Assembly: GCA_902796305.1 (NCBI GenBank)
Contig: CADBOJ010000115.1
Span: 1-39,161, forward strand
Origin: an uncultured bacterium
GTDB taxonomy: Bacteria; Cyanobacteriota; Vampirovibrionia; Gastranaerophilales; Gastranaerophilaceae
DNA: 39,161 nt
Direction of reading: 5' to 3'
This document shows positions 1 through 39,161 of the stretch, in pieces (positions within the stretch are counted from its first letter, which is position 1; the number at the start of each line of letters is the position of its first letter). A model generated the notes under the pieces. It did no database searches and was not told where the DNA came from. It saw only the letters and a list, made by a program, of their open reading frames with translations. The translations under genes were made by a program, and so were the position numbers.

Positions 1-790
1 CATCCTGAAAATAGTATCCGGCACACCCTGTCATTTCATATTGATTTGCCCAGTACAAAGAAGCTTCAAGCGAATGCATTCCGCCTTTCAGTTGTTCGAT
101 TGTAAGTTCATATGCGCTATACACGCCTATTCCCATTTTTTCAAGCTTCTTTTGAATATCCATGCAGGCTTTTTTGTCATATATATTGTAGCCATGCCCG
201 ATAAGTGCTATATTTATATTCTTTTGAGCTTTCTTCGGGGGTATGATAACCTTTCCGCTTTTGGCATTACGAAGAGCTTCGCCAAATTCTACGCCGTTTT
301 GAAGCATAACATAGAAATTATTTTGTTCAATTGAACCGTTTTCTTGAGCCTTTTTAATTAAATTTATGTCTTGTATTCCGAATTGACTTGCAATCTCTTT
401 CAAGAAATCAATTTCATCATTATTTTTTTCGGATTTATCAAGCGTTGCTTCAATTATATTTATGTCGGCTTTTATTATATTTCTGATTAAATCGGGAAGT
501 CCTCTTATTTTTGAGCAATTATAAATTTTTGGTGCTATTGATTGAATTGAGGGAACAAAGATATTTTTTACGCCTTTATCTATTAAATTTAAAACGTGTC
601 CTACATATATTTTTATCGGCAGGCATGTTTCTGTTACAACAAGCGATGCACCGTCTGATATTGTTTTTTTTGTTGTTGCATCAGACAAAACTATTTCAAT
701 TCCAAGTGTTGTTAAAAATCCATGCCAGAAAGGAAAATAGTTATAGTATGACATTGATTGAGGAATACCGATAATTTTTTCTTTTTTCAT
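1..790 (-). CDS. COG3580/DUF2229-type protein (2-hydroxyacyl-CoA dehydratase/activase-related), 3' end cut by window
   Basis: Reading the minus strand from an ATG at 788-790 gives an open frame that runs off the left edge (about 263 residues visible). The protein opens IGIPQSMSYYNYFPFWHGF, then has a conserved Cys in ETCLPIKIYVGH near residue 46, a second in YNCSKIRGLPDL, and GCAGYYFQ at the edge. This pattern matches the DUF2229/COG3580 family, which is related to 2-hydroxyacyl-CoA dehydratase subunits and to the C-terminal parts of large CoA-dehydratase activases. The conserved Cys residues in that group are thought to bind an Fe-S cluster. No signal peptide is seen, so it is probably cytosolic. 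It may be a stand-alone protein or a partner of a BadF/HgdC-type ATPase off the window. A TATAAT box at 824-829 gives it its own short leader, separate from the operon ending at 844. The substrate cannot be told from this sequence. Confidence 0.75.
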   Translation of the reverse strand, partial: MKKEKIIGIPQSMSYYNYFPFWHGFLTTLGIEIVLSDATTKKTISDGASLVVTETCLPIKIYVGHVLNLIDKGVKNIFVPSIQSIAPKIYNCSKIRGLPDLIRNIIKADINIIEATLDKSEKNNDEIDFLKEIASQFGIQDINLIKKAQENGSIEQNNFYVMLQNGVEFGEALRNAKSGKVIIPPKKAQKNINIALIGHGYNIYDKKACMDIQKKLEKMGIGVYSAYELTIEQLKGGMHSLEASLYWANQYEMTGCAGYYFQD

Positions 791-823
791 TTTGAAGCCC
801 CATATAATAAAGTCGTTAAACTA

Positions 824-829
824 ATTATA
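824..829 (-). promoter_or_regulatory. -10 box for the COG3580/DUF2229 gene
   Basis: TATAAT read on the minus strand, about 33 nt before the ATG at 790, giving a leader of roughly 27 nt with a GGGGC stretch near the start. No good -35 hexamer is visible 16-18 bp further upstream. Confidence 0.45.
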
Positions 830-843
830 TAACAAAGAAAATA

Positions 844-1611
844 TTATTGTTGATATATCCAAACATCAAGTCCTCTTGCTTTTAGAGCTTGAGCCTGTTT
901 TTTTGCTATTTCAAAATCCTGATATGAGCCCATTTGAACACTGTATACTTCTCCGATTTTTCTAACAAAAGGAGTATGTGTCGGGTCTTTTGATTTTATA
1001 TCGTTTTGCATTATTTGCGCTTCGTCAAATGTTGCATATTTACCCACAAGAACTTTTGACATAATGGTTATATTATTGTTTTCGGGCAGTATGATGTCTT
1101 CTTTTTCTTTTTTTCTGTTTGTAATTTCACCCAGTGCGCTTACGAGTTTATTTTCCTCTTTATCCGGTATTACTAAATTTTGCGCTTTTTGTTTCTTTTC
1201 TTCCTTTTCTATTATTTTATTCATTTCAAGGTGCTTAGGGTCTATTACTTCCGTTTCTATTTTGCTGATATCTTTTTCTATTATTTTTGCTTCGCTCGGT
1301 GCATTTTCTTCCTGTTGAATAAGGATTAATCGCTTATCAATTTTTCCCTGTTTATCGTCGGACGGGTCATAATTATAGTTTGAGCCGACTTCAATATTGT
1401 TTGATGATAATTCACCTTTGGTGTATTCAATATCAACCTTGGATGAATACTTCATTATTGAAATTGCAATAACAATAAATATAATAATAAATGTAACTAT
1501 AAAAAGCTGTATTAAAAAACTCAGCTTTGATATCGGTTTTTTTGTTTTTTCTGCAGTTGATTGAATTTTATTTCTTTTATATTCAAAGTAATCAGATGAT
1601 TTTGGTCTCAT
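844..1611 (-). CDS. Membrane-anchored SPOR-domain protein
   Basis: 255 residues. A basic, Lys-rich cytoplasmic N-terminus is followed by one transmembrane helix at about residues 31-53, so it should be a bitopic inner-membrane protein with its bulk in the periplasm. Residues 60-180 are charged, Lys/Glu-rich and low in complexity. The last 70 residues (about 186-255, starting SKVLVGKYATFDEAQ and ending DVWIYQQ) have the SPOR signature of two repeats, with VGKYATFDEAQ and MGSYQDFEIAKKQA matching each other. SPOR domains bind glycan strands lacking stem peptides, usually at division sites, so a cell-division or wall-remodelling role is likely. The ATG shares one base with the stop codon of the upstream DUF366 gene (TAATG), showing translational coupling. 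It is the last gene of the operon starting at 3733. Confidence 0.8.
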   Translation of the reverse strand: MRPKSSDYFEYKRNKIQSTAEKTKKPISKLSFLIQLFIVTFIIIFIVIAISIMKYSSKVDIEYTKGELSSNNIEVGSNYNYDPSDDKQGKIDKRLILIQQEENAPSEAKIIEKDISKIETEVIDPKHLEMNKIIEKEEKKQKAQNLVIPDKEENKLVSALGEITNRKKEKEDIILPENNNITIMSKVLVGKYATFDEAQIMQNDIKSKDPTHTPFVRKIGEVYSVQMGSYQDFEIAKKQAQALKARGLDVWIYQQ

Positions 1612-2168
1612 TATTCTCTAACACCCCTTACTTTGCAAACAGCTTCTTTAATACTTTTGGTTTCTATTTTAAACCTTTCCATAATATCCGTTGCAAATTT
1701 TTTAATATCTTTAATTCCTATTTCCGTTAAATCCGATGCTTTAACGGGTGCTCCCTCTTTTATTATATTTAATGCCGTATGAATAAGGCAGGAAGTCGGC
1801 GATTTTGTTGCGATTGAAACAGATAATTTTCTGTTATCAAAAAATAAATCGTCGCCCTTTCTTATTATATTTTTATTTGTCGCTTCTATTGTTTCTTTAA
1901 TTATTGAAATAAACAATCTTTGAACATAAACCATTTGTTCAAGAGGAAGATTAAATTCTTCTATTATAAAATTCAACATTTTTTTTGAATAAATGGGTTC
2001 ATTATTTATAACATCTTCCAAATCCACCATTTCGGAAAGATTAACTTCAACTTCGCCGATAAAAGCGACAATAGCATCTCCGAGCAGGTTAAAATTCTTG
2101 TAAATCCAGTGAGGACTTAGCTGTGTGCCTGTATATTTAATTTCTTCTTTTATAAACAGGGTTTTCAA
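1611..2168 (-). CDS. DUF366 family protein next to queC
   Basis: 185 residues, the usual size for DUF366 (PF04017/COG2029). Family-like stretches are TGTQLSPHWIYKNF near the N-terminus, GDAIVAFIGEVEV, EMVDLEDV, KGDDLFFDNRKLSVSIAT and the C-terminal KVRGV. No signal peptide or membrane helix is visible. The biochemical role of the family is not known to me. It sits 1 nt after the queC stop in an operon, which makes a link to 7-deazaguanine or tRNA modification worth considering, but that is inference from position only. The start is TTG at 2166-2168, preceded by AAGGAG about 10 nt upstream. The next in-frame Met is about 47 residues in, too late to keep the conserved N-terminus. Confidence 0.75.
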   Translation of the reverse strand: MKTLFIKEEIKYTGTQLSPHWIYKNFNLLGDAIVAFIGEVEVNLSEMVDLEDVINNEPIYSKKMLNFIIEEFNLPLEQMVYVQRLFISIIKETIEATNKNIIRKGDDLFFDNRKLSVSIATKSPTSCLIHTALNIIKEGAPVKASDLTEIGIKDIKKFATDIMERFKIETKSIKEAVCKVRGVRE

Positions 2169-2169
2169 A

Positions 2170-2829
2170 TCAGAATATCTCCTTAATTAATTCCGGCTTT
2201 TTACTTTTTAATATAGCTTCATACAATAGTTTGCAAGACAAGCATTTTCCGCAGTGCTTTTTTTGGGTATTTGCTTTTGTATTGTAACAGCTTTTTATAA
2301 GCTCAAGCGGGAGCGAGTTATCTATAGCATAGTTTATTATTTGAATTTTATCAAATTGTAAACATGGTGCAATAACTTTTACGTTTTTAATTGTGGAATA
2401 TTTAAAAAATTCATTTGCAAGATTAACAAATTCTGCCGTATTATCAGGAAAATCAATTGCTTCCTGTCTGTTTGCACCAAAAATAACGGTATTAAGATTT
2501 ATACTTTCACAAATTGATGCGGCTATATTTAAAAATAATCCGTTACGGTTTGGAATCCAGACGGATTTTAAGCTGTTGAGTTTTGATTTGTTTTTATCAA
2601 CAAGAGCGGATTTTGAAATTTCCCTGAGATAAGGAAGTTTTATGATTTTATGTTTAATGCCGTAGTATTTTGCAATTTTAACGGAGGCTTCTTTTTCTTC
2701 CCTGAATGGTTTTTGACCGTAATCAAATAAAAGAGCGAGTTTAATATCAATCGTTTTTGAAGCCATATCAAGAGATACAAGGCTGTCGAGCCCGCCGGAT
2801 AACAGTACAACCCCTTTACTATCAGTCAT
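2170..2829 (-). CDS. queC: 7-cyano-7-deazaguanine synthase (preQ0 synthase)
   Basis: QueC converts 7-carboxy-7-deazaguanine to preQ0 with ATP and ammonia, on the queuosine pathway. The PP-loop SGGLDSLVSL lies at residues 11-20, and PNRNGLFLNIAAS near 93-105 is family-typical. The C-terminal zinc site is C181 with C193, C196 and C199 (CGKCLSC). Length is 219 residues, normal for QueC. I place the start at the ATG at 2829: GAGG lies 9-10 nt upstream and the ATG overlaps the end of the HEAT-repeat gene by 8 nt. The longer frame starting at 2844 needs a TTG and would turn the GAGG ribosome site into coding sequence. QueD, QueE and FolE are not in this window. Confidence 0.93.
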   Translation of the reverse strand: MTDSKGVVLLSGGLDSLVSLDMASKTIDIKLALLFDYGQKPFREEKEASVKIAKYYGIKHKIIKLPYLREISKSALVDKNKSKLNSLKSVWIPNRNGLFLNIAASICESINLNTVIFGANRQEAIDFPDNTAEFVNLANEFFKYSTIKNVKVIAPCLQFDKIQIINYAIDNSLPLELIKSCYNTKANTQKKHCGKCLSCKLLYEAILKSKKPELIKEIF

Positions 2830-3733
2830 TTTCGTATTCCTCAATTATTTCTTTTGCATATTGTTTAATTTCTTCAGGATAATCGCCATTTATGGCTTCA
2901 TCAAGGATTGCCCTGTCGGAGATATTGTAAAGTGCTACAAGTGCATTTTTTTTAACTTCCAAACTGTCATCCGACTTTAATCTTTCATATATAAGCTCAT
3001 AAGAATCTTTGATATTTGAATTCATAATTGTTTCAATTGATGCAATTCTGACGCTTTCCGATTGATCCAGAAGCGAGTTTTTTAAAATTTCATATGCCTT
3101 TTTGTCTTTTTCTATGTCCAGTCTTGACATTGCTTCTACTATTTTTTCTTTTAAGTATGAAAATTTATCAAGAAACATTTGCTTTGTATTTATTATTGAT
3201 TCAAATATATCTAAAGCTCTGTTATCTCCGAGCATGCCTAATGCACTTGCCGCCGATTCTCTTACATAAACAGACTTTTCTCCTTCGTCGCTTGCAATTT
3301 TTCCGAGTGTTTCAAATGCCGTTTTATCACCTATTTTCCCGAGGGCATCCGCCGCCGCTAGTCTTATTTTATAATTTGAATTTTTATCATTTAAGCAATA
3401 AAGAAGCGCCTGGACGCAGGAAGTGTCTTTAAAAATCGATATTGTCTTAATTGCAAGAACTTTTAAATCCGAAAAAGAATTGTTGTTTAAGGGCTTTAAA
3501 ATAAAATCGGTTAAATCGCATAGATTATCTTTTAATTTGAGCTTGTTTATATACCTTATGGTTTTGTTCAGAAGTTTTATATCACTTTTTGTTTTTAAAA
3601 TATATCCGAATAAAATCGGAAGCTTTTTTTCAAGAAAAGTTTTGCTTATTGCTTCAAAGAGTTCATCATAATCAGAAACTTTATGACAATTTTCTTCAAA
3701 ATATGAAATTATATCATCTTGAAACTCTTCCAT
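2822..3733 (-). CDS. HEAT-repeat (PBS-lyase-like) scaffold protein
   Basis: 303 residues built almost entirely of paired helices. Clear HEAT-like repeats are visible from about residue 85 on: VQALLYCLNDKNSNYKIRLA, AADALGKIGDKTAFETL, then SAASALGMLGDNRALDIF-type units, and further copies around residues 215-285. Such repeats usually form a solenoid for protein-protein contacts. PBS-lyase-type HEAT repeats are common in cyanobacteria and relatives, but no catalytic lyase residues can be named here. The first 80 residues are helical and not recognised. It is the first gene of the operon leading to queC, DUF366 and the SPOR protein. A TATAAT at 3759-3764 lies about 25 nt before the ATG. The partner or client is unknown. 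Confidence 0.75.
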   Translation of the reverse strand: MEEFQDDIISYFEENCHKVSDYDELFEAISKTFLEKKLPILFGYILKTKSDIKLLNKTIRYINKLKLKDNLCDLTDFILKPLNNNSFSDLKVLAIKTISIFKDTSCVQALLYCLNDKNSNYKIRLAAADALGKIGDKTAFETLGKIASDEGEKSVYVRESAASALGMLGDNRALDIFESIINTKQMFLDKFSYLKEKIVEAMSRLDIEKDKKAYEILKNSLLDQSESVRIASIETIMNSNIKDSYELIYERLKSDDSLEVKKNALVALYNISDRAILDEAINGDYPEEIKQYAKEIIEEYEND

Positions 3734-3758
3734 ACCAAAGCCCCGTTTAGCTAATTTT

Positions 3759-3764
3759 ATTATA
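3759..3764 (-). promoter_or_regulatory. -10 box of the HEAT-queC-DUF366-SPOR operon
   Basis: TATAAT on the minus strand with a predicted leader of roughly 20 nt before the ATG at 3733. No clear -35 match is seen at the proper spacing. Confidence 0.45.
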
Positions 3765-3816
3765 AAGCAATTTTCTTGTAAACTTTTTTTAAATAAGTGT
3801 AATTTTACCCTTTAAA

Positions 3817-3854
3817 ACATTCCGTTTTGGTGTTAAAACATAACAGAATGTAAT
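3817..3854 (+). promoter_or_regulatory. dnaG promoter region with interrupted inverted repeat
   Basis: TGTAAT at 3849-3854 matches the -10 consensus in five of six positions and would start the mRNA only about 6 nt before the dnaG ATG. It overlaps an inverted repeat: ACATTC (3817-3822) pairs with GAATGT (3846-3851), and inside it GTTTT (3824-3828) pairs with AAAAC (3835-3839). This could be an operator or chance in AT-rich DNA. No ribosome binding site is visible before dnaG. Confidence 0.3.
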
Positions 3855-3867
3855 TGAATTTGTATTT

Positions 3868-5745
3868 ATGTCGGAAGTAACTTTTCAGCAAGCGGTCGAA
3901 CAGATTAAAAGTAACCTTGATATAGTGGATGTTATATCAAAGTATGTTGTGCTGAAAAAAGCAGGCAGAAATTTTCAGGGATTATGTCCTTTTCATAATG
4001 AAAAAACGCCATCTTTTGTCGTTTCCCCGGATAAACAAATATTTAAGTGTTTCGGATGCGATGAAAGCGGGGATGTATTTACTTTTTTAATGAAAATCAA
4101 TAATCAAAATTTTAATGAAATGATTATTGAACAGGCAAATAATCTTGGAATTGAAATTCCGAAGTTTAAAGCAAACGCTTCCGGAATAAATAAAGCCGAA
4201 AAAGAACGGCTTTACGATGCTATGGAGCAGGCTGAAAAATTCTTTAACAGAAATTTAACTTCAAACCAAAAAGCTCTTGAATATCTTGAAAAAAGAGGAA
4301 TAAACGAGGTTGCAATAGGAAAATTTTCTCTGGGGCTTGCGCCTAAAGGAAATTTTGAACTTAAAAACTACTTAACAAATCTTGGTTTTACTGTAGATGA
4401 GCTTTCTAAAGCGGGTCTTGTATACGAAAAAGACGGAACTTTTTTTGACAGATTCAGAAACAGAATTATAATTCCCATTAAAAATACAAATTCAAACACT
4501 GTTGCTTTCGGGGCAAGGGCAATTTTGGACGGGCAAAACCCAAAATACATAAACTCACCGGAAAGTGTAATTTATAATAAAAGTTCCGTGTTGTTCGGTT
4601 TGAATCGTGCAAAAGATTCTATAATAGAGCATGACAGCGTTATATTTATGGAGGGGTATTTTGACGTAATTTCTGCTCACCTTGGCGGGGTTGAAAATGC
4701 GGTTGCTACATGCGGAACAGCGCTTACTCCTCAGCACATCAAGCTAATCAGCAGATACAGCCGTTCAAGAAGAATTTATCTTGCGTTTGATACCGATTCG
4801 GCAGGCAAAAAAGCGGTTGAGCATGGAGCGGAAGTTATAAAAAATATTTTCAGTAATCTGGGCGATATAAAACAATATGATTCAAATTTCAGGGAAACTT
4901 CCGATAATGTATGCGAAATCAGAGTCGTTCAGGAAATTCAAGGCAAGGACCCGGATGAATTTATAAGAGAATTTGGCGGAGAAGAATACTTAAACAGGGT
5001 TAAAAATGCACCGCTTCTATTGGATTATCAGATTGAAAAAATCTATGAAGAGATTAAAAATATAAATTTGACTCCGCAGGAAAAAAGCAAATATGTCATA
5101 CAAATAGCCGAAATTTTGTATCAAATTAAAAGTCCCGTGATTTTGGACGATTATATTAAACAGGCGGCTTTTAAATTGCAAGTCAGTGAAAGTATTTTAA
5201 AAACACAAATTCAAAATAAACAGATGGAAGAATTCGGAGTTTTAAAAATTGAAAATGAAAACATAATTAACCCTGTCAGGGTTTCGGTTAAAAATTCCGG
5301 CGATTTATATGAATCAATGGAAGAAAATTTAATTAAGCTTGCTTTTGCAGCTAATACGCCGGAAAAAAGAAATTATTTAATAAAAAACATTGAAGGGTAT
5401 GAATCAGCAAACGATGAAAACTCTAAAATACTTAATACAATTGACAAGAAATTCAGTGAGGTAAATAATGTTGATGAACTAGCAAAAAAACTTTTTTTCG
5501 GGTTTTATAACGAACAGCATATCCAAAAAAAAATTTCAGATAACATTTTCTCATCGCATGAATTTAACAACATGACTTACGAAGCATATCAACAGGCGAT
5601 AGATGAAACTTTATCAAGATTGAAGGATTTGAGAACAAAAAACTTGAAAGAAGAATTAAAGAGAAAATTGAAAGACGGTTCCATATCGGAAGAAGAAAAA
5701 ATTCAAATTTCAACAAAAATTTTTCAACAACTAAAAAATCAATAA
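3868..5745 (+). CDS. dnaG: DNA primase DnaG
   Basis: Makes the RNA primers for lagging-strand DNA synthesis. 625 residues, normal length. The N-terminal CHC2 zinc domain has C40, H43, C61 and C64 ([12 protein letters not shown] and [11 protein letters not shown]). The Toprim core carries [12 protein letters not shown] with E262, and [11 protein letters not shown] with D308 and D310 for Mg2+ binding. The stretch [10 protein letters not shown] to FRNRIIIPI is the usual RNA-polymerase-like domain. Residues from about 430 on form the helical DnaB-interacting tail. Directly followed after 16 nt by rpoD, a reduced macromolecular-synthesis operon without rpsU. The start lacks a visible Shine-Dalgarno motif. 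Confidence 0.98.
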
Positions 5746-5761
5746 AGATTGGAGAAATTTA

Positions 5762-6835
5762 ATGAGCAGAAAAAGAAATTCTGAGAATTCAGTAATAAAT
5801 GTATTGGATAAAACTGAAATGATTGAAGAAGATGAATATTTTGAAGGCACAGGTCTTGAAACCGATCAAATATCCAATATCATGAGAACACAGGGCATGA
5901 CCGGTGCAGAATCTCCTATTACACCTGCATTTTTTGACCAGCAGGATACAGACGGCGACTCTGCTGATAATGACATGACTCCATTAAGAGGGATTTCGGT
6001 AGATGACCCTGTCAGAATGTATTTAAGAGAAATCGGCAGAATTAAACTTTTAACTGCTGACGAAGAAATTGATTTGGCAAGAAAAATAGTTGCAGGCGGA
6101 AATGCGGGTGCTATTGCCAAGAGAAAACTTGTTCAGGCGAACTTAAGACTTGTTGTTTCTATTGCAAAAAAATATGTAGGAAGAGGCATGCTTTTTCTTG
6201 ATTTAATTCAAGAAGGAAATCTCGGTTTAATCCGTGCCGCAGAAAAGTTTGACCATGAAAGAGGTTATAAGTTTTCAACTTATGCAACATGGTGGATTCG
6301 TCAGGCAATAACAAGAGCCATTGCTGATCAGGCAAGAACAATAAGAATTCCTGTGCATATGGTTGAAACTATCAATAAACTCAAAAAAGTGACAAGAAAA
6401 TTAGCTCAGGAGCTTGCAAGAAAACCGTCTGAAGAAGAGCTATCAGTTGAAATGGGTATTTCTATCAATAAATTAAGAGAAATAATTAAAGTTGCTCAAG
6501 AACCTCTAAGCCTTGAAACTCCTATTGGAAAAGAAGAAGATTCAAGACTGGGTGATTTTATCGAAGATAAAGACGCTGATGCTCCCGTTAAAACAGTTGC
6601 ACATGAATTATTAAGAGAAGATTTAGCTGAAGTTCTCGGTTCTCTTTCTCCTCGTGAAAGAGATGTTTTAAGACTGCGTTTCGGAATGGATGACGGCAGA
6701 CAAAGAACACTTGAAGAAGTTGGACAACTGTTCGGTGTTACCCGTGAACGTATTAGACAAATTGAAGCAAAGGCTTTAAGAAAACTTCGTCATCCGAATC
6801 GTTCAAAAAGACTAAAAGAATATGTAGAAGTATAA
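5762..6835 (+). CDS. rpoD: Primary RNA polymerase sigma factor (sigma-70, RpoD/SigA)
   Basis: 357 residues, a short primary sigma factor with an acidic N-terminal stretch (residues 1-75) in place of a full region 1.1. Region 1.2 begins [12 protein letters not shown] at 81. Region 2 carries [30 protein letters not shown] and the -10 recognition helix with [13 protein letters not shown]. Region 3 follows, and region 4 ends with the -35 helix [20 protein letters not shown]. The perfect conservation of regions 2.4 and 4.2 implies the standard TTGACA/TATAAT promoter code, in line with the -10 boxes seen across the window. A GGAG ribosome site lies 7-8 nt before the ATG. It is co-transcribed with dnaG, and the transcript ends at the hairpin at 6855-6889. 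Confidence 0.98.
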
Positions 6836-6854
6836 CTAAAGTTTAAAAGCATTT

Positions 6855-6889
6855 AAAATAAGCAGGATAATTTATATCCAGCTTATTTT
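6855..6889. terminator. Bidirectional intrinsic terminator between rpoD and dacB
   Basis: AAAATAAGC (6855-6863) pairs with GCTTATTTT (6881-6889). GGAT pairs with ATCC inside, with one A-A mismatch and a 7-nt loop. The A-run before and T-run after make it work in both directions, which fits the convergent genes rpoD (plus) and dacB (minus). Confidence 0.85.
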
Positions 6890-6899
6890 TTAACTGATA

Positions 6900-8261
6900 T
6901 TAATATTCCTTATAAATTAAACTTACTATCGTATTTTCAAAATTCTTTAAAACAGCTTTTCTTTTTGGGGAATTTTGTACAATTATTACAAATATGGTGT
7001 CCGTATTTTTTTCGGTTGTGACAAATCCTGCAATAGAGGACATTTTTGACAGAGTTCCCGTTTTTGCTCTTAAGTTATCTTTTAAGAACAATAGTCTTTC
7101 ATTTAGCGTTCCTTCGGATGAGGTTGCAAACAAGGGCTTGATATTCGTATTTTTAACTAAATCTTCAAGAACATTTGAAACAAACTCACTGCTAACAAGG
7201 TTATATCTTGATACACCGCTCCCGTCAGCAATTTTTATGCCGTCTGTTATATGTTTTTCGTTGATTTTATTAAACATATTAATGGCATCATCCAGTGTAG
7301 CAGGATGAGCATAATTAATATACTTAGCTGCGGCAACTTTAAACACTACTTCTGCCGAAAAATTATCCGAATTTAAAAGAATTTTTTTTGAAATATCTTC
7401 TATTGTGTGTGAAACATAAGCAGCTTTATATGCTCCTGCAGGGATTTTCTTTGAAATTATTTGTCTGTTAAACTTTATTTCATTCTTTTTTATTGCGTTT
7501 TGAAGCTTGATATTAAAATTAATTTCAGGCTTTAATACCGGCAGTAATATGTTCTCATCTCTTGCAATATCGCCCTTTAAATTTACAATCGAGGATTCGT
7601 CGCCGTATAATCTTTCAAATTTAATTTTTTGAATGCCTGATTCTTTATCAACCGCATTTAATTCGTTTACAATGGGCAGTTTATAATCGTCATTTTGAAT
7701 AATATCAATTCTTTTTGATAAGCTTGAGCGTTTGATTAAAATATTTGTATAATTATTATCAACAATATAAGGAGTTATTGCCCTTGAAACAGGCCAGATA
7801 TCATCTTCCATCCAACCTGACGGATATGGTGTTTTGTCGATTATCGTGTCATCTATATAAATATTATTTATTTTAAAATCACGATTTTTTTGTTTAAATT
7901 GCGCAAACAATTCTTCCAAATCTGGCTCGGTAAGCAAAGTATCCCCGCCTAATTTAACATAAAGATTATTTGATTTGTCTTTATATAATGCGGTTTCAAA
8001 TTTATAACCCTGACCAAGTACCTTGTATGCCGTACCAAAGGTTAATGCCTTTAATATGCTTGCGGGATTGAGAAGCTTTTGCTCATTTTTTTTATAAAGA
8101 ACATCGTTGTTTTTTAAATCTTTAACAAATACACTGACTGTGGATTTTAGTTCAAAATCCGATTGTCTTATGTATTTTGAAATCTCATTTGCATAATTCG
8201 GTAAAACAAAAATTAAATAAGTTAAAACTATAAAAACCGTTTTTTTAAAATATTTGTTCAA
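6900..8261 (-). CDS. dacB: D-alanyl-D-alanine carboxypeptidase/endopeptidase, PBP4 type (peptidase S13)
   Basis: Trims or cleaves peptidoglycan peptides in the periplasm. 453 residues. A signal peptide covers about residues 1-25 (hydrophobic VFIVLTYLIFVLP, then NYA). The three penicillin-binding motifs are present: SxxK at S68-K71 (SILK), SxN at S298-N300 (SDN) and KTG at 400-402. The inserted region of about 200 residues between the first two motifs is typical of class C PBP4. The start is TTG at 8259-8261 with CGGAGG about 9 nt upstream, 1 nt after the leuC stop. It is thus the last gene of the operon that starts at 10595, an unrelated set of neighbours by function. Confidence 0.93.
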   Translation of the reverse strand: MNKYFKKTVFIVLTYLIFVLPNYANEISKYIRQSDFELKSTVSVFVKDLKNNDVLYKKNEQKLLNPASILKALTFGTAYKVLGQGYKFETALYKDKSNNLYVKLGGDTLLTEPDLEELFAQFKQKNRDFKINNIYIDDTIIDKTPYPSGWMEDDIWPVSRAITPYIVDNNYTNILIKRSSLSKRIDIIQNDDYKLPIVNELNAVDKESGIQKIKFERLYGDESSIVNLKGDIARDENILLPVLKPEINFNIKLQNAIKKNEIKFNRQIISKKIPAGAYKAAYVSHTIEDISKKILLNSDNFSAEVVFKVAAAKYINYAHPATLDDAINMFNKINEKHITDGIKIADGSGVSRYNLVSSEFVSNVLEDLVKNTNIKPLFATSSEGTLNERLLFLKDNLRAKTGTLSKMSSIAGFVTTEKNTDTIFVIIVQNSPKRKAVLKNFENTIVSLIYKEY

Positions 8262-8262
8262 A

Positions 8263-9534
8263 TTAAATTTCCTCCGGATCGGCTATTCTTCCCTTTATAG
8301 CACTTGCAGCGGCTACATACGGGCTTGCAAGATAAATTTTTGAACTTGTATGTCCCATTCTGCCGACAAAATTTCTGTTTGTTGTTGAAATACATACTTC
8401 ATCCTGAGCAAGTATGCCCATATACCCGCCAAGACATGGCCCGCAGGTAGGTGTTGATATAGCGGCACCAGCTTCAATAAGTGTTTGATAATAACCTTTT
8501 TCTATTGATTTTAAAACAATATCCTGAGTAGCCGGTATTACAATCAATCTTACTTTCGGATGGACTTTTTTGCCTTTTAAAATGCTTGCCGCAGCTTCTA
8601 TATCGCTCAATCTTCCGTTTGTACAACTTCCTATGACAACTTGATTTATTTCTATATTATCTTTAATTGCTTTGGATATAGGGTTTGTATTTTCGGGCAA
8701 ACTCGGATAAGCAACAGTAGGTTCGATTTTTGATACATCGTATTCGATTATTTTTTCAAAGTGTGCGTCGTTATCGCTTTTTAAATATACTGGTTCTCTT
8801 AAACTCCTGTTCTTAAGATATTGCTTTGTAGTTTCATCTGCTGCGATAATTCCGTTTTTTGCTCCTGCTTCAATTGCCATATTACAAATAGTGAGTCTTC
8901 CGTCCATATCAAGAGAAGATATTGCATCTCCTTCAAATTCAAGAGCTTTATACAAAGCTCCGTCAACCCCGATATCTCCAATAAGATGCAAAATTAAGTC
9001 TTTTGCGGTTACATATTTATTTAATTTTCCGTTGAATATGACTTTTATGGTCGGAGGAACTTTAAACCATGTAGAACCTGAAGCCATAGCGCATCCAAGG
9101 TCGGTTGAACCGACTCCTGTTGAAAAAGCACCCAGTGCCCCGTATGTACATGTATGAGAATCGGCACCTATCACCAAATCTCCCGATGTGACTATTCCTT
9201 TCTCAGGCAATAAAGCATGTTCTATTCCCATTGTACCGACGTCAAATTTATGCTTTAAATCGTATTCATAAACAAAATCTCTTAATGCCTTGGCTTGACT
9301 TGCAGATTTAATATCTTTGTTCGGAACAAAATGGTCGGGAACAAAAACCACTCTTTCTTTGTTAAATACATCATTTAATCCGATGCTTTTAAATACGTTA
9401 ATTGCTATCGGGCCTGTTATATCGTTAGCAAGTGCAATATCAATATTTGCTTCAATTAAATCACCTGCACAAACATAATCTCTTCCCGAATGCAGAGCAA
9501 AAATCTTTTCCGTAAGTGTCATCGGATGAGTCAT
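8263..9534 (-). CDS. leuC: 3-isopropylmalate dehydratase large subunit (LeuC, short archaeal/clostridial type)
   Basis: Aconitase-family isomerase that interconverts 2- and 3-isopropylmalate in leucine synthesis. 423 residues, the size of the short LeuC/HacA class that works with a separate small subunit. The [4Fe-4S] ligands are C304 (IGSCTNGR) and C364/C367 (CGPCLG). [21 protein letters not shown], of which [10 protein letters not shown] is shown at 123-132, is the usual substrate-site stretch. The ATG has AGGAAG about 8 nt upstream and follows the 61-aa Cys-protein gene by 2 nt. leuD, leuB and leuA are not adjacent, so the partner must be elsewhere. Homoaconitase or a related methylmalate-type dehydratase cannot be excluded from the sequence alone. 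Confidence 0.88.
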
Positions 9535-9536
9535 AT

Positions 9537-9722
9537 TTATCTTCCTTGTTTTGCCTTAATATCAAGAACGTTATTGTGTCCTATAACGTATGCTACGCAA
9601 GTTTTTGTGCTCGGAACATACCATGCACAATTTTCCTGAAGACATATTCTGTAATCCGATGCGCCCGCAGAAAGTAATGGGCAATAGGGAAGTTTCTTTT
9701 TTGTTGTTACATTTTCCGACAT
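9537..9722 (-). CDS. Small four-cysteine protein (putative metal-binding), unnamed
   Basis: 61 residues. Cysteines at 14, 27, 32 and 42 are laid out as [18 protein letters not shown] and TCVAY, a pattern that suggests a zinc or Fe-S site. I recognise the CPLLSAG...C...CAWY layout as a recurrent small conserved protein in anaerobes but know no function. No membrane helix. It lies 12 nt after the NfnA-like gene and 2 nt before leuC, so it is translated from the same mRNA. The tight spacing on both sides and the ordered cysteines make it a real gene. A role in supporting Fe-S enzyme LeuC or the flavoprotein is inference from location. Confidence 0.75.
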
Positions 9723-9734
9723 AATTACTATCCT

Positions 9735-10595
9735 TTATATTTTTGCTTTTTCTAACTCTATACCTTGTTTAATAAGATTGCATTTTGTTTCATCGCATCT
9801 TTTTTCTTCTTGTTTATAAATTCTTGTTCTGTTTATCACTTCATCAAAATCTATTTGATGAGCGTCAAAATCAGGACCGTCAACGCAAGCAAATTTAACC
9901 TTTCCGCCAACAGTAAGTCTGCAAGCCCCGCACATACCAGTTCCGTCTACCATAATCGGATTCATTGAAGCTTCGGTTTTAATTCCGTACGGTCTTGTTA
10001 ATTCGGCAACCGCTCTCATCATGGGCATTGGACCTACCGCAATAACGTAATCTACTTTTTCTTTGTCCATAATTTCTTTTGCAACATTTGTTGTAAAGCC
10101 TTTTATGCCGTAGCTTCCGTCATCCGTTGTTATATGGAGTTCCGTTACTGCTTTTCTCATTTTATCTTCCCAGAAGATTAAGTCTTTTGTTCTTGCTCCC
10201 ATTACCATATGAACTTTGTTTCCCGCATCTTTGAATGCTTTTGCAATTAAATAACAGGGAGCTGCTCCATAACCTCCCGCAACACAAATAACAGTTCCGT
10301 AATTTTCAATATGCGTCGGCATACCCAGAGGCCCTGCGATATCCTCTATAAAATCTCCAACATCAAGATTTGCAAGTTTTTTTGTAGTGTAGCCTACTGC
10401 CATATATACTATGGTAAGGATTTCATTTTGCCTGTCATAGTCTGCTATTGTGAGCGGTATTCTTTCCGAGTTTTTATCGGTTCTTAAGATGATAAACTGC
10501 CCTGCTTTAGCATTTCTTGTAATAAAAGGAGCATGTACTTTTATCTCGTATTGATTTTTACACAATTCTTTTTTATATAAAATTTCGTATCCCAT
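9735..10595 (-). CDS. NfnA/SudB-like FAD/[2Fe-2S] NAD(P)H-ferredoxin reductase subunit
   Basis: 286 residues. The N-terminal FAD-binding barrel carries RIPLTI (45-50), the NAD-binding half carries CVAGGYGAAPCYL (104-116), and the C-terminus has a [2Fe-2S] site with C222, C225 and C237 (GTGMCGACR, KFACVDGP). In the homologous sulfide dehydrogenase SudB the fourth cluster ligand is an Asp. D217 just before GTGMC is a candidate here. The family includes the small subunit of NADH-dependent ferredoxin:NADP+ reductase (NfnA) and PyrK-like subunits. The usual partner NfnB/GltA is not next to it, which is unusual, so the working complex must be completed from another locus. AGAGGA lies about 7 nt before the ATG. 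First gene of the operon ending with dacB. Confidence 0.85.
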   Translation of the reverse strand: MGYEILYKKELCKNQYEIKVHAPFITRNAKAGQFIILRTDKNSERIPLTIADYDRQNEILTIVYMAVGYTTKKLANLDVGDFIEDIAGPLGMPTHIENYGTVICVAGGYGAAPCYLIAKAFKDAGNKVHMVMGARTKDLIFWEDKMRKAVTELHITTDDGSYGIKGFTTNVAKEIMDKEKVDYVIAVGPMPMMRAVAELTRPYGIKTEASMNPIMVDGTGMCGACRLTVGGKVKFACVDGPDFDAHQIDFDEVINRTRIYKQEEKRCDETKCNLIKQGIELEKAKI

Positions 10596-10680
10596 ATTTT
10601 TTCCTCTAGTAACATATATTTATTTAATATAATATATTAAAAAGTTGCTTGATTGCCAGTTTTGAACAAAAATTAACATT

Positions 10681-11892
10681 TTAGATATAAATTTTGTGAT
10701 ATACCTTTTTGCCTTTTTTTATTTTTATTCCGTTTTTTAAATCCTCTTTTGAGATTAAATGGTCGATTTTATCTGCCTTTATGCCGTCAAGACTTATCCC
10801 GCCCTGCTGAATAAGTCTTTTTGCTTCTCCCTTACTTTGGCAAAGTCCTGTTTCAACAAGAACGTCAACAAGAAATATATTATCTCCGTCGATATTTAGT
10901 TTTGTAGAAGGCATATTATTATCATCCACCCCCCGGCTAAACAGTGCAATAGCGGATTTTTGTGCAATATCAGCTTCTTCTTTACCATGGACAAGTTTTG
11001 TAAGTTCATAAGCAAGTATTTCTTTTGCTTTATTTAATTCTGCTCCTTCCCAGTTTTCCATTTGCTTAATTTCTTCAAGGGGCAAGAAAGTGAGCATTTT
11101 AATACATTTTAAAACATCGGCATCTTCAACATTTCTCCAGTACTGATAAAAATCATAAACCGAGGTTTTGTTTTTATCCAGCCAAACAGCACCTGAGGCG
11201 GTTTTACCCATTTTTTTACCTTGAGAATTGAGTAGTAAGGTTATAGTCATAGCATGAGCATCTCTGCCCGTCTTTTTTCTTATTAATTCCGTTCCTGCCA
11301 GCATGTTTGACCATTGGTCGTCACCTCCGAATTGAAGATTGCAGTTTAAATGATTGTTTAAATAATAAAAATCATAAGCCTGCATAATCATATAATTAAA
11401 TTCAAGAAAGCTTAAGCCATGTTCCATCCTTTGCTTATAGCATTCCGCTCTGAGCATATTGTTAACAGAAAAACAAGCGCCAACCTCTCTTAAAAGTTCA
11501 ACATAATTCAATTTCAAGAGCCAATCAGCGTTATTTACCATAACAGCTTTGTCTTCGCCAAATTCAATAAATCTTTCCATCTGCTTTTTAAAGCATTCGC
11601 AATTATGGTCTATTGTTTCTTTTGTCATCATAGAGCGCATATCGCTTCTTCCCGAAGGATCGCCTATGTGTCCCGTTCCTCCGCCGACAAGTACAACCGG
11701 TTTATTTCCTGCCATTTGAAGTCTTTTCATTAAACAAAGCGCCATAAAATGCCCTACATGAAGCGAATCGGCAGTCGGGTCAAAGCCTATATAAAACCTT
11801 GCATCACCTTTATTTATAAGATTTTTAACTTCTTCTTCGCCTGTAATTTGAGCAATAAGTCCTCTTTGCTTTAATTCTTCAAATATTTCCAT
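10681..11892 (-). CDS. tyrS: Tyrosyl-tRNA synthetase
   Basis: Charges tRNA-Tyr with tyrosine. 403 residues. Class I signatures are HVGH at 45-48 and KMGKT at 227-231, equivalent to HIGH and KMSKS. YIGFDPTADSLHVGHF and QFGGDDQWSNM are TyrS-specific. An S4 RNA-binding domain occupies roughly residues 340-403 (GEAKRLIQQGGISLDG). AAGG lies about 8 nt before the ATG. A promoter with TTGTAA and TATAAT spaced 16 bp (11930-11957) gives a leader of about 30 nt. That is too short for a T-box, so regulation by uncharged tRNA through such a leader is not supported here. Confidence 0.97.
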   Translation of the reverse strand: MEIFEELKQRGLIAQITGEEEVKNLINKGDARFYIGFDPTADSLHVGHFMALCLMKRLQMAGNKPVVLVGGGTGHIGDPSGRSDMRSMMTKETIDHNCECFKKQMERFIEFGEDKAVMVNNADWLLKLNYVELLREVGACFSVNNMLRAECYKQRMEHGLSFLEFNYMIMQAYDFYYLNNHLNCNLQFGGDDQWSNMLAGTELIRKKTGRDAHAMTITLLLNSQGKKMGKTASGAVWLDKNKTSVYDFYQYWRNVEDADVLKCIKMLTFLPLEEIKQMENWEGAELNKAKEILAYELTKLVHGKEEADIAQKSAIALFSRGVDDNNMPSTKLNIDGDNIFLVDVLVETGLCQSKGEAKRLIQQGGISLDGIKADKIDHLISKEDLKNGIKIKKGKKVYHKIYI

Positions 11893-11929
11893 AACTTTTC
11901 CTTAAAAAATAATCTCTCAGATATTATAG

Positions 11930-11957
11930 ATTATACAAAATCAAGGATAATTTACAA
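11930..11957 (-). promoter_or_regulatory. tyrS promoter
   Basis: On the minus strand, TTGTAA (11952-11957) and TATAAT (11930-11935) are separated by 16 bp, a good sigma-70 match. A second TATAAT lies at 11923-11928 without a matching -35. Confidence 0.65.
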
Positions 11958-11980
11958 AAAAAGAAGATTGTCTTTAATCT
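11956..11980 (-). terminator. Weak intrinsic terminator after the acyl-ACP thioesterase gene
   Basis: On the minus strand AGATT (11976-11980 complement) pairs with AATCT (11965-11969 complement) around a 6-nt loop, followed by TCTTTTTTT. The stem is short and contains the stop codon, and it lies just upstream of the tyrS -35 box. Confidence 0.4.
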
Positions 11981-12758
11981 ATTTTCTTACGGCAAGGTTG
12001 CAATCCGTTATTTTGTTTCTTTTACTGCATTCTTCCCAGCGGGTTATAACTTCACAGACAGACACGTTATTTTTTGTGATTTTATGAAAATATGAATTTG
12101 AAGCCCCTGTTTTATATGCAATACAGGTTAAAATATCTCCAAGATAGCTTTCTTTATTGTATTTTACGCTAAGTTTTTTTAGAACATGGCTGTTTTTAAA
12201 ATTTTCATCTGCGGTTGTTTCAACTAAATTCAGGTAGCTTTTATTGTTGACATGATTATTGAAATCTATATCGCTAAGATTTGTTTGATGAACAACGGAA
12301 GTTATTTCTTCTTTTAAGTCCGGCAGGGTAAATTTTTTATGTTCACCAAGAGAATATTCTTCTGTTGTTTTAATATTGTCAAACAGACGGGCTGTTGTAT
12401 GCGGTCTTTTTGTATTACTGTTTAATATAAACGAGCAGGCATCGCCTGAAGCAAATATCTTTCCGTTATGTTTTAATTCAAAATCTGAGTATATTTTTAA
12501 TTTTGAAACCTCTGAAAGCCAAGAAGCTACTTCAATTTCCTCTGACCAGAAAGGAAGTTCGTCTTTAAATTCTATATTAAAGCCTGCTATAACCCAGTAT
12601 AAATCTTTATCCGCTATATCAAATGCTGCCAGATTGTTTTTTGTCATATACCTTGCAAAGCAATCCTGAAAATACATAATAACAGATATTGGTCTTAATC
12701 TGTAATTTATATCCATTGCATCATTTGTTATTATGTAATTTTGAATATACTTAGACAT
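11979..12758 (-). CDS. Acyl-ACP thioesterase (double hotdog, PF01643 type)
   Basis: 259 residues, typical for bacterial acyl-ACP thioesterases, which release free fatty acids from acyl-carrier protein in the cytosol. The N-terminal hotdog contains MDINYRLRPISVIMYFQD and DLYWVIAGFNIEF. The C-terminal hotdog starts at about 150 with the catalytic DxNxH motif as D165, N167, H169 in LSDIDFNNHVNN, and a downstream acidic residue at E180. No signal peptide. GGAG lies about 9 nt before the ATG. It stands alone between tyrS and a hypothetical gene. Free fatty acid release by a gut anaerobe may serve membrane turnover or export, but nothing here tells which. Confidence 0.88.
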   Translation of the reverse strand: MSKYIQNYIITNDAMDINYRLRPISVIMYFQDCFARYMTKNNLAAFDIADKDLYWVIAGFNIEFKDELPFWSEEIEVASWLSEVSKLKIYSDFELKHNGKIFASGDACSFILNSNTKRPHTTARLFDNIKTTEEYSLGEHKKFTLPDLKEEITSVVHQTNLSDIDFNNHVNNKSYLNLVETTADENFKNSHVLKKLSVKYNKESYLGDILTCIAYKTGASNSYFHKITKNNVSVCEVITRWEECSKRNKITDCNLAVRK

Positions 12759-12806
12759 TTTGTATGCTCCGTAAATGTGTTTGTTTTAAATATTAACATG
12801 AAAAAA

Positions 12807-13421
12807 CTAATCGTTTAGCTTATTAATATCAACTATTACTTTTTCTAATTCCTCCTCGGAATTTGCTCTCCATTCTGTTTGAGGCTTTCCGTCAATAATA
12901 GAATGAAATTTTTCATCTAAAATTTGGGACAATTTTGCAAATTCTCTTAAAGTGTCAGATATCTTGTCGTTGGTTTTTTCATACATTTTTGATGCTTTTC
13001 GCTCAAGTTTTTTCATATTTATCCAGCTAAATGCTTTTAATACTTTATTTTTTTCTTCACCCGTAAGAACATAAAATTTGTAGCTGTCTTCGCTTTCAGG
13101 CAGGGTTATGGGTGTTTTTGTATGTAAATAAAGCCAGCTTGCATCAATGTGAGAGGGCTTGTATTTTGGTAAAACCTGACAAATAGTATCATATCCCGGG
13201 CTTTCCAATACGTCATATACTTTTATGGCTTTTGCAGTCTGCAATTTAAGTCCTATTTTTTCTTTAAGGCTGTATTTATTATTTTTTTCAAGCGCTTCGC
13301 ATGCTATGTCATTGAATTTTATTGTGCAATCCTCGATAGAAGAATCTTTAAATACACCTTTTGGAACTCTAACAATATGTACACCGCTAAATGTTTGCGG
13401 ATTGATTTTACCTATTTGCAT
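12807..13421 (-). CDS. Hypothetical protein with N-terminal TFSG motif, lineage-type
   Basis: 204 residues, not matched to any family I know. It opens MQIGKINPQTFSGVHIVRVP, a short N-terminal F-x-G motif that I associate with lineage-specific proteins of Gastranaerophilales. Similar wording occurs in the 516-aa gene at 23842-25392 (KPFFKG). The rest is soluble and charged, with a long helical stretch near residues 130-200 (LERKASKMYEKTNDK, then EELEKVIVDINKL), possibly a coiled coil. No signal peptide or membrane helix. It has its own TATAAT-containing leader and an AGGGA site before the ATG. Real gene by length, codon pattern and start signals. Function unknown. Confidence 0.65.
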   Translation of the reverse strand: MQIGKINPQTFSGVHIVRVPKGVFKDSSIEDCTIKFNDIACEALEKNNKYSLKEKIGLKLQTAKAIKVYDVLESPGYDTICQVLPKYKPSHIDASWLYLHTKTPITLPESEDSYKFYVLTGEEKNKVLKAFSWINMKKLERKASKMYEKTNDKISDTLREFAKLSQILDEKFHSIIDGKPQTEWRANSEEELEKVIVDINKLND

Positions 13422-13528
13422 TTACTTTCCCTTTTAAAACATGCTCTTAAAATTATAAAACATGTGAAAAAAAATTCGTGCGTAGTATGCAATTTAATAC
13501 CGGACTAAAAATATGGAGAACAAAACAA

Positions 13529-13552
13529 GAACTATTAATTTCTCAATAGTTC
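13529..13552. repeat. Perfect 8-bp inverted repeat beside a terminator
   Basis: GAACTATT and AATAGTTC flank an 8-nt spacer. It lies just downstream (minus strand) of the terminator of the 53-aa gene and may be a second, weaker terminator or a binding site. Confidence 0.5.
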
Positions 13553-13555
13553 CCA

Positions 13556-13586
13556 TTAAAAAAGCGGATGAAACTCCGCTTTAAAT
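13556..13586 (-). terminator. Intrinsic terminator of the 53-aa gene
   Basis: AAAGCGGA (13561-13568) pairs with TCCGCTTT (13575-13582) around a 6-nt loop. Read on the minus strand the stem is followed by TTTTTTAA. It starts 5-9 nt after the stop codon at 13591. Confidence 0.85.
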
Positions 13587-13590
13587 TTTT

Positions 13591-13752
13591 TTAAACTAAA
13601 CCCAATACTTTTTTGTACCAACCGAATGTTTCTAATTCCAATCCGTTGAATGTTGTTTTCAAGCATTGTTTTTTCAAGTAATGCTGAAACTCTTCATTGA
13701 ATTTTGATTTTACCGGGCTTTGGTTTTTTAAATTTTGAGTAGCAAGCGACAT
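13591..13752 (-). CDS. 53-aa basic small protein with complete gene signals
   Basis: The frame from the ATG at 13750-13752 to TAA at 13591-13593 gives 53 residues: it opens MSLATQNLKNQSPVKSKFNE, has one Cys at 30, and ends ETFGWYKKVLGLV. It is basic and soluble, with no membrane helix. AGGAGG stands 6 nt before the ATG, the best ribosome site in the window. An extended -10 TGTGCTATAAT lies about 47-57 nt upstream, and a strong hairpin-plus-T terminator begins right after the stop. These signals together make it a transcribed monocistronic gene despite its length. I recognise no family. It contains a TTFNG stretch loosely like the F-x-G motif of two neighbours. Short length and lack of homology knowledge leave the function open. 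Confidence 0.75.
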   Translation of the reverse strand: MSLATQNLKNQSPVKSKFNEEFQHYLKKQCLKTTFNGLELETFGWYKKVLGLV

Positions 13753-13798
13753 AGAGAACCTCCTAGCGAATTACAACTAACAACTGAACTTTTGTATT

Positions 13799-13809
13799 AT
13801 TATAGCACA
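13799..13809 (-). promoter_or_regulatory. Extended -10 promoter of the 53-aa gene
   Basis: TGTGCTATAAT on the minus strand: a perfect -10 hexamer (13799-13804) with an upstream TG one base away, which reduces the need for a -35. Predicted leader about 40 nt ending in AGGAGG. Confidence 0.7.
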
Positions 13810-14017
13810 AAGTAAATAAAAAGTTACATTAATAATCAAAAATAGCCCATAAAGACTAGATAAATAAGGGTATCAGGTACAATTTACAATTGTAACATTT
13901 GTAATATTTTTTAATATTTAATTTTTGTTCTTCCTGAGACAATTTTAAGCAAAAAACATTAAGTGTAATTTTTACAATATTAATAACATCATTTAGAGGA
14001 TTGCAATTTAAAAATAA
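13810..14017. other. AT-rich intergenic stretch with a 12-bp palindrome, no gene seen
   Basis: No open frame or RNA is convincing here. The perfect palindrome TTACAATTGTAA at 13884-13895 sits among related words (ACAATTTACAATT, GTAACATTTGTAAT) and may be a regulator site, though such words arise easily in AT-rich DNA. Confidence 0.4.
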
Positions 14018-14046
14018 GGCATGCTATAAAGTAATGCTTTAATGCC
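14018..14046 (-). terminator. Intrinsic terminator after rfbA
   Basis: On the minus strand GGCATTAAAG pairs with CTTTA and ATGCC, with a 4-nt bulge and a 5-nt loop, followed by TTATTTTT. The stem begins at the rfbA stop codon. Confidence 0.65.
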
Positions 14047-14915
14047 TAAACGGTATTAACAATTTTTTCCAAATATTTTCCGTATCCGTTATTTTTATAT
14101 TTTTTTGAAATATCAAGTAATTTCTTGTTGTCTATATAGCCCATTCTATATGCAACTTCTTCAATTGATGCTATTTTCATACCGGTGTTAATTTCCATGG
14201 ATTGAACAAAGTTTGAAGCTTGCAGAAGGCTTTCAAAAGTTCCTGTATCAAGCCATGCAAAACCACGCCCCAGTATTTCAACCTTTAATTCATTTTTTTC
14301 TAAATATATTTTATTTAAGTCGGTAATTTCCAATTCTCCTCGTGCCGACGGTTTTAGAGTTTTTGCATACTTAACAACATTGTTATCGTAAAAATATAGA
14401 CCCGTTACGGCATAATTTGATTTCGGACGGGCTGGTTTTTCTTCAATGGAAATTGCTTTATTGTTTTTATCAAATTCAACCACGCCAAATCTTTCAGGGT
14501 CTTGAACCTGATAACCGAATACCGTTGCGCCGTGCGTTCTTGTGCCGACTTCTTTTAACATTGAAGAAAATCCGAATCCGTGGAATATATTATCCCCTAA
14601 GATAAGTGCAACGGGAGAATTTTGAATAAAATCTTCGGCTATCAGAAAGCTTTCCGCTATTCCTTTCGGAACTTCCTGAACAGCATAAGAAAATTTTACA
14701 CCTATCTGGCTTCCGTCCCCGAGTACTTTTTTAAAATTATCAATATCATAAGGATTTGTGATAATTAAAATATCCCGAATACCTGCCAGAAGAAGTGTTG
14801 TAATCGGATAATAAATCATCGGTTTATCATACACCGGAAGCAGTATTTTTGATATCGGCAAGCTGGCAGGATAAAGCCTCGAGCCTGCGCCCGCAGCTAA
14901 AATAATACCTTTCAT
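14046..14915 (-). CDS. rfbA: Glucose-1-phosphate thymidylyltransferase
   Basis: Makes dTDP-glucose from dTTP and glucose-1-phosphate, the first step to dTDP-L-rhamnose and other dTDP-sugars of surface glycans. 289 residues, normal for RmlA. The nucleotide-binding start is [16 protein letters not shown], followed by [17 protein letters not shown] and [13 protein letters not shown], with [21 protein letters not shown] split as [17 protein letters not shown]. The ATG follows the recA stop codon with no gap, so it is translated from the recA mRNA. rfbB, rfbC and rfbD are not here. This coupling of a sugar-nucleotide enzyme to recA is unusual. A hairpin terminator follows. Confidence 0.96.
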
Positions 14916-16010
14916 TTATTTTTCTTCCTTGGGTTCTTCAACTGTGGCGGGTTTATTTTTATTTGCTATAATTTCTCTTACTTTTGCCTCAATTTCATTT
15001 AAAATTTTAGGATTTTGTTCAAGAAATTCTTTGGCTTTTTCTCTGCCCTGACCTAATTTTTCGTCGTTATAGCTGAACCATGCACCTGCTTTTTTAATGA
15101 TATCAAAGTTTACTGCAACATCAATAATATTACCAAGTGCGCAAATACCTTTTCCGTATATGATATCAAATTCTGCAACTTTAAAAGGAGGTGCTACTTT
15201 GTTTTTAGCTACTTTTACACGAACTCTGTTACCTATATCTTCGTTGTCTTTATTTTTAACGCTGTCGCATCTTCTGATATCAAGCCTTACGGATGCATAA
15301 TATTTTAATGCGTTACCGCCCGTTGTTGTTTCAGGGTTGCCGAACATAATACCGATTTTTTGTCTTAATTGATTGATAAATATAACCGTGGTATTTGTTT
15401 TTCCTACTATACCAGTTAATTTTCTCAGTGCTTTTGACATCAATCTGGCTTGAAGCCCCATTTGCTGTTCATCCATTGCTTTTTCTATTTCGGCTTTTGG
15501 AACTAATGCTGCAACCGAGTCTATAACTATAACATCAATTGCACCCGAGCGTACAAGTTCTTCGGTTATTTCTAAAGCCTGCTCGCCTGTATCCGGCTGT
15601 GAAATTAAAAGCTGGTCAACATCAACTCCTAAATTTCTTGCGTATTCAGGGTCAAGTGCATGCTCTGCATCTATGAATGCTGCTATTCCGCCTTTTTTCT
15701 GGCAATTTGCTACAATATGCTGTGCTAAAGTTGTTTTACCCGATGATTCAGGGCCGTAGATTTCAATTATTCTTCCTCTGGGTACACCTCCTATACCCAG
15801 CGCAAGGTCAAGTGCCAGCGCTCCCGTCGGGATACATTCGCAGTTAACGCTTGTTTTATCCCCGAGGCGCATAATTGAGCCTTTACCGAAATCTTTTTCG
15901 ATTTTATCAAGAGCCATTTTAAGAGCTTTGTTTTTACCCTCTTGAATTGCTTTTAATTCTTTATCATCAACTTCATTAACTTCCTTAGCTTCTTTTATGG
16001 CAGCACACAT
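14916..16010 (-). CDS. recA: Recombinase RecA
   Basis: ATP-dependent strand-exchange protein for recombination repair. 364 residues, with a charged 25-residue N-terminal extension and a Lys/Glu-rich tail. Walker A is GPESSGKT at 86-93, Walker B is [13 protein letters not shown], and the L2 loop region holds [19 protein letters not shown], written [17 protein letters not shown] here. A TATAAT at 16053-16058 gives a leader of about 36 nt with AGGGGAAA before the ATG. I looked for a LexA-type operator in the 85 bp upstream and found no clear dyad of the GAAC-N4-GTTC kind, so SOS control is not evident. Followed directly by rfbA. Confidence 0.98.
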
Positions 16011-16052
16011 AAATATTTCCCCTTTATCTTTTAAATAATTCTATTTGCTATA

Positions 16053-16058
16053 ATTATA
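16053..16058 (-). promoter_or_regulatory. recA -10 box
   Basis: TATAAT on the minus strand, 43 nt upstream of the recA ATG. The -35 region is only a weak TTTCAT-like match. Confidence 0.5.
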
Positions 16059-16095
16059 AAATAAAACCGCAAAAAATGAAAATTTTGAAACAATT

Positions 16096-16695
16096 CTATA
16101 TTTTTTCAAAATCAATAATACCGTGTTTGCACAGCGGGCATATAAAATCTTCGGGTAACGTTTCACCTTCATATATATACCCGCATATTTTGCATCTCCA
16201 GCCCGATTTTTTTGTTTTTTCAGGTTTTGGTTTGATGTTATTTTGATAAAAATCGTAAGTTACGGTTGAATTATCGGACAAAATTTCAGCATCGGTTACT
16301 TTTGCAACAAACATTGTATGTGTATCAAAGTCTAATTGTTTAATAACTTCGGCTGAAATATAGGAATTTGTATTTTTTGTAATATATATAATTCCGTTTT
16401 TGCTTCTTTTAATATCTTTAAAGTTGTCAAATTTGTTTACGGATTTTCCTGATTGATACCCGAAATGTTTAAAAATTTCAAAATCTGATTTGTCTGTAAG
16501 AACAGATATGTTAAATTTTCCTGTTTTTTTAATTATATCGTTTGTATAATTCATTTTGTTTACGCAGATTGCAATTTGACAGGGGGATGAAGTTATCTGC
16601 ATAACGGTATTTATAATACATCCGTTATCTTTTTTATCGTATGAAGTTAATACATATAAGCCGTAACCTATTTTAAAAAGTGCGTTTGTGTCCAT
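16096..16695 (-). CDS. Flavin reductase-like domain fused to rubredoxin (high-molecular-weight rubredoxin type)
   Basis: 199 residues. Residues 1-150 form a flavin-reductase-like FMN-binding split barrel (KIGYGLYVLTSYDKK, GCIINTVMQITSSPCQIAIC, GKFNISVLTD). Residues 163-199 are a rubredoxin module with C168, C171, C186 and C189 (CKICGYIYEG, FICPLCKHG) binding one iron. Such fusions in acetogens and other anaerobes pass electrons from NAD(P)H to flavodiiron proteins or peroxide-reducing rubrerythrins, so oxygen or peroxide defence is likely. AAGGAGG precedes the ATG. It is last in the murQ-MFS operon, 18 nt after the MFS gene. Why it travels with muropeptide salvage genes is not evident. Confidence 0.88.
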   Translation of the reverse strand: MDTNALFKIGYGLYVLTSYDKKDNGCIINTVMQITSSPCQIAICVNKMNYTNDIIKKTGKFNISVLTDKSDFEIFKHFGYQSGKSVNKFDNFKDIKRSKNGIIYITKNTNSYISAEVIKQLDFDTHTMFVAKVTDAEILSDNSTVTYDFYQNNIKPKPEKTKKSGWRCKICGYIYEGETLPEDFICPLCKHGIIDFEKI

Positions 16696-16713
16696 TTATC
16701 CTCCTTAAATATA

Positions 16714-17868
16714 TTATTCATCAAAATTTATCTTAAAAGTGTATATTGATATTATAAATGCAATTAAAGTTATTAAAATAAGTATATATTCTACCCCGAA
16801 TTTTTCCCCTATTAATCCGAAAGGTATAAGCATAATTGAACCTACGGCAAGAGTAAATCCTTGGATTATACCTGAAATTGTTCCTGCGTTAGAAATAATT
16901 TTTTGAGCATGTGCCAATACACATCCTGCTGCAAGTAAAATAAAAAATCCTAAAACAATAAGAATTATAATCGGAAATATTTTGCTATATTTTAAAGAAA
17001 CGATAAAAGCCAAAGTTAAAGGTAAAAGCGGAATATAAGAAGTAATAATCATCCCTTTTAATTTGATTGTTTTTTCAAGTTTAGATGCTGCTATCATACT
17101 AAAACCGCTTGTTATGTAAAATATTGTCATAATAATACCGGTTTGAGCGAGCGTAAAATCAAACTTTTTCAAAAGAAAAGGAATATATGTTCCAAAAGAC
17201 ATGATAAGCCCCGCTTTTATAATTGTAACAAGTATTAAAAACATACAGACTTTGTTTTTTAAAATTTCTTTTATTGCTTCTTTAAAGTTATTCTTACAGC
17301 TAAGTGTACTTTTATTCAGTTTGGGAACATAAAACAGCATAAAAAAGCCGAGTAAAATACCAATTAAACCTGTATAGATAAAGTTTTCGGAGCCGAATGT
17401 TTTTATAACACAGGTTGAAAAATAAGGACCAGATGCATAACCTATTGTTCCGAGCCCCAAAAATAAACCCATTGCGCTCGATAATTTTAAATTATCAACA
17501 TAATAATTTTTTATCATGGTTGTAACCTGCGGATGATAAAAAGCATTTCCAAGCATCCCTAAAATTAAACACAGAGTTAAAGCAAAAGAATTTGAAGATA
17601 CAAACCCTAGAGGCATAAATAAAGAAGCAAAAATCAACCCGAAGAACATAAAAATCCTCTTGTTCAGCCTGTCCGAAATATACCCGAACAACGGTTGAAG
17701 AATTGAAGATATGCTATGACCCACGGCAATTACTAAGCTTATTTGTGCGAGATTTATATTTAATCTTTGAGCAATAACGGGATATAGAGGAATTAAAATA
17801 GCGGCATACATATCAAGAAAAAAGTGCCCGCCCGATAAACCGTATAATGTTCTTTTAGCTTTATCCAT
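16714..17868 (-). CDS. Major facilitator superfamily transporter (Fsr-like)
   Basis: 384 residues with about 12 hydrophobic segments and the MFS loop motif GYISDRLNKRIFMFFG between helices 2 and 3. The N-terminus GGHFFLDMYAAILIPLYPVI and the later GNAFYHPQVTTMI are close in style to the fosmidomycin-resistance (Fsr) branch. Its start overlaps the end of murQ by 8 nt, so the two proteins are made together. Fsr relatives export small molecules, but coupling to murQ and facing anmK raises the possibility that it imports MurNAc, anhydro-MurNAc or a related sugar. That assignment is inference; AmpG, the known muropeptide MFS importer, has a different sequence pattern. Confidence 0.88.
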   Translation of the reverse strand: MDKAKRTLYGLSGGHFFLDMYAAILIPLYPVIAQRLNINLAQISLVIAVGHSISSILQPLFGYISDRLNKRIFMFFGLIFASLFMPLGFVSSNSFALTLCLILGMLGNAFYHPQVTTMIKNYYVDNLKLSSAMGLFLGLGTIGYASGPYFSTCVIKTFGSENFIYTGLIGILLGFFMLFYVPKLNKSTLSCKNNFKEAIKEILKNKVCMFLILVTIIKAGLIMSFGTYIPFLLKKFDFTLAQTGIIMTIFYITSGFSMIAASKLEKTIKLKGMIITSYIPLLPLTLAFIVSLKYSKIFPIIILIVLGFFILLAAGCVLAHAQKIISNAGTISGIIQGFTLAVGSIMLIPFGLIGEKFGVEYILILITLIAFIISIYTFKINFDE

Positions 17869-18745
17869 TAATCAAAACTTTCCTTAAAACCCCTTGATTT
17901 TTATTTAAAAGTTTCGTGGCTTCTTCTTTTGATATATTGTTCCTGATTGTTAAAACTGTGGTTTTAACCTGCCAGTCGCAATCTATAAGTATTTTTTTTG
18001 CATAATCTTCGTCAACGTTGCATAAATCAACAACTATTTGAACCGCTCTTTTTTTGAGTTTTTCGTTTGTTGCTTTAACATCTATCATAAAATTTTCATA
18101 GGTTTTTCCTATTTTTATCATGGAAGCGGATGTTAGCATATTTAAAACCATTTTTTGCGCAGTTCCCGCTTTCATTCTGCTTGAGCCTGATATAGCTTCT
18201 GCTCCAACCGTTGTTACTATTTTTACATCTGCATCATTTAAAATTTTTGCTTTATTATTGCAGGTAACGGCTATTATTTTTATTCCTTTTTCTTTAGCGC
18301 ATTTGTTTACTCCAAGAAGATAATTCGGATTTCCGCTTGCGGAAATCAACACGCATACATCATTATAATCAAGCACTTTTGCATCATTGTATCCTGCTTC
18401 AAAATCATCTTCCGCACCTTCAATTGCAAACCTTAATGCCTTGTCTCCGCCTGCAATAATACCTTGAACCATGCTATGGTCAACTCCGAATGTAGGCGGA
18501 CATTCCGATGCATCCAAAACCCCGAGTCTGCCTGATGTTCCTGCGCCAAAATAAAAAAGTTTTCCTCCGGACAGAAATTGATTTGAAATAATATCAACAG
18601 CTAAAGCAATGTTGCTTAATTCTTTTTCAACTGCAAGCGCCACAAGTTTATCTTCGTTATTGATTTTTTTTACGATTTCATAAGTTGAAACCAAATCAAT
18701 GTCTTTGGTATTTTCGTTTCTGTTTTCGGTAATTATTTTATTCAT
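17861..18745 (-). CDS. murQ: N-acetylmuramic acid 6-phosphate etherase
   Basis: Cleaves the lactyl ether of MurNAc-6-phosphate to give GlcNAc-6-phosphate and D-lactate in murein recycling. 294 residues, normal size. The SIS-fold sugar-phosphate site reads FGAGTSGRLGVLDASECPPT, with catalytic candidates E81 (ASECPP) and E112 (EGAEDD), matching the two Glu residues known in the E. coli enzyme. A TATAAT at 18753-18758 ends 7 nt before the ATG, with a possible TTGACT -35 at 18778-18783 (19-bp spacing). The mRNA would be leaderless or nearly so, although AAGGA lies in the short gap. It faces anmK, its metabolic partner, across only 38 bp and leads an operon with the MFS and rubredoxin-fusion genes. 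Confidence 0.97.
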   Translation of the reverse strand: MNKIITENRNENTKDIDLVSTYEIVKKINNEDKLVALAVEKELSNIALAVDIISNQFLSGGKLFYFGAGTSGRLGVLDASECPPTFGVDHSMVQGIIAGGDKALRFAIEGAEDDFEAGYNDAKVLDYNDVCVLISASGNPNYLLGVNKCAKEKGIKIIAVTCNNKAKILNDADVKIVTTVGAEAISGSSRMKAGTAQKMVLNMLTSASMIKIGKTYENFMIDVKATNEKLKKRAVQIVVDLCNVDEDYAKKILIDCDWQVKTTVLTIRNNISKEEATKLLNKNQGVLRKVLING

Positions 18746-18752
18746 ATTCCTT

Positions 18753-18783
18753 ATTATAACCCGATATAGTATAATTAAGTCAA
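18753..18783. promoter_or_regulatory. Overlapping divergent murQ/anmK promoters
   Basis: Two perfect TATAAT boxes face away from each other in the 38-bp gap: 18753-18758 (minus, 7 nt before murQ) and 18770-18775 (plus, 8 nt before anmK). TTGACT at 18778-18783 (minus) may be the murQ -35 and abuts the anmK start codon. Two polymerases could not bind at once. Confidence 0.65.
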
Positions 18784-19908
18784 ATGAATAACACGCTCGA
18801 AATAAAAAAAGTTATAGGTTTGATGTCGGGGACTTCATGCGATTCTATTGATACCGCATACTGCAAAGTTTATCCCGATTTAAGAGTTGAACTTGTTAAG
18901 GGCGTAAATTATCCTTATCCTGATAATGTAAGGAGCATGATATTCAAGGCATTTAGGGGTGAAATCAGTATTAAAGAACTCTGCCAGCTTAATTTTTTAA
19001 TAGGTGAATGTTTTGCACTTGCTTCAAATGTTTTAATTAAGGAATTCGGCAAACCCGATTTTATATCCAGCCACGGACAAACGGTTTATCATTATCCGTT
19101 TGATGAAAATTCGGATAACTTGAGTTTAAAAAGCACGCTTCAAATAGGCGAAAGCTCCGTTATTCAGGCTAAAACGGGATGTACGGTTATATCAAATTTC
19201 AGGGAAAAGGATATTGCATACGGCGGAGAGGGTGCGCCTTTGGTTTGTTTTGCGGATAGTATCTGGTTTAAAAATTCAAATACACTCGTTCAGAATATAG
19301 GCGGAATAGCAAATGTTACGGTAGTTGCCGATAATATTGAAACATTCGGATTTGATACGGGATGCGGAAACATAATGATAGATTATTGTGCAAATAAATT
19401 TTTTAATCAAAAATTTGATAAAGACGGCTTAATAGCTAATTCGGGAAAAATATCAAAGGATTGGCTTGAATATTTGCTTAAAGATGAATACTATTTTAAA
19501 AAACCTCCAAAAACTACGGGAAGAGAATATTTTTCACCCGAATATATCGAGCGGGCATTGAAATTTGCACCCGAAAAACCTGAGGATATTATTGCTACAC
19601 TAACGGCGCTTACCGCCAAATCAATCGTTTTATCTTACGAAAGATTTATTTTTAATAAAACAAAAATTAAAAATGTGGTTATAGGAGGGGGCGGAGCATA
19701 TAACCCCGTTATGATGCGGTTGTTAAGAGAATATTTGCCCGAAAATATAAATCTTAAAACCCATGAAGACTATAATATTTCAAATAACTATAAAGAAGCT
19801 ATGGCTTTTGCGCTTCTCGGGTACTGCACATATTACGATATACCAAATAATGTTCCGAGCTGTACGGGTGCAAGTAAAGCCGTGGTTTTAGGCAAAATAA
19901 CAAAATAA
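18784..19908 (+). CDS. anmK: Anhydro-N-acetylmuramic acid kinase
   Basis: Opens the 1,6-anhydro ring of anhydro-MurNAc and phosphorylates it to MurNAc-6-phosphate, the substrate of MurQ. 374 residues, normal length. The N-terminal ATPase signature GLMSGTSCDSIDTAYC (12-27) and SSHGQTVYHYPF (shown as SHGQTVYH in the sequence) are characteristic, as are NIGGIANVTV, FDTGCGNIMIDY and GGGGAYNPVMM for phosphate and sugar binding. The -10 box at 18770-18775 would start the transcript about 2 nt before the ATG, with no ribosome binding site, so a leaderless message is likely. Its stop is 2 bp from the convergent pgeF stop. Confidence 0.97.
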   Translation: MNNTLEIKKVIGLMSGTSCDSIDTAYCKVYPDLRVELVKGVNYPYPDNVRSMIFKAFRGEISIKELCQLNFLIGECFALASNVLIKEFGKPDFISSHGQTVYHYPFDENSDNLSLKSTLQIGESSVIQAKTGCTVISNFREKDIAYGGEGAPLVCFADSIWFKNSNTLVQNIGGIANVTVVADNIETFGFDTGCGNIMIDYCANKFFNQKFDKDGLIANSGKISKDWLEYLLKDEYYFKKPPKTTGREYFSPEYIERALKFAPEKPEDIIATLTALTAKSIVLSYERFIFNKTKIKNVVIGGGGAYNPVMMRLLREYLPENINLKTHEDYNISNNYKEAMAFALLGYCTYYDIPNNVPSCTGASKAVVLGKITK

Positions 19909-19910
19909 AC

Positions 19911-20606
19911 TCAGTCCGGAAGCTTTAATACGGCGCTATGTCTTTTTTGCGTTTTATTTTCTTTTCTGTAAGAAAAAAATTTATCATTATCTAAAACGGT
20001 ACAGTATGGACATACGTCAATTTTATCAATTCCTGCTTCTTGCAGTTGTCTTTTGTTTATTCCTTTTAAATCCGCATAGTTTTCTCTAAACAGTCCCGAC
20101 TTATCATTTACGGTTTTTTTAAGTTCCGATATTGCTTCGGTACTTGTTTCGAAGCAGGAAAAAGAAATACAAGGACCAATAAGGGCTGTAATATTTTCAG
20201 GTTTTGAATTGTATAATTCTTCCATTTTTAAAAAAGTTTTTAAAGCTATTTTTTGAGCCGTTCCTCTCCAACCGGCATGAGCTATTGCACCTGTATTATT
20301 TTTTGAATCATATAAAATAACAGGGGTACAATCCGCAAAGCTTAAGTATATTGCAAGTTTTTTATCGTCTAAAATCAAGGCATCCGTTTGGTCATAAGTA
20401 TTTATATTTTCTTTTGCAATATCAATATTTGCACTATGCACCTGAGCCGGATGTTTTAAATTTTCGGGTTTTATATTAAGATATTTACTGAGAGGATTTA
20501 TATTGTCTTTTACGATAAGTTCTCTTGAAGTAAAAAAATGAGGAACATATTCAAGTAAATCAGAGTAATATACATCCTTATTTAAGACTTTTTTAACTTT
20601 AAACAT
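19911..20606 (-). CDS. pgeF: Peptidoglycan editing factor / laccase-domain protein (YfiH family)
   Basis: 231 residues, normal for the YfiH/PgeF (Cu-oxidase_4, DUF152) family. The zinc/catalytic triad is H57 (QVHSAN), C93 (FADCTPV) and H110 (AHAGWRG). GPCISFSCFE follows near residue 142. In E. coli PgeF prevents mis-incorporation of serine or glycine into the murein stem peptide, while mammalian LACC1 and some homologues act on purine nucleosides, so the substrate is not fixed by family alone. The murQ/anmK context favours the murein role. The promoter is an extended -10 TGTGATATAAT ending 6 nt before the ATG, which predicts a leaderless mRNA. Confidence 0.92.
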   Translation of the reverse strand: MFKVKKVLNKDVYYSDLLEYVPHFFTSRELIVKDNINPLSKYLNIKPENLKHPAQVHSANIDIAKENINTYDQTDALILDDKKLAIYLSFADCTPVILYDSKNNTGAIAHAGWRGTAQKIALKTFLKMEELYNSKPENITALIGPCISFSCFETSTEAISELKKTVNDKSGLFRENYADLKGINKRQLQEAGIDKIDVCPYCTVLDNDKFFSYRKENKTQKRHSAVLKLPD

Positions 20607-20612
20607 AAAGCA

Positions 20613-20623
20613 ATTATATCACA
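20613..20623 (-). promoter_or_regulatory. pgeF extended -10 promoter, leaderless layout
   Basis: TGTGATATAAT on the minus strand with the hexamer at 20613-20618 and only TGCTTT between it and the ATG. Transcription should begin at the start codon. Confidence 0.65.
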
Positions 20624-20640
20624 TTGGAAAAGAGGATTTT

Positions 20641-20913
20641 ATGTCTGATAAAATTTCATATGAAACAACGGGTACATGCTGTAGATTGATGAATGTGGAA
20701 ATTGAAAACGATATTATAAAAGATGTTGAATTTATCGGCGGTTGCAACGGCAATTTACAGGGTATAAGAAATCTTATTAAGGGATTAAATATAGAAGAAG
20801 TTAAAAGCAAATTAAAAGGAATAAGCTGTAACGGCAAACCTACAAGCTGTCCCGACCAGCTTGCAACTTGCCTTGAACAGTATATTAAAAATAAAGCAAA
20901 AGCAAACGTCTAA
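20641..20913 (+). CDS. TSCPD-domain protein (TIGR03905 type)
   Basis: 90 residues, with Cys at 13, 14, 35, 63, 70 and 77. CNGNLQGI (35-42) and TSCPDQLA (68-75) are the hallmark of the TSCPD domain, which also occurs at the end of some vitamin B12-dependent ribonucleotide reductases. Stand-alone members of this size form the TIGR03905 group, whose role is unknown. The cysteines suggest a metal or redox site. AGAGGA lies about 5 nt before the ATG. It diverges from pgeF across 34 bp. Its stop codon overlaps the stop of the convergent membrane-protein gene by 4 nt. Confidence 0.85.
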   Translation: MSDKISYETTGTCCRLMNVEIENDIIKDVEFIGGCNGNLQGIRNLIKGLNIEEVKSKLKGISCNGKPTSCPDQLATCLEQYIKNKAKANV

Positions 20914-22508
20914 TTTTCTTTTATGTAATACGATTTTGTAATAGTGCAATCAGTTTTTATTTTTTTATAGAAATTATCTTTTTTATCTGATAACTGATAA
21001 TCAATTCCGTATTCGGTCATTCTTGGAAGAATTGAGGCGTCATCCTCGTCATAAGGTGTTTTATCCATATAAACGGATATCTTCTTACCGTATAAATTAT
21101 TGTAAAAATTATTCATAACATATGTTTTATAAGCCGTAACGGAAATATTTTCTTTTGCCGTCCATAAGCCGTTTAAGATAAGAAGTACCGATAAGATATA
21201 AAAAATTATATTATTTTTCCTGAAGAAAAAGAGAACCGTAACACTTGATAAATATAACCACGGAACAAATCTTGCCCACCAGCATACGGGATTTAAGAAT
21301 GTCGAAAGATATATTATTGAAAGTAATATTGCATATTTTTTCTTTCTGAATAAAAATAATGAACCTAAAATTGTTAAAATAAAAATACCCGAGTAAAGAT
21401 GCCCGAAGCCCGACAATCTAACGTCTTCCGATATAAACGGCATGTCGAAATGGTTTGTAAAAGGAATTTTCCAGAAAATAGGAGGAGTTTCGGGATTTCC
21501 TATTCTTGAATCCGAAGCTGATGAAAACATACTTCTTATGAATTTATACATATATGGTTTTTTATCAAATTCAATCGGGTTTTGTTTTGTCATAAAATCA
21601 AGTTTATTGTAGCCGATTGACGGATAAAAGGGATTTTTAAATTTAACAATATTAGTTACATACGGCTGAAAACAGAGTGAAAAACCAAGTATTAAAAAAG
21701 CTAAAAATACTTTTAGTTTTTGTTTTGAATGGTTGATAAAAAGATAAAACGCAAAAATAATAAATGTATTTAAAACTCCTGTATATTTTGTACCTACTGC
21801 CATAATTGAAGCAATAACAAGGAACACAGTATTTATTTTTATATTTTTTTTATTTTGAATTAAAGAAAGTGAAAATAATTGTATTAAAAATATATAATAC
21901 AAAATAAAATCAACCATTTTTGTATTCATCTGGCAAATAACGACCGGGCATAGAAATATACAAAAACTTAAGATAAGAGATTTAATTTTATTTAGTTTAT
22001 TTACTCTGAAAAAATAATACGAGTAAAATCCGCCGAGGAAAATAAAAAGAAAATTAATAACCTTAGATGATTCCATATTGCAAAAAAGTAAATAGAAGTT
22101 GCTTCTTATAAGTTCAGCAAAATTTGGGTAACTTCCCGCAAAAAGAAGATTATAGAAGATGTTATTTTTGTTTGCAAATGTTGTTATATCTTGATATATA
22201 GGATTATAGCCGAGTTTAAACAGGTTTTCGATTGTAAAATGATAGCATCTGCCGTCAAATGATGTATCTATAAATAAATTTGCAAATATTAAAGACAGGA
22301 TAAATATTGCAATAAATGAGAAAAATATCAATAAGGAATGTTTTAGTCCTTTTGTTTTAAAAATTACAGAAAACGGAATAACCAATGAAATTAAAATATA
22401 AGAATAATTAACAGGAATATTGAATATAAAACCGATATTGGATAATGCAAAAATTAAAAACAGAAATACAATTACAAAAAAAGAAATGTCTAATGAAATT
22501 TTTTTCAA
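20910..22508 (-). CDS. Polytopic membrane protein, GT-C glycosyltransferase-like
   Basis: 532 residues with about 10-12 hydrophobic helices. An extracytoplasmic loop after the second or third helix carries DTSFDGRCYHFT with D85 at the place where GT-C enzymes that use polyprenyl-phosphate sugars keep a catalytic Asp, and AGSYPNFAELIRS follows near 125. A soluble C-terminal tail covers residues 460-532. The family assignment is tentative, since no other catalytic residue can be named. The start is TTG at 22506-22508 with AAGGAGG 6-7 nt upstream. It follows purB by 23 nt and is probably on the same transcript. A role in cell-surface glycan or lipid glycosylation is likely but unproven. Confidence 0.6.
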   Translation of the reverse strand: MKKISLDISFFVIVFLFLIFALSNIGFIFNIPVNYSYILISLVIPFSVIFKTKGLKHSLLIFFSFIAIFILSLIFANLFIDTSFDGRCYHFTIENLFKLGYNPIYQDITTFANKNNIFYNLLFAGSYPNFAELIRSNFYLLFCNMESSKVINFLFIFLGGFYSYYFFRVNKLNKIKSLILSFCIFLCPVVICQMNTKMVDFILYYIFLIQLFSLSLIQNKKNIKINTVFLVIASIMAVGTKYTGVLNTFIIFAFYLFINHSKQKLKVFLAFLILGFSLCFQPYVTNIVKFKNPFYPSIGYNKLDFMTKQNPIEFDKKPYMYKFIRSMFSSASDSRIGNPETPPIFWKIPFTNHFDMPFISEDVRLSGFGHLYSGIFILTILGSLFLFRKKKYAILLSIIYLSTFLNPVCWWARFVPWLYLSSVTVLFFFRKNNIIFYILSVLLILNGLWTAKENISVTAYKTYVMNNFYNNLYGKKISVYMDKTPYDEDDASILPRMTEYGIDYQLSDKKDNFYKKIKTDCTITKSYYIKEN

Positions 22509-22531
22509 AAAAACCTCCTTTTTTGCGTTAA

Positions 22532-23803
22532 TTAAAATCTTTCAAAAATTGTATTTATGTTTCTTAAATACTTTTCTTCATTGAAGCATTCCGCTATTTC
22601 TTCATTGGAAAGATGTTTTTTCATATTTTCAATAAAGCTTCCGTTATTTTGAAGAGCATCAAGTGCTTCTTTTTGGACTATTTGATATGCCTCTTCCCGA
22701 GTCAAGTTATGCTCCGTCAATTTTAAAAGACAACTTTGCGAATAGATTATATCACCATATTTTTTGGTGTTTTTAATCATATTTTCTTCTTTTACAACAA
22801 GATTTTCCATAACATTTTTAAATCTTGCAAGCATATAATCTATTAAGATTGTTGAATCGGGAAATATTATTCTTTCAACGGATGAATGCGATATATCTCT
22901 TTCGTGCCACAAGGTAATATTTTCCATGGCAGCAATGGAGTTGCTTCTTAAAATCCTTGCAAGACCCGAAAGATTTTCGCTTGCAATCGGATTTTTCTTG
23001 TGAGGCATAGCAGAAGAACCTTTTTGACCTTTTTTAAATCCCTCTTCAACTTCCAAAACTTCAAATCTTGAAAGATGCCTTATTTCAACCGAAAAATTTT
23101 CTATAACACATCCGATTAGAGCAATAGCGCTGATGAATGCTGCATGTCTATCTCTTGAAATTATCTGGGTTGAAATTTTTGCGGGTTTTAAGCCTAATAT
23201 TTTACAAGTTTCTTCTTCTACTTTGGGGTTTATATTTGAATATGTCCCGCAAGGACCTGAAATTTGCCCTTGAAGAATTTCATTAAGTATATAACTAAAG
23301 CGTTCTTTTGCTCTTTGAAGCATATCAAGAAGATTTAAAAGTTTAAAACCGAATGTTATAACTTCCGCACCCATGCCATGGCTTCTTCCGAGGCAAATTG
23401 TGTGTTTGTGTTTAAATGCCATATTTTTAACTGTTTCAATCAGTTCATCCATATCTTTTAAGATAATATTTGATGCATCTTTAATTTGAAGAGCAAAAGC
23501 TGTATCTATGACATCCGAACTCGTAAGTCCTTTATGAATATATGGAGAATACTTACTTCCGACATTTTCGTTAACATTTTCAAGAAAAGCTATAACATCA
23601 TGTCTGGTTATCTTTTCGATTTCGTCAATCCTTTTAACATCAAATTTGGCGGTATTTTTGATATTTTCATAAACATCATTTGTAAATTCGCCCAGATTTA
23701 CCCTTGCTTTAATAACAGCAAGTTCTACCTCTAAAAAATAAGAAAATTTTTTATCCAGTTCCCATATTGCCGACATTTCGGCTCTTGAATATCTTTCAAT
23801 CAT
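22532..23803 (-). CDS. purB: Adenylosuccinate lyase
   Basis: Splits fumarate from SAICAR and adenylosuccinate in purine synthesis. Fumarase/aspartase-superfamily marks are TSSDVIDTAFALQI near residue 88, KHTICLGRSHGMGAE with the catalytic His, and the signature loop KGSSAMPHKKNPIASENL. I place the start at ATG 23801-23803 (423 residues, beginning MIERYSRAEM), which matches the family N-terminus. A frame starting at 23818 needs TTG, and its first codons are the TATAAT box itself (23810-23815). Only AATTAT lies between that box and the ATG, so the mRNA is predicted to be leaderless. Confidence 0.95.
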   Translation of the reverse strand: MIERYSRAEMSAIWELDKKFSYFLEVELAVIKARVNLGEFTNDVYENIKNTAKFDVKRIDEIEKITRHDVIAFLENVNENVGSKYSPYIHKGLTSSDVIDTAFALQIKDASNIILKDMDELIETVKNMAFKHKHTICLGRSHGMGAEVITFGFKLLNLLDMLQRAKERFSYILNEILQGQISGPCGTYSNINPKVEEETCKILGLKPAKISTQIISRDRHAAFISAIALIGCVIENFSVEIRHLSRFEVLEVEEGFKKGQKGSSAMPHKKNPIASENLSGLARILRSNSIAAMENITLWHERDISHSSVERIIFPDSTILIDYMLARFKNVMENLVVKEENMIKNTKKYGDIIYSQSCLLKLTEHNLTREEAYQIVQKEALDALQNNGSFIENMKKHLSNEEIAECFNEEKYLRNINTIFERF

Positions 23804-23809
23804 ATAATT

Positions 23810-23815
23810 ATTATA
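23810..23815 (-). promoter_or_regulatory. purB -10 box in leaderless layout
   Basis: TATAAT on the minus strand, 6 nt before the purB ATG at 23803. No good -35 is seen. Lies in the 38-bp gap after the repeat-protein gene. Confidence 0.6.
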
Positions 23816-23841
23816 CAATAAATTTTATTATCGGGCTGTAT

Positions 23842-25392
23842 TTATTCTTCTTCTGTACTTTTAAAATTTTCCAATAGTTTCTTTATTGTACTTAAGTTCA
23901 CAGTAACTTCGCCATTTCTGTTACTTGATGTTTCCATTTTGTTTGCAGATATAAATATATATCCGTTTACAGGTTTTAAGATATTATGTTCAAGCTGGTA
24001 TCGTATTTTTTGTACGGGTATACCAAGTTCTTCTGCAGCCTGATTTTTATTGTAGCATTTTTTATATTCGCCTTTTTCATTAACGGCATAGAAAAATTTA
24101 CTGTTTGCCCATTTTTGCATTATTTCAATGATTGCCGTATCGATTATTCTGTTGCCGTCAACATCTTCTCTTTCAATCATATCGGAATAAGCAAATGAAA
24201 AACCTTTTGTGGCATTTGGAGTATTAACAACCCGTTTTATTGTTTGTGCACATATTCCAAGCTCATCTGCCGCAATAAATACACTCGGATATTTTGTATA
24301 ATTTCCGCTGCTGTCAATTGTATAAACGGGTTTATTGCCGATTCTAAGCGATTTTTCGATTATTTTTTCCATTTTATTTTTGTCTAAAATAATATCGCCG
24401 TCTTTATCCTTTTGTTCCACTTCATTAGCATATACGAATATATATTTTCCGGTTGTTTTTGCGCCTTTTCTTAAGACTTCGCCTATACTCTTTTCTGAAA
24501 TTCCTAGTGTTTCAGAAGCTTCAACGGTGCTTGCAAATCTTTGATATTCGCCGTTTATTTTAAGTGCATATATTGCAGCTTTTCTTTTGGGTATCCTTTC
24601 CGTAAGTAGTTTTTCTATTTTATCGCTGTCAACAATTACTTTTCCGCCTTCTAATCTTGTTTCGACTTTTCCTGCACCTGCGACTACTTTACCGCTAACG
24701 GTTTTAAGGTCTCCTCCAATAGCGTAATTAATTGACTGATATGATACGCCGAGATATTCTCCTGCTTCTTGCTGATTAGCAAATGTTTTATAATTTCCGT
24801 CTTCAGAGATTACATAAATCGGCTTTTTTCTTTTTGTAAATGCTTCGTTTAAGATACTCTCAACTTTGGATTTGTTTAGACTTATATTTCCATCCTCATC
24901 TTTTTCTTCTACATTTTTTGCAGGTATAAATATGTATCCGTTCAGGTCTTTTACGTTTTTTTCCGTATATTTGATTTTTGAACTTTTTACACCTAGAACT
25001 TCTGACACCTCGTTTCTGCTTTTGTATTTTTTATAACTGCCGTCGTATCTGAATGCATATATGGATTCTTTTTTGTTGTCTTTTTCTGCGTTTTTAATTA
25101 TTTCTTGGATTGTATCGAAATCTGCCGTGTCACCCTCGTATTTTTCAATTTTGCTTGCAGGAACAAAAATTAGTCCTGCTGTTTTTTTTCTTGAACCTGC
25201 CACCACCTGACTAATAGAATTTTTAAGCGCTCCGAACACCCTTGCGGCAATGTTTTGGCTGTCCAATCTCATATAATTGCCATAAGAATCAATTACATAG
25301 ACGGGATTTTTTTTGCCTTTAAAAAACGGTTTTGTAATATTATTTTGATTTTGTCTTATGTTTATTGCTTGATAAACCGGAAAAATACGCAT
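23842..25392 (-). CDS. Six-repeat NUMOD1-like (putative DNA-binding) protein
   Basis: 516 residues built of six units beginning at residues 31, 111, 192, 274, 356 and 434 (78-82 residues apart). Each unit opens with a strand-turn (YVIDSYGNY, YAFRYDGSY, YVISEDGNY, YALKINGEY, YTIDSSGNY, YAVNEKGEY), then a helix-turn-helix-like stretch such as EASETLGISEKSIGEVLRKG, then a GYIFI-type strand and an acidic linker with DxDG-IxLD. This is the layout of NUMOD1-type helix-turn-helix modules found beside homing nucleases, but no nuclease motif is present. The N-terminus includes KPFFKG, like the F-x-G motif of the 204-aa protein at 12807. No signal peptide. Function unknown; a DNA- or RNA-binding array is the best guess. 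Confidence 0.65.
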   Translation of the reverse strand: MRIFPVYQAINIRQNQNNITKPFFKGKKNPVYVIDSYGNYMRLDSQNIAARVFGALKNSISQVVAGSRKKTAGLIFVPASKIEKYEGDTADFDTIQEIIKNAEKDNKKESIYAFRYDGSYKKYKSRNEVSEVLGVKSSKIKYTEKNVKDLNGYIFIPAKNVEEKDEDGNISLNKSKVESILNEAFTKRKKPIYVISEDGNYKTFANQQEAGEYLGVSYQSINYAIGGDLKTVSGKVVAGAGKVETRLEGGKVIVDSDKIEKLLTERIPKRKAAIYALKINGEYQRFASTVEASETLGISEKSIGEVLRKGAKTTGKYIFVYANEVEQKDKDGDIILDKNKMEKIIEKSLRIGNKPVYTIDSSGNYTKYPSVFIAADELGICAQTIKRVVNTPNATKGFSFAYSDMIEREDVDGNRIIDTAIIEIMQKWANSKFFYAVNEKGEYKKCYNKNQAAEELGIPVQKIRYQLEHNILKPVNGYIFISANKMETSSNRNGEVTVNLSTIKKLLENFKSTEEE

Positions 25393-25479
25393 TTTTATGC
25401 CTTTCTTTGACTTTTAATTTGGGGTTTTAATAATTACAAAACCAATAAAAAAATTATGTTGCTAAAACTTTATACTAAG

Positions 25480-25508
25480 TTTACTTGTATATTTTTTGGA
25501 TATAGAAT
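25480..25508 (+). promoter_or_regulatory. Response-regulator promoter in leaderless layout
   Basis: TTTACT (25480-25485) and TAGAAT (25503-25508) are separated by 17 bp, and only 6 nt lie between TAGAAT and the ATG at 25515. No ribosome binding site is present. Confidence 0.5.
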
Positions 25509-25514
25509 TTTTAT

Positions 25515-26231
25515 ATGAATAAAATATTAATTATTGATGACGATAGTGCTATTTGCGAATTAATTAAAATAAATCTGGAATTAGTGGGATATGAGTGCAT
25601 ATATTCTACGGATCCTGTCAGGGGATATGCTCTTGTAAAGCAGGAAGAACCTGCCCTTATAATACTAGATGTTATGATGGGAGATGTTAACGGGTATGAA
25701 GTTGCAAAGAAAATAAGGCAAACTCCGGAAATATCAAATACTCCCATAATAATGCTAACGGCACTCGGTGAGTTGAATAATAAACTTGAAGGTTTTAACT
25801 CGGGAGTTGATGATTATCTCGTTAAACCTTTTGAGATAGAAGAACTTAAAGCAAGAGTACTTGCGCTTCTAAACAGGTCGGGACAGGAATTAACATCTCT
25901 TAGAGTCAAAGAAGTATTATCAAAAGGTGATATAACATTAATTCCCGAAAGTTATTCGGTTAAAATACTTGATAAACAAACTCGTCTTACTCCGATAGAA
26001 TTTGAAATTTTAAATGTTCTTATGCAAAATGAGGGTTCAATGGTCAGTGCCAAAACTCTTCTTAAGGAAGTATGGGGTTACGATGATGAAAATGATATAG
26101 ACACAATAAGAGTTCATCTTACTCATTTAAGAACAAAAATTGATAAAATTTCTTTGAAAAAAAATAAATATATTCAGACTATATATGGTGGCGGATACAG
26201 ACTTTTAGCTTCCGGTGTAGAAGAAAAATAA
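25515..26231 (+). CDS. OmpR/PhoB-family response regulator (orphan)
   Basis: 238 residues. The receiver domain (1-120) has the acidic pocket D8-D10, phospho-acceptor D52 (IILDVMMGD), T82 and K104 (YLVKPFE). The winged-helix domain (about 139-232) ends with DTIRVHLTHLRTKI and YGGGYRLL, as in OmpR-type DNA binders. No histidine kinase is encoded within the window, so its partner is elsewhere or it works unphosphorylated. Five bases after its stop begins the CtpA-type protease gene, and a glycosyltransferase follows, so it may control or be co-controlled with these envelope genes. The cyanobacterial relatives RpaA/RpaB are of this type, but identity with them cannot be claimed. Confidence 0.93.
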   Translation: MNKILIIDDDSAICELIKINLELVGYECIYSTDPVRGYALVKQEEPALIILDVMMGDVNGYEVAKKIRQTPEISNTPIIMLTALGELNNKLEGFNSGVDDYLVKPFEIEELKARVLALLNRSGQELTSLRVKEVLSKGDITLIPESYSVKILDKQTRLTPIEFEILNVLMQNEGSMVSAKTLLKEVWGYDDENDIDTIRVHLTHLRTKIDKISLKKNKYIQTIYGGGYRLLASGVEEK

Positions 26232-26236
26232 CAGAT

Positions 26237-27499
26237 ATGAAAAGTTTTTCTAATATATGCAAAATTAAACATTTTCTGTTGCTTCTTGTGGGTGTTTTTG
26301 TGTTATTCGGAATAAACCATAATACATACAAAATCTGCCAAACAAACAGAATTAATGATATAACCGAAGTTAACCTTATCGACAAAAGAAGAGTTAAGCC
26401 GGAAGAGTTGTTTTTAAATTCATGGAATATTATAAAAAATAATTACTACAATAATGACTTAAATAAACAAAACTGGACAAGATGGAAAAAAAGATACGCT
26501 CATCAAATAAAATCGGAAGAAGATGCTGCGGTTGCCATAAATTCAATGCTTGCTTCATTGGATGATTCGTATTCAAAATTTATGACAAAAGAGGAATTTT
26601 CTCTTCAAAACAGCGCAATAAATTCTAAATTGTATGGCATTGGTATAAATATTGCTTCAATTTCTGGAAAAATATACATAATAAATGTTCTTGAAAATGC
26701 TCCTGCTTATAATTCGGGTATAAGAGCGGGAGATATATTGATTAAAGTAGACGATGAAGATGTTAACGGCGAATCTGTTTATCATGTTGCAAGATTAATC
26801 AGAGGAAACTTAAATGAAAGCATTTCTCTTGAAGTTTTAAGGGGAACCGAGAAATTTACAAAAACGGTAAAGAGAGAGGAAATTAAAATTAAGACAATAG
26901 AAGCCAAGAAACTTGACGATATCGGTTATATCAGAATTTCAAGTTTTATTGGGGCAGATACCGCAAAAGAATTTATTATTGCTCTAAACAGGTTAAAAGA
27001 TTCAAAAGCATTAATTCTTGATTTAAGAGGAAATTCCGGCGGGTTGTTCCAAAATGCCATAGCTATATCAAGTCTTTTTATGAAAAACGGAACAACGATT
27101 GTTAATGTTATTGCAAGACAGGGAAAGAAGAATGTCTACAATGTTGAAAATGACGGTTTTATATATTCTAGCCCGCTTGTAGTGTTGATTGATGAAAATT
27201 CCGCATCTGCTTCGGAAATTTTGTCTTCCGCTCTCCATGATAATTCAAGAGCAACGCTTGTCGGAACAAGAACATACGGAAAAGGGCTGGTACAAAAAGT
27301 ATTTTCTCTTCCAAACCAAGCCGGTATGAATTTAACGATTGCAAAGTACATTACTCCTAAAGGCATCGATATAAATAAGAAAGGTATTGCACCCGATTAT
27401 ACCGTCAAATTTTCACATATGGATTTTATTAATAATGTTGATCCGCAATTGATATTTGCAAAGCAATATCTTGAAAAAGAACTATCCGGAAAGTTATGA
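26237..27499 (+). CDS. C-terminal processing peptidase (S41, CtpA family) with PDZ domain
   Basis: 420 residues. An N-terminal hydrophobic segment (about 10-27) is a signal anchor, placing the enzyme in the periplasm. A PDZ domain spans about 128-205 (YGIGINIASISGKIYI, SGIRAGDILIKVDDEDVNGE, split here). The peptidase core has LDLRGNSGG at 261-269 and the catalytic Ser-Lys pair S324 (ENSASASEIL) and K349 (YGKGLVQ), 25 residues apart as in plant CtpA. It cuts C-terminal tails of proteins or acts on murein hydrolases through an adaptor. Overlaps the next gene by 4 nt (ATGA) and follows the response regulator by 5 nt, so the three are one operon. Confidence 0.93.
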   Translation: MKSFSNICKIKHFLLLLVGVFVLFGINHNTYKICQTNRINDITEVNLIDKRRVKPEELFLNSWNIIKNNYYNNDLNKQNWTRWKKRYAHQIKSEEDAAVAINSMLASLDDSYSKFMTKEEFSLQNSAINSKLYGIGINIASISGKIYIINVLENAPAYNSGIRAGDILIKVDDEDVNGESVYHVARLIRGNLNESISLEVLRGTEKFTKTVKREEIKIKTIEAKKLDDIGYIRISSFIGADTAKEFIIALNRLKDSKALILDLRGNSGGLFQNAIAISSLFMKNGTTIVNVIARQGKKNVYNVENDGFIYSSPLVVLIDENSASASEILSSALHDNSRATLVGTRTYGKGLVQKVFSLPNQAGMNLTIAKYITPKGIDINKKGIAPDYTVKFSHMDFINNVDPQLIFAKQYLEKELSGKL

Positions 27500-29277
27500 A
27501 AAAATATATAATTCTAATATTGTTTTTTTTGAGTATTTTTTTATGTTTTATATTTAACATAAAAAGAATAAATGTTCCCTATTTTGACGGGATTTACAAA
27601 AATGTAAGCATTGATTTAACTTTAAAAGAGGATAAAGTACCTGAAGTTTTATTTAATGATATCAACTCAAATAAAATTCTTAAAATTGATAAATGCCATT
27701 ATTTAATCAGTCAGGTAAATCATTTTAAAGTAAATAAAATAGCGGTAAACAATATTGAAAATGTCGAAAAAATTATTCTGTATAACGGAAACGATATTAG
27801 CTTTCCCGAAATTCAAAAAGAGATAAATACAGACAATACTAAAGATATTATTTCGTGTTTTAGTATATTTTTACTGTCTTTGTTTTATAATCCATGGTTT
27901 TATATTTTATCTTATATTTTTCTTATGCTTTATTTATCGGAATATGGTTGTAAATGCAGATTTTTGCCGTTGATAATATTATCTTTTGCTTTTGTATTAA
28001 GAATTTCTTCTCTAAACAGCATTCCTTTTTGGGATGATGAAATATATTCAATTGTTGTAACGGATAAATTTTCTCCTGTTTCAAGTTTGTTTAATGACCC
28101 GGGAAATCCACCTTTTTATTTTATTTTATTCAAGTTTTGGAGAATACTGTTTGAAAATGAAAATTTTTTCAGATTTTCTTCCGTTATCTTAGGGCTTTTG
28201 TTTAACTTTGCGTTTTTTATCTATCTTAAAAAGAATGTTTCAAGAAAATGCGCTATAACAGGGCTTTTTCTTGTTTCAATAAATATTATCTTAATTTATT
28301 TTTCACAGGAAATAAGATGCTATATTCTGCTTATGATGTTAAGCGTTTTATCTTCAATATTTCTGTTTAATTTTAAAAAGAAAAACCAAATCTTCTATTT
28401 TATTTCAACTATTGCGCTTTTATACACTCATTTTTACGGTGCTTTTTTATTTTTATACAATTTTATATTCGGTATGTTTTATTTATCAAAAAAGAGAATT
28501 AAATCCTTTTTAATATTAAATGCGTTGTCTGCCTTACTATATCTTCCTTTGATTATCTATAAAAGACAAAGTCTTGCTTCCGACTTTAATTCATGGCTCA
28601 AAGCACCCCTTTCGGGCGATTTTCATCTTGTATTTAATACGTTCTCGGGAAGTATAATGGTGTTTGGTTTGTTTGTTTTGGGAACGGTATTTATTTATTG
28701 TTTTTTAAAGAAAAGAAAACTGAAAATATTTTTAAAATATAATTTTTTTGCAATTATATTTGTATTTTTTGCTTCAATTATTTTTTCTTATTTAATCAAG
28801 CCTGTTTTCTTATACAGATATTTTTATATTGTTTATCCTATGTATCTTGCAGTTATCAGCTTATTTGCATCATTGGATTTCAAAACAAAATATAATATTT
28901 TACTCTCTTTTATGATTATTTTTATTTTCGGTTTAAATTCAAGATTAAATAAACAAAATCTTTTCTGTAACCACAATCTATATTTTAAGTTTATTCAAAA
29001 TGACTTGGACTTAAAAAATAATAATATTATCTATATGTCCGATACAGTTAAGGGATATAAAAAATTTGAAGATTTTTTAAATAAGAATAATGCTAAAATT
29101 ATTTATTTACCCGTAAACAAGGGTATAGAGGATATTAATCCGCTTGAAGATTTTAAAGCTCCATTTGTTGCTTATATTCTAAACCTTTATTTAAAAGATG
29201 AAGCAATAAAGCATGCAGATAAAATAGAGCTTTACAAAACGCATCTCGGAGTATTTTTAAAGGGAACATATAAGTAA
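27496..29277 (+). CDS. GT-C glycosyltransferase (PMT/ArnT-like membrane protein)
   Basis: 593 residues. A short N-terminal helix is followed by about 90 residues outside the membrane, then roughly 10 further helices. The first large loop holds SIPFWDDEIYSI with D180/D181/E182 and DPGNPPFYFILFKFW at about 201-215, the layout of lipid-sugar-dependent glycosyltransferases of the PMT_2/GT83 group, which use an Asp in this loop to transfer sugar from polyprenyl phosphate. The acceptor (lipid, glycan or protein) is not known. Translation is coupled to the protease gene by ATGA overlap. The stop lies 1 bp from the convergent ridA stop. Confidence 0.82.
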   Translation: MKKYIILILFFLSIFLCFIFNIKRINVPYFDGIYKNVSIDLTLKEDKVPEVLFNDINSNKILKIDKCHYLISQVNHFKVNKIAVNNIENVEKIILYNGNDISFPEIQKEINTDNTKDIISCFSIFLLSLFYNPWFYILSYIFLMLYLSEYGCKCRFLPLIILSFAFVLRISSLNSIPFWDDEIYSIVVTDKFSPVSSLFNDPGNPPFYFILFKFWRILFENENFFRFSSVILGLLFNFAFFIYLKKNVSRKCAITGLFLVSINIILIYFSQEIRCYILLMMLSVLSSIFLFNFKKKNQIFYFISTIALLYTHFYGAFLFLYNFIFGMFYLSKKRIKSFLILNALSALLYLPLIIYKRQSLASDFNSWLKAPLSGDFHLVFNTFSGSIMVFGLFVLGTVFIYCFLKKRKLKIFLKYNFFAIIFVFFASIIFSYLIKPVFLYRYFYIVYPMYLAVISLFASLDFKTKYNILLSFMIIFIFGLNSRLNKQNLFCNHNLYFKFIQNDLDLKNNNIIYMSDTVKGYKKFEDFLNKNNAKIIYLPVNKGIEDINPLEDFKAPFVAYILNLYLKDEAIKHADKIELYKTHLGVFLKGTYK

Positions 29278-29278
29278 T

Positions 29279-29650
29279 TTATTTATATGCAATAACTTCA
29301 ATTTCAACTTTTGCGCCTTTTGGAAGCTTTGCTTCAACACACGAGCGCGCAGGGGATGATATAAAATATTTTGCATAAATTTCATTAAATTTAGAAAAGT
29401 TACTCATATCCGATAAAAAACATGTTGTTTTAATAACATCGTTAAATGTATATCCTGCTTCGCTCAGCACCGCTTCAACATTTTTCACAACCTGAAGAGT
29501 TTCTTCTTCAATGCTTGAATTGATATATTGGTTATTGTCCGGATTAATTGCAATTTGACCCGAACAATATAAATAATTACATGTTTGAATTGCTTGACTG
29601 TACGGACCAACGGGTTCCGGTGCGTTTTTAGTATAAATAATTTTTTTCAT
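29279..29650 (-). CDS. ridA: 2-iminobutanoate/2-iminopropanoate deaminase
   Basis: Hydrolyses reactive enamine/imine products of PLP enzymes such as IlvA. 123 residues, near the usual 125-130. Signatures are PVGPYSQAIQ, YCSGQIAINP and R102 in SPARSCVEA, the conserved active-site Arg, with the C-terminal KVEIEVIAY. Coupled 12 nt after ilvA with AGGAAA before its ATG. This is the expected neighbour for threonine dehydratase and supports the call. Confidence 0.95.
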   Translation of the reverse strand: MKKIIYTKNAPEPVGPYSQAIQTCNYLYCSGQIAINPDNNQYINSSIEEETLQVVKNVEAVLSEAGYTFNDVIKTTCFLSDMSNFSKFNEIYAKYFISSPARSCVEAKLPKGAKVEIEVIAYK

Positions 29651-29662
29651 ATTTTTTCCTAT

Positions 29663-30874
29663 CTACTGTACTGATGATAAAATTTTATATCCTTTATCAA
29701 CAAGCGCCTGTCTTACGCTTTCAAAATGTTCAAAATTCCTTGTTTCCATAGAGATTTTTAAGTAGCAATCATTAATGTCTGTCCCTTCTCCTCCTTGATT
29801 GTGGCGGACTCTTATAACATTAGCACCAAGAGAAGCAATAATAGTACTTACATCTCTTAATTGACCGGGCTTATCCAATAGTTCAATTGTTAGATTTGAA
29901 ATTCTGCCTGTTTTTAATAATGCTCTGTTTATAACTCTTGATAAAATATTTACATCAATATTTCCGCCCGAAATCAGACAAACTATGTTTTTGTTTTCAA
30001 GGGGTATTTTATCAAACATAACCGCAGCAACGGGCAATGCTCCGGAGCCTTCGGCTACAACTTTTTCTTTTTCCATTAAAGTCAAAACCGCACTTGCTAT
30101 TTCATCATCCGAAACCGTTACTATTTCATCAACATATTCTCTGCAAAATTCATAAGTTAGTTCTCCGGGGAGTTTTACAGCTGTTCCGTCTGCAAATGTA
30201 CTTACATGCTCAAGTTCTATTCTTCTTTCTTCTTTAATTGATTCATACATTGAACTTGCACCCGTTGCCTGAACACCGTATACTTTACAGGACGGATTTA
30301 TTTGCTTAATAGTGGAAGCTACACCCGATATCAGCCCTCCTCCGCCTATGGGTACAACTACGGCATTAACTTCGGGAAGCTGTTCAACTATTTCAAGGGC
30401 AATTGTGCCTTGACCTGCTATAACATCAATATCATCAAAGGGATGAATAAAAATTCCGCCCGTTTCCTGTTGGAATTTAATCGCTTCTTTATAAGCATCA
30501 TCATAAACTCCGTCAATAAGTCTGATTTCAGCCCCATAGCTTCTTGTTGCTTCAACTTTTGATATTGGCGCAGTTGCCGGAATGAATATTGTTGCTTTGA
30601 TATTATTCTTTTGTGCAGCAAGTGCTACCCCTTGAGCATGGTTGCCTGCAGAACAAGCTATGATGCCTTTTTTCTTTTCTTCTTCGGTTAATTTTGCTAT
30701 TTTATAATATGCGCCTCTTAATTTAAAAGAACCAGTTAATTGCAGGTTTTCCGCTTTTAAATAGATTTTATTTTTACCGCTTAAAGTTTTTGAATCTACA
30801 AGACTTGTTTTCCTTGCAACTTCGCTTAAAACTTTTTTTGCATCATAAATTTTTTCCAGAGATAAAAGACCCAT
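29663..30874 (-). CDS. ilvA: Threonine ammonia-lyase with C-terminal ACT domain
   Basis: PLP enzyme that converts threonine to 2-oxobutanoate and ammonia. 403 residues. PLP-binding K51 lies in TGSFKLRGAYYK, CSAGNHAQGVALAAQ carries the substrate loop, and VVVPIGGGGLISGVA the phosphate-binding Gly loop. An ACT-like regulatory domain occupies about residues 328-403 (LTIELLDKPGQLRDVSTI). This length and single ACT domain fit the shorter IlvA/TdcB-like type, used in isoleucine synthesis or threonine breakdown. GAGGAA precedes the ATG. A TATAAT lies about 45 nt upstream. The short leader has no T-box or attenuator hairpin that I can see. Confidence 0.95.
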   Translation of the reverse strand: MGLLSLEKIYDAKKVLSEVARKTSLVDSKTLSGKNKIYLKAENLQLTGSFKLRGAYYKIAKLTEEEKKKGIIACSAGNHAQGVALAAQKNNIKATIFIPATAPISKVEATRSYGAEIRLIDGVYDDAYKEAIKFQQETGGIFIHPFDDIDVIAGQGTIALEIVEQLPEVNAVVVPIGGGGLISGVASTIKQINPSCKVYGVQATGASSMYESIKEERRIELEHVSTFADGTAVKLPGELTYEFCREYVDEIVTVSDDEIASAVLTLMEKEKVVAEGSGALPVAAVMFDKIPLENKNIVCLISGGNIDVNILSRVINRALLKTGRISNLTIELLDKPGQLRDVSTIIASLGANVIRVRHNQGGEGTDINDCYLKISMETRNFEHFESVRQALVDKGYKILSSVQ

Positions 30875-30952
30875 AAATTCCTCACATAAATTAATCTTTT
30901 AATACGATACCAACTGTATCAATATATTATACTATATATAAAAAAGGGAAAT

Positions 30953-31144
30953 ATGGCTATAAGAATTTTATTTATTTTAATCGGTATGGCTCTTGCGGTA
31001 AATGTAGTGCTGGCAAGTGTCGGTTTAATTATGGGTGTTAATTTATATAAAGTTTACGGAAAGCAAATTCTTAATTTTTGTTTAGTTTTTGCGGTATTTA
31101 TTGTTGCAGTGTATACTGTACTTGCAATTATAGGTTTAATATAG
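30953..31144 (+). CDS. Small two-helix membrane protein upstream of the SPFH gene
   Basis: 63 residues, nearly all hydrophobic, with helices at about 3-30 and 40-62 around a short KVYGKQ loop. No family recognised. AAGGGA lies before the ATG, and its stop is 9 nt before the SPFH gene, so both are on one mRNA. A membrane partner of the SPFH protein is a fair guess. NfeD proteins, the common SPFH partners, are larger and end in an OB domain, which is missing here. Confidence 0.65.
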   Translation: MAIRILFILIGMALAVNVVLASVGLIMGVNLYKVYGKQILNFCLVFAVFIVAVYTVLAIIGLI

Positions 31145-31153
31145 GGAGATATT

Positions 31154-31948
31154 ATGAATAACGAAAAATCAGCAATGACCATTGCGATATTAATTTTGCT
31201 TGTTATATTTATTGTTTGGTGCAATCCGATTGCAATTGTCGGTGTCGGTGAACGTGGTGTTAAAGTTACATTGGGTAAGGTTTCTCCTAAGAGTTATTCC
31301 GAAGGTATCCATTTTGTAACACCTTTTATTTCTAAAATTAAAGCAATGGATGTTAAAACTCAAAAATGGGAAACGGCAACCGAAGTTTATACAAAAGATA
31401 TTCAGCAGGCAAAAATTAAATATGTGACAAACTATAATCTTCAGCCCGAAAATGTACATAAAATGTATAGAGAGGTCGGCTCTAATTATGTTGAAACCAT
31501 ACTTCTTCCTGCAATAGAAGGTAATATTAAAGATGTTATAGGTAAATGGAACGCTCAAGACCTTGTTGCAAACAGAGCAAATGCAACCTATGAAATATTA
31601 TCAAAACTTCAAAACCAATTAAAAGACAGATATATTAACGTAACTTCTTTTCAAATTATTGATATAAATTATTCAGAGGTATTTGAAAAGGCAATTGAAT
31701 CAAAAGTAACGGCAGAGCAGGAAGCTCTTAAAGCTAAAAATAAAACTGTTCAAATTGAAGAAGAAGCAAAACAAAAGTTAATTTCTGCTGAAGCTGAAGC
31801 AAAATCAATGAAAATCAGGGCAACGGCGCTGACTCAGAATAAAGCACTTGTTGAATATGAAGCAGTACAGAAGTGGGATGGAAAATTACCCGAATATATG
31901 CTGGGTAACAGTGTTCCTTTTGTGAATATGGCAGCTAAGACAAAATAA
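31154..31948 (+). CDS. SPFH/prohibitin-family membrane protein (HflC-like)
   Basis: 264 residues. One N-terminal membrane helix (about 8-23) is followed by the SPFH/Band 7 domain: GVGERGVKVTLGKV, EGIHFVTPFISK and VKTQKWETATEVYTKD, then YVETILLPAIEG. A helical tail (about 185-240, EQEALKAKNKTVQIEEEAKQ) is typical of oligomerising prohibitin and HflC-like proteins. Such proteins form large membrane rings and often regulate proteases like FtsH or organise membrane domains. No FtsH or HflK gene is nearby. AGGGAG precedes the ATG. Promoter signals lie upstream of the 63-aa gene. Confidence 0.88.
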   Translation: MNNEKSAMTIAILILLVIFIVWCNPIAIVGVGERGVKVTLGKVSPKSYSEGIHFVTPFISKIKAMDVKTQKWETATEVYTKDIQQAKIKYVTNYNLQPENVHKMYREVGSNYVETILLPAIEGNIKDVIGKWNAQDLVANRANATYEILSKLQNQLKDRYINVTSFQIIDINYSEVFEKAIESKVTAEQEALKAKNKTVQIEEEAKQKLISAEAEAKSMKIRATALTQNKALVEYEAVQKWDGKLPEYMLGNSVPFVNMAAKTK

Positions 31949-31963
31949 TAAGCAAAAGATAAT

Positions 31964-32104
31964 ATAAAAACACCCCTGCTTGCTTGAGAAGAGCTTTTAA
32001 CTCTTTCTCTTGACTTTCAATTACTCAAAAAAAGTAATTTCGAGTCAATGCAGACAAACAGGGATGTTTATATTGTTCAGACTGAAGTCGATATCAACTT
32101 CGCT
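31964..32104 (-). ncRNA. Candidate structured small RNA with a 15-bp closing stem and three-way junction
   Basis: On the minus strand a TATAAT at 32111-32116 predicts a start near 32104. The RNA begins with a near-palindromic hairpin (32084-32101). A 15-bp stem then closes the body: 32055-32069 pairs with 31968-31982 without mismatch, using two G-U pairs that exist only in the minus-strand RNA. Inside are two hairpins: one of 6+7 bp (TTGACT/AGTCAA, then AATTACT/AGTAATT) at 32010-32048, and one of about 8 bp at 31986-32009. The stem ends in GTTTTTAT, so it can also terminate. It lies between the convergent SPFH and pilC-like genes. No known RNA family is recognised; a 6S-like role cannot be excluded. 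Confidence 0.6.
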
Positions 32105-32110
32105 GACTCT

Positions 32111-32116
32111 ATTATA
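32111..32116 (-). promoter_or_regulatory. -10 box of the candidate RNA at 31964-32104
   Basis: TATAAT on the minus strand, about 7 nt before the predicted RNA start. The -35 region is poor. The remaining 32117-32270 is AT-rich with no gene seen. Confidence 0.45.
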
Positions 32117-32270
32117 ATGCCAAGTTCTTTTGAATATATAACAATATAATCAAAAATATTAAGTTATATTACAAAATAATGCTGTAATGAATCCAAAAAA
32201 GTACACAGAAAGCTAATACCCGATACAAAAACTATTGGATTATTTTAAACAACTTCAACTTTTGGGTTTT

Positions 32271-33491
32271 TTATGTTTGGTATGCTTGGAATAGAGGCAA
32301 GTAAAGAGCTAAGCCTAAAAGACCAACTATACCCCCGATAAATATCATAAGCATAGGTTCAATCAGTTTTGTAAACGCATCAATCGTTGCATCCAGCTTT
32401 TTATCGATAAATGAACCGCAGTGGAATAATGAATCACCAAGACGACCTGATTGTTCACCTGTTGCAATCATGAATGTCATCATATTCGGTACTTGGCTTA
32501 CGGCTCTAAGAGCAACCGAAAGATGCGTACCTTGTTGAACTTTAGCTGCTACATCTTTTATTGCATTTCTTAAAACGAAATTATCCATTGTTAAATTAGC
32601 TAACGCCAAACAGTCAATGATCGGAATACCTGCTTCATAAGATACTTGTAAAACCGCAATAAAGTTAGAGAAGTTTGAAAATCTCATCATTTCCGATAAC
32701 ATCGGCAGTCTTAATACGATTTTATCAATAATTTGCCTTACGTCATCCCTTTGATAAAGTTTAAAGCACCCAATCGGAACAAATATAAGTGCCGCAACAA
32801 CAACAGGCCAATAATTTTTCATAAATACACCCATATTCATGCAGGCTTTTGTTATCGGGGGCAACGGTTTGCCGAGATTATTAAACATTTCATCAAATGC
32901 AGGGAATACAAATATTAACATTACAAGAATTGCAATAAATGCCAATGCTACAACAACAGATGGATAAATAAGTGCGCCTATTACCTTGCCTTTAACATTT
33001 TCCTGCTTCTTTAATAATTCAAGCATACGGCTTAGTGTTTTATCGAGTTCCCCTGAATCTTCACCGGCTTTAACAAGACCAATATAAACCTTTCCGAATA
33101 TATGACGGTATTTTTCAAGAGTTTCGCCGAGTGTTGAACCGTCTATGATTTGTTTTCTGAAATCATGTGTAATTTTTCTGATTTTCATTGAATCGGAATT
33201 TTGTTCAACGAATAATAACGCTTCAATAATCGGAATACCTGTAGAAGTTAATATCTCAAGTGTTGAGGTAAAATCTATTTTTTCTCTCAAACTTAAAGCG
33301 CCAACCGTTTTTGCTGTGCGTTTGCTGTCGGATTTTTTATCTGATTTACTACCGCTTGAGTCCACAACAAGTGTAGGAACTAAGCCCATTTCACGAATTT
33401 TTTTTCTTGCATCTGACGGGCTTAATGCTTCAACTTTCCCTGAAACTTGAATTTTGTTATTTTTTAAAGCGTTATATGCATATGTACTCAT
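32271..33491 (-). CDS. Type IV pilus/type II secretion inner-membrane platform protein (PilC/GspF)
   Basis: 406 residues. A cytoplasmic start (TYAYNALKNNKIQVSGKVEA) leads to two GspF domains (about 70-190 and 270-395). FTSTLEILTSTGIPIIEAL and GEDSGELDKTLSRM are in the first, and FSNFIAVLQVSYEAGIPIID and GEQSGRLGDSLFHC in the second. Three membrane helices lie near 165-190, 220-245 and 370-395. It anchors the assembly ATPase and moves pilin subunits. The ATG is 1 nt from the ATPase stop. Last gene of the operon. No pilin, prepilin peptidase or PilMNO gene lies in this window. Confidence 0.95.
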   Translation of the reverse strand: MSTYAYNALKNNKIQVSGKVEALSPSDARKKIREMGLVPTLVVDSSGSKSDKKSDSKRTAKTVGALSLREKIDFTSTLEILTSTGIPIIEALLFVEQNSDSMKIRKITHDFRKQIIDGSTLGETLEKYRHIFGKVYIGLVKAGEDSGELDKTLSRMLELLKKQENVKGKVIGALIYPSVVVALAFIAILVMLIFVFPAFDEMFNNLGKPLPPITKACMNMGVFMKNYWPVVVAALIFVPIGCFKLYQRDDVRQIIDKIVLRLPMLSEMMRFSNFSNFIAVLQVSYEAGIPIIDCLALANLTMDNFVLRNAIKDVAAKVQQGTHLSVALRAVSQVPNMMTFMIATGEQSGRLGDSLFHCGSFIDKKLDATIDAFTKLIEPMLMIFIGGIVGLLGLALYLPLFQAYQT

Positions 33492-33492
33492 A

Positions 33493-35802
33493 TTATTCGT
33501 CGCCTGCCAAACCTAGTATTCTAACCTGTTCTTCTATTGATGTTTCGCCGTCAAGCACATGTCTTAAACAAGACATTCTGAGCGTTTTCATACCGTGATT
33601 AACTGCGTATTCTTCTATTTCAACATCATGTGCACGCTGGGCAATCATTTTTCTAATATCGTTATTTAAAACCATTATTTCCAATACTGCAAGACGTCCG
33701 AGATATCCCGTATTTCTGCAACTGGAGCATCCCTTCGGGCGATAAAGTTTTGTTTTGGTCAATTCGCTTATTTCTGACGGATCTGTTAAAATCTGCCTTG
33801 CTTCTTCTTCTGTCGGATAATATTCTTCTTTGCAGTTTGGACATAATCTTTTAACAAGACGTTGAGCTACAACACCCGCAAGAGTTGATGAAATCAAATA
33901 ATCTTTTGCACCCATTTCAATTAAACGTGTAATTGTTGCCGCTGCCGAGTTTGTGTGAATTGTCGATAATACAAGGTGTCCGGTAAGGGATGCAGATATT
34001 GCTACTTCAAGTGTTTCATAGTCACGAATTTCCCCGATTAGAATAGTATCAGGGTCTTGTCTTAAAATTGCACGAAGAGAATTTGCAAATGTTATCCCTG
34101 CTTTAGTGTTAACAGAGGATTGGTTGATACCTTCAAGCTTAATTTCAACAGGGTCTTCAATTGTGGTTATGTTAACATCATCCGAATTTATATATCTCAA
34201 GATTGCGTATAAAGTAGTTGTTTTACCTGAACCTGTAGGACCGGATGTAAGTACGATACCGTTCGGACATGATACAAGATAATTTATTTTTTTGATATCT
34301 TCTTCTGATGCGCCAACTATTTCAATTTTTTTAGCTTTTGCTTGCTTTGAGTCCATTTGCGGTGCAAGTACACGAATAACCATTTTTTCACGACCTGCAA
34401 CAGGGAGAGTATTTACACGGAAATCCTGAGGACGACCGTTGAATTTAACGGTAAATGAACCGTCCTGTGCACGCCTGTGTTCTGCAATGTTCATTCTTGA
34501 TAGTACTTTGTATCTTGATAATACGGCACTGTCAACTTTTGCAGGAATTCTGAGAACTTCATGCAATGAGCCGTCTATTCTGAATCTTACTCTGTAACCT
34601 ACGGACAAAGGCTCGATATGAATATCGGATGCACGTCTTTCAACTGCCATTGTAATAATTTTATTTGCAAGCTGTGCAACTGTACCGTCCGAATCCTCTG
34701 TTTCCTTAGCGGCATCTTCTTGAAGATTGCTCTGATCGAGCATACTGTTATCTTCTTCAATTTGTTTATACAGATTTTCGGTTTCTTCTTTATCTCTGCT
34801 GAAATATGTGCTTAAGAAGTTATCAAATTCAGCATGAGTTACAAGTTTAACTTCGGGTTTATACCCCGTTTGAAAAACTATTTCGTTTATTACCTTGGTG
34901 TCCGACGGATTTACCATACCGACAACAAGCTTTTTGTTTGATATACTCAAAGGTATAACTTTATTCAATCGTATAAAGTCTTCGGGAAATACAGATGTTT
35001 CAATAGGTAAAGATTGCAGTTGTTCTGTTGTAGCATAATCCATACCCAATTGTGCACCTAGTGCTTCTTTTAAATCTTTGATTTTTACATATCCGAGTTT
35101 AACCAGCGTTGCTCCCAGCGGAAGTTTTTGTCTTTTGCTTTCTGCAAGCGCAATGCTCAACTGTCCTTCGGTTATTAAATTTTCTTCAATTAAGATTTCG
35201 CCCAGTTTTTTTGTCTGCGGAGCTTTGACATTATTGATATCGTGTGTCGGCTCTTCAACAGGCTGAGGGGGTGTATTTGATGTATTTATCTCAAGATCAA
35301 TATCATTGTTTTGAGAGTTGTCGTCATCTTCCGATAATATTAAATCATCATCAGTTCCGTCGCCTGCGACATCATCCTGATCTTCCAGTATATCCTGTCC
35401 GTCATCATTATCATCGTCAATTTGAATGTCAAAAGATAAATCATCATCAGCTATTGTTAAATCATCATCCGTAAAATCATCGCCAATTATGTTTTCCGGT
35501 GATGATTTCTTTTGCGGAGTGAAATTAGTGCCGTATTTTGCATTCATTTCATTGCAAAAATATTCAAATAACGAATCGAACTTATCGTCAAAAGGAATAA
35601 AATTAATATTATTTCCGACTACATTTTGCAAATATTCTCTGATTCTCATTTTGTCGGAATTTTTTCCTATTCCGACAAAATAAACGTCATTTTGAATATT
35701 CAGCAAAACAAAACCGAGTTCGTCTGCTATTGATAAGTTTATCTTTTGAGCAAGCTCAAAATTTATATTTTTAATTATTCTTGTATAGGTATTAGCGTCC
35801 AT
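33493..35802 (-). CDS. Type IV pilus/type II secretion assembly ATPase (PilB/GspE) with acidic N-terminal extension
   Basis: 769 residues, longer than the usual 500-570. Residues 200-330 are an MshEN/GspE-N domain (KKLGEILIEENLITEGQLSI). Walker A GPTGSGKT is at 521-528, the Asp box near 548-551 and Walker B ILIGEIRDYETLE at 587-599, with HTNSAA after. A zinc motif CPNCKEEY and CSSCRNTGYLGR holds four Cys near 664-696. The extra 195 N-terminal residues comprise a globular part (20-90) that resembles a second, decayed half of the same N-terminal domain, then an Asp-rich linker (107-175) with DDDLTIADDD. Follows the secretin gene by 16 nt. ATP hydrolysis drives pilin assembly at the inner membrane. 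Confidence 0.96.
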   Translation of the reverse strand: MDANTYTRIIKNINFELAQKINLSIADELGFVLLNIQNDVYFVGIGKNSDKMRIREYLQNVVGNNINFIPFDDKFDSLFEYFCNEMNAKYGTNFTPQKKSSPENIIGDDFTDDDLTIADDDLSFDIQIDDDNDDGQDILEDQDDVAGDGTDDDLILSEDDDNSQNNDIDLEINTSNTPPQPVEEPTHDINNVKAPQTKKLGEILIEENLITEGQLSIALAESKRQKLPLGATLVKLGYVKIKDLKEALGAQLGMDYATTEQLQSLPIETSVFPEDFIRLNKVIPLSISNKKLVVGMVNPSDTKVINEIVFQTGYKPEVKLVTHAEFDNFLSTYFSRDKEETENLYKQIEEDNSMLDQSNLQEDAAKETEDSDGTVAQLANKIITMAVERRASDIHIEPLSVGYRVRFRIDGSLHEVLRIPAKVDSAVLSRYKVLSRMNIAEHRRAQDGSFTVKFNGRPQDFRVNTLPVAGREKMVIRVLAPQMDSKQAKAKKIEIVGASEEDIKKINYLVSCPNGIVLTSGPTGSGKTTTLYAILRYINSDDVNITTIEDPVEIKLEGINQSSVNTKAGITFANSLRAILRQDPDTILIGEIRDYETLEVAISASLTGHLVLSTIHTNSAAATITRLIEMGAKDYLISSTLAGVVAQRLVKRLCPNCKEEYYPTEEEARQILTDPSEISELTKTKLYRPKGCSSCRNTGYLGRLAVLEIMVLNNDIRKMIAQRAHDVEIEEYAVNHGMKTLRMSCLRHVLDGETSIEEQVRILGLAGDE

Positions 35803-35818
35803 CTTGCTGTGTTATTTT

Positions 35819-37684
35819 CTATAAGTCGTATATATTACCGTTTGTACCGTCATCATCTTTTACAATGTGCGGAGTAACAACTATTACAAGTTCTTCTCTG
35901 GATTTAGAGCTTGTGTTTCCTCTAAAGAAAGCACCCACTACAGGAAGATCCGCCAAGAAAGGCATTTTCTTAACTGTTTGTGTTTCGTTTTCTTTAATTA
36001 AACCTGCAAGAACAAGTGTTTCTCCATCCTTAACTCTTATGTTTTTCAAATCCAAATCGCGTCTTTGCAGTAATGTAGCTGCAATTTCAGGATCTCCGCT
36101 TTCGCCTTTTGTTGTAACTTGCTGTTTGATTGTTGCAAATTCCGGAGATATATTCATTGAAACATATCCGTCAGGCGAAATAAATGGTACGATTTCAATT
36201 AACAAACCTTCATCATTACCGATTTCATAAGTTCTTTGAGTACCGCTTGTAATGGATGATGAACTTTGTAATATTTGGCTTGTAACTGATTTAATATAAT
36301 CGGAAGTCATATCAATAGTTGCTTTTCTTCCGTTTGTAACCATAATTTTAGGATTGGTTAAAACTCTTCCGTTTCCGTTTTCAACAAGATACTTCAACTG
36401 ATATGTTAAAGCATGGCTGTTTCCTCTTTTGATAAGCGTTGTTTCTGGTTGTGTAGTTGTTGTAACGCCGTTGTTTGTGGAAACCGTAACCGACCTTGAT
36501 GCAACTGTCGGATATTGATTTCCCCATAGGAATATAGAGGACTTTGTTGATAATCCTGATTCAGGGTCAAAGCCGATTGAAATAAACGGAGTCCATAAAT
36601 CCCATGTATTAGAGAATTGCTTTGAACCGCTTTCGTTTAATTCAATAACGGAAAGCTCAATATAAGCCATCAATTGTTTCTTATCATGTTCTTTAATAAA
36701 ATCTCTTACCATATTGGCTTGTTCAGGAGAACCGCCGTATACTGAAATTCTTCCTAAGTCAGAGAAATATGTAACCGTAAGAGGTGAAGCTTGAAATGAT
36801 GCCAAACCTTCTTCACCGCCCAATTCGGCATTATCTCTGCAAGCAACCGAGCCTCCGCCTAAAGTAAGTGTATCGCCATCGCTTGAACTGCTGTCACCTT
36901 CACCGCCACCTTCGGAAAAGAACAGGGATTTGCATATTAAGTTTGCCATTTCTTTAGGTGTTGTATGATTTACTTTGAAAGTATTCATTATCGGTTTCGT
37001 ATCAAGAACGGGCAATACTCTTTTAACTGCGTTAACGTCTGCATTTGTGCCGAATATTACGATTTGATTTGTGCTGGGATTTGATGTAACAATAGGTTTA
37101 TTGGACAATCCGTATATATTTGAACTAAACAGGTTTGAGTTCAAAAATTGTGCAATACGTGACGAATTAACATATTTAACAGGTAAAACTGTCATACTTT
37201 TTCTTGTGTATGCAATGTTTTTTGCACTTTCAAGATTCATAACAATTATTGTGTTTCCGTCCATAACGTAACTCAACTGAGATGATTTAAAAATAATTGA
37301 AAAAGCATCATTTATTGTTATATCATTCAAGTCCAGAGTTATTTTTCCGTCAACAGATTCGTCAAATGCAATATTTACACCGGCCTTATCGGCAAGCATT
37401 CTGAGAGTTTGTCTTATATCCGAATCACGGAGCGAAAGATTAACTCTTTTATATCCGTTTGTACCGATTATCGGACTCGAATCAAGCTTTAATGTAGTTT
37501 CAATATTGTTAACATTATAGCTGTTATCCGTCATAACCTTACTTCTGGGCTGAGTGTATGCTCTCGAAACGTTATCCAGATAGGATATCTTATCTTCCAT
37601 ACTGTATGCCGGCGGATTTAAGAGAGTTAAGCTTAAAAGCGCTAAACAAAATTTTCCGGCGTTATTCAGCATAAATTTTTGCAT
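35819..37684 (-). CDS. Outer-membrane secretin (PilQ/GspD)
   Basis: 621 residues. Signal peptide about 1-28 (LALLSLTLLNPPAYS). An N0/STN-like domain spans 78-150 (VNLSLRDSDIRQTLRMLAD), N1-type domains about 163-250 and 300-332, and the secretin barrel about 333-612. The barrel carries VLTNPKIMVTNGRKA, EIVPFISPDGYVSM and the hallmark VKDGETLVLAGLI with ELVIVVTPHIV at the end. A Gly/Ser/Asp-rich insert with two Cys (about 255-298) interrupts the periplasmic domains. It forms the outer-membrane ring through which pili or secreted proteins pass, evidence for a diderm cell. AGGAG precedes the ATG. Confidence 0.95.
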   Translation of the reverse strand: MQKFMLNNAGKFCLALLSLTLLNPPAYSMEDKISYLDNVSRAYTQPRSKVMTDNSYNVNNIETTLKLDSSPIIGTNGYKRVNLSLRDSDIRQTLRMLADKAGVNIAFDESVDGKITLDLNDITINDAFSIIFKSSQLSYVMDGNTIIVMNLESAKNIAYTRKSMTVLPVKYVNSSRIAQFLNSNLFSSNIYGLSNKPIVTSNPSTNQIVIFGTNADVNAVKRVLPVLDTKPIMNTFKVNHTTPKEMANLICKSLFFSEGGGEGDSSSSDGDTLTLGGGSVACRDNAELGGEEGLASFQASPLTVTYFSDLGRISVYGGSPEQANMVRDFIKEHDKKQLMAYIELSVIELNESGSKQFSNTWDLWTPFISIGFDPESGLSTKSSIFLWGNQYPTVASRSVTVSTNNGVTTTTQPETTLIKRGNSHALTYQLKYLVENGNGRVLTNPKIMVTNGRKATIDMTSDYIKSVTSQILQSSSSITSGTQRTYEIGNDEGLLIEIVPFISPDGYVSMNISPEFATIKQQVTTKGESGDPEIAATLLQRRDLDLKNIRVKDGETLVLAGLIKENETQTVKKMPFLADLPVVGAFFRGNTSSKSREELVIVVTPHIVKDDDGTNGNIYDL

Positions 37685-37705
37685 TTTATTCTTTCTCCTG
37701 ATTTA

Positions 37706-38878
37706 TTATTTTGTCCTGATTGTTACGTCACTATCCGATACATAAGCGGCTTCGGCAAATTCGGAATATCTGCCTTTTAATTTTTTCTTACTTTCATCTT
37801 CGGTTCCGCTGTCTTTTATTGAATAGTATTGTCTTCCGCCTGCGGAATTTCCGTTTAAGTATTTAGCATTTCCGTAAAATTCGGTTAATTTGAATTCTTC
37901 ACCGATGTTTGCTTTGTATATATTTTTTCCGTAAGCAATGGTTACCGAATTTTTCGCAATGTCTATTACTCTGTAATCATCTAATTTATCACCCTTTTGA
38001 ACGAAATAATCATTGTTTTCAAAAGTGATAATTGCAGATGGTTTTTGTTCGTCATACATAATTCCGGACACTGCTATTGTGGTCATTTTCTTTGTTGCCG
38101 GATCCTCTTTTGCAAATTCAAGAGGCGGTTGAGCAATTTTTGCTTTATTGTATTGAACCACCGTATTTATTTCCGGAATTTCAATTTTTAGATATTTTGC
38201 AATAGGAACAAACGGATTAGGTCTGCCCGTTGGTATAACGGTTATAACTTCTTTCTTTTCTTCTTCCTTGGGCGTTTCTTCCTGCTCGTCGGGTTTTATT
38301 TCGCTTGCTTCATCTTCGTTTACAACCGGAATGCCTTCTTCTTGTTTTTCTTCCTGTCTTTGAGCAATGTCTTCACTGGTTGTATTATTCATTGCATCTT
38401 CTACGGTTTGATTTCTTTCAAGACCGTCCCCCGATACATTTTGCTCATTGAGATAAGTTATTACATAATATGCACCGCCCGCTACCATGACGCCGAATAA
38501 AATCGCAATCAAGACAGGCATTAATCCGGATTTTTTCTGCTTCTTTTCCGGAATTTTAAAGTTGCTTTTTGCGTTAGTCTTAACATCAATGTCAACATTT
38601 TCCAGTTGTTTATCTAAATCAAAGTTGGACGAATCAATATCATCCGTATTATCGTCAAGATTGTCGGCATCATTCAGCATACCGGCTAATTCATCATCGG
38701 TAATTTCTCCGGTATTGTCCGCGGAAAGATTGATTTCATCAGACATATCAGCTTTTTCTTTACTAGGAGTTTCGTCATCAGATACATCCAGAACATCATC
38801 CCATGTGATAGTTCCGTCATCCGAAACTTGTATATCCGCCCCATCTCTAGCTATATCTTTTTCATTCTCAAAAAACAT
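37706..38878 (-). CDS. PilP/GspC-like inner-membrane secretion component with acidic cytoplasmic part
   Basis: 390 residues. A cytoplasmic N-terminal part of about 105 residues is very rich in Asp (TWDDVLDVSDDE, ITDDELAGMLNDAD), followed by a membrane helix at 118-143 and a periplasmic linker rich in Glu. The C-terminal domain (218-340) begins with GRPNPFVPIAKYL and reads IAVSGIMYDEQKPSAIITF and YFVQKGDKLDDYRVIDI, the beta-rich pattern of PilP and of the GspC HR domain, which contact the secretin N0 domain. It is the first gene of the operon and 21 nt from the secretin gene, as expected for such a partner. The family call is by pattern, so moderate. Confidence 0.75.
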   Translation of the reverse strand: MFFENEKDIARDGADIQVSDDGTITWDDVLDVSDDETPSKEKADMSDEINLSADNTGEITDDELAGMLNDADNLDDNTDDIDSSNFDLDKQLENVDIDVKTNAKSNFKIPEKKQKKSGLMPVLIAILFGVMVAGGAYYVITYLNEQNVSGDGLERNQTVEDAMNNTTSEDIAQRQEEKQEEGIPVVNEDEASEIKPDEQEETPKEEEKKEVITVIPTGRPNPFVPIAKYLKIEIPEINTVVQYNKAKIAQPPLEFAKEDPATKKMTTIAVSGIMYDEQKPSAIITFENNDYFVQKGDKLDDYRVIDIAKNSVTIAYGKNIYKANIGEEFKLTEFYGNAKYLNGNSAGGRQYYSIKDSGTEDESKKKLKGRYSEFAEAAYVSDSDVTIRTK

Positions 38879-38962
38879 TAATACTAAACTCTTATTCTAA
38901 TACTAATTACTTTTACTATAATATAATTTAAGTTTACTATGAGTTTTTAATTTGTCAAAATA

Positions 38963-39161
38963 TTAATAATAATTTTCGTCATATGTAAACTCTATTCCGG
39001 CTGCAATTATTGTATCGCCGTTATTTATACCGCATTCTCTTAATCCATCATATACCCCCATAGAATCTAATATATTTGTAAACCTTTTCATTTGCGATGT
39101 GTTTTTAATATCCGTAACTGAAGCCAGACGTTTGAGTTTTCCGCCCGTTACTTCGAATGTA
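38963..39161 (-). CDS. obgE: GTPase Obg, C-terminal fragment (5' part outside window)
   Basis: The minus-strand frame from the right edge to TAA at 38963-38965 gives 66 residues, beginning TFEVTGGKLKRLASVTDIKN and including NILDSMGVYDGLRECGINNG with GDTIIAAGIEFTY close to the end. This is the Obg-family C-terminal (OCT/TGS-like) domain, found in ObgE/CgtA GTPases linked to ribosome assembly and stress. The upstream GTPase domain lies outside the window. The 84-bp gap to the secretion operon is AT-rich and contains TATATT/TATTAT words that could be its promoter. Confidence 0.88.
   Translation of the reverse strand, partial: TFEVTGGKLKRLASVTDIKNTSQMKRFTNILDSMGVYDGLRECGINNGDTIIAAGIEFTYDENYY

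Follow-up and report, generated by a model that had tools for sequence, protein, structure and literature searches.

A branched, stably folded element between convergent SPFH and pilC-like genes of a Gastranaerophilales genome, probably a lineage-specific intrinsic terminator

Introduction

The loop of an intrinsic terminator is typically short (3–10 nt), although this is not strictly required. Terminators common to two convergent genes have been described, and G-U pairs are frequent intermediates in their evolution (PMC5381666). The element analysed here lies between two convergent genes in a window of 39,161 nucleotides, the window being the whole stretch of DNA that was analysed, from a gut Gastranaerophilales genome. 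Like the described terminators of convergent genes, it has a stem close after a stop codon and U-rich tails. It differs from them in that the short loop is replaced by a 71-nt apex of two hairpins, enclosed by a 16-bp stem, and in that the stem carries mismatches and the U-tract is weak on the plus strand. Another structured RNA of comparable overall length, with a similarly long closing stem, is 6S RNA (RF00013). However, the element has no large central bubble, and even the nearest relative, referred to below as G014, lacks it. No match to the 6S family was found at the element or elsewhere in the genome, and this assignment was rejected.

Results

The locus and the fold of its minus strand

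The convergent intergenic region is 322 bp long (31949–32270), with an SPFH-domain gene reading into it on the plus strand and a pilC/gspF-like gene on the minus strand. The names of the latter gene and of its operon follow the original prediction. GTDB relatives of the SPFH gene are assigned to Candidatus Gastranaerophilales, Melainabacteria or Scatousia. A coding explanation of the region was rejected, as it holds only chance frames of 33–35 aa and has no translated similarity to neighbouring loci. The features are as follows.

31154–31948, plus strand: SPFH-domain gene (name from the original prediction), with its stop 20 nt before the closing stem
31957–31970, minus strand: U-rich tail after the stem, TTTTTATATTATC
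31968–31983, minus strand: closing stem, 3' arm, partner of 32054–32069
31986–32009, minus strand: second inner hairpin, 10 pairs with one bulge
32010–32048, minus strand: first inner hairpin, 14 pairs (6 + 8 around a 3x3 internal loop)
32054–32069, minus strand: closing stem, 5' arm, 16 bp, three of whose pairs are U-G
32067–32078, plus strand: weaker U-rich tail, TTTATATTGTTC, on the side where the SPFH transcript leaves the stem
32077–32106, minus strand: 5' hairpin, including the near-palindrome GAAGTTGATATCGACTTC
32111–32116, minus strand: TATAAT, a candidate -10 box; no -35 box is recognisable
32271–33491, minus strand: pilC/gspF-like gene, final member of a gspD-pilB-pilC-like operon that converges on the SPFH gene

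Refolding reproduces the architecture of the original prediction, in which two inner hairpins form a three-way junction with a closing stem and a further hairpin lies on the 5' side, and revises several of its details. The closing stem is positioned and paired as described and is 16 bp long, not 15, and the inner hairpins have 14 and 10 pairs, compared to about 13 and 8 bp. The G-U pairs of the stem are indeed U-G on the minus strand, but there are three of them rather than two (32064–31973, 32058–31979 and 32054–31983). Past a T/T mismatch the stem continues for 3 more bp, and the 110-nt core has 43 pairs in all, made up of the 16-bp closing stem, the 3-bp extension and the 14-pair and 10-pair hairpins. 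The 5' hairpin is a tentative member of this unit. Within the hairpin, positions 32082–32099 form a near-perfect 18-bp palindrome, which gives an RNA hairpin and could also be a protein-binding site.

The minimum free energy of the minus strand over 171 nt is -57.4 kcal/mol, where shuffles average -32.2 (z -6.9; 0/200 shuffles), and that of the 149-nt unit is -55.9 kcal/mol, compared to -29.2 (z -7.0; 0/200 shuffles). A background of 865 kb (545 kb from the same genome, 320 kb from a congener) was scanned, in which intergenic sequence was delimited by gene calls from a crude longest-ORF rule. Since only a few intergenic 130-nt windows of this background are equally or more stable, and these lie mostly over tRNA genes, the fold is more than a product of chance. 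The element is the strongest non-tRNA case in which stability is high and a long closing helix encloses a multiloop. The RNA fold is genuine, and its stability very high. Two other loci of the same genome were noted. On contig C12, positions 1983–2072 of locus L106 hold a branched, stable minus-strand structure (-39 kcal/mol over 151 nt) right after a gene in a convergent region. On contig C85, the intact tRNA-His gene of locus L116 (10203–10276) is preceded, at a distance of about 100 bp, by an incomplete duplicate of the tRNA-His sequence (10090–10160).

Strand asymmetry and flanking signals

The plus strand folds as well (z -4.6), the 110-nt core reaching -44.3 kcal/mol on the minus strand and -31.3 kcal/mol on the plus strand. 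Five pairs that are U-G on the minus strand become A/C oppositions on the plus strand, and the internal loop has one C/A opposition that runs the opposite way. In a two-sided sign test, p is 0.25 within the closing stem (3 to 0); over all pairs it is 0.06 at 5 to 0, or 0.22 at 5 to 1. These values take no account of the strand having been picked for its stability. The G-U pairs had been put forward as an indication of both strand and selection. This argument is weak: the asymmetry is not significant and was counted after the stabler strand had been chosen; it is best described as suggestive.

The T-run noted at the end of the element is borne out by the U-rich minus-strand tail. The U-tract directly after the stem is present on the minus strand (TTTTTATATT) and weak on the plus strand (TTTATATTGTT). 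The TATAAT upstream of the element is also present as described, though a promoter scan found no acceptable -35 box to go with it, and 39 kb of the minus strand contain 37 copies of the hexamer.

Searches for homologues

The original prediction could name no family for the element, and Rfam, searched at gathering and permissive thresholds, likewise returned only chance matches below the cut-off. BLASTN against 97 related genomes recovered the window itself and otherwise only short AT-rich chance matches. A covariance model made from the single sequence and its structure was run on the window's own genome and 193 related genomes, where it recovered only the element itself (131.6 bits); all other matches scored at most 19 bits and were terminator-like hairpins. 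Applied to 70 SPFH loci from GTDB, the model returned, apart from the element, short hairpins only. There is no second copy in the same genome. The pattern of the stem arms had no match in 84,980 GTDB species or IMG/VR, from which the window's own species may be missing, and BLASTN gave no match in collections of phages and plasmids, which may also omit that species.

Judged from these sequence comparisons, a conserved, undescribed RNA family is not supported, as no homologues with conserved or covarying structure were found. The proposal of an undescribed structured RNA thus holds for the stable structure, and is supported in the sense of a terminator, but not for an RNA family. Lack of conservation in relatives, which the original prediction had named as refuting, was the outcome with both BLASTN and the covariance model, and the sequence that G014 has in this position is unrelated and holds a simple terminator.

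The corresponding region in related genomes

The contig of G014 is colinear with the window across about 37 kb at a DNA identity of 79–84%, and the PilC and SPFH proteins are 94% and 98% identical, respectively. It is the only relative in which an SPFH/pilC junction like that of the window was seen. The SPFH/pilC intergenic region is 4% identical between the two, compared to 64–93% for the other fully alignable intergenic regions, and the score of a forced alignment falls inside the shuffle range. It follows that one of the two lineages underwent a replacement or an insertion of sequence here. G014 has a simple terminator hairpin, AAACAGCCTC..GAGGCTGTTT, with A- and T-runs, at a distance of about 20 nt from its SPFH stop. 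As read from these sequences, the slot is retained between the window and G014 and the sequence in it is not. It should be mentioned that colinearity is also broken at two other places. Positions 11962–12819 of the window (~860 bp), which contain a minus-strand reading frame, correspond to ~54 bp in G014, through an insertion here or a deletion there, and ~500 bp at 24923–25420 are unalignable with the corresponding 587 bp of G014, a third break.

A wider set of 67 SPFH 3' flanks from Gastranaerophilales, consisting of the window and 66 GTDB loci, was examined for intrinsic terminators within 70 nt of the stop. A strict rule was preferred to a looser one, whose folding merged adjacent hairpins. 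Strict terminator hairpins are found in 38 of the 67 flanks, compared to 0.2 in dinucleotide shuffles; they start at a median of 22 nt after the stop and differ in sequence. The closing stem of the window begins at a similar distance, 20 nt, and its large branched apex keeps the strict rule from scoring it. A single long hairpin, flanked by A and tailed by T, is also common in convergent intergenic regions of the window's own genome and the congeneric one.

Discussion

We propose that the element is probably a branched, bidirectional intrinsic terminator, specific to its lineage, that serves the convergent SPFH gene and gspD-pilB-pilC operon. Such an elaborate lineage-specific terminator is suggested because it fits the position of the element, the situation in the relatives and the lack of conservation. 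Since the element occurs in one genome only and relatives have ordinary terminators at the same place, it is better viewed as a stop signal than as a new RNA family. Most likely, and with somewhat more confidence than doubt on our part, the closing stem and its U-tract act on transcripts from both sides. The SPFH transcript would be ended about 20–130 nt after its stop, and the transcript of the pilC operon, arriving from the opposite side, would be ended by the same stem. The two inner hairpins would fold first and draw the arms of the closing stem together, shortening the effective loop. The element is specific to the species or strain, and relatives fill the slot with unrelated simple terminator hairpins. 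Several observations do not fit this proposal well. A G+C-containing stem is present near the 3' end of a gene, but in place of a short loop there is a branched apex of about 70 nt, which is atypical, and standard terminator scans miss the element. No other non-tRNA structure of equal strength with a long closing stem was found in the 865 kb. In addition, the plus-strand fold is broken by mismatches, the plus-strand U-tract is weak, and the stem lies ~200 nt past the pilC stop.

The difference between the strands could instead reflect a minus-strand small RNA gene, an orphan, lineage-specific regulator that starts near 32104 from the TATAAT, with the 5' hairpin and three-way junction as its body and the closing stem and U-tract as its own terminator. 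The hexamer lies a few nucleotides ahead of the 5' hairpin, the fold is clearly more stable on the minus strand, which all five G-U pairs favor, and the stability is on par with that of tRNA genes of the genus. However, the hexamer is frequent on this strand and has no -35 match, the G-U asymmetry falls short of significance, about 190 related genomes contain no homologue, and G014 lacks the element; we regard a small RNA as unlikely, though worth keeping in mind. A narrower version, in which a recently arisen orphan RNA of ~140 nt was born from the terminator slot in one Gastranaerophilales lineage, with the expanded apex of the terminator as its body, seems to us rather doubtful.

The replacement of the intergenic sequence with respect to G014 would also be expected from a foreign insert, such as a non-autonomous, MITE-like mobile element with the closing stem as its terminal inverted repeats, and the extension of the stem does reach near-perfect ends, AATATAAA..CAYCCCTGYTTG. 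A MITE is expected to be present in multiple related copies, with inverted termini and duplicated target sites. The element, on the other hand, is single-copy, inspection by eye revealed no target-site duplication, its arm pair is unmatched in 84,980 GTDB species and IMG/VR, BLASTN matched it in none of the phages or plasmids searched, and the slot in G014 holds an unrelated terminator rather than an empty site, all of which make an insert of this kind improbable. The lack of conservation would likewise suit a non-functional structure, an inverted repeat that arose by chance or is decaying in rapidly evolving intergenic DNA. A z value near -7, which places the fold among the most stable intergenic ones in 865 kb, and the precise location at the terminator slot render this very improbable.

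With a terminator as the preferred reading, an orphan RNA-like fold between convergent genes is explicable by terminator turnover, in which the slot is kept and the sequence is swapped between close species. If the element turned out to be transcribed as a small RNA, a terminator would here have given rise to a new RNA.

A separate observation concerns terminators downstream of other SPFH genes. In many Gastranaerophilales (loci L153–L196), a recurrent terminator family, ATCCGCTTC..GAAGCGGAT followed by T6, lies about 30 nt downstream of the SPFH stop. The changes in its stem preserve pairing, which makes this family a handy positive control for terminator covariation.
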